From: Terriglobales bacterium
GTDB taxonomy: Bacteria; Acidobacteriota; Terriglobia; Terriglobales; Acidobacteriaceae
Assembly: GCA_025462725.1 (NCBI GenBank)
Contig: JAOAPE010000010.1
Span: 186,001-250,000, forward strand
Direction: 5' to 3'
DNA length: 64,000 nt
The notes below the pieces were generated by a model, which worked only from the letters and a program-made list of their open reading frames with translations, was not told where the DNA came from and did not search any database. Shown here in pieces: positions 1 to 64,000 of this stretch (its first letter is position 1; every line of letters begins with the position of its first letter). The position numbers and the translations under genes are program-made.

Positions 1-1
1 C

Positions 2-214
2 GAGGAAACTGCAGAGAAAATCACGGCCGAGCATGGCATGCAAGAGATCCCGATCGTATTCGCCGGCCGCGGCGACGTTGTGCTCTATGACGACGAAGCG
101 ATGGGACCAGCGCTCGGCAACGTATCGCTCAACGGAGTCACGGCTGTCTTTGTGTCTCCCAAGGGAACCTCATTCATTCCGGTGAACAAGTGCCGGCGTG
201 CGTGGAGGGTCTAG
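2..214 (+). CDS. Phage tail assembly protein, DUF6950-like (C-terminal part)
   Basis: The window opens inside this reading frame, and about 70 codons remain before a TAG at 212-214. The visible part includes GDVVLYDDEAMGPALGNV and ends in NKCRRAWRV. A closing CRRAWR stretch after a glycine-rich core is what I recall for DUF6950, a small protein that lies directly before the gpJ-type tail hub in many siphophages. The next gene is such a hub and starts immediately after this stop, so context agrees. The family assignment rests on motif memory and gene order only, and the N-terminal half is outside the window. Confidence 0.6.
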   Translation, partial: EETAEKITAEHGMQEIPIVFAGRGDVVLYDDEAMGPALGNVSLNGVTAVFVSPKGTSFIPVNKCRRAWRV

Positions 215-215
215 C

Positions 216-3005
216 GTGCCTCCCGTCATTGCAGCAATCGCTGCTCTTGTCCATGTAATCGGCGTCGGGCTTGCTGCCGGTGGCTGGACTGCATTCCTGA
301 CTGCGACAGCATTGTCGGTCGGGAGTTCGCTGGTGCTCGGCGGGATCACAAAGCTCATCAAGGGTTCGACGAATCTCAGTCTGCAGAGCGACACAGCGAA
401 CCACAGCGTCACCATCAAACAGGCGGCCGGATATCGGCGGTTCCGGTACGGCAAGGGTGACGATGGCGGCACGCTCACCTATGCAGCGTCCAGCGGCGCG
501 AATTCTGAATACTTCCACATGGTGGTCACTTACTGGGCCCACCAGATCAAAGCGATCGACGCGATCATCTTCGATGACTATCAGCTCGTGCTCGATGGCG
601 CTGGCAATGAGATCGGCAAGTATGCGGGCGGATTCTGTTTCGTCGAGATGAAGCTTGGCGCACCGGGTGAGCCGGCGTTCCCTGGACTCGTTGCCGATAC
701 GGCCGGGCTGGGCGCTGCAGCCTGGACGGCCAGCTGCAGGCAGGATGGCTTCGCTTCCATCCACGTCAAGCTCAAACTGGACCCGAGTAAATTCCCGAAT
801 GGCGTACCGCAAGCGGTCAAGGTGGTAGCCCGCTGCAAGCTGGTAAAGGACCCGCGCACCGGCGTCACAGATTACACCGACAACCTCGCGTGTTGCATCC
901 GCGACTACGCGATCGACCCTATCTTCGGAATGGGTTTCGACGAAGCCACAGAGATCAACGACACAACCTTCATCGCAGCCGCGAACCTTGCCGATGAGAA
1001 TGTTCCCCAGCTCGCCGGCGGCACCAAGCATCGCTATACCTGCAACGGCGGTTCCGACACGAGCAAGAAACCGGGCGATGTCCTGAAGGGGATGCTGGCG
1101 AACGAAGCCAATGGCAAGAGCGCATGGATCGCGGGGCAGCTGAACCTTTGGCTGGGCTCGTACCGCGCGCCGGAACTATCTTTCAATGATGACGACCTCC
1201 GCGGCGCACCGCAGCTGACCGGCCGCACCAGCCGCAGTGAACTCTATAACGCGGTCCGCGGCATCTTCGTATCGCCCGAATCTGGCTACCAGCCCACTGA
1301 CTTTCCTTCCGTTGTGAACCCGGCGTATGTGGCGGACGACAGCGGATTCCCGGGCTGCGCGAACCGATCGTACTGGCTGACTCCGATTGCCTACGCCGTC
1401 AACGACGCTGTCTTTAATAAAGGTTTTGCATACGTCTGCACGAATGCCCACGTCAGCGGCGCTCTTACCGAGCCGGGTGCCGGTGCTAACTGGGCGATGG
1501 TTTGGGTGCTCTGTCCGGAACTCCACTGGAAGGATGTGGAGTACGCGTTCGTCAACAACGCTTCGGAGTGCCAGCGATTGGCAAAGATGGACCTCGAGTA
1601 TGGCCGCCGCATGTTCACGGTGATGAACCCGATGAAGTTGAAGGGCTACCAGGTGCAACCGCCGGAGACGCTGCAGCTGACTCAACAAGCCATGAACTGG
1701 GTGAACAAGACTTTCGAGATGCGGCTCAGTTCCCTGTTAATGGATGGGATGTACCTCGGCGTGAACCATACGCTGAAGGAAGTCGACAGTGGAATCTGGA
1801 GTTGGAGCATCCTCGACGAGCGCCTTATGGGCGCGTTCCCTTCTGTAGTGACGGCGGACCCAAGCGTTGTAGCGGCGGTCACCGGACTCACTCTGGTGAG
1901 CGGATCGGCGACTGTGGTCACCCGCGGCGATGGCGTGAAGCTCAGCCGTATCCGTGTTACTTGGAACCAGCCCATCGACCAATTCGTTCTAGCAGGCGGG
2001 AAGATCTTCGTCGAGTTCAAGAAGCATGCTGACCCGAACTGGATTCCTGGAGACGAAGTAGACGGCGCCGCGCAGGAATCCTATCTCTCCGGCGTTGACG
2101 ACAACGTTGCGTATGACGTCCGGGTGCGATGCCGTAACAGTGCCGGCGTCTATGGCGCTTATGTCTCCGCGTTGAATCACACAGTCAGTCCTGTTACTTC
2201 TCACATCACGCAAGGCGCTTTGACCTCATCCACGATCGGGAACAAGAACTCTACGATCGTCGGCGGTGTCAATCCCCTCTCCGCGGCGGACGTGGGCGCG
2301 AGTGTCACGGTGTCGATCGCGGCCTTCCAGCTGCAGTTCGGATTCGGCCGAGTCTCTTACAACGCCAGCTCGATAGCGGGACTGAGCTACAACACCGGCT
2401 ATTTCATTTACTGCGTCGATGCCTTGCTCGCCGGCGGCGCTGTCACTTACCTCGCGACGACCAGCTTCGATGTCGTTGTGGCCAATGTGAACAACGTCTA
2501 TATCGGAAGCGTCGGAACCCCGGCTTCTGGAGGCAGCGGAACTGGAGGCGGCGGTGAACCGGGCGGATGCTGCTGCATCGACCAGTGGTTCAGTGAGCAC
2601 GGCGTTATCGAAGTGGCCGAGGTTGGAGACCTCTTCGACTGCTACGTGGGCGACGGTGAGGTTGAACCGCGCATGCTCGAGCAGATGGGACCTCCTAAGT
2701 TTGTGCCATGCGTAGCGCTGGTCGCGGAAAACGGCGCGGAGTGGCGAGGCTCTAGCGATACGACAGTCCATCCGAAAGACTCAGAGCCTTGCTTTGCTGA
2801 GCACGCGCATCGATCGCAAATGAAGACATACCTCCTTCAGCAGGACGGAAGCTGGAAGCTCGAGTGGTCACCCATACGAGTGATTCCTTTGGGCATGCGA
2901 TGGGTGCGGCAAGGCTACATCGGCAAGAGTGAATTCGCGGCCGGAGTGGATTGGAAGAAGCGAATGTTCACGCACAACTCGGTTCCACCACCGGACCCGA
3001 AATAG
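216..3005 (+). CDS. Phage tail hub / tip attachment protein (gpJ-like), with degenerate Hint-like C terminus
   Basis: This is a 929-residue structural protein expected at the tip of a siphovirus tail, where it joins the tail tube to receptor-binding parts. The N terminus is hydrophobic and glycine-rich. Residues about 70-440 match the gpJ-type hub, including RYRRFRYGKGDD-like and DYAIDPIFGMG-like segments. A fibronectin-III-like stretch follows at about 550-650. A Gly/Ser linker then leads to a Cys-rich tail with CCCIDQW near residue 785. I place the start at GTG 216 because GGAGG lies at 204-208 and the previous stop is at 214. An in-frame GTG at 198 would overlap the upstream gene. The last 145 residues resemble a decayed Hint fold (see findings). 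Confidence 0.8.
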   Translation: MPPVIAAIAALVHVIGVGLAAGGWTAFLTATALSVGSSLVLGGITKLIKGSTNLSLQSDTANHSVTIKQAAGYRRFRYGKGDDGGTLTYAASSGANSEYFHMVVTYWAHQIKAIDAIIFDDYQLVLDGAGNEIGKYAGGFCFVEMKLGAPGEPAFPGLVADTAGLGAAAWTASCRQDGFASIHVKLKLDPSKFPNGVPQAVKVVARCKLVKDPRTGVTDYTDNLACCIRDYAIDPIFGMGFDEATEINDTTFIAAANLADENVPQLAGGTKHRYTCNGGSDTSKKPGDVLKGMLANEANGKSAWIAGQLNLWLGSYRAPELSFNDDDLRGAPQLTGRTSRSELYNAVRGIFVSPESGYQPTDFPSVVNPAYVADDSGFPGCANRSYWLTPIAYAVNDAVFNKGFAYVCTNAHVSGALTEPGAGANWAMVWVLCPELHWKDVEYAFVNNASECQRLAKMDLEYGRRMFTVMNPMKLKGYQVQPPETLQLTQQAMNWVNKTFEMRLSSLLMDGMYLGVNHTLKEVDSGIWSWSILDERLMGAFPSVVTADPSVVAAVTGLTLVSGSATVVTRGDGVKLSRIRVTWNQPIDQFVLAGGKIFVEFKKHADPNWIPGDEVDGAAQESYLSGVDDNVAYDVRVRCRNSAGVYGAYVSALNHTVSPVTSHITQGALTSSTIGNKNSTIVGGVNPLSAADVGASVTVSIAAFQLQFGFGRVSYNASSIAGLSYNTGYFIYCVDALLAGGAVTYLATTSFDVVVANVNNVYIGSVGTPASGGSGTGGGGEPGGCCCIDQWFSEHGVIEVAEVGDLFDCYVGDGEVEPRMLEQMGPPKFVPCVALVAENGAEWRGSSDTTVHPKDSEPCFAEHAHRSQMKTYLLQQDGSWKLEWSPIRVIPLGMRWVRQGYIGKSEFAAGVDWKKRMFTHNSVPPPDPK

Positions 3006-3019
3006 AAACGGAGACAGCT

Positions 3020-3400
3020 ATGGAAGTTAAGCATCGAGACGATATAGCCAACCTGAAAGACGGACAGCGCGCATTTGAGATCGAGGGCGGCGACGTCATC
3101 GTTGTCGAGATCACGCAAAGAGCCGTCGAGGAAAATCCACACAACATCACTTCGGAGCATCACGTTGCAGTCCAGGTTCGGGCGTGGAAGGTGAACCCGG
3201 ATGGCACCGTCGCCATAGATAGCCGCGGCAAGGAACTGGAGATCCCGAAGAGGGTCGAGTCGATCGTGACGTCGGCGCTGGCGGAAGGAACGGTTGACCT
3301 CGACAACCAGCTCGTCGATTACTCGCTTGCTGCTTTGGTGCGCGCGAAGAACTGGCTGCATGTGAAGGCGGCGATGGAGAAGATCCCGCTGAGTTCCTAG
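3020..3400 (+). CDS. Hypothetical phage protein (126 aa)
   Basis: This small soluble acidic protein sits between the tail hub and the lysis genes. It begins MEVKHRDDIANLKDG and shows alternating strand-like segments followed by a helix near the C terminus (LDNQLVDYSLAALVRAKNW). ATG 3020 follows a GGAGA at 3010-3014. An upstream in-frame extension overlapping the hub gene is less likely. I do not recognise the family. Position and strand make it part of the prophage late operon, so a minor tail or head-tail accessory role is possible but unproven. Confidence 0.6.
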   Translation: MEVKHRDDIANLKDGQRAFEIEGGDVIVVEITQRAVEENPHNITSEHHVAVQVRAWKVNPDGTVAIDSRGKELEIPKRVESIVTSALAEGTVDLDNQLVDYSLAALVRAKNWLHVKAAMEKIPLSS

Positions 3401-3441
3401 TTATTGGGCTCCCTCGTGGAAGTTTACTTCTGGAGTGATTG

Positions 3442-3783
3442 ATGGCAACTGGAACCAAGACGGCTCACGACACTGACGACCCTCTGTTGGAAGTGATCCT
3501 GGAGGAGATGCGCGCTGTCCGAACAAAGCTTGACGCTTTGACGGAAGCCCAAGGCAAGACCGCGCTGAAGGTCGAGCTGATGCACACGCGCTCGATCGCG
3601 GTCTTCGGTTCGCTCGGCAGTAACGGTGGCGCATTCGGCCGGCTGAAGACAAAGGTTGACCGGCACGAGAAATACATCAACGGTGCAGTCACGCTGTTGG
3701 TGGCCATCCCGTTTATCGGTGGAGTGCTGGCATGGGCAATCGACCATCTAGCACCGGGCACGATTCGGGGGATAGGAAAGTAA
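3442..3783 (+). CDS. Small phage membrane protein, XhlA/holin-accessory-like
   Basis: A 113-residue protein with a helical, coiled-coil-prone N half (LLEVILEEMRAVRTKLDAL) and one hydrophobic segment near the C terminus (GAVTLLVAIPFIGGVLAWAI). This helix-then-TM layout is shared by small lysis-associated proteins such as the XhlA type. ATG 3442 follows TGGAG at 3431-3435. It is followed after 2 nt by the DUF5675 gene, so the two are probably translated together. The lysis role is inferred from layout and neighbours, not from a diagnostic motif. Confidence 0.55.
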   Translation: MATGTKTAHDTDDPLLEVILEEMRAVRTKLDALTEAQGKTALKVELMHTRSIAVFGSLGSNGGAFGRLKTKVDRHEKYINGAVTLLVAIPFIGGVLAWAIDHLAPGTIRGIGK

Positions 3784-3785
3784 AA

Positions 3786-4220
3786 ATGGAACTTCATGTA
3801 TTGCGAGAGGCGTCGACCGCGAAGTCGACGATCGGCGAACTGACAATCAACGGTGTGCATGAATGCTGGACGCTGGAAGACGTCGAGCGGCACCAAAAGA
3901 TCTTCGGCCAGACTGCCATTCCATGCGGCCGGTTCAAGTTGGCGATGCATGACTCGCCACATTTCAAGCGCATCGTGCCAATGCTGCTCGCTGTTCCTAA
4001 CTTTCTGTATGTCCTCATGCATTGGGGCAACACAGCTGCAGACACTGAAGGTTGTTTGTTGGTGGGCAGAACCAAGAGCGCTGACTTTATCGGTCAATCC
4101 AAGTCGGCCTTCCTCGCGCTCTTCGCAAAGATCGAGGCGGCTATGGCTGCGGGCGAAGAAGTATGGATCACGATCGAAGACAAAGCGGGCGTTCCGCTCG
4201 CAGAAAAGGCGGCAGCATAA
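3786..4220 (+). CDS. DUF5675 family protein, candidate phage lysis enzyme
   Basis: A 144-residue protein matching DUF5675 as I know it. It has an N-terminal strand region with CWTLEDVE, the segment TAIPCGRFKL, and the signature MHWGNTAADTEGCLLVG at about residues 78-94. The spacing of His and Cys in HWGNTAADTEGC recalls the HGx(n)SHGC active site of YkuD L,D-transpeptidases, which act on peptidoglycan peptides. No lysozyme, amidase or transglycosylase is visible in this late region, so this is the best candidate endolysin. Start ATG 3786 is 2 nt after the preceding stop. An upstream extension would overlap the membrane protein gene. Family confidence is good, enzymatic role is inference. Confidence 0.8.
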   Translation: MELHVLREASTAKSTIGELTINGVHECWTLEDVERHQKIFGQTAIPCGRFKLAMHDSPHFKRIVPMLLAVPNFLYVLMHWGNTAADTEGCLLVGRTKSADFIGQSKSAFLALFAKIEAAMAAGEEVWITIEDKAGVPLAEKAAA

Positions 4221-4222
4221 TT

Positions 4223-4834
4223 ATGGATTTACACCACAAGATATACGCGGGACTGATATCGGCGGTGCTAGTGATCGGCGGTGCTGGATTCTGTGTCTCG
4301 CAATATGTAGCGCACGCGAAAGAGGAATCCGCGCGCGACGCGATAATCGCAGTTACAGAGAAGCAGAACACGGAACTGCTCAAAGCCAATGGCGACCTGA
4401 AGAAGGACATTGAGCAGATCAAGTCGGCTACTGCTGTGCAGACGTCGAAGCTTGAAGCGGTGAAGTCGCAGCTTGGAGAGAAGGCGACGCCGGCGCAGGT
4501 GGAGAAGGCTGTCCGCGATTACACACCGCTCCAGGGGGTGAAGGTTTCGCAGGATCCGGACGCGCCGTCGACGCTGAGTCAGAAAGACGCGGTATTGCAG
4601 GCGCAGTTCGGGATCTCGTGCCGGCAGTGTGAGTTGAATCGGGACGCTCTCTCTGCCGAGAACGCGAAGCAGCTCGAGCAGCTGAAGAACGATGACAAGG
4701 TAATCGCCGGACTCAAGACGGAGCGCGACGTTGCGATCAAAGCGGCGAAGGGCGGAAGTTGGGTGCGGCGCGTGGGGCGGGCAGCGAAGTACATCGCCAT
4801 CGGTGCGGCAATCGGATACGGGCTACATCACTAA
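4223..4834 (+). CDS. Spanin-like phage protein: N-terminal TM plus long coiled coil
   Basis: A 203-residue protein with a TM helix at about residues 8-27 (IYAGLISAVLVIGGAGFCVS), followed by about 140 residues rich in Lys, Glu, Gln and Ala in heptad style, and a short hydrophobic C terminus (KYIAIGAAIGYGLHH). This is the general architecture of an inner-membrane spanin (Rz-like), which links inner and outer membranes during lysis. A CRQC motif lies mid-protein. ATG 4223 is 2 nt past the DUF5675 stop. No separate Rz1-like lipoprotein is evident, and the hydrophobic C terminus could instead make it a unimolecular membrane-spanning protein. Confidence 0.55.
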   Translation: MDLHHKIYAGLISAVLVIGGAGFCVSQYVAHAKEESARDAIIAVTEKQNTELLKANGDLKKDIEQIKSATAVQTSKLEAVKSQLGEKATPAQVEKAVRDYTPLQGVKVSQDPDAPSTLSQKDAVLQAQFGISCRQCELNRDALSAENAKQLEQLKNDDKVIAGLKTERDVAIKAAKGGSWVRRVGRAAKYIAIGAAIGYGLHH

Positions 4835-4849
4835 ACGGAGGAAGAGACA

Positions 4850-5215
4850 ATGCTGAACTGGTTGGGTTACATCCTTGGTCAATTGTTGCACTTCTGGTTG
4901 AAGGCCGGCGCGTCTGTGGCCAGCCCGGCCAGCACGGTGCAAACCTATGGTGCTTACTTCCGCAAGAACGGCGCGGTGCTTGCCGTCCGGTTCTTCGCGG
5001 CGAGTTGCATCTTCGTGATCTGGACGGAAGGCGGCGCTGCCCTCTTCGGCGAAGGCTTCCTGCCGAGCTTGGCGGGAATGAGTGTGCTGGCAAAAGGCGC
5101 GGTGTGCGGTCTCATCGGTTTGGCGATGGACAGTATCCTCGACAAGGTCATGGTGCGTTTGCCGTGGCTGCAGAATGAGATCCCGCCGGCACCGAACGGC
5201 GTGGGGCACGACTGA
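4850..5215 (+). CDS. Holin-like phage membrane protein
   Basis: A 121-residue protein with two or three hydrophobic segments: residues about 1-20, AVRFFAASCIFVIW, and GAVCGLIGLAMDSI. It ends in a short hydrophilic tail. A strong Shine-Dalgarno GGAGGAAG at 4837-4844 precedes ATG 4850. It is the last rightward gene of the prophage late operon and is followed by a terminator hairpin. Size, membrane topology and place beside the endolysin candidate suggest a holin. No specific holin family was recognised. Confidence 0.55.
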   Translation: MLNWLGYILGQLLHFWLKAGASVASPASTVQTYGAYFRKNGAVLAVRFFAASCIFVIWTEGGAALFGEGFLPSLAGMSVLAKGAVCGLIGLAMDSILDKVMVRLPWLQNEIPPAPNGVGHD

Positions 5216-5257
5216 GGAAGATATATAGATATATAAAGGTTGTGCAGGCGTCTGCAA

Positions 5258-5291
5258 AGCCGTCCTCTTTTGGGGCGGCTCTTCTATTTCT
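5258..5291 (+). terminator. Rho-independent terminator of the prophage late operon
   Basis: AGCCGTCC and GGGCGGCT form an 8-bp stem (one G-T pair) around a 7-nt loop, followed by the pyrimidine-rich CTTCTATTTC. It lies between the last rightward lysis gene and the convergent leftward block. Confidence 0.65.
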
Positions 5292-5294
5292 GCT

Positions 5295-5915
5295 TCAAAG
5301 GGTACGACCGGAACCCGTGAGGCGCTTCAGTGTAGCCTGGCGCCACTCACGGCACTTGATGGAGTCGATGGTGACCAGCCCACTGCTTAGTTCCGTGGAG
5401 ATGCTCTTGAATGAGACTTCGAGATTACTGAACGCCCACCTCGCTACGATCATGGGATACACCGTTCCGTAGGAACCTTGCACGGTTGAGAGCTGCTTCG
5501 TGGTTGGTTCGCCGTACTTCTCTATCAATGACTGCAGTACTTTTTCGCCGTCGCGTACACCCGCAGTGTTAAACCCGATTCCTTCCAAATTACCGTCCAT
5601 GACTTGCGCTGAGATGTCGAGGCCGCTTGAGAGAGCCGGCTGTTCGGCGGAAGGAAACTGAATCAATACCGTCGCCGTGTATACGGGTGCCACTTTAGTG
5701 CGAAGGAGCCCGGTTCGCTTGTAGCAAGGTGCGCCGGAACTTCCGGAATACGTATACCGTTCCCTTGCGACCTGCATTGTTGGGCATTCGGCCAAGTTGA
5801 AAGGCTTGCCAATCTGGAAACCGAACACAGATAGATCTAACTGAGGTTTGTCTTGTGCCTGAATCGCGCAGAGGAGGGATAGGCAGGCGAAGATGACACG
5901 AACCATCGATTTCAT
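5295..5915 (-). CDS. Secreted hypothetical protein in prophage-end block
   Basis: A 207-residue protein starting MKSMVRVIFACLSLLCAIQAQ, a signal peptide with a likely cleavage after AIQA. The mature part contains FGFQIGKPFNLAECP and a GxxDGEKVLQSLIEKYGEP region. The latter resembles the small domain seen in many secreted proteobacterial and acidobacterial proteins that compare sequence pairs around LxxKYG. ATG 5915 is chosen because AGGAG at 5920-5924 precedes it. A longer upstream start would lack both the signal peptide position and the SD. It is the last gene of a leftward block between the phage lysis genes and the tRNA remnant. Function unknown. Confidence 0.65.
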   Translation of the reverse strand: MKSMVRVIFACLSLLCAIQAQDKPQLDLSVFGFQIGKPFNLAECPTMQVARERYTYSGSSGAPCYKRTGLLRTKVAPVYTATVLIQFPSAEQPALSSGLDISAQVMDGNLEGIGFNTAGVRDGEKVLQSLIEKYGEPTTKQLSTVQGSYGTVYPMIVARWAFSNLEVSFKSISTELSSGLVTIDSIKCREWRQATLKRLTGSGRTL

Positions 5916-5929
5916 AGCTACTCCTGTTT

Positions 5930-6322
5930 TTATTTCTTCTTGAGGCGGTCTTTCCACTCGGGGAGACCGAGGCGACCTTTGGAATCTTCTATCAGGCTTC
6001 CATACTTCAGGGAAATCTTCTTGCCGAGTCGGAGTTCGTGAACGCCATCGCGTCGGCCTTCTTTACCCAGGGCGGCCCCCTCGGCTACAAGTCGCTCTTC
6101 CAACTCTTCCCAAGACATGAAGGCGTTGGCTTCAGTCAAAATCACCTTCATTGCGTCAAGAGGGCGTTTGCCTTGCAGTCGCGGCTTTCCCATTGTCGAC
6201 CGGCCGGAGCCCTCGATCGCGGCCAATGCCCGATTGATAGCATCGAGTTCCTCTTGTTCCAATGGAGGAACAGGCTTCAGTATCTCGGCTTTTCGCTTCA
6301 GAAGTAAGTCTCTGGTTTTCAC
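5930..6322 (-). CDS. Hypothetical protein, winged-helix-like C terminus
   Basis: A 130-residue basic protein. The N half is helical (MKTRDLLLKRKAEILKPV) with a helix over QEELDAINRALAAIE. The C half, PLDAMKVILTEANAFMSWEELEERL onward to GRLGLPEWKDRLKKK, reads like a small winged helix. A closing GLPEW resembles HARE-HTH-type domains, which are found in restriction and chromatin proteins. It lies 8 nt from the next upstream stop, so it is probably co-transcribed with the block. A DNA-binding role is an inference from the predicted fold only. Confidence 0.6.
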   Translation of the reverse strand: MKTRDLLLKRKAEILKPVPPLEQEELDAINRALAAIEGSGRSTMGKPRLQGKRPLDAMKVILTEANAFMSWEELEERLVAEGAALGKEGRRDGVHELRLGKKISLKYGSLIEDSKGRLGLPEWKDRLKKK

Positions 6323-6330
6323 GGGTGCGG

Positions 6331-6726
6331 TTAAATATAGAAAGATGCGGCGACTTTGTCCAGAACGCCGGGTGCGCAGGAGCGGGCGAGCATGACCATG
6401 GCCAGGCGCAGCTCGGTGTAGTCATTCACTATAGTCGCGATGGACCGGCCAGAGCATTGATTCTCGAAGTATTTCGCTTCGGCAATGATTTGGGCCGACA
6501 GTTCGCAGATGTGGCGATAGGTCTCATCGAGATTGTCCCCATCGGTAAAGAGAGTCGCGATCTTCACTGCGCGTTCCGAATTGCGCGCTAGTGCGCCGAC
6601 GATCAACATGGAAGAAAGCTGAGGGTCTTCCATCCGGCAAAGCAGTTTGTTCAGCTCCGGGTCACTGGACATATAGAGGTAAAGGACAGCGCCGAACATG
6701 GATGAAGCTATCAGGTTAAAAATCAC
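6331..6726 (-). CDS. Hypothetical protein with N-terminal membrane helix
   Basis: A 131-residue protein with a hydrophobic N terminus (MIFNLIASSMFGAVLYLYM) and a mostly helical soluble remainder containing three Cys. The start is GTG at 6726, which overlaps the upstream 7-TM gene by 11 nt and suggests translational coupling. An internal ATG at about residue 10 is an alternative. No family recognised. The coupling argues that this and the upstream membrane protein work together. Confidence 0.6.
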   Translation of the reverse strand: MIFNLIASSMFGAVLYLYMSSDPELNKLLCRMEDPQLSSMLIVGALARNSERAVKIATLFTDGDNLDETYRHICELSAQIIAEAKYFENQCSGRSIATIVNDYTELRLAMVMLARSCAPGVLDKVAASFYI

Positions 6727-7474
6727 GGGGGGAATCCTCCTTGTATTTGCGCAGAAGTTCTAGGTCGGTTTCGAGGCGGTCAATCACTGCTTCTAATATC
6801 TTTTCCCGTTCCTCTTTGGTGTAGGAACGACGCGGCCGGAATGCACCTATCCACATCAAGAGAGAAACCACATAACCCCAATTCCGAACGAGTGACAAAG
6901 TATCGAGGTCTATAGGAGTGCTGCTCTGGAGTCCGGTCAGGAGCAATGCCGCAGCGGCGTAGAACCCGTAGCCGGCGGCAATCTTGAAGTTGCGTCCGTC
7001 GTTGCGAAGACCTACTGTTTTGGCGTGAACCAACATCAGCGCGAAAATCGACGCTCGGACAAAGAAGAGGGCATCCTGGGTGCGATGAAGCAATTCGATG
7101 CTCTTGCTAGCGAATCCGTGCGCCTCTCGAGCATGCCAACTCAGAAACAGCGCCGCGACGGCCGACACACACACAATAAAAGAACGGAGCGTTGACGGGT
7201 CCAGCTTGCGCGCCATGGAGCGGAATAGCTCTACGGCGATCCGCACTTGCAAGACGTAGCTGACAATCTGCGCTGCCCAATAGGAATAAAAGTACAAAGC
7301 ATAGTGACGATGAATCGCCACCAATGCCGGATTTACCACCACCCAAAAGAGTACATAGGTAAATACGCCCGGATACCGGCGCACCAACTTCTGTCTCCAG
7401 ATCAGGATGGCAATGGCGAGTTGAAGCCCGAAAGAAAAGACCCAAACCAGGTAATCGTTGACGCTGGGGTGCAT
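6716..7474 (-). CDS. Polytopic membrane protein, about seven TM helices
   Basis: A 252-residue protein with hydrophobic helices spread through residues 8-215 and a charged cytosolic C-terminal tail (SYTKEEREKILEAVIDRLETDL) likely to form a coiled coil. Proteins of this size and layout occur as unannotated genes in Acidobacteria, but I cannot name a domain. It is coupled to the downstream 131-residue gene by an 11-nt overlap. Because it lies inside the prophage end, superinfection exclusion or host sensing are possible roles, but neither is shown by the sequence. Confidence 0.65.
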   Translation of the reverse strand: MHPSVNDYLVWVFSFGLQLAIAILIWRQKLVRRYPGVFTYVLFWVVVNPALVAIHRHYALYFYSYWAAQIVSYVLQVRIAVELFRSMARKLDPSTLRSFIVCVSAVAALFLSWHAREAHGFASKSIELLHRTQDALFFVRASIFALMLVHAKTVGLRNDGRNFKIAAGYGFYAAAALLLTGLQSSTPIDLDTLSLVRNWGYVVSLLMWIGAFRPRRSYTKEEREKILEAVIDRLETDLELLRKYKEDSPRDF

Positions 7475-7515
7475 TCAGGCGGCCCCCTGATAGGAGCCGC
7501 CCGATACTCGGCCGA

Positions 7516-7674
7516 TTACTGTGGCGGTGGACAGTTGGGGTCGCCGGGAATGCAGTGCGGTTCCGGGCCCCCGCCGTCGCGTATTTGCACGAACTTTTGG
7601 GATTCCGGTTCTTGCCGCGAAAATGCGGCCGTTCCCATGCACAAGACGAACACAAACAATAATGCTTTCCTCAT
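7516..7674 (-). CDS. Small secreted peptide (52 aa)
   Basis: MRKALLFVFVLCMGTAAFS is a clear signal peptide. The mature remainder is about 30 residues and ends HCIPGDPNCPPPQ, with two Cys four residues from Pro/Gly turns, which could form a disulfide loop. GGAGGAAG lies 2-3 nt before AGT-ATG in the leftward direction, so ATG 7674 is well supported despite the small size. It is the first convincing gene of the leftward prophage-end block and precedes the 7-TM gene by about 40 nt. Function unknown. A secreted signal or modulator of the adjacent membrane protein is speculation. Confidence 0.6.
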   Translation of the reverse strand: MRKALLFVFVLCMGTAAFSRQEPESQKFVQIRDGGGPEPHCIPGDPNCPPPQ

Positions 7675-7712
7675 ACTCTTCCTCCGGTGCGCGATGGCGC
7701 ACTGAGGGAAGG

Positions 7713-7820
7713 TTACTTGCAAACGTCTGCACAGCTGCTGGCATTTGAGACGAGAAACTCCTTGCCGTCCGGGTCGAATCGGACAGTGTAGGCGTCAGCA
7801 GACGCTTTGCAACGATAACC
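7713..7820 (-). pseudogene. Open frame without a start, possible gene remnant
   Basis: Between the secreted peptide and the tRNA remnant, one leftward frame reads from just after a TAA to a TAA at 7715-7713. It includes DAYTVRFDPDGKEFLVSN and ends SCADVCK, which has natural-looking composition and Cys spacing. It has no usable start codon. An overlapping frame does start at ATG 7927 after a GAGG. A frameshift joining the two, or decay after integration, would explain this. It may also be chance. Confidence 0.25.
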
Positions 7821-7958
7821 TTAATTTGTTCGGATTTCGTAACACGCCGGACGGCGTGGGTCAGTTTGGGTCTCTTAACACGTACACGGCCTTCTCGCCG
7901 TGTATTTACAACAACAGTGGTAGCCATCCACGTCCTCTAAGTTATAGAGAACTATGAA

Positions 7959-7991
7959 TGCGAGTGGGTTCGAATCCCACTATCCGCCCCA
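7959..7991 (+). other. 3' half of a tRNA (tRNA-His-like), probable prophage attachment site
   Basis: GTGGG-TTCGAAT-CCCAC at 7964-7980 is a perfect T arm. It is followed by a 7-nt acceptor strand TATCCGC, then C at the discriminator position and CCA at 7989-7991. A C discriminator is the hallmark of bacterial tRNA-His. No matching GCGGATA 5' strand, D arm or GTG anticodon arm lies upstream. A 3' tRNA end facing phage genes is the expected product of integration by a tRNA-targeting integrase. The intact tRNA should lie at the far, unseen end of the prophage. Confidence 0.7.
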
Positions 7992-8012
7992 ATAATTTTT
8001 CTGCTCTGATTG

Positions 8013-9284
8013 CTAAGAAGCTCTCCCCATCCCCACGTATTCGAATCCCATCGCGCGCAAACGCACTGGATCTAAAACATTTTTCGGATCGACAATCACG
8101 GGATTTTTCACCGCACGTTTGATCCGTCCGAAATCTAGCGAGCGAAATTCCGGCCAAGCAGTGCTGATCACGAGAGCGTCAACATCTTGCGCCGCATCAT
8201 AAGCGCTTGCGCAATAGCTGACTGTTCCGTTGAGTTCAAGTTTCGCATCCGCCATCGCTGCAGGATCGTAAGCTTGCACCTTTGCTCCCTGTGAAAGCAA
8301 CCGCTTGGCAAGAATGATCGACGCTGACGAAGCAACACAGTTCGTATTCGGCTTGAACGACAATCCAAGAATCCCGAGATGTTTGCCGGAAACCGAGCGC
8401 AACACTCCTGAGATCTTCTCGACCACGCGATCGCACATCCTCAGGTTCACTTCGCGCGCCGCGCTCAGCACCTTCAAGTTCACTCCCTTGCTCGAAGCAA
8501 GTTGAGCCAGCGAATCCATATCAGACTCGACAAATGGTCCGCCGAACGCTGCGCCTGGTTGCAAGCATCGCGGCGCTACGCGCTTGTCCAGTCCCATTGC
8601 CAGAGCCAGATCAACCGCATCAGCATCGACGTGTTCGCATAATCCAGCGAGTTCGTTGATGAAGCTGATCTTGGTCGCTACAAACGCCGTCGATGCTTCG
8701 CGGACGAGTTCTGCCGTCGCCAAGCTGGTTACGATGACCGGAACTCCGCGCATCACCAGCGGACGATACAACTGCTTAAGTATTGCAACAGCCGCAGCGG
8801 AACTCGTGCCCAACAGAATGCGATCCGGCCAATTGAAGTCTTCGAGCGCGCAACCATCGGTAAGAAAGAGAGGTTGTGAAACGACTGTTACGTGACTCGC
8901 TGCATCACGCAGCCGCGCCTGGATGCGCGCCGCTGTTCCCACTGAGACTGGAGTGGAAATCACGAGGATGAGTTCGTCCATGCACAACCGCGAGATGCGC
9001 AGCGCGATCTCCTCGATATAGTTCGCCGAATCCTGCGCCAGAAAGATGACTTCCCTCTTCTGCGCCAAGTGCGTCAGGTCAGAGGTGAAAGTCAGGCGTC
9101 CTGCGCGGATGTTTCGCTTGAGCACTTCTTGAAGGTTCTTCTCGAAGTATGGGACTGTTCCTTGAGCGGTGACAGTGATTTGGGACAAGTCTTCGTCCGC
9201 GCAGACAACGGGCATTCCAAAGTCGGCAAGACATGCAGAGAGAACCGTTGCGAGATATCCCGATCCGTAAACTCCAATGTGCAT
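8013..9284 (-). CDS. UDP-glucose 6-dehydrogenase family protein lacking catalytic residues
   Basis: A 423-residue protein with the full three-part UGD architecture: NAD-binding Rossmann start MHIGVYGSGYLATVLSACL, central dimer helix with KISFINELAG, and C-terminal domain with GLSFKPNT. The substrate-loop region reads GAAFGGPFVESD (about 244-255) where active enzymes have GFGGSCFPKD, so the nucleophilic Cys is Phe251. The NPEFLREG motif is QPLFLTDG, so the catalytic Glu is also lost. The active-site Lys and Asn of KISFIN and the loop Asp remain. Start ATG 9284 has AAGGAAG upstream. It lies alone, 22 nt from the prophage att site. It is probably a nucleotide-sugar-binding paralogue with altered or no oxidation activity. 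Confidence 0.85.
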   Translation of the reverse strand: MHIGVYGSGYLATVLSACLADFGMPVVCADEDLSQITVTAQGTVPYFEKNLQEVLKRNIRAGRLTFTSDLTHLAQKREVIFLAQDSANYIEEIALRISRLCMDELILVISTPVSVGTAARIQARLRDAASHVTVVSQPLFLTDGCALEDFNWPDRILLGTSSAAAVAILKQLYRPLVMRGVPVIVTSLATAELVREASTAFVATKISFINELAGLCEHVDADAVDLALAMGLDKRVAPRCLQPGAAFGGPFVESDMDSLAQLASSKGVNLKVLSAAREVNLRMCDRVVEKISGVLRSVSGKHLGILGLSFKPNTNCVASSASIILAKRLLSQGAKVQAYDPAAMADAKLELNGTVSYCASAYDAAQDVDALVISTAWPEFRSLDFGRIKRAVKNPVIVDPKNVLDPVRLRAMGFEYVGMGRAS

Positions 9285-9457
9285 AGATAGTTCTTCCTTT
9301 AACCGGGCGAGCTCGGCTTCTGCTGAGTACGTCCATTACTGATTGCGATTCGAGTGGGCAGTTGCGGTTTTACGCCGCAGGCGAGACTTGAGCAAGGTGC
9401 TCAGAGTGCTGGTCAAGGCAGGAAACGGTACATGTACGCAGGTTCCCTGTGGTAGGT

Positions 9458-10027
9458 TCAACGACCGCCGCCGAGAGGCTCCGGAGCAGGGCCAAGTCGG
9501 ACGGTGGCAAGATCGACCCAGTGATCGTCGTCGCCTTCGCGTACAAACGTAAGCTCTTCAATCTGCAGCGTCTTGGTGCCGGAATATCCAGACCAGCGCT
9601 CGCGGGATTTCGCCAGCGCCTGGTCTGCTTCCTGCAGTTCCGGCATCTTTACAATGGTAAGGTGAGGCATGTAGGGCCATGTTTCGTCGTATCGAAACGG
9701 CCCGGTGTTCAGGTCCTCGTGCAAGTCTCGGAAGCGATGAGCTGAATGTTCCACTCGCAGAAAGACAGTTGGCGTTGTTGGGCAAAAGGACTCGACGTCT
9801 CCCATTCTGACCTCGAATGCCTTGAAGCGTGCGGAATGTTCTTTAAGCAAGCGGATAGCATCTTCCTCAGTGCCATGCAGTTCGCGCGGAGGAAGTACAG
9901 TGACATGTGCGGGAAGATGTCCGTGTTCGGGATAGAGTTCACGGCGCAGGTCCTCGACGAAGTGCCCGACGGGGTTGCGGACATAAGCAACCACCGCGTA
10001 TTGCCGAGGCTTTGCTGGTTCAGGCAT
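9458..10027 (-). CDS. 2H phosphoesterase (2'-5' RNA ligase / LigT-like)
   Basis: A 189-residue cytosolic protein with the paired histidine motifs of the 2H superfamily: HVTVLPP near residue 41 and HLTIVKMPE near residue 125. Members hydrolyse or ligate 2',3'-cyclic or 2'-5' nucleotide bonds, and the substrate cannot be read from sequence. I place the start at ATG 10027 (MPEPAKPRQYAVVAYV). The upstream in-frame extension shows no family similarity and would run into the divergent promoter region shared with the DUF4112 gene. Confidence 0.8.
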   Translation of the reverse strand: MPEPAKPRQYAVVAYVRNPVGHFVEDLRRELYPEHGHLPAHVTVLPPRELHGTEEDAIRLLKEHSARFKAFEVRMGDVESFCPTTPTVFLRVEHSAHRFRDLHEDLNTGPFRYDETWPYMPHLTIVKMPELQEADQALAKSRERWSGYSGTKTLQIEELTFVREGDDDHWVDLATVRLGPAPEPLGGGR

Positions 10028-10102
10028 AAACCTGAAATTATAAGATGTTCGGGGCAGTGAAAGAGAATATTGCAATACTAGACGAACAAACGGGGATGAA
10101 CC

Positions 10103-10615
10103 ATGCCAGAACCTGTCGAGCCCGAGATATTGCCGCCACTGAAGCGGAGGTCTGCACCGGGAAACATCAGCGACGAGCAACTCGACCAACTTGCGTCGCT
10201 ATTGGATGATGTCTTCAACATTCCCGGTACGAAGATTCGTTTTGGACTCGACGCCTTGATCGGCCTGATTCCAGGATTAGGGGACCTGATTACCGGGGCC
10301 ATGTCATTCCTCATTATGTATGGAGCATGGCAGCGCGGACTTCCCCGAGTAACACTCGCGCGGATGCTGGCGAACATCGGCATCGACACTGTGATCGGAA
10401 TTGTCCCGATCTTCGGCGACGCCTTCGACGTAATGTGGAAGTCCAACCGGATGAACTACAACCTGCTGAAGCGCGCGGAAGCGGGAGCCAAGAAGTCGCA
10501 CTCGCTCCAGGATTGGCTCTTCCTCATGCTGCTGGCCCTGGGAATGTTGGCATTGATATCGCTACCGTTCATTGCTCTGGTGCTTTTTTTCAGGCTTATT
10601 CGCGGACAGGTCTGA
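10103..10615 (+). CDS. DUF4112 domain membrane protein
   Basis: A 170-residue protein with a soluble N terminus, then the DUF4112 core: LLDDVFNIPGTKIRFGLDALIGLIPGLGD at about residues 31-60, followed by hydrophobic segments and IVPIFGDAFDVMWKSNRMN. A strong C-terminal TM (FLMLLALGMLALISLPFIAL) follows. The DALIGLIPGLGD and PIFGDAFD repeats are diagnostic. The molecular function is unknown. It is divergent from the 2H phosphoesterase and 67 nt before tRNA-Pro. Confidence 0.85.
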   Translation: MPEPVEPEILPPLKRRSAPGNISDEQLDQLASLLDDVFNIPGTKIRFGLDALIGLIPGLGDLITGAMSFLIMYGAWQRGLPRVTLARMLANIGIDTVIGIVPIFGDAFDVMWKSNRMNYNLLKRAEAGAKKSHSLQDWLFLMLLALGMLALISLPFIALVLFFRLIRGQV

Positions 10616-10681
10616 GAATTCTCGCGCAAGCTTGGCGCCCGATCGAAGAACAGCAGAGTTATCGTTTACAATCGAAGTAGT

Positions 10682-10758
<77 letters not shown>

Positions 10759-10870
10759 AACTTTCTGTCGCGCATAAGATGTTTCTGCAAGCAAACTAAG
10801 TTGAACCTACGATTCAACGCTCCTGGACTCTTCGGCCATACTTTTTCGCCTATCTGAAAGGTGGATCAGC

Positions 10871-11314
10871 ATGAGCACTCTGGCCGGGATGCTTCGCAAA
10901 GGTCGATTCGTAGGGCCGGTTTTGCTGGCAGTTGCTTTGGCCAGCGCCAGTGCAAATACCAGTGATGAGACTCCGCCTGAGACTCTGCGCCTGGACAATC
11001 AAAATTTCAAAGTACAGATGGAACCGTTTACGGATTCCTACGCCGGGATGACACGGTTTGACAAGAAAGTCATCCAGATCGATCCCTCCTCTATTTCTGG
11101 ATTGCGCCGCAAAGTTTACTTGCACGAACTGATCCACGTGGCATGGCATGAAGGAAAGCCATCCACTAACAAGGAGCAGAAATTCACAGAGGAAGAAGCC
11201 ATTCAGCAACTCGTGCCAGGGCTGTTAAAGGTATTGGAACAGAATCCGCAAGCGGTTGAATATCTGAGCCGCGCGAACGCCGGGGCAGTCGCCCAAATAC
11301 AACTCAAGAAATAG
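10871..11314 (+). CDS. Secreted small protein with HExxH metal-binding motif
   Basis: A 147-residue protein with an N-terminal signal-like segment (GPVLLAVALASASA). The mature domain holds IQIDPSSISGLRRKVYLHELIHVAWHEG at about residues 73-100. HELIH is a zincin motif and a third His/Glu follows at HVAWHE. The protein is far shorter than most metalloproteases, resembling minimal zincin-fold proteins. ATG 10871 has AAGGTGGATC just upstream. It stands alone between tRNA-Pro and the epimerase gene. A peptidase role is plausible but not assured, as no flanking family signature was recognised. Confidence 0.65.
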   Translation: MSTLAGMLRKGRFVGPVLLAVALASASANTSDETPPETLRLDNQNFKVQMEPFTDSYAGMTRFDKKVIQIDPSSISGLRRKVYLHELIHVAWHEGKPSTNKEQKFTEEEAIQQLVPGLLKVLEQNPQAVEYLSRANAGAVAQIQLKK

Positions 11315-11453
11315 TCAATACCCCCCGTCGGCACTCTACGTCCAGCACTCCGGGAATGTCCTCACGTTCATCACATAAATGGGCTGTGCCCAAAGGTACT
11401 CGGTACAACGACTCCGGGCAGAATAGCGTCAAAAGCAGCAGCGAGTGAAGACT

Positions 11454-12575
11454 ATGAGCAAGAAAAAGGTGTTGGTCACAGGGGGCGCAGGTTTCATTGG
11501 ATCGCATCTGGTGGATGCGTTGGTCCGCCGGGGCCATGAAGTGAGGATACTCGACAAACTGATTGAGCAAGTACATGGATCCGCTGCTCCTGAACATCTG
11601 AACCTGCGTGCTGAATTCATTCAGGCGGATATCTGCGACAAGGAAGCAATCCGGCGCGCACTCGACGGCATTGACGTTGTGTATCACGAAGCAGCGGAAG
11701 TCGGCGTGGGCCAATCCATGTACGAGCCCGAACGGTACATGCGCGCAAACACGATGGGCACAACGATCCTTCTGGAAGAGATTAGGCTGCGCAGAACACA
11801 GATCAAGAAGCTGATTGTCGCTTCATCGATGTCTATCTACGGCGAAGGCGGCTATCGCTGCGCTAATTGCGGCGACGTTGCGCCACCGCTTCGCTCTGTG
11901 GAACAGCTACGCGGGCGCGAGTGGGACATTAAATGTCCCGTGTGCAACAGCGCTTTGAGTCCGATCTCAACAAAAGAGGATAAGCCGCTGTTCCCTACCT
12001 CTGTGTATGCGATCTCAAAGCAAGATCAGGAACAGCTATGCCTTGTGATGGGGCGGGCCTACGGGGTTCCGACCGTCGCTTTTCGATACTTCAACGTTTA
12101 CGGAACTAGGCAGGCGCTGTCGAATCCCTACACCGGAGTATGCGCAATCTTCTGTTCCCGGTTGCTGAACGATCGCGCACCAGTGATTTTCGAAGATGGA
12201 GAACAATCGCGCGATTTCATCCACGTGGATGACATCGTCGAGGCAAACCTGTTGGCGCTTGATTCCGACGGTGCTGACTTTCAAGCGCTGAATATTGGAA
12301 CCGGAGTCGCCACCAGCGTGAGTGAAATGTCTCGGATGTTGGCGGAAGGTTTAGGCAAAGACATTCAGCCGCAGATCGTTGGCGAGTATCGAGAGGGCGA
12401 TATCCGACACTGTGTTGCCGACATCTCACGAGCGCAGAGACTACTGGGTTACCAGCCGAAGGTCTCATTGCAAACGGGGCTGCCGGAGTTGCTCGAATGG
12501 GTGAAGATGCAGACCGCCACTGACATGGTGGACCACGCAAAATCAGAACTTGCCAGCCACGATCTGGTGCACTAA
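11454..12575 (+). CDS. NAD-dependent sugar epimerase, dTDP-L-rhamnose 4-epimerase-like, with zinc ribbon insert
   Basis: A 373-residue extended SDR enzyme. The NAD-binding GGAGFIGSH opens the protein, and the catalytic Ser (SSMSIYGEG) and YAISK follow, with RYFNVYGTRQALSNPYTGV later. Between the Ser and Tyr segments sits an insert with CANCG and CPVC, a four-Cys zinc ribbon. This insert and the QALSNPYTGV motif match enzymes annotated as dTDP-L-rhamnose 4-epimerase, which supply dTDP-6-deoxy-talose for cell-surface glycans. Start ATG 11454 is used, and an in-frame GTG at 11445 is possible. Transcription ends at a strong terminator directly after the stop. Confidence 0.8.
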   Translation: MSKKKVLVTGGAGFIGSHLVDALVRRGHEVRILDKLIEQVHGSAAPEHLNLRAEFIQADICDKEAIRRALDGIDVVYHEAAEVGVGQSMYEPERYMRANTMGTTILLEEIRLRRTQIKKLIVASSMSIYGEGGYRCANCGDVAPPLRSVEQLRGREWDIKCPVCNSALSPISTKEDKPLFPTSVYAISKQDQEQLCLVMGRAYGVPTVAFRYFNVYGTRQALSNPYTGVCAIFCSRLLNDRAPVIFEDGEQSRDFIHVDDIVEANLLALDSDGADFQALNIGTGVATSVSEMSRMLAEGLGKDIQPQIVGEYREGDIRHCVADISRAQRLLGYQPKVSLQTGLPELLEWVKMQTATDMVDHAKSELASHDLVH

Positions 12576-12592
12576 ATTTCTTGCGCAAAAAA

Positions 12593-12618
12593 AAGCCCCT
12601 CGCGAGAGGGGCTTTTTT
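12593..12618. terminator. Bidirectional rho-independent terminator
   Basis: AAGCCCCTCGCGAGAGGGGC forms an 8-bp GC stem flanked by A8 on the left and T6 on the right. It serves the epimerase (rightward) and the convergent TonB receptor gene (leftward). Confidence 0.9.
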
Positions 12619-12628
12619 GTTTCAACGA

Positions 12629-15600
12629 TTAGAAGTTGAACCGTGCAGAGAACTGAAGTTGCAATGGAGCATGTGCGGACTTCACTTTTCCGAAGTCAGG
12701 ATTTGTTGTGCTGATCCCATCCAGACTGTAGTTGCTGATCGGGTTGTAGTAGTTCGCCCGGTTCAGCAGGTTGAAAGCCTCAGTGCGGAATGTGAGTTCC
12801 TTGGCTTCGCTGCCAAACAACTTGAATCCCTTTTGGATGGCGAAATCCATGCTGGCATAGGCCGGCCCGGTGAACTGGTTACGTGTGGTGTTGCCAATGC
12901 AAGGCGATCCAACTGGGCCAGTCAACAATAATGTGCTGGGCGCGGCAGAAGCAAACAGGCACTTGCTGCCTCCAACCAAAGCTTGTCCCGGCAGTGTGAA
13001 TGTTCCACTGATGTAGTTGTTAGGATCACCAGTCAACTGCACACCGGTGGCGCTTACCCGCTCCGTGCTCTCACCGAACAGAGGGCCGGAGTAAATGGTG
13101 AATGGCTGTCCGCTCTGGACCGTGAGGATACCGCTGACCTGCCAGCCTCCCCACCTTTCCGAATTCCGCAGCAACGGCAATTCGTAGTTGTAATCCAAAA
13201 CCACGCGATGAGTGGTGTCGAAGTCAGATGGGCCCCAATCATTGGTCCGGAAGTTGGTTGGATCCTGCGGCAGATTGTAACGGCTTACAAATATTCTGCC
13301 CGCACCAGTCGTCGTTAAGCTTGACGTAAATGTATCCGCGCCGCTGACGCTGGCCGGAATGTTCGCGCCCTGTGCGATGGTTACTCCCAGCGCGGTACCA
13401 CCCGTGAGAATAAAGCTGAAGGGGTTAGCCAAACCGAAACGTTGCAATCCAGAAGCCTGCGTAAGAAGCGGCGTAGGCACCAGGTTGGGATTCGCGCTGG
13501 AGGCGTTGTCCATCGACTTTGAGTAGGTGTACGTGGCATTCACTCTGAGCCCTTTGAACTGGGCGACGCGAAGGCGGGCCAGTGCGGAGTGATAAAGAGA
13601 AGAACCAACGTTAGCCTGGGTCTCGATCGGGAAACTTTCAAAGGGATCGCAAACCGAATTGCTGGCGCCAGTAACGATTCCTCCGGCTACTACTGGGATC
13701 TTCGAGACGTTACAGAACCACTCGTTGTTGTAGCCAGTGTTGGTGATAATGGGAAGACGATGTCCACCGGCCCCGATATAGCCCAATTCGATGGACGTGT
13801 AATCACCTAAGCTCTGTTGCAGTGTCACGTTCACCTGGCGGGTATATGGGGTTTTCGAGTTGCGATTGTCACGGGCAGCCAAACCGAAGGGACTAGCAGC
13901 GCTCTGCCGGAAGGCATCGTAACCACCGTTTCCTCCCACAGCGGGGTTTATGTACGCCGGGTTAACCGTGCTGTTGCCGAAGCCGCATTGTGTGCAGAAT
14001 CCGCTTAAGAACGTCTGTCCATAGATGTAACGCGGATTCGCCGCATTCAATTGCGTGGGACGGTTTTCCATTAATCGCGCCATGTAGCTGATCGGCGATT
14101 GGTCATAGAACATTCCTACGCCGGCACGAACGACCGTACGGCCATCACCGCGGACATCCCATGCGATTCCGGCGCGTCCTGCGAAATCGTTGAGATCGGG
14201 CTGAATTACGTTTCCGTTGGTACTTGCGCCTAGACATTGCCACTGCGCCGCAGAGGCGCGGTCGCGAGGCACTGAATCTACGGTAGTAGCTGTACCTACG
14301 GCAGCACCAGTGCATTGATATCCGTAAGGATCGAAGACCTTAGAGCCGTTCTGTTGCACAAGTCCATTCGCTGTGGGATCGAAGTTCCAGATCTGGTCGT
14401 TTACTTCGTGAGGCACACCGAAGAACTCATAACGCAAGCCCATGTTCACGGTGAGTCTCTTGCCCAACTTCCATTGATCCTGACCAAAGCCCGCATAGCT
14501 GAACGAATTGAATAGGCCGTTGAAATTCGGCTGCTGATTCAATGCGTAGTCAAATGATGGTGCCCGGAATGCCGGATTCGTGAGACAACCAACGCCGGAA
14601 ACTTTACCGGTATTGCAAGTCTCGCTGTCACTGGTGAATTCGCCGATGTCTCCGGACGCGATGTAACCGCGGCTAAATCCGCCATCGGTCACGCGGTTCT
14701 GTATAAAGCGGAAATCGCCACCGAACTTGAACGAGTGCTTGCCGTGTGACCAGCTAAGGGCATCGGAGCCGAACCAGGTGGTGTCACGGTGAAGAGATGG
14801 TGCGTCAAGCGGAGCGCCGATCCTGGCAAATGGAAAGAGTCCATCCAAAGTGGGAAGCATGCCAGCGGTTGCAACCTGGTTCGCGGGTGCCGCACCGGCA
14901 TTCGTGGACCAGAACGAATCCAGCCATCCGCCGTAAGCTCCCGATTTGCCCGGAGCTGCGCCGCTATATTGCGTGTCCAATCCGCTGAGCAGAATGGTTT
15001 GCAAAGCATTACCGTTCAAGCCGATGGTCTTGGCATTGAAGCTGGCGTCCTGCGCGGTCTCTGTGAAACGGAATTGCGTGATTCCCAACCGGGCTTCGTT
15101 GATCAGCTTCTTGTAGCTCTTGGTGATCGTGAAGACGGCATTTTGGTTCTGCGCTTTACGCAGAGCGCCGTTACCAGGATAAGTGGCGCTTTCGGGAAGC
15201 GTGTCGTCATGCAGCTGATTCAGCAACTGGCCCGCATAGCGAAGGCTGAAGTTCAAGCTGTCTGTTGCTTTGTAGTCAGTACGAATCAGCGCGTTGTGAA
15301 CATTCGTGTAATTAGGAGCGGTGCCTTTGTAGAACTCCAGAACTCCCGGGACACCAACAACGTTGCTTGTAGGCAAGAGGTTCAGGATGTTCTTGGCGAG
15401 CAGATAGTCGGCTGCGTGCGCGGCATTAGTTGAAACAATGCTTTTGTCAAAAGCTGTTGGAACGCGTTCGAAGATCGCATTCGGATTGTCAATGCGCGTG
15501 CCCTCGTAGCTGCCGAACATGAAGATTTTCTTGTTAATGCTAAGCGGCCCGCCGATGTTCGCGCCGAACTGCTTGGAGTCAAATGGACTCTTCTTGGTGT

Positions 15601-16708
15601 CATTGGCGGCGAGAATCGCAGCCGGGTTGAAGAGATCGTTCTTGCCTTGATTGTTGGCGACGCATGTTGCGGGATTGAATGCAGGACCCGAAGCGGTGAT
15701 TGAATTTGTGCAATAACCATTCGCCTTCGCAGTGGCAACGTAGCTGTTGTATGCCAACGGCCCAACTGCTTTTCCCACTCCGGCCGAAGCGATCGGGGTT
15801 GCGCTAGTGGACCCCGCGTATGTTGCAGCCTTGTCGAAACCCGATCCGTTATAGACCGAAAGTGGCGAATCCATATTCAGAGCATCGTTCGCAAAGTATC
15901 CGAACATAGAGCCGTGCCATTTGTTCGTGCCGCTTTGACTGATGACGCTGACGATACCGCCTGCTCCGCGTCCGAACTCGGCATTCGCCGTGCTCGACGT
16001 AACGCGGAATTCCTGAATGGCGTCATTCACCTGAAACGGGATTGCCTGGTTGCTGCTGGAAGCGATGTTTTCGGCGCCGTCGAGAAGGAAGTTGTTAGAA
16101 CTTGCACGTTGGCCCGCGATACTGAAACTGGCGCCTGACAATGGCGAGCCTGCTTCAACGTCGTGTGTGTTGGGCGACAACAATCCCAAAACTAGAAAAT
16201 TTCTGTTGTATAGCGGAAGGGTGCGCAACTGCGCTCCGGTGATCACGCCGCCTATGTTTGTGTTTTTGTCGTTGGGAACTTTACTGGCTGCTCGCGCGGG
16301 GCCGGTAGGTGCAGCGGGACTTGGAGCTGCGCCTGTTGATGGTTCTCCGCCGGCCACTGTTGGTGCAGGATGCTCTCGAAGTGCCGGTAGAATTTCACGC
16401 TCATCACCGACGCTCACTGCAAACGATTGCTTCGTCGCATCGATATCGGCACCATCTTGAGTCGTCGCACTCACGGTGTAGCCGTCTGCCGGTTCGACTC
16501 CGCTGATGGTGTATGTGCCATCAGCTCCCGTCGTGGTCTTGCGGACGAACGCCCTGCCCTTGTTCTCAAGAAGCACGACAACACCGACCATTGGTTTGCC
16601 GCCCGCGTCCAGAACAGTTCCTAAGACGACTGCGTTCTGCGCAGATGCTGAGGGCACAAATGCCAGTGCCGCTGAGACGATGAGAAGAAGCCGAACGATT
16701 CGACCCAT
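12629..16708 (-). CDS. TonB-dependent receptor, Oar-like, with carboxypeptidase-regulatory-like domain
   Basis: A 1359-residue outer-membrane protein. A signal peptide ends at FVPSASAQ, then comes a beta-sandwich carboxypeptidase-regulatory-like domain at about 26-110 (GTVLDAGGKPMVGVVVLLEN). A Pro/Ala-rich linker leads to a plug-like domain with FSIAGQRASSNNFLLDGAENI and a long barrel ending in aromatic RFNF, the usual outer-membrane insertion signal. Acidobacterial genomes carry dozens of these. They are thought to import polymers or oligosaccharides, or to act in protein secretion as for Myxococcus Oar. The substrate cannot be read. RBS AGGAGAA precedes ATG 16708. No SusD-like partner or degradative enzyme is adjacent. 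Confidence 0.9.
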   Translation of the reverse strand: MGRIVRLLLIVSAALAFVPSASAQNAVVLGTVLDAGGKPMVGVVVLLENKGRAFVRKTTTGADGTYTISGVEPADGYTVSATTQDGADIDATKQSFAVSVGDEREILPALREHPAPTVAGGEPSTGAAPSPAAPTGPARAASKVPNDKNTNIGGVITGAQLRTLPLYNRNFLVLGLLSPNTHDVEAGSPLSGASFSIAGQRASSNNFLLDGAENIASSSNQAIPFQVNDAIQEFRVTSSTANAEFGRGAGGIVSVISQSGTNKWHGSMFGYFANDALNMDSPLSVYNGSGFDKAATYAGSTSATPIASAGVGKAVGPLAYNSYVATAKANGYCTNSITASGPAFNPATCVANNQGKNDLFNPAAILAANDTKKSPFDSKQFGANIGGPLSINKKIFMFGSYEGTRIDNPNAIFERVPTAFDKSIVSTNAAHAADYLLAKNILNLLPTSNVVGVPGVLEFYKGTAPNYTNVHNALIRTDYKATDSLNFSLRYAGQLLNQLHDDTLPESATYPGNGALRKAQNQNAVFTITKSYKKLINEARLGITQFRFTETAQDASFNAKTIGLNGNALQTILLSGLDTQYSGAAPGKSGAYGGWLDSFWSTNAGAAPANQVATAGMLPTLDGLFPFARIGAPLDAPSLHRDTTWFGSDALSWSHGKHSFKFGGDFRFIQNRVTDGGFSRGYIASGDIGEFTSDSETCNTGKVSGVGCLTNPAFRAPSFDYALNQQPNFNGLFNSFSYAGFGQDQWKLGKRLTVNMGLRYEFFGVPHEVNDQIWNFDPTANGLVQQNGSKVFDPYGYQCTGAAVGTATTVDSVPRDRASAAQWQCLGASTNGNVIQPDLNDFAGRAGIAWDVRGDGRTVVRAGVGMFYDQSPISYMARLMENRPTQLNAANPRYIYGQTFLSGFCTQCGFGNSTVNPAYINPAVGGNGGYDAFRQSAASPFGLAARDNRNSKTPYTRQVNVTLQQSLGDYTSIELGYIGAGGHRLPIITNTGYNNEWFCNVSKIPVVAGGIVTGASNSVCDPFESFPIETQANVGSSLYHSALARLRVAQFKGLRVNATYTYSKSMDNASSANPNLVPTPLLTQASGLQRFGLANPFSFILTGGTALGVTIAQGANIPASVSGADTFTSSLTTTGAGRIFVSRYNLPQDPTNFRTNDWGPSDFDTTHRVVLDYNYELPLLRNSERWGGWQVSGILTVQSGQPFTIYSGPLFGESTERVSATGVQLTGDPNNYISGTFTLPGQALVGGSKCLFASAAPSTLLLTGPVGSPCIGNTTRNQFTGPAYASMDFAIQKGFKLFGSEAKELTFRTEAFNLLNRANYYNPISNYSLDGISTTNPDFGKVKSAHAPLQLQFSARFNF

Positions 16709-16938
16709 GACGATGTTCTCCTATCCACTACCCGAAGTGACACCACAATCCATGCACACACGCAGTCAATACAAACGTAGGCCCAGTTAAGCCTTGACAG
16801 CAGGAAGCCTGTTATTAGACAAGAATTGTGAGGGAAAACTAATACCACTTTCTGAGGTAAGTAGCTAGCAGAAAAGTCACTTAAGTGTTTCTAGGATAGA
16901 TGCCTGGGTTCCCGGGCCAAAGACCGGCGGGAACGAAA

Positions 16939-18201
16939 TTAGGAGGTTTCAAAGACCTTCATGATCTTTGGGGAAACGTATTTGTCGGGCGCCTTGAATC
17001 CTTCTACTTCTTTGGCTGCCTTGAATTTCTTGCGAGCTTCACGACGCAGGTTCTCGTCAACAGCACCACCTAAATAATATCGAGTCAGCATGCTAGCTCC
17101 AGCATAGAAATTCGCCAACCCTAACTTACCTTTTCCGTTAGTTTGGCTGAAAATATAGGTATTTAATAGAGGTTCCACTTCCAAATAGCTTCCATCGTAG
17201 AACAGACTCACGTAGCGACTCAGTTGTGGATCAGCATCACTAGCCTGCGTCTTACTTGTATCTTTCTGATTTAGCTCTGCAATAGCGTCATTGGCTTCTT
17301 GGTTCTTGACATCTTGCGCAAGAATTTCTTGGAAGAACCGCTTGGCCTTTTTGAAATCGCCCTTGGCCATAGCTTTCCGGCCTTCTTGATTGAACTTATT
17401 CACATCAATCAACTTCGGCTCTGGCTTTTTCACAGCCACGATCGGATTTGAAGCAGTGACTGTAGGTGTTGTGTTCACGGGAGCAGCGATAGGAGCGTCT
17501 TTTAAGCGGTTTGCGGCTGCCAATTCAGTGGCCGGATTTCCTGGTCCGTTGGGGTTCATTTGGATCAGGGCTGTGTATGCCGTCGCTGCGGCTGCATAGC
17601 TGTGAGCGTCGCGGAGAGTGGTAGCCTCTCGCAGCTTGATCTCATAGTCACTGATTTTTTTGAGCGTTGCTTGAGCGTCGCCCTGATGGGAGCCGCTGAT
17701 GGCGCTCAACGATGCTTTTGCGGAAGCAAAGTCTCCTTGCGCGAAAGCGTTATTGCCGGCGTCGAGTTTCTTCTTCATCTCGGTTTCGGCAGCATCAGCG
17801 CTTACCTTGTCCTGTTTGAGTTTTGCTATCTCCGCGAGTTTCTTTTTAGCAGAGTCCGCGTAATCTCCAGCTTTTATGGAACGGAATTTCGTCTCAGCGG
17901 TGGCATAGTCGCCGCTATCCATCGCAGCCGTACCGTCCCCAAACGCAATCTTGTACCTATTCAACGTTCTGTTTGCGGCAGCGGTGTAGTCGGCGCATTG
18001 AGCTTTGACATCTTTGTACTCAGGATCCTCTTTCGCCAAAGCGCAAAAAATATCCCGCGCTGCGATCGAATCCGCATCGACAGTTGCCGCCTTCACACCT
18101 TTTGCGTATTGATCATCTTTCTTGTCCGCGCGGGCGAAGGGCGCAGCGAGCAAAACGCTGAAAAACATGAAAGCGCTAGTTTGAGCTTTGAACGATCTCA
18201 T
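16939..18201 (-). CDS. Secreted TPR/repeat protein, partner of the upstream kinase
   Basis: A 420-residue protein with a signal peptide ending near FARA. Helical repeat units follow, with GNNAFAQGDFASAKASL and GRKAMAKGDFKKAKRFF, a typical TPR-like pattern at about 25-320, interrupted by a Pro/Thr/Val-rich linker near 235-260. The C-terminal domain (YVSLFYDGSYLEVEPLLNTYIF onward) is alpha-helical and ends PKIMKVFETS. Its first 26 nt overlap the 3' end of the Ser/Thr kinase gene, and AAGGAA precedes ATG 18201. The two form one operon. A periplasmic scaffold acting with the kinase's outside domain is a reasonable inference. Confidence 0.75.
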   Translation of the reverse strand: MRSFKAQTSAFMFFSVLLAAPFARADKKDDQYAKGVKAATVDADSIAARDIFCALAKEDPEYKDVKAQCADYTAAANRTLNRYKIAFGDGTAAMDSGDYATAETKFRSIKAGDYADSAKKKLAEIAKLKQDKVSADAAETEMKKKLDAGNNAFAQGDFASAKASLSAISGSHQGDAQATLKKISDYEIKLREATTLRDAHSYAAAATAYTALIQMNPNGPGNPATELAAANRLKDAPIAAPVNTTPTVTASNPIVAVKKPEPKLIDVNKFNQEGRKAMAKGDFKKAKRFFQEILAQDVKNQEANDAIAELNQKDTSKTQASDADPQLSRYVSLFYDGSYLEVEPLLNTYIFSQTNGKGKLGLANFYAGASMLTRYYLGGAVDENLRREARKKFKAAKEVEGFKAPDKYVSPKIMKVFETS

Positions 18202-20992
18202 CTGCTTTTTCCTTGGTGATTGGCACGATAGTTATAGGAACGATTCCAGGCGTGGCCTTACTCGTTGTGAACGGTGTTGCAGGAAGTGGCTTTCCGTCGG
18301 GGTCAATCGCATTCACGGTGAAATCGCCAGTAGGCAAGAGCACATGCACAGGCGTTTCCTGATTGACCGGGTACGTCCGCTTGCCGTCTTTAGATACGAT
18401 GGTGGTGATCTTGGCCCACGGAGTCGCCGTGATGTCGACGTACGTATCGATCACCGGCGGCGCCGTTGCCGCTTTGAATCCAAAATATCCGCCTACCACC
18501 AGGACAATCGCCAGAACCGCGCCCACAACTTGCTTCATCGGGAACGGCTTTTCCGGGATCACTGGGGCGGTCTGCACCATCGTGCGTTGGATCGCCGGAG
18601 CAGGAGCTGCGGCAGCTGCTGAACCAGTGGCGATGCCCGCCGAACCATGGACCACGGTCTTGTTCATGTCCGCGTTGATCTGTTGCTGCGACGACCCGGA
18701 CTTGATCTCTTTTTGCAGCGCTTCGTAAGCTTTCTGGACGGGCTGAGGCGCGGATGGCACAAGATTCGCGACCATCTGCAAGGTGCGGCTCGCCGCGGAA
18801 GACTGGCGTGCGAGCAGCAATGCTCGGGCGTCTTTAATTGCTTTCTCAACAACATCCTTCGCTTGACTAGCGCGGAAGGCTTCGACCTCTTTGACCAACG
18901 CTTGTGCCGAGGCTGATGTCGGATTCGCCTGTAGGATCTCCTTCGCCTTGTTCCACGCTCCGGTGACGTCTTTCTGCATCACCTTGCGCGCTTCGATGAT
19001 TGCGACCTCGATCGTGCCGAGACGATCCTGCTCTTGACGCGCCTTCAGCATGCAGTCATAGAAGGATGCGCATCGGAGCGAAGCGATGGGTTCCGCTTCC
19101 AAAAGCTTCAGGGCATCGTCGGCCTTATTCGCTTTGAGCAGTTTCTCTGCCTCGGCCGCGGCAGTGGAAGCCTTCTTCTGAAGCTCGCTCCAGTCTTGCT
19201 TGGCCTCGCTTAGCAGGGATTTCAATCCCTCATCGGGAGCAGCGTTGATCGCATGTTCGAGAAGAGCGATGGCCGGTTCGAAGTTGCCGTCTGCCATCAG
19301 CTTGATGGCGTGCTCGGAGACTTTCTCGACTTCGCCAAGTCCGGCGGCCTGCCGAATCTCATTCGCTGTATTCGCAATCTCCTGCAGCACCTCTTCGCCG
19401 GGATACTTCTTCAGCGCTTCGTCGGTTTTCTGTTGGACAACCTGCTTGCTCTCGCGATGGAGAGCAAGTTCGATGTCCGTTACGAGCCGATCGATAGCGA
19501 TGCGGCGCATCTCAGATTCGCGAGAAGCGGCCAACACATTTCGCAGCGAACCCGCCTGCGTCATGCCGGGAGTGAGGTCCTCAGCTTGCCTGATCAACTC
19601 CAGCCCAACAGTGAAGTGGCGATCCGAGATTTCTTTTCGTGCCCTATCCAGAAGACCAGCGACTTCCTTCTGCGCCTGGAATTTCTTGATCTCTGCTGCA
19701 ATAGCATCGTGCGCGTGCTTTGCACTGCTGTCTTTTGGGTCGATGGCGAGGGCGTCGTCAGTGCACCGCAATGCGGCATCGAGTTCGCCATCTTCGCGCA
19801 GATGCTGCGCTTTGAGCAGGGTCTTCTCAAGTTGTTCTTTTCGTGCCTTGGCCTGTTTGGCTAAAGCATGCAACTGGAGGATCTCAGGGTTCGCCTTGTC
19901 CAGCTTGAGCGCCTGCTCAGCATAGGAGAGGGCTTCATCCAGCTGCTTGTGTCCGAGCGCCTCTTCCGCACTGGCACGCAATTGCCTGATCTGTTCACCA
20001 CGCTGCTGGACGAGCAGCGCTCCCTGCACCTCTTTCATCAGCTCTTTGGCTGTGAGGTGCTTGGTGTCAACTTTCAGTACTTGCTGTAGAAGTTCTTTGG
20101 CTTTGGTCAGCTCGGATTTTGAAAGCGCCTGCTTAGCTTGCTCGACGTACTCGAGCACCATGTCCTTCTTTAGCGCTTCTTGAATGTGCCCGAGATCGAA
20201 TGCGAAATCTTCCGCGGAAGCGTACCGCTCTTCCCTGTCTTTCGTGAGCGCGCGGTTGACGACTTCCTCCAATTCCGGAGGAAAGTTCTGAAGATAATTT
20301 TTTAACGGCGGTGGCGGCTCATTGAGAATTTTCAAAATGACCGACGGAGTTTCAGCTCCATCGAATGGCAACGTACCGGTCAGGAATTCGTAAAGCAGAA
20401 CGCCGGACGAGAAGATGTCAGAGCGTCCATCAACGATGTGCCCGTTGAACTGCTCCGGCGACATGTAATTGATGGTCCCGACAATCTGACCGGTCTTGGT
20501 CATGGAATTATCGGAGATGCGTGCGATCCCGAAGTCCACGATCTTCACGGTGCCATCTTTGAGCACCATGATGTTGCCGGGTTTGATATCGCGGTGAACG
20601 ATGCCGTGCTCGTGCGCATACTGCAAGCCGTTCAAGATCTGGATCATGATCTCCAGCTTGTCGACTAATGACATGCGGCGATGCGAACTGACGATAGCTT
20701 CTAACGATTCACCCGCGATGAACTCCATCGCCATGTAGGGATTGCCATCATGGGTTCCGAGTTCATAGATGATGACAATGTTGGGATGTTGGAGTGTTCC
20801 TGCTGATTGCGCCTCACGCTGGAAGCGCTTAAGGAGATCGGGGTTCTCGGCGAAGCCGCCGGTCATCATTTTTATTGCGACAGGACGTCCGATGCCGGGG
20901 TCTATGCCCTTATAGACAACGCCCATTCCGCCTTCACCGAGTTTGTCGGTGACGTCGTACTTACCTATTTTTTGCAACAAGTTAGAGGCCAT
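18176..20992 (-). CDS. Membrane Ser/Thr protein kinase with TPR array and PEGA-like outer domain
   Basis: A 938-residue Hanks-type kinase. The catalytic domain spans about 11-270: LGEGGMGVVYKG loop, VAIK lysine, HRDIKPGNIM catalytic loop, VDFGIARI metal site and INYMSPEQ. All key residues are present. About 550 residues of TPR-like helical repeats follow. One TM helix lies near 838-858 (VVGAVLAIVLVVGGYFGF). The outer part has a PEGA-like sandwich (YVDITATPWAKI, TPVHVLLPTGDFTV). It probably senses an envelope cue and signals by phosphorylation, perhaps to FHA proteins such as the cyclase encoded nearby. The downstream TPR gene overlaps it. Confidence 0.92.
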   Translation of the reverse strand: MASNLLQKIGKYDVTDKLGEGGMGVVYKGIDPGIGRPVAIKMMTGGFAENPDLLKRFQREAQSAGTLQHPNIVIIYELGTHDGNPYMAMEFIAGESLEAIVSSHRRMSLVDKLEIMIQILNGLQYAHEHGIVHRDIKPGNIMVLKDGTVKIVDFGIARISDNSMTKTGQIVGTINYMSPEQFNGHIVDGRSDIFSSGVLLYEFLTGTLPFDGAETPSVILKILNEPPPPLKNYLQNFPPELEEVVNRALTKDREERYASAEDFAFDLGHIQEALKKDMVLEYVEQAKQALSKSELTKAKELLQQVLKVDTKHLTAKELMKEVQGALLVQQRGEQIRQLRASAEEALGHKQLDEALSYAEQALKLDKANPEILQLHALAKQAKARKEQLEKTLLKAQHLREDGELDAALRCTDDALAIDPKDSSAKHAHDAIAAEIKKFQAQKEVAGLLDRARKEISDRHFTVGLELIRQAEDLTPGMTQAGSLRNVLAASRESEMRRIAIDRLVTDIELALHRESKQVVQQKTDEALKKYPGEEVLQEIANTANEIRQAAGLGEVEKVSEHAIKLMADGNFEPAIALLEHAINAAPDEGLKSLLSEAKQDWSELQKKASTAAAEAEKLLKANKADDALKLLEAEPIASLRCASFYDCMLKARQEQDRLGTIEVAIIEARKVMQKDVTGAWNKAKEILQANPTSASAQALVKEVEAFRASQAKDVVEKAIKDARALLLARQSSAASRTLQMVANLVPSAPQPVQKAYEALQKEIKSGSSQQQINADMNKTVVHGSAGIATGSAAAAAPAPAIQRTMVQTAPVIPEKPFPMKQVVGAVLAIVLVVGGYFGFKAATAPPVIDTYVDITATPWAKITTIVSKDGKRTYPVNQETPVHVLLPTGDFTVNAIDPDGKPLPATPFTTSKATPGIVPITIVPITKEKADEIVQSSN

Positions 20993-21232
20993 CGAATGGG
21001 CTACCCTTGAAACTCGCTAGAAATCTTTAGTTGAACCTTAAGTGTCCGCGCCGCTGGGACATTTCCGCCCAAGCGCCTTCGCAACAGGAGAGCTGCGCAG
21101 ACGAACCACTCCCCGCGTTCAGCAGCGAGAAATGCGTACTGAGCAAAGTACCACGAAATTGCGAGAGGCAAAAGCAGGAATTCACGCTTAGTGAATGGGA
21201 GTATTGCCCTTAAGCTTTGCATCACCCAAAAA

Positions 21233-21263
21233 GAATGCCTGCCGAAAGTCCGGCAGGCATTTA
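21233..21263 (-). terminator. Terminator of the giant repeat protein gene
   Basis: AATGCCTGCC and GGCAGGCATT form a 10-bp stem. In the leftward direction a T5 run follows the hairpin. It lies 14 nt past the stop at 21277. Confidence 0.85.
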
Positions 21264-21276
21264 GTCCTTTAATCGT

Positions 21277-24200
21277 TTACTGAACTACAAGCGTGTAGGT
21301 CAGAGGAGCCGGTCCTGTATTTCCCAGAGTATCGATCGTGACCGTCCCTGGAGTTGCACCTGCCGGTAGCCCTAATGTGAGCGTGTAGGTTCCAGCCGGA
21401 GTGCCAGCGTTCAGCAACTTGGGCGCTCCACCGAAACCAGATCCGCCGCCACCGCAAGCCGCTTGGAATACGACCATCAGTAACATCAGGCCGAAGATTC
21501 CCCACATTCTCATCAGCTTACGACGGCGTGACTTGCCAGGAACCAAGAGCATGCCCAGAAGCGGCAGACTCGCGATCCCGAGAATTCCAGCAAGTACCGG
21601 GGACCCCTCGCCACCAAAATTCGGAGGTGCAAGTTTGCCGAATATCTGGCCTTGGGTTGAGCAGAGGATCGTTACCGTCTGAGCGGTTGCAGAAGGCGAC
21701 AGCACAGCAGGGCTAATGCTGCAGGTGATCTGAGCCGTTGTGAGGCTCGGAGAACCTGTGACTGTGACTACGCCTCCGCCTGGGGCGATGATCGGAATAC
21801 CGAACGAAGCAGATTGACCCTTGCCAACATTCGAATTGCTGACGAAAGGAGTGAAAGTGGTGGTTCCACCGCCGCCACCAGTAGCTGTTGCACTCAAGGT
21901 TATCGGGAAAGTTGAACTCGCGCCTAACTGGTCGGTGACGGTTAGCGTCACCGTGAAGCTCCCCGTTGCGGTTATAGCAACAACGGCGGTCTTCCCGAGC
22001 ACTGGTGAATTGACGAACGCACTGGAAGACCATGAATACGACAAGGTGTCAGAGCAAGCGCCAGTCCCAATGTTGCAAGTGTCGGGGCCGTCGCCGTCAG
22101 TGGATAGTGATGCATCCAGATTTACCACCAAGCCGCCGCCCAAACCGACACCGTTTGTGGTCACGGTTCCTGTGCCAGCAGCTGTGGGCGCCGCATTGCT
22201 GGGCTCCATGACCGCAACCCTCAATGTGCCGGAGGCTTTAGTCAAAGCCGGCAAATTGCCGCAGACATTCGGCGCTGCGCTGCTCGCTGTGATGTCGGCA
22301 GTAGAACCGTTCGCAAAGATCTGGATCATGCGGACGCGTTCAATCTTCCTGAACGTGTCACCGTTGACGTTCACGCAAACCTTGGCCGCGCCTGTTGTTT
22401 GGGCCGTAGTGGAGACGTCATAGAAGGTTGCGGCTGGTGCTCCGATACCGCATGCGAAGGTGCCAGCTCTGTAGCCGAGAGGAATTGTTCCGGCGTACAC
22501 GCTTCCAGCAGTCACTACGCATGAGGCCGGGGACAGGACCAGCGAGCTTCCACCCTTCACGGTCACCGCATTGAAGGTGATCGTAGCGGATTGCCCGGGA
22601 GCCGAACCCGACGGCAGCACCGCTATGCCGGCGTTTGCCGCTCCCTCAGGATTGACCAGTGTGATCGCACTGCAAGTACCTGCCGTGCAAGTTGGTGTAT
22701 TTGCGAAAGCCGAAGGGCTGCCGGCGAGCGTCTTGCTGTTGTTGCCAGCCACAGGATCTTCGATATTCGAACCGACACTCGCTGTATCGGTCATGGTCTG
22801 GAAGCCTAATGCCGGTACAGCACCAGAGTTCACGTTTCCGACAATCGTTATGACGCCTGTGCTGCCCGACGCAAGCTGGTTCAATGTGCATGGCATTGCA
22901 GCGGCAGGACACGTAAACGTTGGCGAGCTTACTGAGGCTATGGTCACACCCGTGGGCAACGTGTTGTTGACCGTCAGAGGTTGCGTGGGGTGAGGCCCAA
23001 TATTGTTGATGGTCAAGACGTAGGTGACCTGGTCGCCTACAAATACAGGATTCGGCGTTGCAGTCAGGCTGACTACGTTCACGTCCGCTTCACCGATGAT
23101 GTTTGTATTCACTGTCGTGGATTGATTGCTCGTTGGACCGGGATCAACAATGGTTGTAGAGGCAATCGCTGCTGACATGGCAACCGAGCCCGAAGCTTGT
23201 CCGTTGGGCAGGGTCGTTGGGCCAGCCTTCGCGACTATGGTCAAGGTCGGCGTTGCTCCGATCGCGACAGTTCCGAAGTTGCAAGTAACAGCCGAACCCA
23301 CGGCACTGCAAGCTCCTGAACTGTTCACTGCGTCGAACACCAGGCCTTGAACGAGAGTGCTTGTCACTGTCACGTTTGTTGCGTCGCTTGGACCAGCATT
23401 TGTTGCTCCTACGATCCAGCTGATCGGGCTATTAAACGTTGGCCCAATGATCACCGGTTGTATCTGTGCGGGAGCTTGAACCAGCGTGATCCCGAGATCG
23501 GCATCGCGCTCTTGCGTGATCGTAACGTTGTTGCCGCTATTGCTGCTTGCATTGTTGGCGGCATTTCCAGGAGTCATTACCAGTGTGGCGGTCGCCTGCA
23601 GGGTGGTAGAGGCGCCAACCAACGCTGGCGGAGTCACGATAAAGGTGTAAGTCGGCGTGCTTCCGCCGGCTAGCACGATATCGCAAGTAATGGTGCTGCC
23701 ACCGAGAGCGCAACCAGCAGGAATCGGCGCATTCAATGTTGAGCCTGCGGCGATGTTCACCGTGAGTCTGGCATTAGCACTGGAGAGACCGCCGTTTGAA
23801 AGTCCTAGCACATAGTGCAGCGTGGAATCGCGAGTTATGACAAAAGAAGTCCCGCTCGCAGCTGGAACGCTAGTGAACGGCGTGACTGTCATGGTCGGGA
23901 TCACCAGGTTCACATCGCGTTCTTGGGTCGTTGCCGCAGCGTTTGCGCTGTTACCGCTGAGGTTGTTTCCGGAAAGCGGACTTGTATTCAATGACGCGCT
24001 TGCAGGCAATACTGTAAGCGCTGTGTTGGCGCCTAGCGCTGGCGGAGTGATCACAAACGGCACTGACTGCGGTCCACCGACCGCGAGATTGCCTATATTG
24101 CACGTAATGGTGCTGCCGGCGAAGCCGCTGCCGCCGCCACATGCTCCTGGCAATCCGCCCGGCAGAGAAGAACCTGGCGCTACCGCGACCGTCAACACGA

Positions 24201-27200
24201 CGTTCGTCGCATCCGAAGGCCCGATGTTTTGTATCTGCAAGTCGTAATGGATTGTCGAATCGCGGCCATCCACAAAAGGATTACCCAGTCCGCTCGAAGC
24301 CGGAGCTGAAGTGAACGGCGTTTCCGTCATCACCGGAATGCTGAGGTTGATGTCACGTTCCTGTGTGGTCGGCGCGCTGCCGCTGTTGTTGGTGTTCGTA
24401 GTGTCATTTACTGATGCTGAACCGATCGATGCTGCACCGGCGAGAACAACAGACGGTGAATTCGCAGCCAAAGCCGGAGGCGTCACGATGAACGTGATCG
24501 GAACCGCTCCTGCAGCCACTGCGAGTGATCCGTAATTGCAGGTGATCGTGCTACCTGCGAACCCGCTACCCGCGCCACATGCGCCTGGCAATCCACCCGG
24601 GAGCGTGGAGCCTGCGGCTACATTGACCGTCAGTACGACGTTTGTCGCGTCCGAAGGTCCGTTGTTCTGGATGACCATGTCGTAGTGGATGGTCGAATCA
24701 CGCGTCACTACGAAAGGATTACCCAAGCCACTGGAAGCCGGAGCTGCCGTGAACGGCGTTTCCGTCATGCTGTTGATGGCCAGGTCAGAAATACGCTGAA
24801 TCGAGATACCGATAGTAAAGGGGCTGATGTTGTTCGCAGCGGGAGCACCGGCATCGTCCACCACTGAGATGGAACCAACTTGCGCTCCTACTGTCATCGC
24901 ATCGCTGGCTCCGCCGCCACTCATGAAGGTTGTGAGCGGAGGACTGACTTTGACGACAAACCCTGGGCTGGTGCCAACAGGAATTGGACCGTCAATTTCG
25001 CAATCCAACTGCGTTGAACTGGCTGCGACGCAACCGTTATTGGCTGCAGCTGCGAGTGCACCCGGGCCACCACCAATGTCCACCGTGCTTCCAGCCGCCA
25101 CGAATTGGAAAGGCGTGGTGACCGGACCGCTAGTGAATGTGAGCCGTGATTTCGTATTGAGTGCTGGGTCAGGGCCGTTGTTCTTGAAGTTGTATGTGAA
25201 TGTAAGTTGGGCAGTGAGGTCAACCGAACCAGGCGTGCCCGTGAAGGAGTTGCCGGCGAACTGCAACTGTAGATCAGACTGCCGCTGGAGGTTTGTGGTT
25301 ACCGTCTGTGCGTTCGCATCGTTTGCCGCGGTACCGTCAAAGTAAGACGTAGGAGCGGGCGAAACCGACTGGGTACTGGTGAACGATCCTGTGGGACTGG
25401 AGCCGCCACCCAGAGTCATGCCTGTTGGGGTAGACGGGGTAAACGTGACCACAATGTTCGAGGTTGCTCCCGAAGCGACGCTAGCCACTGTGCATTGAAT
25501 GTTGTTGCCTGAGGCGACGCATGTGGAACCGGCGGTGGAACTGATACCGCTTGCAGCACCTAATCCAGCACCCAAATTGGTCAGCAAGACTGGTACGTTG
25601 AGAGCCGTGTCCGGACCAATGTTATGAACTCCGAAGTTCAAAGTCATCGGGGCGGTCAAGTTTGTGGTAACCGCTGTGCTGGTCACATTCGGTGCGTATG
25701 CGACCGCGCTGCTCGTGGCGTTGAAAGTCGGCGTTGCTAAGTCAATGTTCGCCGTGCGACGCAGCGTGGTGCTGATCGTATTGCTGCCGTTGTTTCCAGC
25801 AGTCGTATCAGTGGTTGAAACCTGTGTGCCCAAGTTTGCGGTGGCACCAAGAAGGTCCGTCGCAACAGCTCCTGCTCCGGTCATTGACGTAAGCACAGGA
25901 GGAGTTATCGGCAGAGTGATATTGACTGTGGCTCCGTTCGCAATGGAGGCGACCGAGCAATCAACGTTGGTTCCGTTGATGGCGCAAGTCGCATTCGTTG
26001 GCGAGCCCACAAGCAGCGACGTCGTGACGGGCGTTGAAGTATGCGCAATCGTGGAAAGCACATTCAGCGCGGTGTCCGGGCCGTTGTTCTTGATGCTGTA
26101 GGTGTAGGTAAGTGGACCAGACAACGAGACAGGGCTGGGGCTTCCTACGAGCGAAACTGTGGTGATGTCGAGATCTGCTTGGCGCTCGATGGTGGTGCTG
26201 ATCGAATTAGTCGAGTCGTTCACAGCATTCGGATCGACGGTTGAGACTTGCGTACCCAGTGCTGCTGTAGCACCCAAGACATCGGTGTTCGCTGCGCTTG
26301 CTCCGGTCATGGATGTCAACAGTGGAGGAGTGATCGGCACAGTCACGTTAACCGTCGCGCCATTTGCGATGGATGCAACTGAGCAATCAACGTTGTTGCC
26401 GTTAATGGCGCAGGTCGCATTTATTGGCGCAAGGACGGCCAAAGGCGTAGTTACAGCGGTGGATGTGTGCGTGATGGTGGAGACCACGTTCAGCGCTGTA
26501 TCCGGTCCGTTGTTCTTGATGCTGTAGGTGTAGGTGAGCGGTCCTGATACAGATACCGGATTCGGAGCGCCCGCAAGCGACACTGTCGTGAAATCAAGAT
26601 CCGCCTGGCGTTGAATCGTACTGCTGATGGTGTTGCTGGTGTTGTTTCCGGCAACTCCGTCCACAGTTGAAACTTGTGGTCCCAGATTGATCGTTGCACC
26701 CAATGCGCCGGAACCTGCAGCCGTTGGCCCGGTCATTGCTGTAAGCAGCGGAGGCGTGATCGGTACGGTAATAGCGACACTTGCGCCAACTCCGAGCGAA
26801 GCAACCGAGCAGTCGACATTGTTGCCGTTGATGGCGCAAGTCGCATTGGTCGGAACAAGGACAGCCAGAGGTGTTGTGACAGCCGTTGATGTGTGCGTGA
26901 TCGTGGACTTCACGTTCAGCGCGGCATCCGGTCCGTTGTTCTTGATTGTGTACGTGTAAGTAAGCGGACCTGACAAGGACACGGTTCCAGGCGCTCCCGC
27001 GAGGGCAACGGTCGTTACGTCAAGGTCGGACTGACGTTGCAGTGTCGTGCTGATCGCATTGCTCGCGTTATTTCCCGCTGTTGTGTCCGTGGTCGAGACC
27101 TGACCTGCGAGAGTTGCGGTAGCTCCCAATGCACCGGAACTTGCAGCTGTTGGGCCAGTCATTGCGGTCAACACCGGAGGCGTGATCGGCACGGTGACGA

Positions 27201-30200
27201 CTACAGTCGCGCCATTTGCGATGGATGCAACCGAGCAATCAACGTTGTTAGCGTTGATAGCGCAGGTCGCGTTTGTCGGAGTACCCACCAGCAAAGCTGA
27301 GGCGATAGCGGTCGAGGTGTGCACGATGGTGGAGTTCACGTTCAGCGCTGTATCCGGGCCGTTGTTCTTGATGCTGTATGTATAGGTGAGTGGTCCAGCC
27401 AGTGATACCGGGTTCGGCGCTCCTGCCAGTGAGACTGTGGTGATGTCAAGGTCAGCCTGACGCTTGATGGTTGTGCTGATGGTGTTGCTTGCGTTGTTTC
27501 CTGCGGTCGAATCGTAAGAGGCGACCTGAGTTCCAAGGTTTGCAGTTGCGCCCAGCGTGTCAGTGTTGGTCGCAGTCGGTCCAGTCATGGAGGTCAACAA
27601 CGGGGGCGTAATAGGAACGGTAATGTTGACGGTGGCGCCAGAAGCGAGTGACGCGACGGAGCAATTAACATCGCTCCCGTTGATGACGCAAGTCGCATTG
27701 GTTGGGGCGAGAACGACCAAGGGTGTGGTGATCGCGCTTGACGTGTGCGTGATGGTGGAGAGCACATTCAGTGCCGTGTCTGGTCCGTTGTTCTTGATGC
27801 TGTAGGTATAGGTCAGCGGTCCGGAGACGCTAACCGGATTCGGCGCTCCTGCCAAAGAAACAGTTGTGACGTCGAGGTCAGTCGTGCGCCGGATCGTAGT
27901 GCTCGGATCAGCGCCTGCTGTGGTCGAGAGATTGTTGCTGCCACCGGCGCATCCGTCACCAGGATCGCTGGCTACTGTGACTGAACCTGTGCCCGAGATG
28001 CAGGCCTTCGTTGTGAATGCGGCAGAAGCTACAGTCCCCACGCTCACGTTGTCAGTGATCGGCGTGGAAGTGACAAGGTGAATCAGCTGTCCAGCGTTGG
28101 ACAGGTTCGTAACGGTGCAATTAATGACGGCAGTTGCTGCAGGAGCGGCACCTGCTACGACGCAGCTTGCACCGGTGGTAGAGCCATCCACAACGGGGAA
28201 AGTGGTGAACTGTGTTGCAGGAGCAGTCGGAGTCAACGTGAAGGAAACAACCGCGCTTGGTATCGAGTAGTTCGTGTTGCTAGAGCCAGCGGTTACGTCG
28301 AGTGCAACGTTCGTTGCACCCGTCAACTGCACAGGTCCAGCGGTTGCTGTAACGGCACCTACTGATAGATCCGATTGCCGCTCGATGATCGTGTCAAAAG
28401 TAGTGGAAACCGGTGTTTGCGGCGTGCCAGCTACATCCACAACCGCGGAAACGGGGAACGTGTCTGCAATGGCTGTATTGGTGAAGGTAACTGTTGGGGG
28501 CGCAACGTTTCCGTTGATGGTTGCAGGCGCAGTCCCTGTCAAAGTGACAACGTAATCAGCGCCGGAAGCGATGGGTGCAGTGCTCAAGCAGTTGATGTCG
28601 GCCTGGAGAGTTGCCGTACCACCGGGGCCGAAGCCCCCGCCGATGCCTGCATAATCATCTCCGCCTACTTGCGTAAATTCGAAGCTGGAAGTGGTCGGGG
28701 TCGCGGTAATAACATAAGTTCCATCCGCAGATTGCGCCGTGAGACCGCCCGCGGGAGTGCCCGCGATGGTCACAGTGTCACCCACAGCCAGCGTCGCAGC
28801 CGTTCCACCCGAGCCGCTCAGATCATCCGCCGCAACTTGCGCGTACGTGAATTGATCCGGAGCTGGCGTCCCGGTAATGATGAACGTGCCATCGTATGAA
28901 GGGCCAAAGGTTGTGACCCCAACCACGTGGACAGAATTCCCAACGGTGAAACCGTGTGGAGCAGTTGTCTGCACGGTAACCACATTCGTTGTGCGTGTAG
29001 CAGTGTTGATGAGGAACGAATATGCCTGCGAGGTGGATAAGGTCACAACATTCGCGTTGCGACCGCCCCCAAGCAGATTCAGGGTTGCTTTACCGGGATT
29101 CAACGTGCACCCTGCTGCGCCATCGGTAGCGTTCACTGATGTGAAGTCAACGGCCAGCCCGGTGGTGAACGTCATCTTCAATCGGACATTCGTTGCGTCG
29201 CTGGGACCGGCATTGTGTGCCGTGACGGTATAAGAAAGCGCGCCCACTACCTGTTGAACAGTTTGCGGGGATGGCAACGCCGTAACTGTCAGCGGAGCAA
29301 CACGCTCCTGCACGACCTTTGACGTGTTCGACATTACTGTTCCGTTATTGATCACGGATGTAGTCGCAATCGTGCTGACCGCATCCCCGACATTCGCGGT
29401 CGGAACATTGGCCGCGAGTGCAGGAATAGTGCCCGTAATCGTGACGGTTTGGTTGGTGCTAGCGCCTATGGAAGCAATGATGTTCGCGCAGTCAATCTGC
29501 GTGCCAACGCCGCCCACCTGCGTGCACCCACCCGGTCCTGTCAGCGTGAAGTTCGGTGGGACAGTGGTGATCGAAACAGTTACATTGTTCGCGGTATTGG
29601 GACCCGCATTGGTTACCGTCGCAATATATTTGAGCGTCGAATCCTGCTGCTCTACATATTTGTCGGATGTCGCGCTGTTATTTCCGTTTCCAACCAGTGC
29701 CACCGAAAGCGAAGTGACCGGTATCACGTTGCTCGTCTCGGTCGTTGAGTTCGCGCTGTTGCCTTCAAATGCAGACGCCTTCGCGGTGCTGACAATGGTG
29801 GACGCTGTGCAAGCATTCGCGGTGAAGCATCCGCCTGCCTGAGTCGCAGTTACCGTGATGTCAACCGTGACCGTATCCGCTCCGCCAGTGGGATCCAAAC
29901 TTCCAAGATCGCAACTTACGCCGCCAGCTGTGCTGGGACTACACGAACCCGCAGAAGGAGTGGCTGAAACAACTGACAATTGCGGCAGTGCGGCGCCACC
30001 GGGAATAAGGAAGTCAAAATGAACGCCGGTAGCACCATTCACGGCATCCGTGTTCTGTATGGTGAATGTATACGTCGTCTGATTTGCGTAAGCGATTGGC
30101 CCTGCCTGCGGCGAAACACCGATGGGATCGACTGTCGGCACACTAGCGACAATAGACAAAGGTGTTGTCAGAGCAGTATTACTGCCCGTCAATTTCGCTA

Positions 30201-32682
30201 CAAATGCTGAGTTTGCTGCCAGAGGTGCGGCCTGAAATGCGCTGCCAGTAGTGGGGAAATCAGCCGACGTAGTCGAACCTGCGAGATAAACGACTTCCGG
30301 CACCGCAAGGTAGTCCAGTGACATTCCCGCAAGTTGATCGTTACCGCTGCCGCCGAGGTAGGTGGAGTAGTTCAGTGCATTTCCAGCAGCGTTGATACTT
30401 GTCACGAATGAATTTGTCGTGCCTAGCAATGTTGATTGGTAGGCATTGAGCACAGGGAAATTCGGTGACGTTGTAGTGCCACCTACCCATGCAAGGCCAT
30501 CGGTTCCGTCAACCACTAGGGATCTAGCAACGTCGTTTCCGCTGCCACCGATATAAGCCGAATAGTCGAACCCCGTTCCGTCCGGATTGATCTTTGTTAT
30601 GAAGGCATCATTGCTGCCGCCCGCGAATCCGAGAGGCTGAATCGCATTTCCAACAGCGACTGGAAGGTTTGTGGAGTTCGTCTGACCGGCTACGTATGCG
30701 CTTCCGAGCTGGTCTACGCTCAGAGCGAAGACTGACTCGCTTCCATCAGTGCCGCCTATAAAGGTGGAGTAGAGCAAGCCACCATAAATAGTTCCCCCGC
30801 CTGCGCTGTCATCTGTTGCGAAACCGTTGCAATCTACGGGATTGCCCGGCAGATTGTAGTTGATTGCGTTTGCTCCCACACCAATGACAACTACCTTGGT
30901 TGCAGCAAACCCGAAGTCAGTCCCACCCGTGCCTACTGCAACTCCCGAAACAGTTACCTCTTCTCCCACTACAAAGTGATGTGCAGCTGCTGTTGTGAGA
31001 GTGACGACGCCTGCATTGCAACTCTGGGAAGCGGCGCCTGAAGTTACCAGAGCGCTGGATGGATCCAATTTCACAGCAAAGCCGTGTTTTGCACCCGCTC
31101 CCACAAAGGTATTCTGCGCAGCACCGGCTGGATAAGTCGGAAAATCCGAGGAATCTGTAACACCAGCAAAATAGATGAAGTCTCTGCCGCATCCGGCACC
31201 TTCAGGTGCGCACGTGGCCAAGACCGCATTGGCTCGTTCAAAGTTTCCTGTGCCGCCGATGTAAGTGCCGTAGTACAACCCACCCACACCGGCAGTCGGA
31301 TCGATAACAGCGACAACGGCGTCTCCAGTGCCTGCGATGGCAGATTGAAAACCTCCGGCGCTGACTGGGAACGCCGTATCTGCGGTCGTTCCTGTCAGAT
31401 ATGCCAAACCATTAACAAAATTGAAGCCGTAGATGTTGGTGCCACCTCCGTTCGCACCGCCAACATACGTTCCATATAGCAATGTGCTGAAGTCGGAGCT
31501 CAGTCCGATCACGAAACCTTGGCTGCCTGCCGAGGCTGGAATCGCCTGATACGCAGTGTTCGTTCCCGCGGTGGGAAAGTCCGTGGCGGTCGTGTCGCCG
31601 CCTATCCAAACATTACCGCCTCCTTCGACTGTGATTCCGTGGGGGCTGACTGAGTTATTGCCCCCGAAGAATGCATTGGAGACCAGCGTAGTTCCCGTGC
31701 TATCAAACTCTACGACGAATCCGTTTTGTGTCAGAGGTGCGATTGATCCAAAAGTCGCTGTAGCCGCCACTGGAAATGTAGTGTCCAAAGTTTTGCCTGT
31801 GACGAAGGCCTGCTGAGAACCGTCAACATATATCGCAGTTGCGTCCGAACCATTCACACCACTCAGATAGGTTGAATAATTCAACACCGGATCGATAACC
31901 AAGGCTTTGCTGCGGTCATAGGCGGCTACTTCAAATCCAACTGATTTTTTTCCGCGAAGAACAAAATTTCCTGCAACTTGCTGGTGCGATCCGTTCACAT
32001 CTTGATAGATGACTGGCTTTTCGAACCGCAACTCGCCGCTTTTGGTCTTGATGACCAGAGTGCCGCGCTCATCAACAACCAATTCCTTGGCGCCGGCGAT
32101 TTCCATCGCGATTTTTTTCGGATCCGCGCCTGGGGCTACGATGAAGTCGTGTTCAAGCTGCTGCTGATTTCCGTAGTAAACGAGTTGTACGCCGGGATAA
32201 ATATCGTCAAATTGAACTTTGCGGTAGTTGGCAACATGGGTCCGCCACTTTTTACGATCGTTGCCAATGAAGTAGTTGCTGTCCCACCCAAGGCGCTCGA
32301 CTGCATTGATGTGCGCATTCCTGTTCGCGCCGGCGAGCTTCACTCGAACAACATCTGCGGAATTCTTCCCCGCCGCGAGAGCCAGCACCGCTTCGCTCTG
32401 CGTCAAGAACAACGTGTATCCGGAACCGCGCGAAAGGAACTTCACCTGCGCGTCCTGCTGCCCCGAGTTCGCCTCAAACGCCAACGGCATTTTCGCCATC
32501 GCTGCAGACAGCTTCGCCTTATTCGCGGGTTGCTGCGGCTTGACAGTGCCGGAAGCTGGCTTTGCCTGGGCGGCGGGTGATTTCGCCTGAGCAAAACTTG
32601 TCAAACTTACTGACAAAAGGCCTGCGAACACAACACTGGAGGCGAAAAGGCGGGACACTACGGGGGCGAACTTCCTGAACAT
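21277..32682 (-). CDS. Giant secreted DUF7948/SBBP/DUF11 repeat protein with acidobacterial C-terminal anchor
   Basis: About 3801 residues. A signal peptide (LFASSVVFAGLLSVSLTSFAQ) leads to a DUF7948 domain (FEANSGQQDAQVKFLSRGSG, YPGVQLVYYGN). SBBP beta-propeller repeats (YSTYIGGSGNDVARSLVVDG) follow, then many DUF11 Ig-like repeats. Five are nearly identical units of about 143 residues at 25700-27900, and a second set of three lies at about 23500-24800. A PKD-like domain follows. The C terminus has a hydrophobic helix, PGKSRRRK, a second helix ending QAACGGGGSG and a short beta domain with AGTYTLTLGLPAG. The start is ATG 32682 with GGAAGGA before it. The longer frame upstream has no signal peptide. 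Probably an adhesin or cell-surface structural protein. Confidence 0.88.
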   Translation of the reverse strand: MFRKFAPVVSRLFASSVVFAGLLSVSLTSFAQAKSPAAQAKPASGTVKPQQPANKAKLSAAMAKMPLAFEANSGQQDAQVKFLSRGSGYTLFLTQSEAVLALAAGKNSADVVRVKLAGANRNAHINAVERLGWDSNYFIGNDRKKWRTHVANYRKVQFDDIYPGVQLVYYGNQQQLEHDFIVAPGADPKKIAMEIAGAKELVVDERGTLVIKTKSGELRFEKPVIYQDVNGSHQQVAGNFVLRGKKSVGFEVAAYDRSKALVIDPVLNYSTYLSGVNGSDATAIYVDGSQQAFVTGKTLDTTFPVAATATFGSIAPLTQNGFVVEFDSTGTTLVSNAFFGGNNSVSPHGITVEGGGNVWIGGDTTATDFPTAGTNTAYQAIPASAGSQGFVIGLSSDFSTLLYGTYVGGANGGGTNIYGFNFVNGLAYLTGTTADTAFPVSAGGFQSAIAGTGDAVVAVIDPTAGVGGLYYGTYIGGTGNFERANAVLATCAPEGAGCGRDFIYFAGVTDSSDFPTYPAGAAQNTFVGAGAKHGFAVKLDPSSALVTSGAASQSCNAGVVTLTTAAAHHFVVGEEVTVSGVAVGTGGTDFGFAATKVVVIGVGANAINYNLPGNPVDCNGFATDDSAGGGTIYGGLLYSTFIGGTDGSESVFALSVDQLGSAYVAGQTNSTNLPVAVGNAIQPLGFAGGSNDAFITKINPDGTGFDYSAYIGGSGNDVARSLVVDGTDGLAWVGGTTTSPNFPVLNAYQSTLLGTTNSFVTSINAAGNALNYSTYLGGSGNDQLAGMSLDYLAVPEVVYLAGSTTSADFPTTGSAFQAAPLAANSAFVAKLTGSNTALTTPLSIVASVPTVDPIGVSPQAGPIAYANQTTYTFTIQNTDAVNGATGVHFDFLIPGGAALPQLSVVSATPSAGSCSPSTAGGVSCDLGSLDPTGGADTVTVDITVTATQAGGCFTANACTASTIVSTAKASAFEGNSANSTTETSNVIPVTSLSVALVGNGNNSATSDKYVEQQDSTLKYIATVTNAGPNTANNVTVSITTVPPNFTLTGPGGCTQVGGVGTQIDCANIIASIGASTNQTVTITGTIPALAANVPTANVGDAVSTIATTSVINNGTVMSNTSKVVQERVAPLTVTALPSPQTVQQVVGALSYTVTAHNAGPSDATNVRLKMTFTTGLAVDFTSVNATDGAAGCTLNPGKATLNLLGGGRNANVVTLSTSQAYSFLINTATRTTNVVTVQTTAPHGFTVGNSVHVVGVTTFGPSYDGTFIITGTPAPDQFTYAQVAADDLSGSGGTAATLAVGDTVTIAGTPAGGLTAQSADGTYVITATPTTSSFEFTQVGGDDYAGIGGGFGPGGTATLQADINCLSTAPIASGADYVVTLTGTAPATINGNVAPPTVTFTNTAIADTFPVSAVVDVAGTPQTPVSTTFDTIIERQSDLSVGAVTATAGPVQLTGATNVALDVTAGSSNTNYSIPSAVVSFTLTPTAPATQFTTFPVVDGSTTGASCVVAGAAPAATAVINCTVTNLSNAGQLIHLVTSTPITDNVSVGTVASAAFTTKACISGTGSVTVASDPGDGCAGGSNNLSTTAGADPSTTIRRTTDLDVTTVSLAGAPNPVSVSGPLTYTYSIKNNGPDTALNVLSTITHTSSAITTPLVVLAPTNATCVINGSDVNCSVASLASGATVNITVPITPPLLTSMTGPTATNTDTLGATANLGTQVASYDSTAGNNASNTISTTIKRQADLDITTVSLAGAPNPVSLAGPLTYTYSIKNNGPDTALNVNSTIVHTSTAIASALLVGTPTNATCAINANNVDCSVASIANGATVVVTVPITPPVLTAMTGPTAASSGALGATATLAGQVSTTDTTAGNNASNAISTTLQRQSDLDVTTVALAGAPGTVSLSGPLTYTYTIKNNGPDAALNVKSTITHTSTAVTTPLAVLVPTNATCAINGNNVDCSVASLGVGASVAITVPITPPLLTAMTGPTAAGSGALGATINLGPQVSTVDGVAGNNTSNTISSTIQRQADLDFTTVSLAGAPNPVSVSGPLTYTYSIKNNGPDTALNVVSTITHTSTAVTTPLAVLAPINATCAINGNNVDCSVASIANGATVNVTVPITPPLLTSMTGASAANTDVLGATAALGTQVSTVDPNAVNDSTNSISTTIERQADLDITTVSLVGSPSPVSLSGPLTYTYSIKNNGPDTALNVLSTIAHTSTPVTTSLLVGSPTNATCAINGTNVDCSVASIANGATVNITLPITPPVLTSMTGAGAVATDLLGATANLGTQVSTTDTTAGNNGSNTISTTLRRTANIDLATPTFNATSSAVAYAPNVTSTAVTTNLTAPMTLNFGVHNIGPDTALNVPVLLTNLGAGLGAASGISSTAGSTCVASGNNIQCTVASVASGATSNIVVTFTPSTPTGMTLGGGSSPTGSFTSTQSVSPAPTSYFDGTAANDANAQTVTTNLQRQSDLQLQFAGNSFTGTPGSVDLTAQLTFTYNFKNNGPDPALNTKSRLTFTSGPVTTPFQFVAAGSTVDIGGGPGALAAAANNGCVAASSTQLDCEIDGPIPVGTSPGFVVKVSPPLTTFMSGGGASDAMTVGAQVGSISVVDDAGAPAANNISPFTIGISIQRISDLAINSMTETPFTAAPASSGLGNPFVVTRDSTIHYDMVIQNNGPSDATNVVLTVNVAAGSTLPGGLPGACGAGSGFAGSTITCNYGSLAVAAGAVPITFIVTPPALAANSPSVVLAGAASIGSASVNDTTNTNNSGSAPTTQERDINLSIPVMTETPFTSAPASSGLGNPFVDGRDSTIHYDLQIQNIGPSDATNVVLTVAVAPGSSLPGGLPGACGGGSGFAGSTITCNIGNLAVGGPQSVPFVITPPALGANTALTVLPASASLNTSPLSGNNLSGNSANAAATTQERDVNLVIPTMTVTPFTSVPAASGTSFVITRDSTLHYVLGLSNGGLSSANARLTVNIAAGSTLNAPIPAGCALGGSTITCDIVLAGGSTPTYTFIVTPPALVGASTTLQATATLVMTPGNAANNASSNSGNNVTITQERDADLGITLVQAPAQIQPVIIGPTFNSPISWIVGATNAGPSDATNVTVTSTLVQGLVFDAVNSSGACSAVGSAVTCNFGTVAIGATPTLTIVAKAGPTTLPNGQASGSVAMSAAIASTTIVDPGPTSNQSTTVNTNIIGEADVNVVSLTATPNPVFVGDQVTYVLTINNIGPHPTQPLTVNNTLPTGVTIASVSSPTFTCPAAAMPCTLNQLASGSTGVITIVGNVNSGAVPALGFQTMTDTASVGSNIEDPVAGNNSKTLAGSPSAFANTPTCTAGTCSAITLVNPEGAANAGIAVLPSGSAPGQSATITFNAVTVKGGSSLVLSPASCVVTAGSVYAGTIPLGYRAGTFACGIGAPAATFYDVSTTAQTTGAAKVCVNVNGDTFRKIERVRMIQIFANGSTADITASSAAPNVCGNLPALTKASGTLRVAVMEPSNAAPTAAGTGTVTTNGVGLGGGLVVNLDASLSTDGDGPDTCNIGTGACSDTLSYSWSSSAFVNSPVLGKTAVVAITATGSFTVTLTVTDQLGASSTFPITLSATATGGGGGTTTFTPFVSNSNVGKGQSASFGIPIIAPGGGVVTVTGSPSLTTAQITCSISPAVLSPSATAQTVTILCSTQGQIFGKLAPPNFGGEGSPVLAGILGIASLPLLGMLLVPGKSRRRKLMRMWGIFGLMLLMVVFQAACGGGGSGFGGAPKLLNAGTPAGTYTLTLGLPAGATPGTVTIDTLGNTGPAPLTYTLVVQ

Positions 32683-33025
32683 GGTTGATCCTTCCGAGCA
32701 CTGGTGGAATACAAAACAACGCACCGCCGCGACCGTGTAGCAGCCGTAGCGCTTACAGCTTTGAAAATCCAAAAATTCGGGGGAGGAAGCCGACGGAAGT
32801 CTACATCAACTCTGGTTTGAGTCAAACCTATTTGTTGTGTCTTGAGCGACTAAGCAGTTATTGTTTGTGAACCTAGTAGGACACTCTAGTAGCGGGCACT
32901 TCACATTCTTCGATTGGCAGTTGCGGGCAGATTAAGTTAAACTTTCGCCGAACCACAATTACAGTTTTCAAATATTGCCGGTATGCTTCGCGGGACTGGC
33001 GGCACTGGCTTCGCAATCTATTCTC
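32683..33025. other. Divergent intergenic region between giant protein and FHA-cyclase
   Basis: 343 nt must carry promoters for both flanking genes. The only structure I see is the small palindrome GGTTTG-AGT-CAAACC at 32814-32828, a possible operator. An AT-rich stretch at 32930-32975 precedes the cyclase. No ORF or RNA gene is convincing. Confidence 0.4.
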
Positions 33026-34330
33026 ATGGACAAGAAGAAGACCACAGTCAGCCAGTTACTAGGGTCCGTCGGCAATCAAGCTGCCGCCGCTGCTGAACTG
33101 GAGAAGTTCCGCCGCAATATCACCATCCTCTTTACTGACATCAAGGGTTCCACTTCTTACTTCGAACGCTATGGCGACGCAGCGGGACTGCTGATGGTCT
33201 CCACCTGCAACAACGCTATCGGCGACATCGTTCGCGAGCACGGCGGCAAAGTCATTAAAGAAATCGGCGACGCCGTCATGGCCAGCTATGACGACTGCGT
33301 CCTGGCAGTGAAAAGTGCAATCAAGATGCAGCACGCCATCTACAACGACAGCCAGGAAAAGCCCGAACAGGATCGCGTCTCCATCCGCATTGGATTGAAC
33401 TACGGTCCGGGAATCGTGCGCGAGCACGATGTATTCGGCGACGTCGTGAACGTTGCATCGCGCGTTGAGAGCGTGGGATCGCCGGAACAGATCGTTATCT
33501 CTGACGCGCTGTATGAGCAAGTAGCCGAGAGCGGTGAATTCAAACTATTCCCGCTAGGACGTTTCGCATTAAAAGGCAAAGGCGAGAATCGCGAACTGTA
33601 CGAAGTGCAGTGGACGGAGCGCTTGCAGCCTCGTCGCGCGGCCGCACACACGGTGGTCATGTCGAGTTCGAAGGCCGCTGCCGTGCCGCGGTTCAAGCTG
33701 CTGCGCGTGTTGAAAGATGGCAGCATTGGTGACCAATACAAGCTTAAAGATGACAGGTTAGAAGTCGGACGCCTTCGCGGCGAAGTGCAATTCCCGGAAG
33801 ACGACAAGATGGCGCCGCTGCATGCGCGTTTCTCGGTGGAAAAGGATCAGCTCTTCGTTGAGGACATCAGCGGAGTGAGCAGCGTCTTCATCGGACTCAT
33901 CGCCACATACACTATGCGAGATGGCGACATTATCCGCATGGGCGAACAGATATTCCGCTTCCGCGAAAAAGTCGAAGCCGTGGCCAACGCCGCAGCGCGT
34001 GGCACCACGATTCTTGATCTATCCGCAACCATGGACGAACCGGTTGCCGAATTGATCTTTGTCGGACCAGATTTCCTCGACACTCCTGCGCGCTTGCCGT
34101 TGAACGAAGAAGAGATCAGCTTCGGACGCAGCCGTGGCACTTTTGTATTCCCTGAAGATCCATTCATGAGCCGCGCCCACTGCAAAATCTACCATCGCGG
34201 TGAGGACTTCTTTGTCGAAGACCTGGGCAGCCGCAATGGAACATTTATAAAGGTTCGCGGCAAAGCGCCTGTCCCGAACGGCGCTACCGTGCTCGTCGGA
34301 AGCCAAGTGTTCAAGCTCGACGCGCAGTAA
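33026..34330 (+). CDS. Class III adenylate/guanylate cyclase with two FHA domains
   Basis: A 434-residue soluble protein. The cyclase domain covers about 30-215: ILFTDIKGSTSYFE and EIGDAVMASY carry the two metal Asp residues, and HDVFGDVVNVASRVES is the C-terminal catalytic segment. Two FHA domains follow. The second (ISFGRSRGTF, MSRAHCKI, LGSRNGTFI) has all phosphothreonine-binding residues. The first (VGRLRGEVQF, MAPLHARF, SGVSSVFI) has lost the conserved Ser and Asn and is probably structural. ATG 33026 is preferred over an upstream TTG frame that has no support. The second FHA could dock a phosphoprotein, for example a target of the nearby kinase. Confidence 0.9.
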   Translation: MDKKKTTVSQLLGSVGNQAAAAAELEKFRRNITILFTDIKGSTSYFERYGDAAGLLMVSTCNNAIGDIVREHGGKVIKEIGDAVMASYDDCVLAVKSAIKMQHAIYNDSQEKPEQDRVSIRIGLNYGPGIVREHDVFGDVVNVASRVESVGSPEQIVISDALYEQVAESGEFKLFPLGRFALKGKGENRELYEVQWTERLQPRRAAAHTVVMSSSKAAAVPRFKLLRVLKDGSIGDQYKLKDDRLEVGRLRGEVQFPEDDKMAPLHARFSVEKDQLFVEDISGVSSVFIGLIATYTMRDGDIIRMGEQIFRFREKVEAVANAAARGTTILDLSATMDEPVAELIFVGPDFLDTPARLPLNEEEISFGRSRGTFVFPEDPFMSRAHCKIYHRGEDFFVEDLGSRNGTFIKVRGKAPVPNGATVLVGSQVFKLDAQ

Positions 34331-34371
34331 ACTACCCTCTTCGCCGATTCCCCGCTCAATCCCATAGAGAC

Positions 34372-34402
34372 AAAAAAAGGCCGGTGCATTTCTGCACCGG
34401 CC
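34372..34402 (-). terminator. Terminator of the second TonB receptor gene
   Basis: GGCCGGTGCA and TGCACCGGCC form a 10-bp stem with a 4-nt loop. Reading leftward it is followed by T7. It sits 19 nt beyond the receptor stop and also separates it from the convergent cyclase gene. Confidence 0.88.
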
Positions 34403-34420
34403 GTAGGGGTTCAACTTCGA

Positions 34421-37400
34421 TTAGAACTCGAAGCGAGCGCCGATCTGCATCACTCGTGGAGTCCCCTGGATAGCTGTGAAGTTCGACCAGGTGGAAGGAG
34501 CATTTGTTCCGAGCAGCGCATCATCCAGACTAATGCCATAGCCAGTCTTGCTTGTATCTACCGTGCCGAAGTGTTGAGTATTCGTCACGTTAAATACTTC
34601 CCAGCGTAGCTGTAGTTTGTGATGTTCGTTGTAGGGCATAGTGAAGGACTTGGACAATCCCATGTCCGCCACTATGTATCCGGGCAGACGGAAGTTGTTG
34701 CGCTGGCCGGCTTCTCCGGGATAGGCGTTGCGGAAGCTCTGGTATACGGCGTTAGTGTTGCACCCGAAGAGTTTGGGTGCAACAGTGGCTGTCCCTTTGG
34801 TGACGCAAGTGTCTACCGGAGCGGTTGCAGTGCCATTGCTCTGCACGTTCCAGTTTGTCGCCCATCGGGAATCGTCATACGGGCTGCTGAACGGTAGCCC
34901 GGTATTCCAGCGGAAGATGCTCGCCAGTTGCCAGCCTCCGATCAATGCATCCCAACCACGATTCACATTCCCAGCAAACGCTTTTCCTCTTCCGATCGGA
35001 AACTGATAGACAGAGTTGAAGTTGATCTGATGACGAACATCGAAGTCAGAGTTCGAACGGCTTTGTTGCTGCTGAAGCGGGTTCAGGATGAAGCCGCCGC
35101 CGAATGCCGTGCTGTTCTGCAGACCGGATGTGTCGTCAATGGAGTGAGACCAGGTGTAGTTGAAGTCCCAGCTCAGGTCCTTCATCCGCTGGCGGACTGA
35201 GATCGCCAAACCGTGATAATCAGAATTGGCAACCGTGCCCCAGGCTGAGAGGGCCCCGTACTGTGGCTGGTAGAAATAGTGGTTGCCTGTAGCTTGTTCT
35301 ACGTCATCCTGGAATGTAGTCCAGTCATTTCCGTAAAAATTTTTCATAATGTAATAAACAGTTTGAGTATTCGACAGACCCGCCGGTATCGAACCTGCTC
35401 CATAGAAGGAATTCATGATCCCCGCTAGGTTGGCAGGAAAGATGTTGTCGAAGTAAGGAATATTTGCGACAGAAGCATTCGAGGCTGCTCCCGTTTGCCG
35501 AAGCTTCTCTAACTGAGTCGCTGCCGTATACCAATCCACCCCTGATTTCGGATCCTTGAGATTGTTTAGTGCCATGACGTCACGAGTGGCTAAGAGGTTC
35601 CTGCCCAGTCGTCCTAAGTAAGACGCTTGGACCATTAGCTTGCCTGGCAATTCGCGTTCAAAGGTGGCATTCCATTGATAATTTGTGGGCGAGACCAATC
35701 CCTCATCGAGTGAACTTTCAATTCGTCGAGCTCCGTTAGAAGACTGTTGCCTTGGGAAGGTCACGTTACCCGGCACGGTGATGCCCGGCAACGGCCTTAC
35801 CTGTTGACCATACGCAGTAAACAGCGGAGCTGGTTTTGTTGTGACGTTATACGTGTTGGCGGGAATGGTGGTGCCCGAACTAAACCCGAGTGTGTTATTC
35901 AGGTCGAACAAGACCGCCAGTGATTGCCCGAAGTAGTCGTTAGTCATGGCAAATCCGGAACGCAAAGAAGACTTGCCCTCGCTGCCGAACAACCAGTGTC
36001 CAATGCCACCCTGGAAGTTGGGAGACCAAGCCATTGAGACCCGGGGTTGAAAATTGTTTTTGTCCCATGGATACATGGGGCTCTTTCCGTTCGCCGCACC
36101 GGACAGATTCAAAGTCAAGGGGACTATGTAATCAATGCCCTGAGCAGCTGCCGCGACCCTGCTGTTGTAATAGTCGGTCAGCGAAATGTCCGGTTTCACT
36201 TCGAAACCAGCCGTCTCATGTACCGGGCTGCCGATTCCATAGCGCAAGCCAAGGGATAACGTCATGTTGTGACGCATCTTCCATGCGTCCTGCACGTAGA
36301 AATCGTATTGTTGGGTTGCAAAATTTCTAACAGTCGGTGTTCCGGATGCCAACAGAGAACCGTCACTCCCGAAGGTGAAATTGGCTGAGTACTGGGAGAA
36401 ACGTCCGATCAGTGCAGTGGCCGCATTCTGAGCCGCCGAGGTAGAACCTGAGCTCATTGCCGGCAGGGCATTCGCGGTCAAGTACGCCTTAATAGCATTC
36501 GAAACCACTGCGCCTGCGCCACTGTAGAAGGAAGGATTCGTGATCGCATTATCGAACGCGTTCGCGTAAGCGGTGCGGCCATTATTGGTAAACCACATCG
36601 CCGTTCCGAACTGGATCGTGTGCTTACCCTTGATCCAGGAGATATCGTCAGTGATGTTATGGACAGGCGTCGCGCGGCTCAGTGTTCGACTGAAAGCCAG
36701 CGGCGAAAAGACGAAGCGGAAACTTATAGCATTTGCCTGGCTGTCTCCGATATTGCTGAACGCTTCACGGGTATATCCGTATCTGAAATTATTGACGATG
36801 TTGTTGTTGATTGACCAGGTGTGGCCCGCCACGCCGCCCCAAGGATGGCTCCAAGTCTGTGGTGCTTGGGTATCCGGGAATTGAGGAGCTCCCGTGATCT
36901 TATCGTTGATCACATTGGCGCGGATAAATCCTGTCTGCCTGTTATTTATGTTCCAGTCCAGCTTGGCCACATGCGAGCCGAGTTTTACCGGAGTAGGGGC
37001 GTTAAAACGAAACCCGCCGGTGTTGATCCCATCACCGAAAGGCAAGTCGTTTGAAGCGTAGGTTGTAGATGCTGCACTGAGAGCAGCGACAGCGGCGGGA
37101 TTGATCCCCACTACATTGAATGCTTGATTTAATTGTGCAGTGGTTAAAGTCTGAACAGCTCCGGTCGTATCCTTGTACTTAAGATTACCGGCCCCGAGGC
37201 TTGCAAGGGGAACGCTTCGCTCCACCGCTGATTGACTTGTGTCTCTACGCCCTTCATAGCTGTAGAAGAAGAAAAGCTTGTCTTTCTTCACCGGGCCACC
37301 GAGCGCGCCACCATAGGTGTGACGGAGGAGCTTTGGTCTTTGGAGACCAACTCGATTGTTGAAGAAATCATTGGCAGTGAAACCAGTGCCGCGATAAAAC

Positions 37401-38140
37401 TCAAATGCGGCGCCGTGCCAAGCATTGCTGCCGCCCTTGGTGATCAAGTTGATTTGCGCCGCCGAAGAGCGGCCTTGGTTAGCATTCGCGTTCACTGTCG
37501 TGACGGTAAATTCCTGCACCGCTTCCGAATTCAAGCGCAATACAGGAGTGCCGATGGCGTTCGTCTGTGCTTCGTTGATGTCAACGCCGTCTAGCGTGAT
37601 GTTCGATTGGTCACTGCGGGCGCCGGCGACATAGCCAGCTGAAGTCACCGCTGGTTGAAGCGTAAGTAGCGATTGCACATTGCGTGCTTCCAACGGAAGT
37701 TGAGTGATCTGGAGGCTGGTGAAATTGTTGCCGAGGCTTGCGTCCTGGGTATTCACTTCCACGTTGCTCGAAGTAGCACTGACTTCGACAATCTCAGAAG
37801 CACTACCTACTTGGAGAGCAGCGGACGCGTCGGCGGGCGTGCCGACTGCAGCATGGATCATGCCCACGTTTTTCTTGAAATTCGCGGCTTCAATCTGCAC
37901 CTTGTAATCCCCAGGAGGGAGCAGTTCGAAGCTGAAAGTCCCGACTTCCGTTGATTTTTGATTTCGGGTCAACCCCGTTGCGGTGTTTGTGATCGTCACC
38001 GTTGCACCCGGCACAACGCTGCCCTTCGGGTCACTTACGGTGCCACGTATGGTGGAAGTCCCAGACTGGGCCCAGGCTGCGCTCGACACCAACGCAAGGA
38101 CCAATAGGACTACAAGGATTCTCTTGGATTGAAAATGCAT
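34421..38140 (-). CDS. TonB-dependent receptor, Oar-like (second copy)
   Basis: A 1239-residue outer-membrane protein with a signal peptide ending VSSAAWAQ. A carboxypeptidase-regulatory-like sandwich (IRGTVSDPKGSVVPGATVTI) covers about 30-115. The plug region contains LPLEARNVQSLLTLQPAV and ITLDGVDINEAQ, and the barrel ends IGARFEF. The extended barrel has LSLGLRYGIGSPV and TWSHSIDDTSG segments typical of this family. GGAGGAAG lies 2 nt before the ATG's GC. It is divergent from the third receptor gene, with 550 nt between them, and has its own terminator. Substrate unknown. Confidence 0.9.
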   Translation of the reverse strand: MHFQSKRILVVLLVLALVSSAAWAQSGTSTIRGTVSDPKGSVVPGATVTITNTATGLTRNQKSTEVGTFSFELLPPGDYKVQIEAANFKKNVGMIHAAVGTPADASAALQVGSASEIVEVSATSSNVEVNTQDASLGNNFTSLQITQLPLEARNVQSLLTLQPAVTSAGYVAGARSDQSNITLDGVDINEAQTNAIGTPVLRLNSEAVQEFTVTTVNANANQGRSSAAQINLITKGGSNAWHGAAFEFYRGTGFTANDFFNNRVGLQRPKLLRHTYGGALGGPVKKDKLFFFYSYEGRRDTSQSAVERSVPLASLGAGNLKYKDTTGAVQTLTTAQLNQAFNVVGINPAAVAALSAASTTYASNDLPFGDGINTGGFRFNAPTPVKLGSHVAKLDWNINNRQTGFIRANVINDKITGAPQFPDTQAPQTWSHPWGGVAGHTWSINNNIVNNFRYGYTREAFSNIGDSQANAISFRFVFSPLAFSRTLSRATPVHNITDDISWIKGKHTIQFGTAMWFTNNGRTAYANAFDNAITNPSFYSGAGAVVSNAIKAYLTANALPAMSSGSTSAAQNAATALIGRFSQYSANFTFGSDGSLLASGTPTVRNFATQQYDFYVQDAWKMRHNMTLSLGLRYGIGSPVHETAGFEVKPDISLTDYYNSRVAAAAQGIDYIVPLTLNLSGAANGKSPMYPWDKNNFQPRVSMAWSPNFQGGIGHWLFGSEGKSSLRSGFAMTNDYFGQSLAVLFDLNNTLGFSSGTTIPANTYNVTTKPAPLFTAYGQQVRPLPGITVPGNVTFPRQQSSNGARRIESSLDEGLVSPTNYQWNATFERELPGKLMVQASYLGRLGRNLLATRDVMALNNLKDPKSGVDWYTAATQLEKLRQTGAASNASVANIPYFDNIFPANLAGIMNSFYGAGSIPAGLSNTQTVYYIMKNFYGNDWTTFQDDVEQATGNHYFYQPQYGALSAWGTVANSDYHGLAISVRQRMKDLSWDFNYTWSHSIDDTSGLQNSTAFGGGFILNPLQQQQSRSNSDFDVRHQINFNSVYQFPIGRGKAFAGNVNRGWDALIGGWQLASIFRWNTGLPFSSPYDDSRWATNWNVQSNGTATAPVDTCVTKGTATVAPKLFGCNTNAVYQSFRNAYPGEAGQRNNFRLPGYIVADMGLSKSFTMPYNEHHKLQLRWEVFNVTNTQHFGTVDTSKTGYGISLDDALLGTNAPSTWSNFTAIQGTPRVMQIGARFEF

Positions 38141-38690
38141 GCTTCCTCCTCCGAATTTTGAGACAGTGGAACAGAACTCTAGGGAATCCCGATTTTGCCG
38201 TGCGCGACCAGCGGACTAAATCAGGCGGTGCGAATGTTACACGCTAATCAGTGATACGCCACAAAAAACTTTGCGTTTGGGAACAGTTGCAGTTTCAGTG
38301 TTCGGAAAAACACGAGTCTAGATGTTAGGAGCTGTAGCCGCAGTGTTGCAATTCGCCAACCAAGTCACGGCATTTGGAAATTGCTCATTCTATGTTCCTC
38401 GATGGCTCATCGCTACTTGCATTTGTAGAATTCCAAACAAGTGCTATGGGAACTAGTAGAAAACATTCGTTTGCGGTGGAAAAAAACAAAGCGTATTGAT
38501 TTTCATAGTTCCAATAAATCTATATTCCAAAGAGAGTAGCTGTTCTCCTTTCGCCAGCTTCAACTCCTTTCCTTACAACGTGTTGGCATTGGAACCAGAA
38601 TTGCTTTGAAAGAATGCATTCGACTTTATTCATGTACTTACCTCAGAAGGCGATCAGGTTCAAGCTTTTGAAAACACGAAGGGATACAAA
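38141..38690. other. Divergent intergenic region between two TonB receptor genes
   Basis: 550 nt without a credible ORF. It is more AT-rich than its surroundings, especially 38440-38540 (AAAAAACAAAG, TTCATAGTTCC). This suggests promoters, but I cannot assign exact boxes. TACTTACCTCAGAA at 38635-38648 recurs upstream of the first receptor gene. No tRNA or obvious riboswitch seen. Confidence 0.4.
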
Positions 38691-41600
38691 ATGAAAAATC
38701 AGATTAGAGGGTTTCGCGTCACGCTAGCTGTGATGCTTACGCTTGCCTTTGTTCTCAGTTTGCCGCTGGCCGCACAGGATGCAACTGGCAAAGTGGTCGG
38801 AACAGTAACCGATCCACAAGGAGCCGTAGTACCGGGAGCGAAAGTCACCGTAACCAACACTGCGACTTCCGTGACTCGTGAGACCACGAGCGGTTCTGAT
38901 GGCACATATATGGTGTCCGCGCTGCCGATCGGTAATTACACGGTTACCGTTCAAAAGGATGGTTTTACAAAGGCGGTCTCCTCCGCGCAGCAGCTTTTCA
39001 TCAACCAGAACATGCGCGTTGACATGAAGTTGGCACTTGGTGCCAGCACCGAAGTGGTTGAAGTGCAGGCACAGGGAGCCGGAGTCGAAACCATCAACTC
39101 GACTTTAGGCCAATCCGTTACGAGTCGGCCTCTGGTGAACCTGCCACTTAACGGGCGTAATGTATTCAATCTGGCACTCCTGCAACCCGGCGTAACGGAA
39201 GCGAACAATCCGGGCAACGGCAGCGGCGGCCCCGGGTTCAGCATTGCCGGCGCGCGTTCAGATTCAATCACCTATCTGCTCGATGGCGGCATGAACAACA
39301 ACCTTCTGAATAATGCGCCGGTTTATAACCCCAATCCTGATTCAATCGCGGAGTTCAAGATTCTGACCAGCAACTACACCGCAGAATACGGACGCAACGG
39401 CGGTGGAATCATTAGCGTGGTCACGAAATCCGGCTCGAACAGTATTCACGGTAGCGCATTCGAATTCCTGCGAAACGACGCACTGAATGCAAATTCCTAT
39501 TTCAACAAGCAGAATGGTTTGCCCCGTGAAATCCTAAAACGCAACCAATTTGGCGGAACCATTGGCGGACCTATCGTAAAGAACAAGGTTTTCTTCTTCG
39601 TGGGCGGGCAGGTTCAAAGGCTCGTTCAGTCAGTCTCAAACACTCCCCAGCCGACTTTCACACCCCGTGAATTGACTGGCGATTTTTCCTTGTCAAATAC
39701 GACAAAAAACGGCCCCGATCCAAATGTCGTGGCGTTCCTTAACAGCAATCCGTATTACCAGGGGAACGCAGCGCTTCGAACGCAGGCGATAATCGATCCG
39801 AACAAGATAGACCCAGTGGCGAAGAAGTACATCGCGGCAGGGCTGATACCGACGGCTGCGAACGGCATCTTGAACGAACAAGGGCCAGGAAAAAATAATA
39901 ATAACGAGCTGACCACGAAATTCGACTTCAACTTCACTGATCGTGACAAGCTGGCTGTCACTCTCGGCCGAACACCAAATTCAGTGCTCGCGAATTATCG
40001 AAGCAACGGCAACACTGGTTCCGTTTTCAGCAACTCAAACAAGTTCCCGATTGCGAATGAAAGCACGAATCTTTTTAGCAGCTTTGCTTATACCAAAATC
40101 TTCTCTTCGAATGTGCTGAATGAAGCCCGTTTTGCCGCTCAGCGCGCTCATGGGCTATCGTTCACGCCCGCTAGCACTCAGCCGATTCCTTCTGCTTTAG
40201 GTGTTGGCGTAACTCCGGATCTGCCGAATGGGCCACCGCGTTTGGGTTTTGGCAGCGGCTTGTCTCTTGGATTTAGCCCACAGGGGCCGCAGGACATCAT
40301 CAACAACACCTTTGTTTATTCGGACACATTGTCCTGGACAAAGGGCAAACATAACTGGAAGTTCGGTGGCTACTTCTCCGCGTATCAGAACAACACCGTT
40401 TACGATTTCTACGGTGATGGTGAATTTGATTTTTATGGTCAGGGAGGCGGCAGTTTCTCCACGAACGACTTCGCTGACTTCCTGATGGGACTGCCGGATG
40501 AATACTTCCAATTCGGCAATGCACCCTCGAACATACGTAGCAAGTCTTACTACGGTTTCGCGCAAGACGAGTGGCACGTTCGCCACAATCTGACACTCAC
40601 TCTGGGTGTGCGTTACGAATACAACTCGCCAAAGCTTGACACTCAGGGCCGCTCTTTCTCGCTCGCTCTGGGCAAACAATCAACGGTCTTCACCAAAGCT
40701 CCCGTCGGACTGCTCTTTCCGGGAGACGCTGGCGCGCCCACCGGGGCGAACTTCCCTGACAAGAATGATTGGGCACCGCGCTTTGGATTTGCTTGGGATC
40801 CGTTCAGCAACGGTAAGACCAGCGTCCGTGGCGGATTCGGCGTCTTCTACGACGTGCTGAAAGGTGAAGATAACTTGCAGTACAACGGTCAGGCGCCTTT
40901 CTTCGGATTCGGCGACATCTTTTTCGACCCCATCGCAGCAACGCCAGGATCGCCGAATTACTTCAATAATCCATGGGCAACCAACAATACCGGAACTCCC
41001 AACTCGTTCCCATCGAAGCCGCCTGCGAGCAACATTGACTTCGCTGCAGCAGGATTTACTCCCTTCGGTGGCGGTGGTGTTTACTTCGTTGATCCGAACC
41101 TGCGAACACCGTACACGTATCAGTACAACCTGAGCGTGCAGCGCGAAGTAGCACGGAACGTGACCTTCGAAACCAGCTATGTTGGCAGCAGGTCTAAGAA
41201 GTTGACCTCGCTTGTTGACAGCAACCCCTTCGTCTTGGGTACGAACACCCGGTTGTTCAACACCATCCCGGGCGCCAGCTTTGCACGCTTGGATACCTTC
41301 CGCAACGTTGCCAGCGCCTACTACGACAGTTTGCAGACTAGCTTGACGAAGCAGACCTCTGACACTGGTTGGATGGGCAAGACATATTTCACACTTGCTT
41401 ACACATGGTCCCACAACATTGACACTGCATCTGGCTTCCGCAATCGCACGAGCAAGGTGCCTTTCTATCAACCGAATCGCAACCGCGCCTCTTCTGACTT
41501 TGACATCGCTCATCGTGTCACGTTCAGCGGCGGCTGGGACTTGCCTTTGGATCGCACTTGGAGCAATCGCCTGACGAAAGGGTGGAGCCTTTATCCGATC

Positions 41601-42092
41601 ATCAGCTGGCGCACTGGATTTGCCTTGGACGTCTATAGCGGACTCGGCGCCTCCAGCTCTAGTTCAGGACCTTCAGGAGCTGGTGATCGCGACTTGGTCT
41701 ATGCCAATCTCGTCGGTGGCAACGTCACCATCCTCGACCCAAGCGCACCTGGAAACCGTTACTTCAACGCTGCTAATTTCGACGCGACTTATCCGAGTTC
41801 CGCGGCTGTTCGCGCGAACCTGGCATTGGCCACTTACGGCACGCTGCCACGGAACTTCTTCCGTGGACCTAGCCGTGTCAACACCGATCTGGCGATAGCG
41901 AAGAACACACAGATCTTCGAGCGGCTCAACATGGAATTCCGCTCGGAGTTCTTTAACATCTTCAATCATGCTGAGTTTGACAACCCGAACACAAACATTC
42001 TCAGCAGCCAGTTCGGTCTGGTGACCAACACCGGCAACCCTGGTGACCCGAAAGCACGTGTTATCCAATTTGCAGTTCGCTTCACTTTCTAA
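38691..42092 (+). CDS. TonB-dependent receptor, Oar-like (third copy)
   Basis: A 1133-residue outer-membrane protein. The signal peptide ends LSLPLAAQ. The carboxypeptidase-regulatory-like domain (GTVTDPQGAVVPGAKVTVTN) spans about 32-115. The plug shows LPLNGRNVFNLALLQPGV and FSIAGARSDSITYLLDGGMNN, and then YGRNGGGIISVVTKSGSN. The barrel has LGVRYEYNSP and ends QFAVRFTF. AAGGGA lies just before ATG 38691. It is the shortest and most canonical copy of the three in this stretch. A strong terminator follows. As with the other copies, no transport substrate or partner is encoded next to it. Confidence 0.92.
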   Translation: MKNQIRGFRVTLAVMLTLAFVLSLPLAAQDATGKVVGTVTDPQGAVVPGAKVTVTNTATSVTRETTSGSDGTYMVSALPIGNYTVTVQKDGFTKAVSSAQQLFINQNMRVDMKLALGASTEVVEVQAQGAGVETINSTLGQSVTSRPLVNLPLNGRNVFNLALLQPGVTEANNPGNGSGGPGFSIAGARSDSITYLLDGGMNNNLLNNAPVYNPNPDSIAEFKILTSNYTAEYGRNGGGIISVVTKSGSNSIHGSAFEFLRNDALNANSYFNKQNGLPREILKRNQFGGTIGGPIVKNKVFFFVGGQVQRLVQSVSNTPQPTFTPRELTGDFSLSNTTKNGPDPNVVAFLNSNPYYQGNAALRTQAIIDPNKIDPVAKKYIAAGLIPTAANGILNEQGPGKNNNNELTTKFDFNFTDRDKLAVTLGRTPNSVLANYRSNGNTGSVFSNSNKFPIANESTNLFSSFAYTKIFSSNVLNEARFAAQRAHGLSFTPASTQPIPSALGVGVTPDLPNGPPRLGFGSGLSLGFSPQGPQDIINNTFVYSDTLSWTKGKHNWKFGGYFSAYQNNTVYDFYGDGEFDFYGQGGGSFSTNDFADFLMGLPDEYFQFGNAPSNIRSKSYYGFAQDEWHVRHNLTLTLGVRYEYNSPKLDTQGRSFSLALGKQSTVFTKAPVGLLFPGDAGAPTGANFPDKNDWAPRFGFAWDPFSNGKTSVRGGFGVFYDVLKGEDNLQYNGQAPFFGFGDIFFDPIAATPGSPNYFNNPWATNNTGTPNSFPSKPPASNIDFAAAGFTPFGGGGVYFVDPNLRTPYTYQYNLSVQREVARNVTFETSYVGSRSKKLTSLVDSNPFVLGTNTRLFNTIPGASFARLDTFRNVASAYYDSLQTSLTKQTSDTGWMGKTYFTLAYTWSHNIDTASGFRNRTSKVPFYQPNRNRASSDFDIAHRVTFSGGWDLPLDRTWSNRLTKGWSLYPIISWRTGFALDVYSGLGASSSSSGPSGAGDRDLVYANLVGGNVTILDPSAPGNRYFNAANFDATYPSSAAVRANLALATYGTLPRNFFRGPSRVNTDLAIAKNTQIFERLNMEFRSEFFNIFNHAEFDNPNTNILSSQFGLVTNTGNPGDPKARVIQFAVRFTF

Positions 42093-42113
42093 GAACTGCG
42101 CGCTGTAAGACTT

Positions 42114-42142
42114 AAGGCTGGATCTCCGGATCCAGCCTTTTT
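42114..42142 (+). terminator. Terminator after the third TonB receptor
   Basis: AAGGCTGGATC-TCCG-GATCCAGCC followed by T6, a 9-bp perfect stem 22 nt after the stop codon. Confidence 0.92.
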
Positions 42143-42234
42143 TCATTCCGCTAAAGCTCATCTATGCCGGTAGCCAACCTCTCCGCCTGCCACTCTCTTC
42201 TTACCATCTACCTCAGTGTCACCGGAGAATGACA

Positions 42235-42990
42235 ATGGAAGCCAGCATGGAGACGACTCAGCGGGATATGAAACGAAAAGACTGGAGGGGCATTGCCGTG
42301 GGCGCGCTTCTCGGTACAGGCGCAACTCTCGCCGCCGTCTATTTCGCCAACCGACGCTCCGGCTTTGATTCGCACATTGTCCGACTGGAAGACACCATTC
42401 AGATCGGTCGCCGCTTTGAAGATGTCTATCAAGCCTGGACGAACCTAGAGGATCTGCCGCGCCACATCGAGTACATCAATGACGTCCGCGTGAACGGCGA
42501 CACCTCTTATTGGGAAGCCACTGTCGACGGAAAAGAATTCAAGTGGAAGGCTACGACCGTTCAGGTCATCCCCAATGAGGCGATCAGCTGGAAATCTGTC
42601 ACTGGTCCCAAGCACACTGGCCGCATCAGCTTTTCGCCGATCGGCGATGACACGCTCGTTCACGTGACTATGAACTACGCTCCGCCCCTCGGACGTTTCG
42701 GCAAAATGCTTTCGCCGGTTACTGAACATCTGGAAGGCTACATCGCTAAGGCATTGCGCGATTTCAAGCGCGCCATGGAATCGCAAGCCAAAAAAGGCAG
42801 CGGATCAGAACCGGCCCGCGCGGAATGGCGCACGGAAGAGCCCGCCACCGGAACCACAGGACGCGCCGCAAAGAGTTCGTCGCCGGGGCCCGTCGGCGAT
42901 GCCGCCGAGACGAGCGAAAAATCTACGGGCAAGGTGGAAACCACTCGCCCTCCAGAAGCCGGATACCCAACGCGCCGCCGGGACGTCTAA
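42235..42990 (+). CDS. Membrane-anchored SRPBCC (polyketide cyclase-like) protein
   Basis: A 251-residue protein. A hydrophobic stretch (GIAVGALLGTGATLAAVYFA) near residues 19-38 is followed by a SRPBCC helix-grip domain at about 48-185 (IGRRFEDVYQAWTNLEDLPRHIEYI, WKATTVQVIPNEAISWKS, GRISFSPIGDDTLVHVTMNY). The disordered C terminus is rich in Pro, Thr, Gly and Glu. COG5637-type proteins of this layout bind hydrophobic ligands, and the ligand is unknown. I place the start at ATG 42235 because GGAGA at 42224-42228 is correctly spaced for it and not for the ATG at 42229. Confidence 0.8.
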   Translation: MEASMETTQRDMKRKDWRGIAVGALLGTGATLAAVYFANRRSGFDSHIVRLEDTIQIGRRFEDVYQAWTNLEDLPRHIEYINDVRVNGDTSYWEATVDGKEFKWKATTVQVIPNEAISWKSVTGPKHTGRISFSPIGDDTLVHVTMNYAPPLGRFGKMLSPVTEHLEGYIAKALRDFKRAMESQAKKGSGSEPARAEWRTEEPATGTTGRAAKSSSPGPVGDAAETSEKSTGKVETTRPPEAGYPTRRRDV

Positions 42991-42992
42991 CC

Positions 42993-43013
42993 CGTCGGGT
43001 ATAATCCCCGACG
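42993..43013 (+). promoter_or_regulatory. TATAAT -10 element inside a perfect 7-bp inverted repeat
   Basis: CGTCGGG-TATAATC-CCCGACG. A consensus -10 hexamer at 43000-43005 is centred in a palindrome just before the secreted protein gene at 43030. It could be a promoter with an overlapping operator. Confidence 0.5.
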
Positions 43014-43029
43014 AAAGGCGAACCCGTCT

Positions 43030-43401
43030 ATGCGCCGATGTTTGATGCTGTGCCTCTTTTGCTTTTGCATTGCCGGTTCTAGCTTTGCCCAGAACACGCC
43101 AGCGCTGACCGACACCGCGCATGCAATACAACCGCTGCAGCATTTCAGTGTCAATGCACCGGAAACATTGCTGTTCAGCCGCGGCGGAGCGCTCTTTCAC
43201 GGGAACATCACTCCGACTTTCTCGGCGCGCGTCCTGCCCAATGTTGACCTGTGCTACACCATGCGCAGCTACAACTTCAGCAAGAGCGAGACTCCGAAGA
43301 AGGTTGGGGAATCCACTTGCACAGACGCGAAACTCGTTCGCTTGAAACCAGTGGATCAAAATCTGGAACCCCAAGACAACATCAATGCATTGAAGAAGTG
43401 A
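43030..43401 (+). CDS. Small secreted hypothetical protein
   Basis: A 123-residue protein. MRRCLMLCLFCFCIAGSSFAQ is a signal peptide with Cys-rich hydrophobic core and likely cleavage after SSFA. The mature part carries two Cys (DLCYTMRSYNF and ESTCTDAKLVRLKPV), possibly disulfide-linked. The C-terminal sequence CYTMRSYNFSK...C...L recurs, in my recollection, in small secreted acidobacterial proteins of unknown function. The start codon is 17 nt after the palindromic -10 element, so the transcript leader must be very short. It is convergent with trpA, with a 10-nt gap. Confidence 0.65.
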   Translation: MRRCLMLCLFCFCIAGSSFAQNTPALTDTAHAIQPLQHFSVNAPETLLFSRGGALFHGNITPTFSARVLPNVDLCYTMRSYNFSKSETPKKVGESTCTDAKLVRLKPVDQNLEPQDNINALKK

Positions 43402-43411
43402 GCGTGAGGGC

Positions 43412-44203
43412 TTAGGCTTTAGCCGCTGTCTTGTTACTCGTGAGGCTTCGGATCCACCGCGCAACAGCCGCGGCAGCCTTCTGTTTCGAATCCGAATTCT
43501 CTTCGATGATCTTTACAATGGCACTGCCGACGACGGCGGCATCCGCATAAGTCCCTACCGCGCGGAAATCCTCGACGCTGGAAATTCCAAATCCTACTGC
43601 AACCGGCAGCTTCGATATCTTCTTCAAACGCCTCACCAGTTGCTGCGCGTCACCTTTAACATCGCTCTGCAACTTGGTGCCGGTTACGCCCGTGCGGGAC
43701 ACGGCATAGATGAATCCGCTAGATGCCTTCGCAATGATCTTCAAGCGCGCGTCCGTGCTCGTCGGCGCTGCAAGGAAAATTGTGGCCAGACTCTGGGAGT
43801 GCATGATCGCGGAATACATATGGGATTCTTCCACTGTCATGTCCGTGACTAGAACGCCGTCCACTCCGGCGCGCTTCGCTTCGGAAGCGAACTGCTGCAC
43901 TCCGAAACGCAGAATGGGATTGAGATACGAGAAGATGATCAGCCCCGCTTCCGCCCGCGCGGTTCTGACTTCTGCAGCCAGACGCAAGACATCGCGCATT
44001 GACGTCCCGTTCTTTACCGCCCGCTCGCTCGCCCGCTGGATGACAGGGCCATCCGCAACCGGATCGCTGAACGGAACTCCCAGTTCGATCACGTCCGCGC
44101 CGGCATCGATGGCAGCGATCACTACTTCGCGCGTGGTCTCCAGATCGGGATCGCCGCACGTTACGTAAACCACAAGGCCGGGATGGGATTTGAACTTGAT
44201 CAA
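43412..44203 (-). CDS. trpA: Tryptophan synthase alpha chain
   Basis: A 263-residue TIM barrel that cleaves indole-3-glycerol phosphate to indole and glyceraldehyde 3-phosphate, passing indole to Trp[21 protein letters not shown] holds the catalytic Glu and Asp, and the phosphate-binding GFGISS segment is present. The start is TTG 44203, overlapping the trpB stop as TTGA, so translation is coupled to trpB. The usual length is about 265. It is the last gene of trpC-trpF-trpB-trpA. Confidence 0.95.
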
Positions 44204-45399
44204 ACTTGCAGGTTCTCGCGCAGGATGCCGATGTCTTTATCTCCGCGGCCAGAGACATTCACTATCACGATGTCGTTTTTCTTCATCTTCGGAGCGCGCT
44301 TAGTCACTTCTGATATTGCATGCGCGCTTTCCAGCGCCGGGATGATGCCTTCCATCTCTGACAGTAATCGCAATCCGGCAAGTGCCTCTTTATCTGTGGC
44401 ACAGACATATTCTGCGCGGCCGCTGTCATGTAGCTCCGCATGTTCCGGACCGATCGATGGATAGTCCAATCCGGCTGATATCGAATGCGTGCTCGCAACC
44501 TGGCCCGCTTCATCTTGTAGTAGGTAGGAGTACGTCCCTTGCAAAACTCCGGGGACACCGCCGGAAAATCTCGCCGCATGCTCGCCCAGTCCGAATCCGC
44601 GACCACCGGCTTCCACTCCGATCAGCTTAACTTTTTTGTCCTTCAGGAATTCGTGGAAGATGCCGATCGCGTTCGACCCCCCGCCCACGCATGCGATGAC
44701 CGCGTTCGGAAGGCACCCTTCGGCTTTCATAATTTGCGCCCGTGCTTCGCGTCCGATCACTGACTGGAAATCGCGCACCATCGTGGGATAAGGATGCGCT
44801 CCCAGCGCGCTACCCAGCAGGTAATAAGACGTGCGCACATTCGTGACCCAATCACGCATAGCCTCATTAATGGCGTCTTTCAGCGTGCGTTGTCCGGCAT
44901 CAACGCCGCGCACCTCCGCTCCCAGCAGACGCATGCGGAACACATTCAACTCTTGCCGACGCATGTCCTCGGTGCCCATGTAGACCACGCACTCGAGTCC
45001 GAAAAGCGCGCACACAGTCGCGGTCGCCACTCCGTGCTGCCCCGCGCCTGTCTCAGCGATGATTCGCTTCTTGCCCATCCGCCGTGCGAGTAGTGCTTGT
45101 CCCAAACTGTTATTAATTTTGTGCGCGCCGGTGTGCAGCAAGTCTTCACGCTTGAGATAAATCTTCGCTCCACCCAGATGCTTGGTCAGTCGCTTGGCAA
45201 AAAACAAAGGGGATGGACGTCCCACATAGGTCTTCAGCAGATGCTTGAGTTCTTCCTGGAATTTCTTGTCACGTTTGGCAACGTCGTACGCGGACTCCAA
45301 CTCTTCCAGTGCTGCCATCAAAGTCTCGGGCACATAGCGCCCGCCGTAGATTCCAAATCTGCCAGGCGTTTTCATCGTCGTTGTTGCAGTACTTGCCAT
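44200..45399 (-). CDS. trpB: Tryptophan synthase beta chain
   Basis: A 399-residue PLP enzyme joining indole and serine. The PLP lysine lies in [11 protein letters not shown], the phosphate-binding GGGSNA loop is present as [10 protein letters not shown], and the C-terminal HAISE and GRGDKD motifs are intact. N-terminal [16 protein letters not shown] is typical of the TrpB1 type that pairs with TrpA. ATG 45399 gives a short extra N terminus. ATG 45375 (MKTPGRF) is an alternative start. It overlaps trpA by 4 nt and follows trpF by 47 nt. Confidence 0.96.
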
Positions 45400-45446
45400 T
45401 GTTGGAAGGGAATGATTCCGTACAGACTGTCTTATCAGTATCGCAG

Positions 45447-46127
45447 CTACGGCGTTGCCGCGATACCCTTCGCATCAGCATCCCGAACGGCTGAAATGAA
45501 TCGACGCAGTTTCTCGTGGTCTTTCTTGCCGTAACTAACTTCCACGCCCGTTACCACATCCAGGCCCCACGGGCGAAACAGCGTCACCGCTGCGCCAACA
45601 TTCTCCGGGCTCAATCCGCCCGCGATCACTACGCGCACGTTTTCCTGTAATGCCATGACAAAATCGCTCTCTCGCAGCCAATCAAAGACTTGGCCCGTAC
45701 CGCCTCGCATCGTCACGTTTCCCGAATCGACAATGAAAGCATCCACAGAATTTTCCGCTCCGGAGAAACTGCTGAATCTCTCCCGCTGGTCGCTGCCAGC
45801 AGAAATCGCAACAAGTATCTTCGTGCCGTTGCCGAGCATCTGTCTCAGGCGGGAACCGTACTGCGGGGATTCATCGCCATGCAGCTGTACTCCAGTCAAA
45901 CCGGCGGACGTGATCGCCTCAGCCACTACTTCGGCATTCTCATTCACGAAGACGCCGATCTTCTCAACCCCTGCAGGCAGTCCCGTGACGATCGATCTAA
46001 CTTCTTCAGCGCTGACTTTACGTCGACTGTCGCTGAGGATGAATCCGAGGGCATCGGCACCCGCCGCGACTGCCGCATGCGCATCCTCAGCATTCGTCGT
46101 CCCGCAGATTTTTATCCAGGTTTTCAC
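45447..46127 (-). CDS. trpF: Phosphoribosylanthranilate isomerase
   Basis: A 226-residue TIM barrel that performs the Amadori rearrangement before Trp[25 protein letters not shown] carries the catalytic Cys, and VQLHGDE, FIVDS and GGLSPENV motifs follow in order. The catalytic Asp lies in FIVDSG. The 5' end overlaps trpC by 4 nt (ATGA). Length is normal for the family. Confidence 0.95.
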
Positions 46128-46939
46128 AGCGACGAAGTAGCCTTCGCCTGGCCCATCAACTGTGATAGCAGAAGTCCCGGGTCTTCGGCTTTCATCAGCG
46201 ACTCGCCAACCAGGAACGCCTGATAACCCGAGCCGTATCGCAGCTTGCGAATCTCTTCGCCTGTGGTGAGCCCGCTCTCCGCCACTCGCAGCGCGCCATT
46301 CGGCAGCAGCGGCGCCAACCGATGATGCACTTCAGTATCCACTTCTAATGTGCGCAGATTGCGGCTGTTCACCCCGACAATTTCCGCGTCAATCGCCATC
46401 ACGCGGGCCAACTCGTCTTCGTCGTGCACTTCGCAAACAACGTCTAATCCCAACGACTTGGCCTTCGTTTGCAGTGACGTCAGTTGCGCGTCATCGAGAA
46501 TTGACGCGATCATCAGAATGGCATCAGCCCGATGCAATCGCGATTCATACACTTGGTATTCGTCGATGATGAAGTCTTTACGCAAACATGGCAGGTTAGT
46601 CGCGGCGGAAGCTTCCACCAAATACTGCAACGAGCCTAAGAAGTGCTCCTCTTCCGTGAGGACGCTAAGCGCCGCGGCGCCGGACTTCTCCATTTGCATC
46701 GCCAAGCCGCCGACATGGAACGTGCCCCGGAGTAAGCCCTTCGATGGGGACGCTTTCTTCAACTCCGCTATAACGGCCACGCCTTTTTCGGCAGCAGCTA
46801 ATAACTTGTTGCGAAAACCGCGTGTCGGAGTGGCCACCCGCTCCGCCTCACGCGCGATCTCGCCGAGCGGCTTCTCACGTTTGGCTTCATCAATCCTGCG
46901 CCGTGTGGACGCAAGTATCTCGTCTAATTTGGTGGACAT
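46124..46939 (-). CDS. trpC: Indole-3-glycerol phosphate synthase
   Basis: A 271-residue TIM barrel that decarboxylates and closes the indole ring. AELKKASPSKGLL, LRKDFIIDEYQVYESRLHRADAIL, EVHDEDEL and VAESGL contain the catalytic Lys and Glu residues in family order. The start is ATG 46939 (MSTKLDEILAST). The frame stays open further upstream only through the tRNA-Leu gene and is not coding there. First gene of the operon in this window. trpE, trpG and trpD are not here. Confidence 0.95.
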   Translation of the reverse strand: MSTKLDEILASTRRRIDEAKREKPLGEIAREAERVATPTRGFRNKLLAAAEKGVAVIAELKKASPSKGLLRGTFHVGGLAMQMEKSGAAALSVLTEEEHFLGSLQYLVEASAATNLPCLRKDFIIDEYQVYESRLHRADAILMIASILDDAQLTSLQTKAKSLGLDVVCEVHDEDELARVMAIDAEIVGVNSRNLRTLEVDTEVHHRLAPLLPNGALRVAESGLTTGEEIRKLRYGSGYQAFLVGESLMKAEDPGLLLSQLMGQAKATSSL

Positions 46940-47019
46940 GGATGCAGGTAAGTATAAAGTCGGGCGGAGAGGAAAGGAAGCAAAGTCAGGCGCGGTCGAA
47001 CCGCTTATTAGGAAATTCT

Positions 47020-47107
47020 TGGTGCCGAAGAAGGGACTCGAACCCCCACACCCTTGCGAGTACGTGGACCTGAACCACGCGCGTCTGCCAATTCCGCCAC
47101 TTCGGCA
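47020..47107 (-). tRNA. tRNA-Leu (CAG)
   Basis: TGCCGAAGTGGCGGAA begins the gene on the minus strand. The anticodon stem CGTGG with loop TTCAGGT gives anticodon CAG. A long variable arm is present and the T arm GGGGG-TTCGAGT-CCCTT-like sequence precedes the acceptor strand. CCA is encoded at 47022-47020. Confidence 0.95.
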
Positions 47108-47308
47108 CTTATTTAATACGATGAGAACGGACACACGCCCGTCGAATCGAAAGGAACTGCATCTCTATTCAAACAAACTGTTTCCCTACTGTCAAACCCG
47201 CAACCAGAATCCTGCATCTTACATCGCTACCGGAAAACTCTACCCCCATCGGCGCTCATCCAACAGCTTCAAAGCCCGGTAATATACTAGAAAGCAACGG
47301 AGGAACTC

Positions 47309-47548
47309 TTGCCTTCGCAACCGCAAATGGAACAGACAAAAATCCCGGCAGACCTCAGCGCGGAGTTACGCACTCTCGCACACGACCTTAGCAATTCCAT
47401 TGAGACCATCATGCAGGCCTGTTATTTGCTCAACCAATCAAAGCTCGAGCCGGACAGCCGCAAGTGGGCGGAGATGATCGATCAGGGTGCTCGCGATTCT
47501 GCCCGCATCAACCGCATGATCCGCGACGTCTTGCGCACTCGCAGCTAA
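47309..47548 (+). CDS. Stand-alone histidine-kinase dimerisation-like protein
   Basis: A 79-residue, fully helical protein. LRTLAHDLSNSIETIMQACYLL resembles a HisKA/DHp H-box helix with the candidate phosphoacceptor at His25, and WAEMIDQGARDSARINRMIRDVL reads as the second helix of the hairpin. There is no ATP-binding domain here or next to it. The start is TTG 47309, supported by ACGGAGGAA at 47297-47305. ATG 47327 is an alternative. It may act as a phosphotransfer or dimerisation module. This rests on motif resemblance alone. Confidence 0.6.
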   Translation: MPSQPQMEQTKIPADLSAELRTLAHDLSNSIETIMQACYLLNQSKLEPDSRKWAEMIDQGARDSARINRMIRDVLRTRS

Positions 47549-47553
47549 CCCAA

Positions 47554-48318
47554 TCACGCAGCTCGCGGCACAATGCCTTCCGCCTTGCGCAGATAATCCT
47601 GCGCATTGCGGTATCCCTCCAGCGTGCCCACATCCATATAAAGCTCGCCCGCAGCCACTCCGCGCACCACGCTTCCCGCTGCGATATAGGCATTCAGCAG
47701 ATCGCCCAAATATTCATCCGCCCGGTGCCGCGCTTCCCACAGCAGTTTCAATTCGTGAAATGCTTTGCCTGTAGCCGTGACCGCGCCCCACACCCAATGC
47801 GAATGTGGATTCGCCTTCTTCACTTCCACGCTGCTCACGTATCCTTGCGCGTCGCAAACGACGGCGTCGAATTGCGAAGGATTGACCACCGGAAACAGCA
47901 ACAGGTTCGCATCCGCATTCTGAAAGTTTTCTGGCGCCAGTACCGTACGATACGCATTCTCCGGAAACCAGATCGTGTCCGGCAGACCGATGAGCACGCG
48001 ATCATGATTGCGTGCGAAGCCATCAGCTCGAAATAGAGCGTCGCACAGTCCTAGGGGCTTTTCCTGCACCACGTAGAAAATCTGCGCGGAGTAATCCCGC
48101 TCGGCAAAGTACCGAACAATGTCGCCCTTCTCCGCCGATATGACCATGCATATCTGTTCTGCTCCGGCGGCGATCATGCGTTCGACTAGATATTCCGCTA
48201 CCGCCTTCGGGCGCTCGACGCCATTCACGACGCGCGATCCCACCGGCAACAACTCTTTCGAATAGCCGAGTGGCTGTATTCTTTGCCCAATCCCCGCTGC
48301 TGGAACAATGCCGATCAT
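47554..48318 (-). CDS. Sugar nucleotidyltransferase
   Basis: A 254-residue enzyme of the glucose-1-phosphate thymidylyl/uridylyltransferase fold. GIVPAAGIGQRIQPLGYSKELLPVG is the nucleotide-binding signature at the N terminus, and VQEKPLGLCDALF and GLPDTIWF (metal Asp) follow. The segment MDVGTLEGYRNA is the C-terminal sugar-binding part. The exact sugar and nucleotide cannot be assigned. ATG 48318 overlaps the stop of the upstream glycosyltransferase by 4 nt, so both act in one surface-glycan step set. Confidence 0.85.
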   Translation of the reverse strand: MIGIVPAAGIGQRIQPLGYSKELLPVGSRVVNGVERPKAVAEYLVERMIAAGAEQICMVISAEKGDIVRYFAERDYSAQIFYVVQEKPLGLCDALFRADGFARNHDRVLIGLPDTIWFPENAYRTVLAPENFQNADANLLLFPVVNPSQFDAVVCDAQGYVSSVEVKKANPHSHWVWGAVTATGKAFHELKLLWEARHRADEYLGDLLNAYIAAGSVVRGVAAGELYMDVGTLEGYRNAQDYLRKAEGIVPRAA

Positions 48319-49451
48319 TTGGCACCGCCAATCCGTTGCTCTTCCAACTCGCGCGTCTCTTCCCTAGTGAATGCCATTGATCCGCACGCCTTCTCAATCG
48401 CTGAAACCAATTCTTTCGCGCGATGCTCGCCAGTGTGCTCTTCCAACGTTCGCGTCCGCGCCGCTTCCGCACGCGATTTCAATTCAGCACCGTCTGACAT
48501 CAGCGCTTGCCTTACATCCGCAGTGTCGCGCACGATAAAAATTTCGTCCGTGCTGAAGAACTCGTCCAGCCCTTCCCATTCATCCGTAAGGATGGGTGTG
48601 CCGCATGCCGCTGCTTCAAACAGCCTGCCCGACGGACAATGCCCGTAAGCCGCCATCTCCGCGCGAGTGATATTCAGCGTCGCTCCCGAGGACGAATACA
48701 GGGCGGCGTGATCATGCGGCCCAACGTGTTCGTAGCGACGAACATTGTGTGGGCAGTGAAAATCGCCCTCACCGTTTCGCGGATACATTGACCCTGCCAG
48801 AACGAACACTTCGCTCGGCATTGCCGCTGCGGGATCCAAAAACAATTCCTGCACTTTCCGCTGTCTGTCCGGCGCGTATGTGCCCATGTAACTCATCTTG
48901 CAATGGTAGGGCTTGGGGATGTCCACCCGAAAATGAACTTCAGGATCAACGCATCCATAGAGCGGCGAAACGTTCCTCGCTCCCCAATGCTGCTCGAGTT
49001 CGCGGATGGCCCGCCCGCCGGTGAATGACAAATACGCGTCGAATTCCGGAATCTGATCTCGCCGCAGATATTCGACATCACCATGAGCAAGACGTCCCAG
49101 TGTGATCGGCGTATCCAGATCGTAGAAAAGATGCAGCGGATTTTTGAGTTCCAGCAGTTCGTCGGATATCCGCGCGCCCTCCGGTAAATAGCTGGCCGTG
49201 ATCACCACATCTGACTTCGCAACCACTCGCAGTGCCTCATCGCGCACTGACTCCCAATCCGAATACAGCATTAGGTCGCAGTAACCGCATGACTGAAAAT
49301 CCCGCCGCTTCGCGTAATAAGGAACGTCTTTCTCAAAGAAAGTGACCTGATGTCCCATGCGGTTCAGCGCGCGCAGAATCGCGCGATACGGTGTGGCATG
49401 GCCGTTACCCCAGGAGGAGGAGAGAGTCAGTCCGAAAATAGTGAGTTTCAC
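48315..49451 (-). CDS. CgeB-like glycosyltransferase
   Basis: A 378-residue GT-B protein. The GTG 49451 start gives VKLTIFGLTLSSSWGNGHATPYRAIL, the N-terminal signature of CgeB-type transferases. The C half contains the family's SGATLNITRAEMAAYGHCPSGRLFEAAACGTPIL, where the nucleotide-sugar binds. Donor and acceptor are unknown. The longer frame upstream of 49451 includes the OsmC terminator region and is not coding. Coupled by ATGA to the nucleotidyltransferase, which may supply its donor. Confidence 0.85.
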   Translation of the reverse strand: MKLTIFGLTLSSSWGNGHATPYRAILRALNRMGHQVTFFEKDVPYYAKRRDFQSCGYCDLMLYSDWESVRDEALRVVAKSDVVITASYLPEGARISDELLELKNPLHLFYDLDTPITLGRLAHGDVEYLRRDQIPEFDAYLSFTGGRAIRELEQHWGARNVSPLYGCVDPEVHFRVDIPKPYHCKMSYMGTYAPDRQRKVQELFLDPAAAMPSEVFVLAGSMYPRNGEGDFHCPHNVRRYEHVGPHDHAALYSSSGATLNITRAEMAAYGHCPSGRLFEAAACGTPILTDEWEGLDEFFSTDEIFIVRDTADVRQALMSDGAELKSRAEAARTRTLEEHTGEHRAKELVSAIEKACGSMAFTREETRELEEQRIGGAK

Positions 49452-49522
49452 AGCGAGTATCCCAAGGCAGCCCTGCTTGCGAGTGAGATGGCCAGCAAAC
49501 AAGTGCTGTTGCCGACAAAATA

Positions 49523-49554
49523 AAAACGGCCTCCGGAACACCGGAAGCCGTTTT
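49523..49554 (-). terminator. Terminator of the OsmC gene
   Basis: AAAACGGC and GCCGTTTT arms with a CCTCCGGAAC-ACCGG core form a long hairpin with terminal A/T runs. It lies 23 nt past the leftward OsmC stop. Confidence 0.8.
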
Positions 49555-49576
49555 CTCGCTCTAGAGCAGATGGTTC

Positions 49577-50002
49577 TTACTTCTCCAACTTTGCAGTCAT
49601 TGTGATTTCCGTCTTGAAAAGCTTTGACACCGGACAACCCGCCTTCGCATTGTTCGCTGCCGTATCAAAAGCCGCCTGGTCTGCGCCTGGGATTCGCGCG
49701 ACTACATCCAGATGAACCTTGGTGACAGCGAACCCCCCTTCCACTTTCTCCAGCGACACATTGGCAGTAGTGTTGATGCTCTCCGCGGTCATGTTCGCGG
49801 CGCCCAACTGGCCGCTCAGCGCCATCGAGAAACAACCCGCGTGTGCTGCCGCCAAAAGCTCTTCGGGATTTGTCCCGATCCCATTCTCAAATCGCGTGCT
49901 GAAGCTATATTGCGAGTCTTTCAAGACACCGCTCTCAGTGGATACGGTCCCTTTGCCGTCTTTCAGTCCGCCCTTCCAAACTGCGCTTCCCTTACGTTGC
50001 AT
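49577..50002 (-). CDS. osmC: OsmC family peroxiredoxin
   Basis: A 141-residue protein that reduces organic hydroperoxides in the cytosol. NPEELLAAAHAGCFSMALSG and NAKAGCPVSKLF carry the two catalytic Cys, and VWKGGLKDGKGTV is the N-terminal strand region. ATG 50002 has GGAG upstream. Length matches the OsmC branch rather than Ohr, although the two cannot be fully separated by eye. Confidence 0.9.
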   Translation of the reverse strand: MQRKGSAVWKGGLKDGKGTVSTESGVLKDSQYSFSTRFENGIGTNPEELLAAAHAGCFSMALSGQLGAANMTAESINTTANVSLEKVEGGFAVTKVHLDVVARIPGADQAAFDTAANNAKAGCPVSKLFKTEITMTAKLEK

Positions 50003-50111
50003 GGCATCTCTCCTGTCAATCAGATTGGAGAATTAGGATACCAGCACTATGCCGCCGGTGTTCTTTCCTTTAAGAGAACAGTTTGCATTTTGCTAATGAC
50101 GGGGCATACTG

Positions 50112-50312
50112 ATGGCGATGGCTGATTTCTCCTCGTCTAAAACTACTCCCGCAGAAGCGAAATCTCACGCTGCCCAAAATACGAACGTGCCAAACGCGAA
50201 CGATTGCGCCATGCTCTATTGCCCGACCTGCGGTTCGCGGCTCAAGGATTCCAGTTGCAAACTGAAATGCCTGACCTGCGGATTCTTCCTCAGTTGCTCT
50301 GACTTCTATTGA
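50112..50312 (+). CDS. Mini zinc-ribbon protein ending in SCSDFY
   Basis: A 66-residue protein. A low-complexity N half precedes [18 protein letters not shown] and [13 protein letters not shown], six to seven Cys in CxxC pairs, so it probably binds one zinc. Small proteins with the same closing CSDFY motif are, in my recollection, common in Acidobacteria and some other soil phyla. ATG 50112 is used, and ATG 50118 is also in frame. Function unknown, with nucleic-acid binding possible. Confidence 0.65.
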
Positions 50313-50315
50313 TCG

Positions 50316-51236
50316 TCACGCTGCAACTGGACGCTTCCACTCCAGAGTCTTCTGTCTCTCTTCGCGCTTTTGCCTTTCCTCCGCTGCGTGTCCGATCTGC
50401 GAATTCACTTCTCCGCCTATGAGGATTGCCGCACCAGTGATGTAGAACCACAGCAGCAGAATGATCACCGCACCCAACGATCCATATGTCGCGTTGTAGG
50501 AATTGAAGTAATGCAAGTAAACGCGAAACGCCAGCGAGCCGACCAGCCATAAAACGAGGCCTACCGCAGCGCCGGGACTTATCCAATACCACTCGGGCTC
50601 TTTCAGGTTCGGGGCGTAGTAATAGACCATCGCAAACGCTAGCAGCATGAAGCCAAAGATCAGCGGCCACTGCACGATTTTCCAGGCCAGAGTGAACGCG
50701 CCGCCTAGCCCGAGCTTTGTTGCTACAGATTCGCCTAGTGTGCCTCCGAATAGAACCAGGCCCAACGCGGCGATCACTAGCACAGACAATGCAATCGTCA
50801 GTCCAACAGAAACCACCAGCCGTGTCTTCCACCAAGGCCTGGTCTCTTTCACTCGGTACGCGATGTTTAACGCATTGATGATTGCGCTCACTCCGCTCGA
50901 TGCCGCCCACAACGAAGCCAACAGCCCCAAAATCAATTTCAATCCCGTGGCGGAGCGGTTTACTTCTGAGAGAGTTTTCGAAACCAATTCTGAAGCCGAC
51001 CCCGGCATGAGTCTTGCCATGTCCGTCATCAGAGTGTTTCTCAGTTGCGATCCGGGGCCCGCGAGAAATCCAAACAGCGTCATCAGGAACAGCAACAGCG
51101 GAAACAAAGATGCCAGAAAGTAGTAGGACAGGGCAGCCGATCTGTCCGCCACTTCGTCTTCACTGATCTGTGTTCCCACGTTCTTTACTAAACGAATTGG
51201 AGTCAGCCCCCCCAGCTTCCACAATGACACCGTCAT
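50316..51236 (-). CDS. YihY/BrkB family membrane protein
   Basis: A 306-residue inner-membrane protein with six predicted helices. The family signature is seen in DEVADRSAALSYYFLASLFPLLLF near residues 27-50, then ISPGAAVGLVLWLVGSLAFRVYLHYFNSYN ATYGSLGAVIILLLWFYITG-type segments toward the C terminus. The C-terminal tail is basic. YihY proteins were once called ribonuclease BN in error, and their transported substrate is not settled. Convergent with the mini zinc ribbon, with a 3-nt gap. Confidence 0.9.
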   Translation of the reverse strand: MTVSLWKLGGLTPIRLVKNVGTQISEDEVADRSAALSYYFLASLFPLLLFLMTLFGFLAGPGSQLRNTLMTDMARLMPGSASELVSKTLSEVNRSATGLKLILGLLASLWAASSGVSAIINALNIAYRVKETRPWWKTRLVVSVGLTIALSVLVIAALGLVLFGGTLGESVATKLGLGGAFTLAWKIVQWPLIFGFMLLAFAMVYYYAPNLKEPEWYWISPGAAVGLVLWLVGSLAFRVYLHYFNSYNATYGSLGAVIILLLWFYITGAAILIGGEVNSQIGHAAEERQKREERQKTLEWKRPVAA

Positions 51237-51598
51237 GCAAACTCCTCAGCCACTCTGATTTCTTTCCCTGCTTTATGAGAGACGACGCTTTCCTCAGAGG
51301 TTTGCCGCTAGTCGGGCGATAGAGCCTCAGGTTTAATACTTAGCGTCACTAAATTTCAAGCGATATATGACTATCCATAGACACCCAAGGCTGATATTCA
51401 CAATTTTGAAACATACATCGTGTTCAGCCATTATTTTCAGCAACATAGAAGTTCGTACTTTGGAGCTGTACTTGCAATTCCATCAGAGTAGCGGATTTAT
51501 TTGTTGCATTTACCTGTCCCCTGGCAGGCTCGAAAGTGTCTGTCTTTTTATCCATGAAAACGACGCCCGAACGGGCAATCAGTTGGAGGATTTCAACC
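51237..51598. other. Intergenic region before the fourth TonB receptor
   Basis: 362 nt with no convincing gene. It is AT-rich at 51330-51480. GCCCG-AA-CGGGC at 51565-51576 is a small palindrome just before the SD of the receptor. An in-frame ATG at 51553 repeats the first codons of the true start at 51599, but it has no SD. Confidence 0.4.
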
Positions 51599-54500
51599 AT
51601 GAAAACAACGAGCAAATGGATAGGAATAACGCTGATGTTATTCGTATCCTGCCTACAAGTGTTCGGGCAGGCTACGGCCAGCACAGCGATTCGTGGCACA
51701 GTACTCGATTCGACAGGCGCCGCTGTTGTAGGCGCGGACGTGACCATCACCAACCCGGCCACTGGATTTACCCGAACGGTGAAGACCGGCAGCGACGGTT
51801 CCTATAATGTGGAGCCTCTGCAAGCGGGTGTTTATAGCGTAAAGGTCGCGATGGCGGGCTTTGCCGGTGCTACCGCGCAAAAAGTGGAGACCCTCGTAGG
51901 CTCTTCCACCACCCAGAACTTCAGCGTCAAGCCCGGCAGCGCGAGTGAAGTGGTCGAAGTCACAAGCGAAATGCCGATCGTTGACCAGTTGAAGACCAGC
52001 GTCAGCCAGAACATCACTCCCACTGAAATGGCGGAATTGCCGCTACTTGGACGTGATGCAGCAAACCTTGCCTATCTCGTACCCGGCGTTAAGGCCGCTG
52101 ATTCCTACGATCCAACTAAAGCTCGCTCGGCAGTTCTTTCGGTAAATGGCCAGAACGGACGCAACGTAAACGTTACGGTCAACGGAGTAGACAACAAGGA
52201 CAACACCGTTGGTGGCACGGTCATGCAATTGCCTCTGGAAGCTGTTCAGGAGTTTGCAATCTCCACGCAGCGCTTCTCCGCGGCTAACGGACGCTCCGAA
52301 GGCGCAGCGATCAACATGATCACCAAGTCAGGTACTAACAATATTCACGGCTCGGCGTTTGCATTCTTCCGTGATCAAATGTTCAATGCTGACCAGAAAC
52401 TGTCAGATGGAACAAAGGCCAACAGTCCTTATGATCGTCAGCAGTTCGGTGGCAGCATCGGCGGACCGTTCATCAAAGATAAAGTGTTCGGCTTCTTCGC
52501 CCTCGAACGTCTGCGAGAGCACACCAGCCTCGTGGAAGATCCCACATCATTTTCCGAACTGACGTTGGCGACTCCCATCGGAGCGCAGGCTTCTGCGGTA
52601 ATCCCAACTCCGTTCTTTGAGACCCGCCTGAATGGTCGTGCTGACTGGCTGATCAACAATGCGAACTCTGCTTATGTGAGCTTCTCTACACAGGGCAATG
52701 ACGGCCTGAACGATCAGTCGGATGGAACGGGCGACCTGACAAACGGCAATTTCACGGTCAACCACATGCAGGTTGGCAACTTTACGTTGAATTCCGTACT
52801 GTCCCCAACAACGGTGAATCAATTCACTCTGGGCTTTCAGTATTGGAACAATCTGATCGCCAGCAATATTTCGGCTCCGTTGGTCACGTTCCCGGACGCT
52901 TCGTTCGGCACCAACACCAACGTTCCCCAGCAGTCCTATCAGCGCAAGTGGCAGTTCAAAGACGATCTCTCAAAGACCTGGGGTAACCACACCTTCAAAG
53001 GCGGCTTTGATTACATCTGGGAACCGAGACTGGGAGGCTTCTTCGAATTCAGCTCAACTTTGGAGATTGATTTCAAGGCCAATCCGAGCTGCATTTTAGC
53101 TGCTGTGAGTACCGCCACCTGCGGCCCGGCGATTTACCCGAACGGATTTGCAACTCCGGGCGCGGTAAACGGTATGGGTATTGCAAATGGCAATCCTGCA
53201 TTTGATCTGCCAGGAGGCGCCAAGCAGCTGGGTCTGTATTTCCAGGATGACTGGAAAGCTACCAAGCGCCTAACCTTGAACCTTGGCCTGCGCTGGGACA
53301 GGGACTTCAACTTGGCCGGCAGTGCAGCCGTTGCCAACAGCCAAACCTACAAAGAACTGAAGGCCCTCAACAATCCTTTGACGAACCCCTTCGTCAATCC
53401 ACCCAGTGATGACACCAAGAACTTCAGCCCTCGCGTAGGATTTGCCTATGACCTCACCGGTTCCGGCAAACAACTCCTCCGCGGCGGATTCGGAATTTAT
53501 TACGGAAACATCTTCCTGAATATTCCGCTGTTCATGGTCCAGCAGGGCAATGCAACAATCTTCCAACAGAGCTTGAGCATCAGCGGGTCTGATCCGGTCC
53601 CGGGAACAGCCAAAACGCTTTTGAACTGGCGTTATGGCGTAGATCCCCTGCCGACAATTCCTGCTCCTTCCGCCACTTTGAATCCGGGTAGCGTAGGTCG
53701 CGTTATTGACACGAACTACGTGAACCCTTACACGGAACAGTTCAACGTTGGCTACAGCTTGCAGACGTCAAACACCTCGGTGTTTGAGTTGGAATACGTC
53801 CACTCTCTTGGTCTGCACGAGAACAAAACCATCAACATAGATCAGAAAGTGCCTGGCGCGGGCTGCACGGCTGCATCATGCCCGATGACTCGTCCACTCA
53901 CTGCTGCGTTTAACGCGGCTGGACTTCCGGTACTGAACAGCGTTCGTGTTGAAGAGTCGATCGGCCGCTCGCGTTACGATGGCGTCAACTTCAGCTACCG
54001 TCAACGCATGGCTCATCACTTCTCAATGAATGCCAATTACACATTGGCTTGGGCGAGAGGCTATGGCGCTGGTGGTACTTCGTTCCGCAACTATCCTCGC
54101 AATTCCTACGATCCACTTGGCGCGGCTGAATTTGGTCCTTCGCCAAACGACGAACGTCATCACGTAACCATCAGCGGAATCGTAGACCTTGGCAAGGGAT
54201 TCCAGTTCTCGCCAATCCTACAGTTCGGCAGCGCCCGCCCGTATGACGTGGTGACCTCAACCAATACTCTCGACACCGGCGGTGGAAACAGACCGGCAGT
54301 CATCGTTCCCGCAAGCGCTCCTACAAATTATTTGGGAGCCCTCAGCGGTGACGCGGCCCGGTTCTGCTACTACGTCTCCAAACAATGCGTACTCTCACAG
54401 TTCGATCCGTTGCGTGGAGATGCTTTCTTCCAATTGGATACCCGCCTCACCAAGAACTTCCGGTTCGGCGATAGGATGAACTTCCAAATGATCGCGCAGG

Positions 54501-54658
54501 CGTTCAACCTGACTAACCGTGCAAACTATGGCAACAACTTCCACGGTGACATCGGTAGCCCGAGCAACTTCGGTACGCCCGCGGGATTCATCAATCCAAC
54601 CAGCACCAACACTCCGCGCTCGCTTACCGGTGAGTTCGGCTTCCGCTTCACCTTCTAA
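51599..54658 (+). CDS. TonB-dependent receptor, Oar-like (fourth copy)
   Basis: A 1019-residue outer-membrane protein, the shortest of the four here. The signal peptide ends SCLQVFGQ. The carboxypeptidase-regulatory-like domain (IRGTVLDSTGAAVVGADVTI) covers about 28-110, and plug segments LPLLGRDAANLAYLVPGV and VTVNGVDNKDNTVGG follow. The barrel has LNLGLRWDRDFNL and closes GEFGFRFTF. TTGGAGGA at 51582-51589 sets ATG 51599 as the start. It is monocistronic and followed by two terminators. Substrate unknown. Confidence 0.92.
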   Translation: MKTTSKWIGITLMLFVSCLQVFGQATASTAIRGTVLDSTGAAVVGADVTITNPATGFTRTVKTGSDGSYNVEPLQAGVYSVKVAMAGFAGATAQKVETLVGSSTTQNFSVKPGSASEVVEVTSEMPIVDQLKTSVSQNITPTEMAELPLLGRDAANLAYLVPGVKAADSYDPTKARSAVLSVNGQNGRNVNVTVNGVDNKDNTVGGTVMQLPLEAVQEFAISTQRFSAANGRSEGAAINMITKSGTNNIHGSAFAFFRDQMFNADQKLSDGTKANSPYDRQQFGGSIGGPFIKDKVFGFFALERLREHTSLVEDPTSFSELTLATPIGAQASAVIPTPFFETRLNGRADWLINNANSAYVSFSTQGNDGLNDQSDGTGDLTNGNFTVNHMQVGNFTLNSVLSPTTVNQFTLGFQYWNNLIASNISAPLVTFPDASFGTNTNVPQQSYQRKWQFKDDLSKTWGNHTFKGGFDYIWEPRLGGFFEFSSTLEIDFKANPSCILAAVSTATCGPAIYPNGFATPGAVNGMGIANGNPAFDLPGGAKQLGLYFQDDWKATKRLTLNLGLRWDRDFNLAGSAAVANSQTYKELKALNNPLTNPFVNPPSDDTKNFSPRVGFAYDLTGSGKQLLRGGFGIYYGNIFLNIPLFMVQQGNATIFQQSLSISGSDPVPGTAKTLLNWRYGVDPLPTIPAPSATLNPGSVGRVIDTNYVNPYTEQFNVGYSLQTSNTSVFELEYVHSLGLHENKTINIDQKVPGAGCTAASCPMTRPLTAAFNAAGLPVLNSVRVEESIGRSRYDGVNFSYRQRMAHHFSMNANYTLAWARGYGAGGTSFRNYPRNSYDPLGAAEFGPSPNDERHHVTISGIVDLGKGFQFSPILQFGSARPYDVVTSTNTLDTGGGNRPAVIVPASAPTNYLGALSGDAARFCYYVSKQCVLSQFDPLRGDAFFQLDTRLTKNFRFGDRMNFQMIAQAFNLTNRANYGNNFHGDIGSPSNFGTPAGFINPTSTNTPRSLTGEFGFRFTF

Positions 54659-54676
54659 AGCGGGAGTGCTATTGCA

Positions 54677-54704
54677 GGCAGGCGCTTCGGCGCCTGCCTT
54701 TTTT
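54677..54704 (+). terminator. Terminator after the fourth TonB receptor
   Basis: GGCAGGCGC-TTCG-GCGCCTGCC followed by T6, a 9-bp stem with a TTCG tetraloop. Confidence 0.93.
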
Positions 54705-54728
54705 CTTGCAGTCGGGTTCCGCAAATAC

Positions 54729-54758
54729 AAAAGCGACCTCATTGAGGTCGCTTCTTTT
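54729..54758. terminator. Second, bidirectional terminator
   Basis: AGCGACCTC-ATT-GAGGTCGCT with A-rich left and T-rich right flanks. It can end rightward read-through and the leftward msrA transcript. Confidence 0.75.
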
Positions 54759-54775
54759 GAAAATCAGGAAATCGA

Positions 54776-54830
54776 AGTTTCCCGTTGACCAACATCAGTG
54801 CGGTCTGGGGGTGTCAGCCAACGGGAAACT
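54776..54830. repeat. 12-bp perfect inverted repeat around a 31-nt core
   Basis: AGTTTCCCGTTG at 54776-54787 pairs exactly with CAACGGGAAACT at 54819-54830. It follows two terminators and has no poly-T, so it is not itself a terminator. The core has a G-rich TCTGGGGGTG. Identity unknown. Confidence 0.5.
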
Positions 54831-54953
54831 CGATCGCCTGCGAGATTAAGGCAAACTGCGGATTCCGGAACAACGAATTTATTTTTTTACGAAATCCGGA
54901 CAAGATGCCTTCGGCGGAATCTAGTTTTGGCTAAACCGCTTTCTATCAGCAAC

Positions 54954-55451
54954 TTACGCCAGAGAGCAATGCGACAAGCCGCGCTTCTCCAAGTACTGCT
55001 GGTGATATTCTTCCGCGCGATAAAAGTCCTTCGCTGGCGAGATCTCCGTCACGATCGGCTTTGAGAACTTCCCTGACGCCTGCAATTTTTCTTTCGAGAC
55101 TTTTGCCACGCCTTCCTGTTCCGGTGAGTGGAAAAAGATCGCCGACCTGTACTGGCTGCCCACATCCGGCCCCTGACGATTCAAAGTTGTGGGATTGTGG
55201 TTCTCCCAAAATGTGTTCAGCAAAACGTCATAGCTCACCAGCGACGGATCATATTGAACTTCTACTACTTCCGCATGACCAGTCTCATCAGTGCAAACGT
55301 CTTGATATGTCGGATTCTGTGTTGCGCCGCCCATGTAGCCCACGGCAGTCGCCTTCACTCCAGGTATCTGCCGAAAGGCGGCCTCGACGCCCCAGAAGCA
55401 TCCGGCTCCGAAGGTGGCCTTCTCAATCGTTGATTGGTTTTCCATAATCAT
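54954..55451 (-). CDS. msrA: Peptide-methionine (S)-S-oxide reductase
   Basis: A 165-residue cytosolic repair enzyme. [19 protein letters not shown] carries the catalytic Cys at about residue 18, and GYMGG and [13 protein letters not shown] motifs follow. The C-terminal Cys in SHCSLA is probably the resolving residue. ATG 55451 and ATG 55445 are both in frame at the start. Length is normal for the shorter MsrA form. Confidence 0.95.
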
Positions 55452-55499
55452 TAGATGTTAGCGCAGCCGATTGGTTCCACGCGACAAAACTCCGGCAAC

Positions 55500-56243
55500 T
55501 CACGCAGCATTCACTGAGAATTCCGCGACCAAAGGCAAATGGTCAGACGCCACCTTCGCCAGCTTTGTCCGGCAGAGAGTAATGTTGCTTAATTCAAACA
55601 CGGGATCAAAATAAATGTGGTCGAGGTGCATGAACGGCAACATTCCGGGATACGTCTTCACTCGTCGCATATAAGGACGTAGGTCGGCGCTCTTCAAATG
55701 TGCTCCCAGAAGTTTCGTGGTCAGGCCCGGCGTCCACTCGTTGAAATCGCCGAGCATGATCCTGTTCCCGGCGAACTTCGGATTGCCCAACATCTTCCGG
55801 TCCACCAGAATCTGCGCCTGCCTGCGACGCTCGATGTATCCCGTTCCCAAATGCGCGTTGAACAATCTAAGTAGCAGCTTCTTCTTGCCCTTTATCTCCA
55901 AGTCCGCGCGCAGACATCCTCGAGGCTCGCGCCAACTTGCAGTGATGTCATAGTGCTGGTGGGCTGCGATCGGAAAGCGGCTTAGGATCGCATTGCCGTA
56001 ATCTGCGCCACCAATCTTCCGCGTTTCTCCAAAGCAATAGTGGAATCCGCGCAAACTTCTGGCGATTACCCGCAATTGATCTGCATCCTGCTTGCCGCGG
56101 ACTACCTCTTGCAATGCGATCACATCCGCATCGAGTCCCGCAATGACTTCCGCAATGCGCTCCGGACGTACACGAGCATCCATGCCGCGGCACTTATGAA
56201 TGTTGTAAGTTGCGATTCGGAGCTTGTTCGACGCACTGCTCAT
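55500..56243 (-). CDS. Endonuclease/exonuclease/phosphatase family protein
   Basis: A 247-residue protein of the EEP fold. RIATYNIHKCRGMDARVRPERIAEVI, DVIALQEVVRG (catalytic Glu), NAHLGTGYIERR, MLGDFNEWTP and SDHLPLVAEF (catalytic Asp-His) occur in family order. It could hydrolyse nucleic acids or phospholipids. The ATG 56243 start overlaps the stop of the upstream phospholipase-D gene by 4 nt, and this pairing with a PLD-type synthase is often seen, suggesting lipid-related work. Confidence 0.88.
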   Translation of the reverse strand: MSSASNKLRIATYNIHKCRGMDARVRPERIAEVIAGLDADVIALQEVVRGKQDADQLRVIARSLRGFHYCFGETRKIGGADYGNAILSRFPIAAHQHYDITASWREPRGCLRADLEIKGKKKLLLRLFNAHLGTGYIERRRQAQILVDRKMLGNPKFAGNRIMLGDFNEWTPGLTTKLLGAHLKSADLRPYMRRVKTYPGMLPFMHLDHIYFDPVFELSNITLCRTKLAKVASDHLPLVAEFSVNAA

Positions 56244-57529
56244 TGTTCGCGCTGGATAATGGCTCCCAACGATTCCGTCAATCTCTCGAGGATTGGGCGC
56301 TTCTTCCAATCTTCATACGTCACTAGCTGTGAGGCTTGCAAGTCGTTCATGAAGTCTTCCGTCAATCTGCGCGACATGTCACCATCGAACGCAGCCAGAT
56401 TTACCTCATCATTGAGTTGGAAAGAGCGATTGTCCATGTTCGTGGATCCCACCACACTCCACTTACCGTCGACCACCAGAATCTTCGCGTGGATCATCGT
56501 CGGCTGATACTCATATATCTGCACGCCATTCTGCAGCAGGTCGCCATACAACCGTCGTGACGAACTGCGCGTGACGGCGTGATCGCTGCTCTTGCCCGGC
56601 GTGATGATCTTCACTGAAACTCCGCGCTTCACCGCTCGCACCAGTTCGTCGCGAACATCTCCATCGGGAAGAAAATATGGCGAGCTCATATAGATTGTAG
56701 ATTTCGAAGACGCTAGCAACGCCTGGAACAACACTCGCGCGCGGGTCGATCCGCCTTGTGAAGCCGTGCTGTTCACCACCATTGCCGGTGAACTTCCTTC
56801 CCCTTGGATCAAGGGGAAGTAATCAATGCCGCTGATGATCTGCCCTGACGATTCCAACCAATTTTCCACGAATGTTCCCTGCAACGCGGAAACGGCAGGG
56901 CCTTCGATCAACACCATGGTGTCGCGCCAACGTTTCTTGTCGCCTTTGTCGTTCAGCCAATGGTCGGCAATACCTGCGCCCCCTATGAACGCCTTCTTCC
57001 CGTCGATCACCATCAACTCGCGGTGCGTGCGGTTGTTCGCGCGGTCCCAGTTGTACCAGCGCAGCGGATGATACCAATTCACTTCTCCGCCGGCATCGGT
57101 CAAAGATTTGAAATATTCCTTTGAATTCGAGAAGCTGCCCAGCGCGTCGATCACGAGCTTTACTTTCACTCCGTTTCGGGCACGCTCAGTGAGTGAGTCA
57201 ATGAACTTTTGCGCAACCTCACCTTTCTGAAAGATGTACGCTTCAATATTCACGCTGTGCTGGGCTTGCGCAATCGTCGCCAACTCGGCTTTATAGAAAT
57301 TCTCGCCATTCGGCAGCACTTGGATCTTGTTATGCTGCTGCAATCGGGCGTCCGTAACCGATTCCAACATCCACCAGAACTCCTGGGATTCAAGCGGCGC
57401 CGATGATGCTTGCACGCGATAGTGCATCTGCGGCTGGAACAACGTTAGAATCAGCCACGCTGCGAGGAAGATCAGCGCGACGATTGCGAATACGTGCAAC
57501 TTGTTTTGCCCTCCAGGAGAGTTGTTCAT
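56240..57529 (-). CDS. Phospholipase D family / cardiolipin synthase-like protein
   Basis: A 429-residue membrane-anchored protein. One N-terminal TM (FAIVALIFLAAWLILTLF) is followed by two PLD half domains. HKD motif 2 (HAKILVVDG, then GSTNMDNRSF) is intact. HKD motif 1 reads HRELMVIDGKKAFIGG, with Glu where Lys is usual. This HxE form occurs, as far as I recall, in one bacterial branch. Cardiolipin or related phospholipid synthesis is likely, but the altered motif makes the exact reaction uncertain. Forms an operon with the downstream EEP gene. Confidence 0.82.
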   Translation of the reverse strand: MNNSPGGQNKLHVFAIVALIFLAAWLILTLFQPQMHYRVQASSAPLESQEFWWMLESVTDARLQQHNKIQVLPNGENFYKAELATIAQAQHSVNIEAYIFQKGEVAQKFIDSLTERARNGVKVKLVIDALGSFSNSKEYFKSLTDAGGEVNWYHPLRWYNWDRANNRTHRELMVIDGKKAFIGGAGIADHWLNDKGDKKRWRDTMVLIEGPAVSALQGTFVENWLESSGQIISGIDYFPLIQGEGSSPAMVVNSTASQGGSTRARVLFQALLASSKSTIYMSSPYFLPDGDVRDELVRAVKRGVSVKIITPGKSSDHAVTRSSSRRLYGDLLQNGVQIYEYQPTMIHAKILVVDGKWSVVGSTNMDNRSFQLNDEVNLAAFDGDMSRRLTEDFMNDLQASQLVTYEDWKKRPILERLTESLGAIIQREQ

Positions 57530-57681
57530 CCGTTCTGGATTGGATGCAGCAACTTACGCGCGATATGCCAGTCGCGCCCTCTGGAATACCTGCGGGCTAA
57601 TGGTGTAAGAATCCGCTTCAAGTGAAGCGTTAAGTGTGTTCCAATCGTCTGCAAACCCAAGCACAATTTCAGGAGATGCCA

Positions 57682-58260
57682 ATGACCAAAAGAGTTGTTG
57701 TCGGGGGATTTCTCGCTGGACTCGTGATGTTCATCTGGAGTTCGGTCGCCCACATGGCACTGCCCGTTGGCGAGATTGGCCTAAGCACAATCGCTAATGA
57801 AGATGCAGTGCTCGCGGCGATGAAAACCAGCACCAACGAACCCGGCCTCTACTTCCTGCCCGGACACGCTTTTATGACATCACCAGCGGCCGAGAAGCAG
57901 AAAGCCATGCAGGAGATGACCACGAAGTCTAAAACCGCGGGCTCCATGATCATTGACTATCACCCTCAGGGCGCGCCTGAGATCACTCTCAAAACGCTAG
58001 GCCTCGAATTCCTTTCTGATGTCGTTGCTGGTTGGATACTTGCCTTCGCGCTATGGGCCGCGCTGCCGCGCATCGGTTCGCTCATCGGACGCGTGGGCTT
58101 GGTTGCAGGGCTCGGATTGTTGCCCTTTATCGTCTCCGACTTCTCGCAGTGGAATTGGTACGGATATCCGACTGCCTACGAAATTGGACAGGTACTCGAC
58201 TACGGTGTTGGCGCGCTGCTCGCCGGAGTATTCCTGGCGTGGTTCCTGAAATCAGAATAG
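57682..58260 (+). CDS. Membrane hypothetical protein, four TM
   Basis: A 192-residue protein with a TM at the N terminus (GGFLAGLVMFIWSSVAHMAL), a loop of about 75 residues and three TM segments in the C half ending LLAGVFLAWFLKSE. The conserved-looking FIWSSVAHM and SQWNWYGYPTAYEIG segments suggest a real family, probably common in soil bacteria, but I cannot name it. AGGAG at 57671-57675 supports ATG 57682. Confidence 0.7.
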   Translation: MTKRVVVGGFLAGLVMFIWSSVAHMALPVGEIGLSTIANEDAVLAAMKTSTNEPGLYFLPGHAFMTSPAAEKQKAMQEMTTKSKTAGSMIIDYHPQGAPEITLKTLGLEFLSDVVAGWILAFALWAALPRIGSLIGRVGLVAGLGLLPFIVSDFSQWNWYGYPTAYEIGQVLDYGVGALLAGVFLAWFLKSE

Positions 58261-58311
58261 TTGTGGAACAGGACGCGCAGACGAACCACTACTCTGCGCG
58301 TCTCACCTTCC

Positions 58312-58473
58312 CTACGCCGCGCTTTTCGTAGCACTCTTCTTGTTGCCCCCAGCTTTCTTGTTGCTCGGATTTCCCGCTCCGCTGCTGCTTCCCGCGCCCA
58401 CTTGTCTGGCCGCTCCGCGATGTGATCCGCCTCCGCCTTGCTGGCTTTCTGCTCCACGAGTCTTCTTTGACAT
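58312..58473 (-). CDS. 53-aa basic Gly/Lys/Ser-rich protein
   Basis: A very short ORF with a strong signal: AAAGGAGAGCAGAG sits just before ATG 58473. The product, starting MSKKTRGAESQQGGGG and ending KKSATKSAA, is disordered, basic and rich in Gly, Ser, Ala and Lys. It has no Cys or hydrophobic core. It could be a nucleic-acid-associated or desiccation-type small protein. No family recognised. It lies convergent to the membrane protein gene. Confidence 0.6.
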   Translation of the reverse strand: MSKKTRGAESQQGGGGSHRGAARQVGAGSSSGAGNPSNKKAGGNKKSATKSAA

Positions 58474-58568
58474 CTCTGCTCTCCTTTGTCAGTTCACTTC
58501 ACATAAGGAAGTCGTCGCTTGCCATAAGGATGCTCGCGACATTGAGTCTCTTGTAAAATCGCCACGAC

Positions 58569-59225
58569 ATGCGATTCGAAGCAGAGCTGGAAATGTCCAC
58601 CGGCGCGATCGGCAACTGGATCATCGCCTACATGCCCTTTGACGCGCGAACGGAATTCGGCAAAGGTGGGATCGTCCGCGTTCACGGCACTATCAACGGA
58701 TTCCCGTTCGCCACTTCCATCTTTCCCACGCGCGGCGGACGCCACTTCATCATGGTCAACAAGAAGATGCAGAAGGGAGCAGGCGTTTCCGAGCCTGGCG
58801 AAGTCGTCGAGTTCACTATGGAAGCTGAAGCTGCTCCGAAGAAAGTCGTCGTTCCAGCAGATCTCCGCAAAGCTTTGGCAAAAAATGCAGATGCGCAAAA
58901 GTGCTTCGACGAGCTTCCGCCGGGAAGCCAGCGATATCGCGTGGAGTTCGTTACGGATGCCCAGTCAGCGGAACGCCGCGCTAAGCGCGTCGCCGAGCTG
59001 ACGTTGGAACTCGCCGAACTCGGACGCGCATTCCAAAAAACACCCGACTTCATGCAGAGCGCGTTCGCGAAGAGCCCAGCGGCGCGAGCTCTGTACGAAA
59101 AGATGTCAAAATCGCACAAAGGCGAATGTCTTGTGTACATCCTCAATGCGAAGTCGCAGGCAACGCGCGACCGCCGTGTCGCCAAGGTAATCTCCAAGTT
59201 GCTGGAAAAGGGGAAAGTTTTCTAA
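58569..59225 (+). CDS. DUF1905 / YdeI-OmdA-like protein
   Basis: A 218-residue soluble protein. The N domain (MRFEAELEMSTGAIGNWIIAYMPFD, GGIVRVHGTINGFPFATSIFPTRGG) matches DUF1905. The C-terminal half has AFQKTPDFMQSAF-like and KGECLVYILNAKSQATRDRRVAKVI, the YdeI/OmpD-associated (OmdA) region that ends about 20 residues before the C terminus. Function unknown. Named from fold families only. Confidence 0.8.
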   Translation: MRFEAELEMSTGAIGNWIIAYMPFDARTEFGKGGIVRVHGTINGFPFATSIFPTRGGRHFIMVNKKMQKGAGVSEPGEVVEFTMEAEAAPKKVVVPADLRKALAKNADAQKCFDELPPGSQRYRVEFVTDAQSAERRAKRVAELTLELAELGRAFQKTPDFMQSAFAKSPAARALYEKMSKSHKGECLVYILNAKSQATRDRRVAKVISKLLEKGKVF

Positions 59226-59281
59226 CCGCCTTTACCATTGCCGACAGCCCGCTTTGGTGGCATCATCTCACGACACGATCC

Positions 59282-59692
59282 ATGCCCTGCAACTACATCA
59301 TTGACGGCGAGAGGAAGTTGGTTATCACTTCCGGCTCCGGCGTTCTCACCGCTGCGGAAGCGCTCGAACATCAGCAGCGTCTTGCCGCAGATCCCGCTTT
59401 TCACAACGACTTTTCGCAACTGCTCGACTTCACTGCCTTGACTGATCTCGATATCAGCGCTGATTGGATACGCCACCTTGCCGAGCGCAGTCTTTACTCA
59501 AGCCGTTCCCGCCGCGCATTTCTCGTCAACAGCGCGCTGGCGGTCGGCATGTCCAACATGTACGCCAGCTACCGCGAGTTCGCCGGCGGAGAAGAAGAGA
59601 TGAAGATCTTCCGGGACCGCAACGAAGCTCTGCGATGGCTTGCCGGCGCTGAACCGGAGCCTTTGGTGAAGAGCGCTAGCACTGCTGGTTAG
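59282..59692 (+). CDS. STAS/SpoIIAA-like hypothetical protein
   Basis: A 136-residue protein. MPCNYIIDGERKLVITSGSGVLTAAEALEH and LLDFTALTDLDISADWIR read as an alternating beta-alpha STAS-like (SpoIIAA) fold. No phosphorylatable Ser of anti-sigma antagonists is evident at the usual place. The frame upstream of ATG 59282 runs into the previous gene and is not used. Function unknown. Confidence 0.6.
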   Translation: MPCNYIIDGERKLVITSGSGVLTAAEALEHQQRLAADPAFHNDFSQLLDFTALTDLDISADWIRHLAERSLYSSRSRRAFLVNSALAVGMSNMYASYREFAGGEEEMKIFRDRNEALRWLAGAEPEPLVKSASTAG

Positions 59693-59828
59693 CGTCTGCC
59701 GCAACTCAAATCCTGCACCCGAATCGCTCGTGATCATCTTCTGTGTACCGGCTCAAAGCTTGTACTGTTTTCGTAACAAATCCCGAAATGAGACTCAGCA
59801 ACAGCTCTGCTGTACTAATCTGCAGAGT

Positions 59829-60056
59829 ATGGGTCGTCGCAAGGTACGTCGCAGGATCAGAGATGATGAGAACCGTTCGCGGCACCTCGAAATCCTGAAG
59901 TTCGAAGCTGAAGCGGTTTACCAGGAAGAACATCTCCAGGGCAACCTCGAGTTATGGCTGGGCCGCCATAACCATCCGCGAAACTGGGCCGCGCTCGGCT
60001 GCGGCGTCCTTATCTATACCTTTCTGTTTATTGTCTGGCGATTCGCGAACCTATGA
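59829..60056 (+). CDS. Small single-TM basic protein
   Basis: A 75-residue protein: a charged N part rich in Arg (MGRRKVRRRIRDDENRSRH), a helical linker, and one TM at the C terminus (LGCGVLIYTFLFIVWRFANL). It resembles tail-anchored topology. Unknown family. ATG 59829 is chosen over an upstream frame that lacks a membrane segment or SD. Confidence 0.5.
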   Translation: MGRRKVRRRIRDDENRSRHLEILKFEAEAVYQEEHLQGNLELWLGRHNHPRNWAALGCGVLIYTFLFIVWRFANL

Positions 60057-60065
60057 CGTCGAGCG

Positions 60066-60566
60066 TCACGCTCTTGCAGCCCTGATCTCGATCGGCGGCG
60101 ACGCAACCTTGAACCGCTTCACCGCTAGCGTTCCCATCACTATGAACATCACTAGCGAGATTCCCTGCGCAATCGCGAATGGAGGCTCGTTCCCTTTCGG
60201 CGCCAAGGTATGCAGCGACGGAACCTTCTGGAAGCTCTGCACAATCAGCACAAAGAAGTTGAAGTACAGCGCAATGATGGAACTGATGACGAACGCAGTG
60301 CGCCAATGTCCTGCGAGTTTAAAGACGTAAAGTGCCGGGACAGCGACTGCAAGCACCAGCAGCGACAAGATGCCGAGAACCATGCCGGGCGTGATATGCA
60401 CGAACGGAAAGAAGAATCCGGTGATGCTGGTGAGCGCGGTGGTGATTAGGAATACGTCAGTCAGTCTCGGCGGCAGCTTGCCCTTCGCAAGCGCAGCGAT
60501 GAGCAGGAATCCTGTGGCGATTGCGACCAGGCTGATGGCGACGTGAATGAGAGTGAATGTGTCCAT
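60066..60566 (-). CDS. Four-TM membrane hypothetical protein
   Basis: A 166-residue protein with four hydrophobic segments: LIHVAISLVAIATGFLLIAAL, ITTALTSITGFFFPFVHITP, VLGILSLLVLAVAVPALYVF and WRTAFVISSIIALYFNFFVL. Its layout recalls DUF2306-type proteins. AAGGAGC precedes ATG 60566. Convergent with the single-TM gene, 9 nt apart. Confidence 0.7.
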   Translation of the reverse strand: MDTFTLIHVAISLVAIATGFLLIAALAKGKLPPRLTDVFLITTALTSITGFFFPFVHITPGMVLGILSLLVLAVAVPALYVFKLAGHWRTAFVISSIIALYFNFFVLIVQSFQKVPSLHTLAPKGNEPPFAIAQGISLVMFIVMGTLAVKRFKVASPPIEIRAARA

Positions 60567-60696
60567 GGCGAGGCTCCTTTGAATCTTTCCTTCGGAGTGC
60601 TGGTTCAGTTGATATCACCCATTCAGGGAAGGTTCAAATTATTCGCGAGCACGATTTGCCATCGAGGCAGCAGCGCTCCGCGCAATTGATTCTTTT

Positions 60697-61017
60697 TTAA
60701 GCGGCTTTGCCTGCGGTGATGTTAAATGTATCCGCATGCTCCACGTTGAAAGGCCGCATGTTGGGAGTGCCCGTCATTAAGTCTGAGACTTGAGCGACCT
60801 GCTTCGGGAAGACCTCGTTGTAATAACGGTCCGCATCTGCCTTTGTCTGCCAAAGGGAGACCCCGACGCCCTGTTGTCCGTCCTCCTTTAATAGGAGGAT
60901 CTCCTCGACATATCCTTTTTGTGTTTTGAGAGTTGTCAGAATCTGGCTCTCCCAGATTTTCATAAAGTCGTTTTTCTTTCCCGGTTTGATCGATCCTTCA
61001 ATCAGCAGCGCATGCAT
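60697..61017 (-). CDS. ABM (antibiotic biosynthesis monooxygenase)-like domain protein
   Basis: A 106-residue dimeric alpha/beta-barrel-type protein. IEGSIKPGKKNDFMKIWES and GYVEEILLLKEDGQQGVGVSLWQTKADADRYYN follow the ABM pattern. No catalytic residues can be called. The family name is historical, and many members are not monooxygenases. Confidence 0.75.
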   Translation of the reverse strand: MHALLIEGSIKPGKKNDFMKIWESQILTTLKTQKGYVEEILLLKEDGQQGVGVSLWQTKADADRYYNEVFPKQVAQVSDLMTGTPNMRPFNVEHADTFNITAGKAA

Positions 61018-61158
61018 ATAGAGACTCCTTATTGGATTGTGGCAAGAGAGATGTTCTCCGGGAAGATAGTGCCACTGAAGCTGAGCCGACGCGAGTGACT
61101 GCTAAGCGAAATCGAACGGCACGTTGAGCAACTGCCATCCAAGAAACCCATGATCAGT

Positions 61159-61830
61159 ATGGCAACCTCCTATGCCGCACAGCTCCGTCCTATAAACGTG
61201 CGAACAAAACCTTCACACTGGGTGTTGCCGCTGCTGCTCATGGCAACGGTTGCGGCGGCGCAGCAGAGTTCATTGACGCGTGAGCCGCAGCTGAAAACGC
61301 GCACAGATGCTGATGTCCATTCGACGGCAATTCCTTCGATAAGAGGAATGCAATGCGTAACGTTCAATCCGAAGACGCTGACCGAAAAGGAGATTGCCCG
61401 CGGACCGACCTTGCACGGATATCTTCACTGGCTTTATGGGACCGAACAATCGCAGGACGACCACGAAGTGCTCAGGATCATCCAGGGATACGGGATGAAC
61501 GCATCCTGTTGGATCGACGATCCGTTTTCGCCATTTCACTTCATGCTCGTGGATGGAAAGGCACCCACAGGCAAAATTAAAGGCGAAGAATGTTTCGCGC
61601 ACCACCTTTCCCATCTCCATCTGGTGCAGCTTCGGGATAACGAAGGGACCGGCCACAACTATCGAGTGATTGCTGACAACAAAGATGGTCAGATGAGGAT
61701 GTTCGCATTTGCCACCAAGCGGGCGGCCGATGCCGCATTGGCGGCCATCAATCGTTTTGCATTCACCCAAGAATGTTATTTCCGAAGAACTCCGGCGGGC
61801 ATCAGTTTCAATTATCTGAAAGCGGAGTGA
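61159..61830 (+). CDS. Secreted hypothetical protein
   Basis: A 223-residue protein from ATG 61159 (an in-frame ATG lies at 61150). The segment WVLPLLLMATVAAAQQ is a signal-like hydrophobic core. The mature part has GYLHWLYGTEQSQDDHEVLRII and three Cys-containing segments (MNASCWIDD, GEECFAHHLSH, QECYFRR). No family recognised. The stop is followed at once by the first copy of the multi-hairpin repeat. Confidence 0.6.
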   Translation: MATSYAAQLRPINVRTKPSHWVLPLLLMATVAAAQQSSLTREPQLKTRTDADVHSTAIPSIRGMQCVTFNPKTLTEKEIARGPTLHGYLHWLYGTEQSQDDHEVLRIIQGYGMNASCWIDDPFSPFHFMLVDGKAPTGKIKGEECFAHHLSHLHLVQLRDNEGTGHNYRVIADNKDGQMRMFAFATKRAADAALAAINRFAFTQECYFRRTPAGISFNYLKAE

Positions 61831-61836
61831 ATGGTG

Positions 61837-62033
61837 CGCTTCGCGCGTTAAACCCGCCTTCGGCAGATTGGAAGGAATCGCGTTGGAACTGTTACCCAGC
61901 GTTGAAACGCTGGGCTAATATCAGTCGCCCGCGATGCGGGCTGAACCCTTTTTCCTGCTGTTACCTCAGCGGCTAAAGCCGATTTTGACGACGACTAAAT
62001 GCAGGCCTAAAGGCTTGCGCCACCCGTGTTGAA
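61837..62033. repeat. Multi-hairpin intergenic repeat, copy 1
   Basis: Aligns with 63411-63628 from GCGCTTCGCGCGTTAAACC to GCGCCACCCGTG. Hairpins in order: GCGC-TTC-GCGC, CCCAGCGT/ACGCTGGG (61895-61914), GCCCGC/GCGGGC, CGGC-TAAA-GCCG, and GCAGGCC/GGCTTGC. No ORF. See findings for the compensatory changes. Confidence 0.8.
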
Positions 62034-62042
62034 TATCAAATT

Positions 62043-62609
62043 TCATTTTTCCTTTTCCGGATAGCAGGCGGCGACTTTGGCGCGGATTCTTGTGCCCCAG
62101 GGATCGGGGTCGATGGGAGATTCGTCGTCGGTGGTCTGGGCGGCGGAGTTGTAGGCTTGTCCGAAGGAGGTGTGCTTGAGATTCAGCGCGGCGATCTGGA
62201 GAGTGTAGAGGAGTCGTCCGGCGACGAGAGGATTGATCTGCTGGGTGGCGATGGCGCGATAGATGTCCGTCAGGCAGACCTGGATGGAGTTGGCATCTTC
62301 GAGCGCGGGAAGGTGAAGTCCGGAGAAGAGCTCGGCAGCGTTGTCGTCAAACGTGAGTTTGGAGCCGACGATCTCTTGCGAGACCATGTAATGCTCTCCG
62401 GTGGCGATATTGGCACGGCGTTGACTGAGATTGTTGAGGATGCGCTTCTGGCGGTCGCGATCGCGCTTGTGAAAGTAACAGAACGCGTCGCCGGTGATGG
62501 CGGGCGATTGGCAGAAGGTTCCGTTGGCGCGGACGTGGTCGCAGAGAAAAATCTCAATTTCTTTGTTGGTTTCAGTCTCGGTGGTTTCGGTTTGGTTGAT
62601 GTCGTCCAT
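62043..62609 (-). CDS. Hypothetical protein with N-terminal zinc-binding Cys/His motif
   Basis: A 188-residue protein. FLCDHVRANGTFCQSPAITGDAFCYFHKR (residues about 21-48) is a Cys-x(9)-Cys-x(10)-Cys-xx-His pattern that probably binds zinc. The rest is helical (LEDANSIQVCLTDIYRAI, PLVAGRLLYTLQIAALNL). Members with the same CxxPA..G..FCYFH core recur in Acidobacteria, in my recollection, often in several copies per genome. GAGGAG precedes ATG 62609. The leader has a poly-G tract on the coding strand (see 62634-62647). Confidence 0.7.
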   Translation of the reverse strand: MDDINQTETTETETNKEIEIFLCDHVRANGTFCQSPAITGDAFCYFHKRDRDRQKRILNNLSQRRANIATGEHYMVSQEIVGSKLTFDDNAAELFSGLHLPALEDANSIQVCLTDIYRAIATQQINPLVAGRLLYTLQIAALNLKHTSFGQAYNSAAQTTDDESPIDPDPWGTRIRAKVAACYPEKEK

Positions 62610-62627
62610 GGTGTCTCCTCTTTGCTT

Positions 62628-62739
62628 TTAGTACCCCCCCCCCCCCCGCATTTTTTCAAAATATTGAAAGTAGAGGGGTTAGCGGGGCGTGGTTGGTAAA
62701 ATATTGATTACAGGTGAGTTAAAGGTCAAAATATTGATT
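62628..62739 (-). promoter_or_regulatory. Possible promoter with homopolymeric spacer and three motif copies
   Basis: Leftward, TTGAAA (62659-62654) and TACTAA (62633-62628) could be -35 and -10 boxes separated by 20 nt, of which 14 are G. The motif AAAATATTGA occurs on the plus strand at 62658, 62698 and 62728, spaced 40 and 30 nt, so on one face of the helix. Confidence 0.4.
62634..62647. repeat. Run of 14 C
   Basis: Uninterrupted poly-C, 25-38 nt upstream of the zinc-motif gene start. Its exact length in the read data may be uncertain. Confidence 0.85.
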
Positions 62740-62837
62740 CCATTCGGGTTAGTTGTATAACTATATGCAAAGCATATGCGTACAATTATTCTATTTAGGC
62801 ATGGAGTTGTCAAGGAGATTTTTGTGTGGAAAAGCGA

Positions 62838-62975
62838 TTTCACCGCGGAGGCGCGGAGGAAGGCAGGGCTTCACCGCAAAGGGCGCAAAGGTGCGCAAAG
62901 GTAATGAGGTGAGGGGAATCGGAGTGAAGCACATTTTCATCGCGGAGAGGCGGAGGCGCGGAGGAGACAAACGGT
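62838..62975. repeat. Degenerate GCGGAGG-type tandem repeats
   Basis: Imperfect units built on CACCGCGGAGGCGCGGAGGA: TTCACCGCGGAGGCGCGGAGG, TTCACCGCAAAGGGCGCAAAGG and CATCGCGGAGAGGCGGAGG. No ORF here is convincing. This family of intergenic repeats is widespread in soil bacteria. Confidence 0.65.
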
Positions 62976-62978
62976 TTG

Positions 62979-63353
62979 TTAGAGTGTGCCGCCGACCGAA
63001 GGCTCGTTTTTAGGCCGGGTATCCAGCCAGTCGAGAAAGATGGCGAGATATGAGATGAGTATCGTGGAGACCAATCCATATCCGATGCGATCGTCGGCAA
63101 GGGTTCCCATATCGTTCAGCATAAGCGTAAGGCCGAAGAGGATGAATGCGCCGCCGGTCAGGATGAATGCCCGCCGAGTGACGGGCCTGTCCTCTAATGC
63201 TTTCGGTTTTGCAGGTAACATCACCAACATTGCGGTGGGCGGGAAATGATATTCCCATGTGCCGCCAAGCAACCGTAGAGACGGGAGAAATGCGCAGAGC
63301 AGGTAGTAGATTCCGATAGTCAGCGCGATGATGGCACAACCAAGCTGTAGCAT
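62979..63353 (-). CDS. Small membrane hypothetical protein
   Basis: A 124-residue protein with hydrophobic segments at CAIIALTIGIYYLLCAFL, FILTGGAFILFGLTLML and GLVSTILISYLAIFLDWL. A conserved-looking TWEYHFPP lies in the first loop. No family recognised. It ends close to the repeats at 62975. Confidence 0.65.
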   Translation of the reverse strand: MLQLGCAIIALTIGIYYLLCAFLPSLRLLGGTWEYHFPPTAMLVMLPAKPKALEDRPVTRRAFILTGGAFILFGLTLMLNDMGTLADDRIGYGLVSTILISYLAIFLDWLDTRPKNEPSVGGTL

Positions 63354-63410
63354 TCAGCGAGATTGTATCCGGAAGATTGGGATGAAGAATGCAATTGTTT
63401 TAGAGGCGAG

Positions 63411-63628
63411 GCGCTTCGCGCGTTAAACCCGCCGTGGGCAGAGCGGAAGGGCAGCGCGTTTTATCTGTACCCGCGGCTTACGCCGTGGGCTATTCACTTA
63501 CGCCTGCTCTGCAGGCTGAGTCCCTTCATAGTTTCTATGATTCTGAATCAAACCCTTACCTCAGCGGCTAAAGCCGATTTTAATGACGACTAAATGCAGG
63601 CCTGAATGCCTGCGCCACCCGTGCTGAG
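63411..63628. repeat. Multi-hairpin intergenic repeat, copy 2
   Basis: Second copy of the element at 61837-62033. Its hairpins are GCGC-TTC-GCGC, CCCGCGGC/GCCGTGGG, GCCTGC/GCAGGC, CGGC-TAAA-GCCG and GCAGGC/GCCTGC. A longer insertion (CATAGTTTCTATG, itself a small hairpin) lies between the second and third. Confidence 0.8.
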
Positions 63629-63846
63629 CTAATGCTACTGAAATCCCCGCGTTAGCTTCGCGAACGTGGGGCACCCAATTCTCAACTCCCACCCGGCAAA
63701 CCACCCACCCTAACAAGCTAGGGTGGGGTACCCGGCAGTCATAGGGAAGGCTGACTTGCCCCGTAAGCAAGCGACTGCATTCCCGGAGCTGTCGACCACA
63801 CTGGACCATGACAAGTAGATGCCGCCAGTGTTTGGAGCTTGCCGCC
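63629..63846. repeat. Further hairpin-rich intergenic DNA
   Basis: CCCCGCGTT/AACGTGGGG (63645-63671) and CCCACCCTA/TAGGGTGGG (63704-63727) are perfect or near-perfect stems. GGGGTACCC lies next to the second. No gene seen between here and the SnoaL-like gene end. Confidence 0.6.
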
Positions 63847-63999
63847 TTAGACAGCTCCCGAGTCGCGGGCTACTTGTAGCGTATCGAGATACTGCTGGAA
63901 CTTGACGACTCGTCCCTCGCGGATTGTCCAGACGTGAGCGACCTGTGCTTTGAAGTCCTCAGCTTTGCCGCGAAATCTGCCGTGATAGTAGCCGAGAAC
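63847..63999 (-). CDS. SnoaL-like / ketosteroid isomerase-related protein (C-terminal part)
   Basis: The window ends inside this leftward frame. The last 50 residues include VLGYYHGRFRGKAEDF, AQVAHVWTIREGRVVKFQQYLDT and a stop after SGAV. WTIREGRVVKFQQYLDT is the C-terminal strand pair of NTF2-like SnoaL proteins (COG3631 type). The N-terminal half is outside the window, so the active-site residues cannot be judged. Confidence 0.75.
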   Translation of the reverse strand, partial: VLGYYHGRFRGKAEDFKAQVAHVWTIREGRVVKFQQYLDTLQVARDSGAV

Positions 64000-64000
64000 C

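Follow-up and report, generated by a model that had tools for sequence, protein, structure and literature searches.

The window, a 64,000-nt stretch of the genome of a Terriglobales bacterium, contains two hairpin-rich repeat copies (61836-62032 and 63411-63627), each of which is very probably an adjacent pair of solo REP-type DNA elements. We infer that these elements are ends left behind by two HUH (Y1) single-strand transposase systems, whose enzymes would bind, cleave and move them. The first half, which belongs to the Rfam family Acido-Lenti-1 (RF01687), is best read as an end element of a subclass-1.2, IS200-like TnpA; the second half, termed module C, is best read as an end element of a REP-associated tyrosine transposase (RAYT). 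The two families hardly cross over, and each is found on both sides of the gene of its own small HUH (Y1) transposase. The motif catalogued as a small RNA therefore looks rather like a foldable DNA tag belonging to a transposase.

Both copies lie on the plus strand and carry five hairpins in a common order, as the first-pass annotation had proposed, and identity between their flanking blocks is 90% (40 nt) and 92% (72 nt). In copy 1, an upstream module (61836-61893) composed of a GCGC hairpin and a CCGCCTTCGGCAG hairpin occupies the position of hairpin H1 in other Acido-Lenti-1 elements. It is followed by the Acido-Lenti-1 core (61895-61942), comprising H2 (61895-61914), a conserved CTA (61915-61917) and H3 (61927-61941), and by module C (61961-62027) with hairpins at 61970-61981 and 62001-62018. 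The corresponding parts of copy 2 are the upstream module (63411-63469; 90% identity to copy 1 across 40 nt), the core (63470-63517; H2 at 63470-63489 and H3 at 63502-63516) and module C (63556-63622; hairpins at 63565-63576 and 63596-63613). The core of copy 1 scored 40.7 bits against RF01687, exceeding the gathering score of 37, whereas that of copy 2 (32.3 bits) was below this score yet significant. Our own models of the Acido-Lenti-1 element (R1) and of module C (R2), trained with the window copies left out, matched copy 1 at 61843-61943 (R1, 33.2 bits) and in module C (R2, 68.1 bits), and copy 2 at 63418-63518 (R1, 32.7 bits) and in module C (R2, 66.6 bits). When linkers were sorted by eye, the core linker of copy 1, CTAATATCA, matched the C51 TnpA subfamily; no TnpA of the subfamily of the copy 2 linker, CTATTCACTT, was seen in the assembly. 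A third, partial copy lies just beyond the window (C75:250274-250378). The unrelated 188-aa gene between the copies (ORF, 62043-62609, minus strand) is a neighbor only, and its product had no Pfam family above the cut-off and no NCBIfam match. A frame-shifted relative with 41-49% identity adjoins the RAYT gene (L069), a weaker one is present at locus L047, and no further relatives were found at E<=1e-4 in the loci examined; the gene was therefore not counted as a component of the elements.

Stems 2 and 3 correspond to the named Rfam family, which was overlooked in the first-pass annotation and is typed as sRNA in Rfam; the second part of the copies (stems 4 and 5, module C) had no Rfam match. 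As far as the text of Weinberg et al. 2010 (PMC2864571) describes Acido-Lenti-1 RNA, the window copies have the same two hairpins and CUA linker; Lentisphaerae are among the bacteria named when the family was first described. The Rfam family, labelled sRNA, covers H2 and H3 alone (46 positions), whereas the repeat described here has the order H1-H2-H3, with H1 present upstream in the majority of copies. It also occurs as inverted pairs around a transposase gene and as doublets. With models trained on other copies, at least 37 Acido-Lenti-1 copies and at least 34 module C copies were detected in the genome. The two halves also occur separately there, and the idea of a single element with all five hairpins was therefore dropped: each copy combines two elements with different transposases.

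The first-pass annotation had interpreted the differences between the two copies as compensatory changes within one element, and this was not supported. Stem 1 (GCGCTTCGCGC) and stem 4 (CGGCTAAAGCCG) have the same sequence in both copies and are therefore uninformative on covariation. Pairing is indeed kept in stem 2, but the pairs that differ, counted by eye, number four of eight, that is, half and not most; three are altered on both sides and one changes from A-T to G-T. The single differing pair of stem 3 is altered on both sides (by eye), as claimed. The two-sided change reported for the last stem was an error: the 5' arm, GCAGGCC, is identical and the 3' arm alone differs (GGCTTGC in copy 1 and TGCCTGC in copy 2), giving by eye a G-T pair in copy 1 and a C/T mismatch beside the loop in copy 2. 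Between conserved flanks, the H2-H3 cores are identical at just 29 of 48 positions because they come from different subfamilies. The difference between the copies is mostly a subfamily swap of the core, and the last stem shows no covariation.

The broader proposal of selection on structure, which had been made to depend on further genomic copies and on correlated stem changes across them, was supported on both counts: many copies exist beyond the two in the window, and both families covary. Across a further 24 copies of the first part in the same genome, standard pairs made up 97.7% (81.2% after shuffling) and 9 of 16 pairs were altered on both sides; one of five measures, the number of pair types, lay within the shuffle range (89 of 500 shuffles reached it). 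For the second part, 11 other copies in the same genome gave 97.5% standard pairs (84.6% after shuffling) and two-sided changes in 5 of 11 pairs. An alignment of 120 Acido-Lenti-1 elements from 59 of the 80 TnpA loci described below was 98.3% paired, with 15 of 16 pairs altered on both sides, and 54 module C elements were 98.5% paired, with 10 of 11 pairs so altered. The CTA 3' of H2 was conserved at 98, 98 and 94% over the aligned elements. Folding of single copies was modestly better than that of shuffled sequences (z = -1.95 and -2.06); these z-scores are weak and were not used as an argument.

The alternative raised in the first-pass annotation, a REP-type transposase acting on single-stranded DNA, is supported by the link of both halves to HUH transposases. 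In the genome of the window, R1 elements bracket all three subclass-1.2 TnpA genes, each with an inverted pair around it, and none of the three other Y1 genes; the R1 training set of 24 copies included 5 TnpA ends from this genome. The second and third TnpA are 47% and 40% identical to the first and, being this distant from each other, are not recent copies, and near-identical multiple copies of a whole IS200/IS605-type unit were not found in this genome. Two of the three exceeded the NF033573 cut-off, and the third scored 46.7 bits against 55. The signature Y...Q..HH is present in all three proteins and at all of the best 80 of 572 TnpA loci, 79 of which also have HuH.

Among these best 80 of 572 loci, the nearest R1 elements, given as left/right, were in the -/+ orientation on both sides within 300 bp in 48, and an R1 element was present on at least one side in 71 and absent from 9. 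Reversed nearest elements were seen at 12 loci (four -/-, four +/+, three + on the left only and one +/-), and 11 more had an element on a single side; this count took 199 of 219 matches, leaving out the 20 weakest (E of about 0.003 and above). The Rfam model, counted without the tandem-array locus L086 and its 32 matches, placed 45 of 55 matches within 300 bp of a TnpA gene, with 19 minus and 5 plus on the left side and 19 plus and 2 minus on the right. It detected a near-gene element in just 28 of the 80 loci, on both sides in 11, and had no match in the last 20. In a second set of 30 loci of the class (one from the genome of the window), R1 elements were present on both sides in 24, on at least one side in 28 and on neither in 2. 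The linkers at the two ends of one gene agreed at 0.82 and those of different loci at 0.62 (38 loci; 0 of 5000 shuffles).

Module C shows the corresponding arrangement at RAYT genes. At 30 RAYT loci (one from the genome of the window), module C flanked the gene on both sides as an inverted pair, the arrangement of a REPtron, in 22 and was present on at least one side in all 30, in a count that took 66 of 72 R2 matches. The module C transposase of this genome is above the cut-off of NCBIfam NF047646, a REP-associated tyrosine transposase. No R1 element was found at the 30 RAYT loci at E<=0.003, and R2 gave two matches at this threshold in the best 80 of 572 TnpA-1.2 loci, neither at a gene end. 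On the opposite strand, GTGG lies one base from the foot of module C in both window copies and varied over the 54 aligned elements. Acido-Lenti-1 lacks the GTAG or GTGG 0-2 nt 5' of the hairpin that is expected of class-2 REPs; the opposite strand has NTAG directly at the foot of H2, with TAG conserved at 94-98% and the first base mostly A (51%).

These systems can be compared with several known ones. Like the REP/REPtron/REPIN systems of class-2 TnpA-REP (RAYT), they have a lone Y1 gene flanked by hairpins, dispersed solo copies, inverted doublets, low gene copy number and guide-like foot bases; the differences are that the Acido-Lenti-1 transposase is IS200-like (Y...Q..HH), the element has three hairpins, and the foot is NTAG and not GTAG/GTGG. 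They share with IS200/IS605 elements (IS608, ISDra2) the transposase superfamily (solved relatives, NF033573) and hairpins at both ends, but what is dispersed here is mostly the end element on its own, lacking the gene. TnpAY1 subclass 1.2, in the text of the survey by Quentin et al. 2018 (PMC6006769), has the same length (148), DHxH, WQ, Y...Q..HH and low copy number. That text lists the subclass without REP, generally without typical IS200 end structures and mostly in Cyanobacteria and Bacteroidetes, whereas we found paired hairpin elements at many loci in Acidobacteriota, Planctomycetota, Verrucomicrobiota and others. The TIRYT/TIRtrons of Acidobacteria (text of PMC3733652) likewise consist of Y1 genes between inverted repeats, and some of these repeats are also dispersed in an acidobacterial genome. 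Many of those repeats share the motif GGGGWSAS, and subclass 2.1 includes 20 of the 26 TIRYTs (text of PMC6006769); in this comparison of text, some of their repeat families may overlap those described here. A link between Acido-Lenti-1 and a transposase was not found in the literature covered (text of open-licence PMC papers).

That Acido-Lenti-1 is a genuine small or cis-acting RNA, merely also used at TnpA ends, for example as a regulator in the transposase UTR, is improbable. Rfam types the family as sRNA, the covariation is equally compatible with RNA, and hairpins beside tnpA could regulate its mRNA. However, the left-end element is mostly on the opposite strand from the right-end element, and therefore both cannot be the Rfam strand of one transcript. 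The solo copies also seldom have their Rfam strand on the neighboring mRNA strand. Using crude ORF calls, we took 24 of 29 RF01687 copies, excluding the five TnpA ends, and 21 of 34 R2 copies; among 20 classified solo Acido-Lenti-1 copies, 10 were antisense and 3 sense to both neighbors, 5 lay between convergent and 2 between divergent genes, and 4 further copies were inside ORFs. Solo module C copies were antisense to both neighbors in 8 cases and sense in 2, with 1 of 19 between divergent genes. Such a bias would also be allowed by an RNA on the strand opposite to that of Rfam. Copy numbers of 3 to 149 in 19 of the 21 genomes searched argue further against a small RNA; whole-genome copy numbers are lower bounds, with up to 150 candidates scored per genome (27 in the co-occurrence search).

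The distribution of the Acido-Lenti-1 elements agrees with their reading as transposase ends. All 19 gene-less inverted Acido-Lenti-1 doublets found in 7 genomes, among the 150 matches listed, were in the -/+ orientation, and such dispersed gene-less doublets of fixed orientation constitute REPINs. Across 151 genomes, with kinship ignored, R1 elements occurred in 45 of 51 genomes with TnpA 1.2, leaving 6 without them, versus 30 of 100 without detected TnpA 1.2. The presence of Acido-Lenti-1 differs between two genomes of one genus (G047 and G078). Three sites compared between these genomes yielded no clean empty site whose joins match: in two cases, the relative is without the element but the surrounding spacer also differs, and in the third the relative carries a copy in the other orientation.

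That the copies are moved by other elements, for example as TA-target MITEs or through segmental duplication, and that TnpA is carried along as a passenger, is slightly less probable again than an RNA function. In genome G155, a doublet lies inside each of four near-identical units of 257 bp, which are edged on both sides by TA and have imperfect inverted repeats of about 25 bp (by eye). Because such edges and repeats suggest another transposase, which may move these units, we rejected them as proof of TnpA-driven movement and count them here; the shared flanking modules of the window copies are likewise what local duplication would produce. Against this, four doublets in genome G162 are without evident similarity beyond their outer hairpins, and therefore the spread unit looks like the doublet itself; moreover, inverted pairs at TnpA genes in several phyla would be left unexplained. 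Least probable of all is that the elements are bidirectional transcription terminators or mRNA-stabilizing hairpins at gene ends with a secondary link to transposases, for although copies are rare between divergent genes (2 of 20 for Acido-Lenti-1 and 1 of 19 for module C) and such action is reported for REPs elsewhere (text of PMC6006769), two sequence families each track one transposase lineage, hardly crossing, linkers agree between the two ends of one gene and doublets have a fixed order, and a terminator requires neither order, linker match nor family specificity. Terminator action may be a side effect in solo copies. These alternatives are not mutually exclusive, and their odds need not sum to one.

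If the elements are transposase ends, H2 would fold when the strand opposite to that of Rfam becomes single-stranded, for example as lagging-strand template. TnpA would bind the folded H2, with the conserved TAG at its 5' foot as a guide, cut and rejoin near the ends, and mobilize either the unit with the gene or an inverted doublet lacking it (REPIN). Solo ends would remain as dispersed intergenic hairpins and build up in clusters. On balance, we lean toward a wider interpretation in which Acido-Lenti-1 is not primarily an RNA but a single-stranded DNA recognition tag of an IS200-like transposase lineage. This lineage would form a second REP/REPIN system outside the class-2 RAYTs, present in at least eight phyla (from record titles), with a linker-coded, one-to-one pairing of TnpA paralogues and repeat subfamilies, and composite repeats of the kind seen in the window would have had whole cores exchanged between subfamilies.

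If this is true, an Rfam family with no known function would gain a concrete role as DNA, and its sRNA annotations should change. A transposase subclass described without REP would gain its repeats, and REP-type systems would be found on both main branches of the Y1 transposases. The matched TnpA-repeat pairs, three of them within one genome, would be ready substrates for the study of hairpin recognition.

The multi-hairpin repeat occupies 61836-62032 (copy 1) and 63411-63627 (copy 2), and comparison of the two copies showed that the two-copy hairpin repeat proposed in the first-pass annotation is real. Its second and third stems jointly constitute the Rfam family Acido-Lenti-1 (RF01687), the core of which was located at 61895-61942 in copy 1 (40.7 bits, above the gathering score of 37) and at 63470-63517 in copy 2 (32.3 bits, below that score). 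Stems 4 and 5 form a separate unit, module C (61961-62027 and 63556-63622), which corresponded to no Rfam family at E values up to 1; one chance-level match to another family overlapped it by nine bases. The annotation had also claimed two-sided, pair-preserving changes in the second, third and last stems. This was correct in outline, in that four of the eight pairs of stem 2 differ (three on both sides and one from A-T to G-T) and the single differing pair of stem 3 is changed on both sides; it was incorrect for the last stem, in which the 3' arm alone differs and copy 2 has a mismatch. Stems 1 and 4 do not differ. Between the copies, the blocks flanking the core share 90 and 92% identity, and the 48-nt core is identical at 29/48 positions.

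RF01687 had at least 29 copies in the source genome at E<=0.001, of which 17 exceeded the cut-off, and a side-by-side print revealed an extra hairpin (H1) upstream of the Rfam-modelled part in most copies; H2 and H3 are stems 2 and 3. In an alignment of H1-H3 from 24 of the 29 copies, with five of the window's type left out, standard pairs occupied 97.7% of cells compared with 81.2% after shuffling, nine of 16 pairs were changed on both sides, and the covariation score of 0.447 (shuffled, 0.152) was reached by 0 of 500 shuffles, although the number of pair types alone did not exceed that in shuffles. The model built from these elements, R1, detected at least 37 copies in the source genome and recovered both window copies, which were outside its training set (33.2 and 32.7 bits). 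Eleven module C copies, excluding the window's, likewise gave 97.5% standard pairs (84.6% shuffled; 0/500 shuffles) with 5/11 pairs changed on both sides, and the corresponding model, R2, detected at least 34 copies, including those of the window (68.1 and 66.6 bits).

The source genome contains six Y1 transposase genes (PF01797). Three of them, on contigs C33, C51 and C56 (C56:79916), are enclosed by oppositely oriented Acido-Lenti-1 elements; the remaining three have no adjoining R1 match. All three bracketed transposases carry HuH, WQ and Y...Q..HH, the signature of TnpAY1 subclass 1.2. In the survey that gives this signature, the subclass has no REP listed and is distributed mainly in Cyanobacteria and Bacteroidetes (PMC6006769). 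Two of the three exceeded the NCBIfam cut-off for IS200/IS605 transposases and the third fell below it; their relatives with solved structures are IS200/IS605 TnpA.

The same arrangement was found in other, named genomes. In the best 80 of at least 572 relatives of the three proteins (L072-L151), all of which have Y...Q..HH, the nearest R1 elements were a minus-strand element on the left and a plus-strand element on the right (-/+) at 48 loci; at least one side was occupied at 71 and neither at nine. The other 23 comprised 11 one-sided loci in the expected orientation and 12 with a differently oriented nearest element. Without locus L086, 151 of 178 R1 matches fell in the approximately 47 kb beside the genes and 27 in the remaining 373 kb or so. 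Five of the 24 R1 training copies were TnpA ends of the source genome; the independent Rfam model at its gathering score matched in 30 of the 80 loci, with no match in the last 20. Again without L086, 45 of its 55 matches were within 300 bp of the gene (left, 19 minus and 5 plus; right, 19 plus and 2 minus), and 11 of the 28 loci with a gene-near match were -/+ at both ends. By title, these 11 belong to Acidobacteriota, Planctomycetota, Verrucomicrobiota and Hydrogenedentota. The R1 -/+ loci are assigned, by record title, to the same phyla and to Calditrichota, Cloacimonadota, Bacteroidota and Magasanikbacteria, although single assignments may be wrong because the records are mostly MAGs. A second set of 30 TnpA loci from the class, one from the source genome, gave 24 -/+, 28 with at least one side and two with none. 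Among 151 genomes of the class, R1 was present in 45 of 51 with TnpA 1.2 and in 30 of 100 without it (odds ratio 17.5, kinship ignored); the association of R1 with RAYT (REP-associated tyrosine transposase) genes was weaker (2.2, p 0.03, kinship ignored). At L086 (2382-5587, Desulfococcaceae), 32 Acido-Lenti-1 matches on one strand, frequently about 69 bases apart, surround a subclass-1.2 TnpA gene.

Module C accompanies a different transposase. The Y1 gene at C56:718378 encodes YIHQNP and exceeds the NCBIfam cut-off for REP-associated tyrosine transposases; relatives of its protein were found at E<=1e-20 in 44 of the 151 class genomes. Each of the 30 RAYT loci kept had R2 elements (22 -/+, six on one side only, two -/-, 0 without an element), and none had an R1 match at E<=0.003. 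Conversely, R2 matched twice in the 80 TnpA-1.2 loci at that threshold, in neither case at a gene end. No other single result of the analysis is as strong as this double dissociation.

An alignment of 120 R1 elements, taken from 59 loci, had 98.3% paired cells against 72.6% after shuffling and two-sided changes in 15 of 16 pairs; it is biased towards R1 because it was fitted to that model. The bases CTA directly 3' of H2 are conserved at 98, 98 and 94%; the opposite strand reads TAG at the 5' foot of H2, which is where IS200/IS605 ends and REPs carry their guide bases (PMC6006769). Acido-Lenti-1 departs from the GTAG/GTGG rule of described REPs because the commonest base before TAG is A, not G. 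The 54 aligned module C elements were 98.5% paired, with two-sided changes at 10 of 11 pairs, and showed no uniform guide.

Sorted by eye, the H2-H3 linker groups most source-genome copies: CTAAATAATTCC occurs at the TnpA ends of C33, CTAAGCGCTTCGC at those of C56 and CTAATWTCA at those of C51, and CTATTCCCTT with no TnpA seen in the source assembly. Linkers agreed more between the two ends of the same gene (0.82) than between loci (0.62; 38 loci, 0 of 5000 shuffles). Copy 1 has a core of the C51 type and copy 2 one of the orphan type, in a nearly identical frame; therefore, the difference between the window copies is best read as an exchange of the whole core rather than as the result of stepwise mutation behind the compensatory changes noted in the first-pass annotation.

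R1 elements at E<=1e-5 were dispersed in 19 of 21 genomes reached via named loci (from at least 3 to at least 149 each; two had none). Among the 150 matches listed, 19 pairs in seven genomes were no more than 100 bp apart, all -/+. These gene-less doublets are oriented like the transposase unit and resemble REPINs. Similarity beyond the outer hairpins was not evident among four doublets of genome G162, and four near-identical 257-bp units of G155 (L313-L316) enclose a doublet between TA edges and imperfect inverted repeats, which suggests another mover. G047 and G078, of the same genus, share one TnpA unit at a matching place (87% identity), with approximately 2.4 kb extra on one side and an adjoining gene-less doublet in G047. 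Two of three solo copies in the aligned G047 stretch are absent from G078 and the third site holds a copy in opposite orientation, with exact joins unreadable because the surrounding spacers differ. A palindromic repeat of about 75 bp in G047 (L255, 11263-11334) is absent at the matching G078 place and has similar copies elsewhere in G078.

At four source-genome sites an R1 and an R2 element share a strand and are no more than 50 bp apart: R1 precedes R2 in both window copies, and the order is R2 then R1 at C56:642186-642355 and C75:258872-259037. After copy 2, at 63646-63733, there is a third REP-like family that is similar to the ends of another Y1 gene (L070). This region is a mosaic of repeat ends. 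The hairpins of the third family (63646-63677 and 63704-63733) end in GGGGCACCC or GGGGTACCC and occur at many source-genome sites, flanking the L070 gene as GGGTGCCCC / GGGGCACCC. Between the copies, a 188-aa gene with a Cys/His-rich N-terminus (62043-62609, minus strand) matched no Pfam family over the cut-off and nothing in NCBIfam; a frame-shifted relative (41-49%) adjoins the RAYT gene of L069, and L047 has a weaker relative. Upstream of the 188-aa gene, three AAAATATTGA boxes and a run of C lie at 62637-62760. Similar AT-rich boxes accompanied by poly-C or poly-G runs also occur beside TnpA loci L066, L067 and L016 and, by eye, L044, the exact AAAATATTGA box only at L067, L016 and L044. 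Repeats of GCGGAGGCGCGGAGGA occupy 62845-62965; similar short repeats occur in many genomes. At L071 (C71:24410), a Y1 transposase gene lies among CACAGCCG..CGGCTGTG repeats and may belong to the TIRYTs known from Acidobacteria (PMC3733652).

When Acido-Lenti-1 was first described, in Acidobacteria and Lentisphaerae, it was presented as a probable RNA that is not cis-regulatory (PMC2864571). That the elements to the left and right of the transposase gene lie on opposite strands argues against a single functional RNA strand. One orientation predominates among solo copies. Relative to their neighbours, as defined by a crude ORF caller, 10 solo Acido-Lenti-1 copies were antisense to both, three sense, five convergent, two divergent and four inside ORFs; the same caller gave eight, two, eight, one and two, respectively, for module C. 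Neighbouring mRNAs are therefore unlikely to include the Rfam strand, but the other strand may still have an effect. We found no earlier report linking Acido-Lenti-1 to a transposase in open-licence PMC texts. Very probably, the repeats belong to two lineages of HUH transposases as REP-type single-stranded-DNA elements, and one of these lineages carries an Rfam 'sRNA'. By a narrower balance of probability, Acido-Lenti-1 itself would be not primarily an RNA but the single-stranded-DNA tag of an IS200-like lineage, a second REP/REPIN system in which pairing is coded by the linker and cores are swapped.
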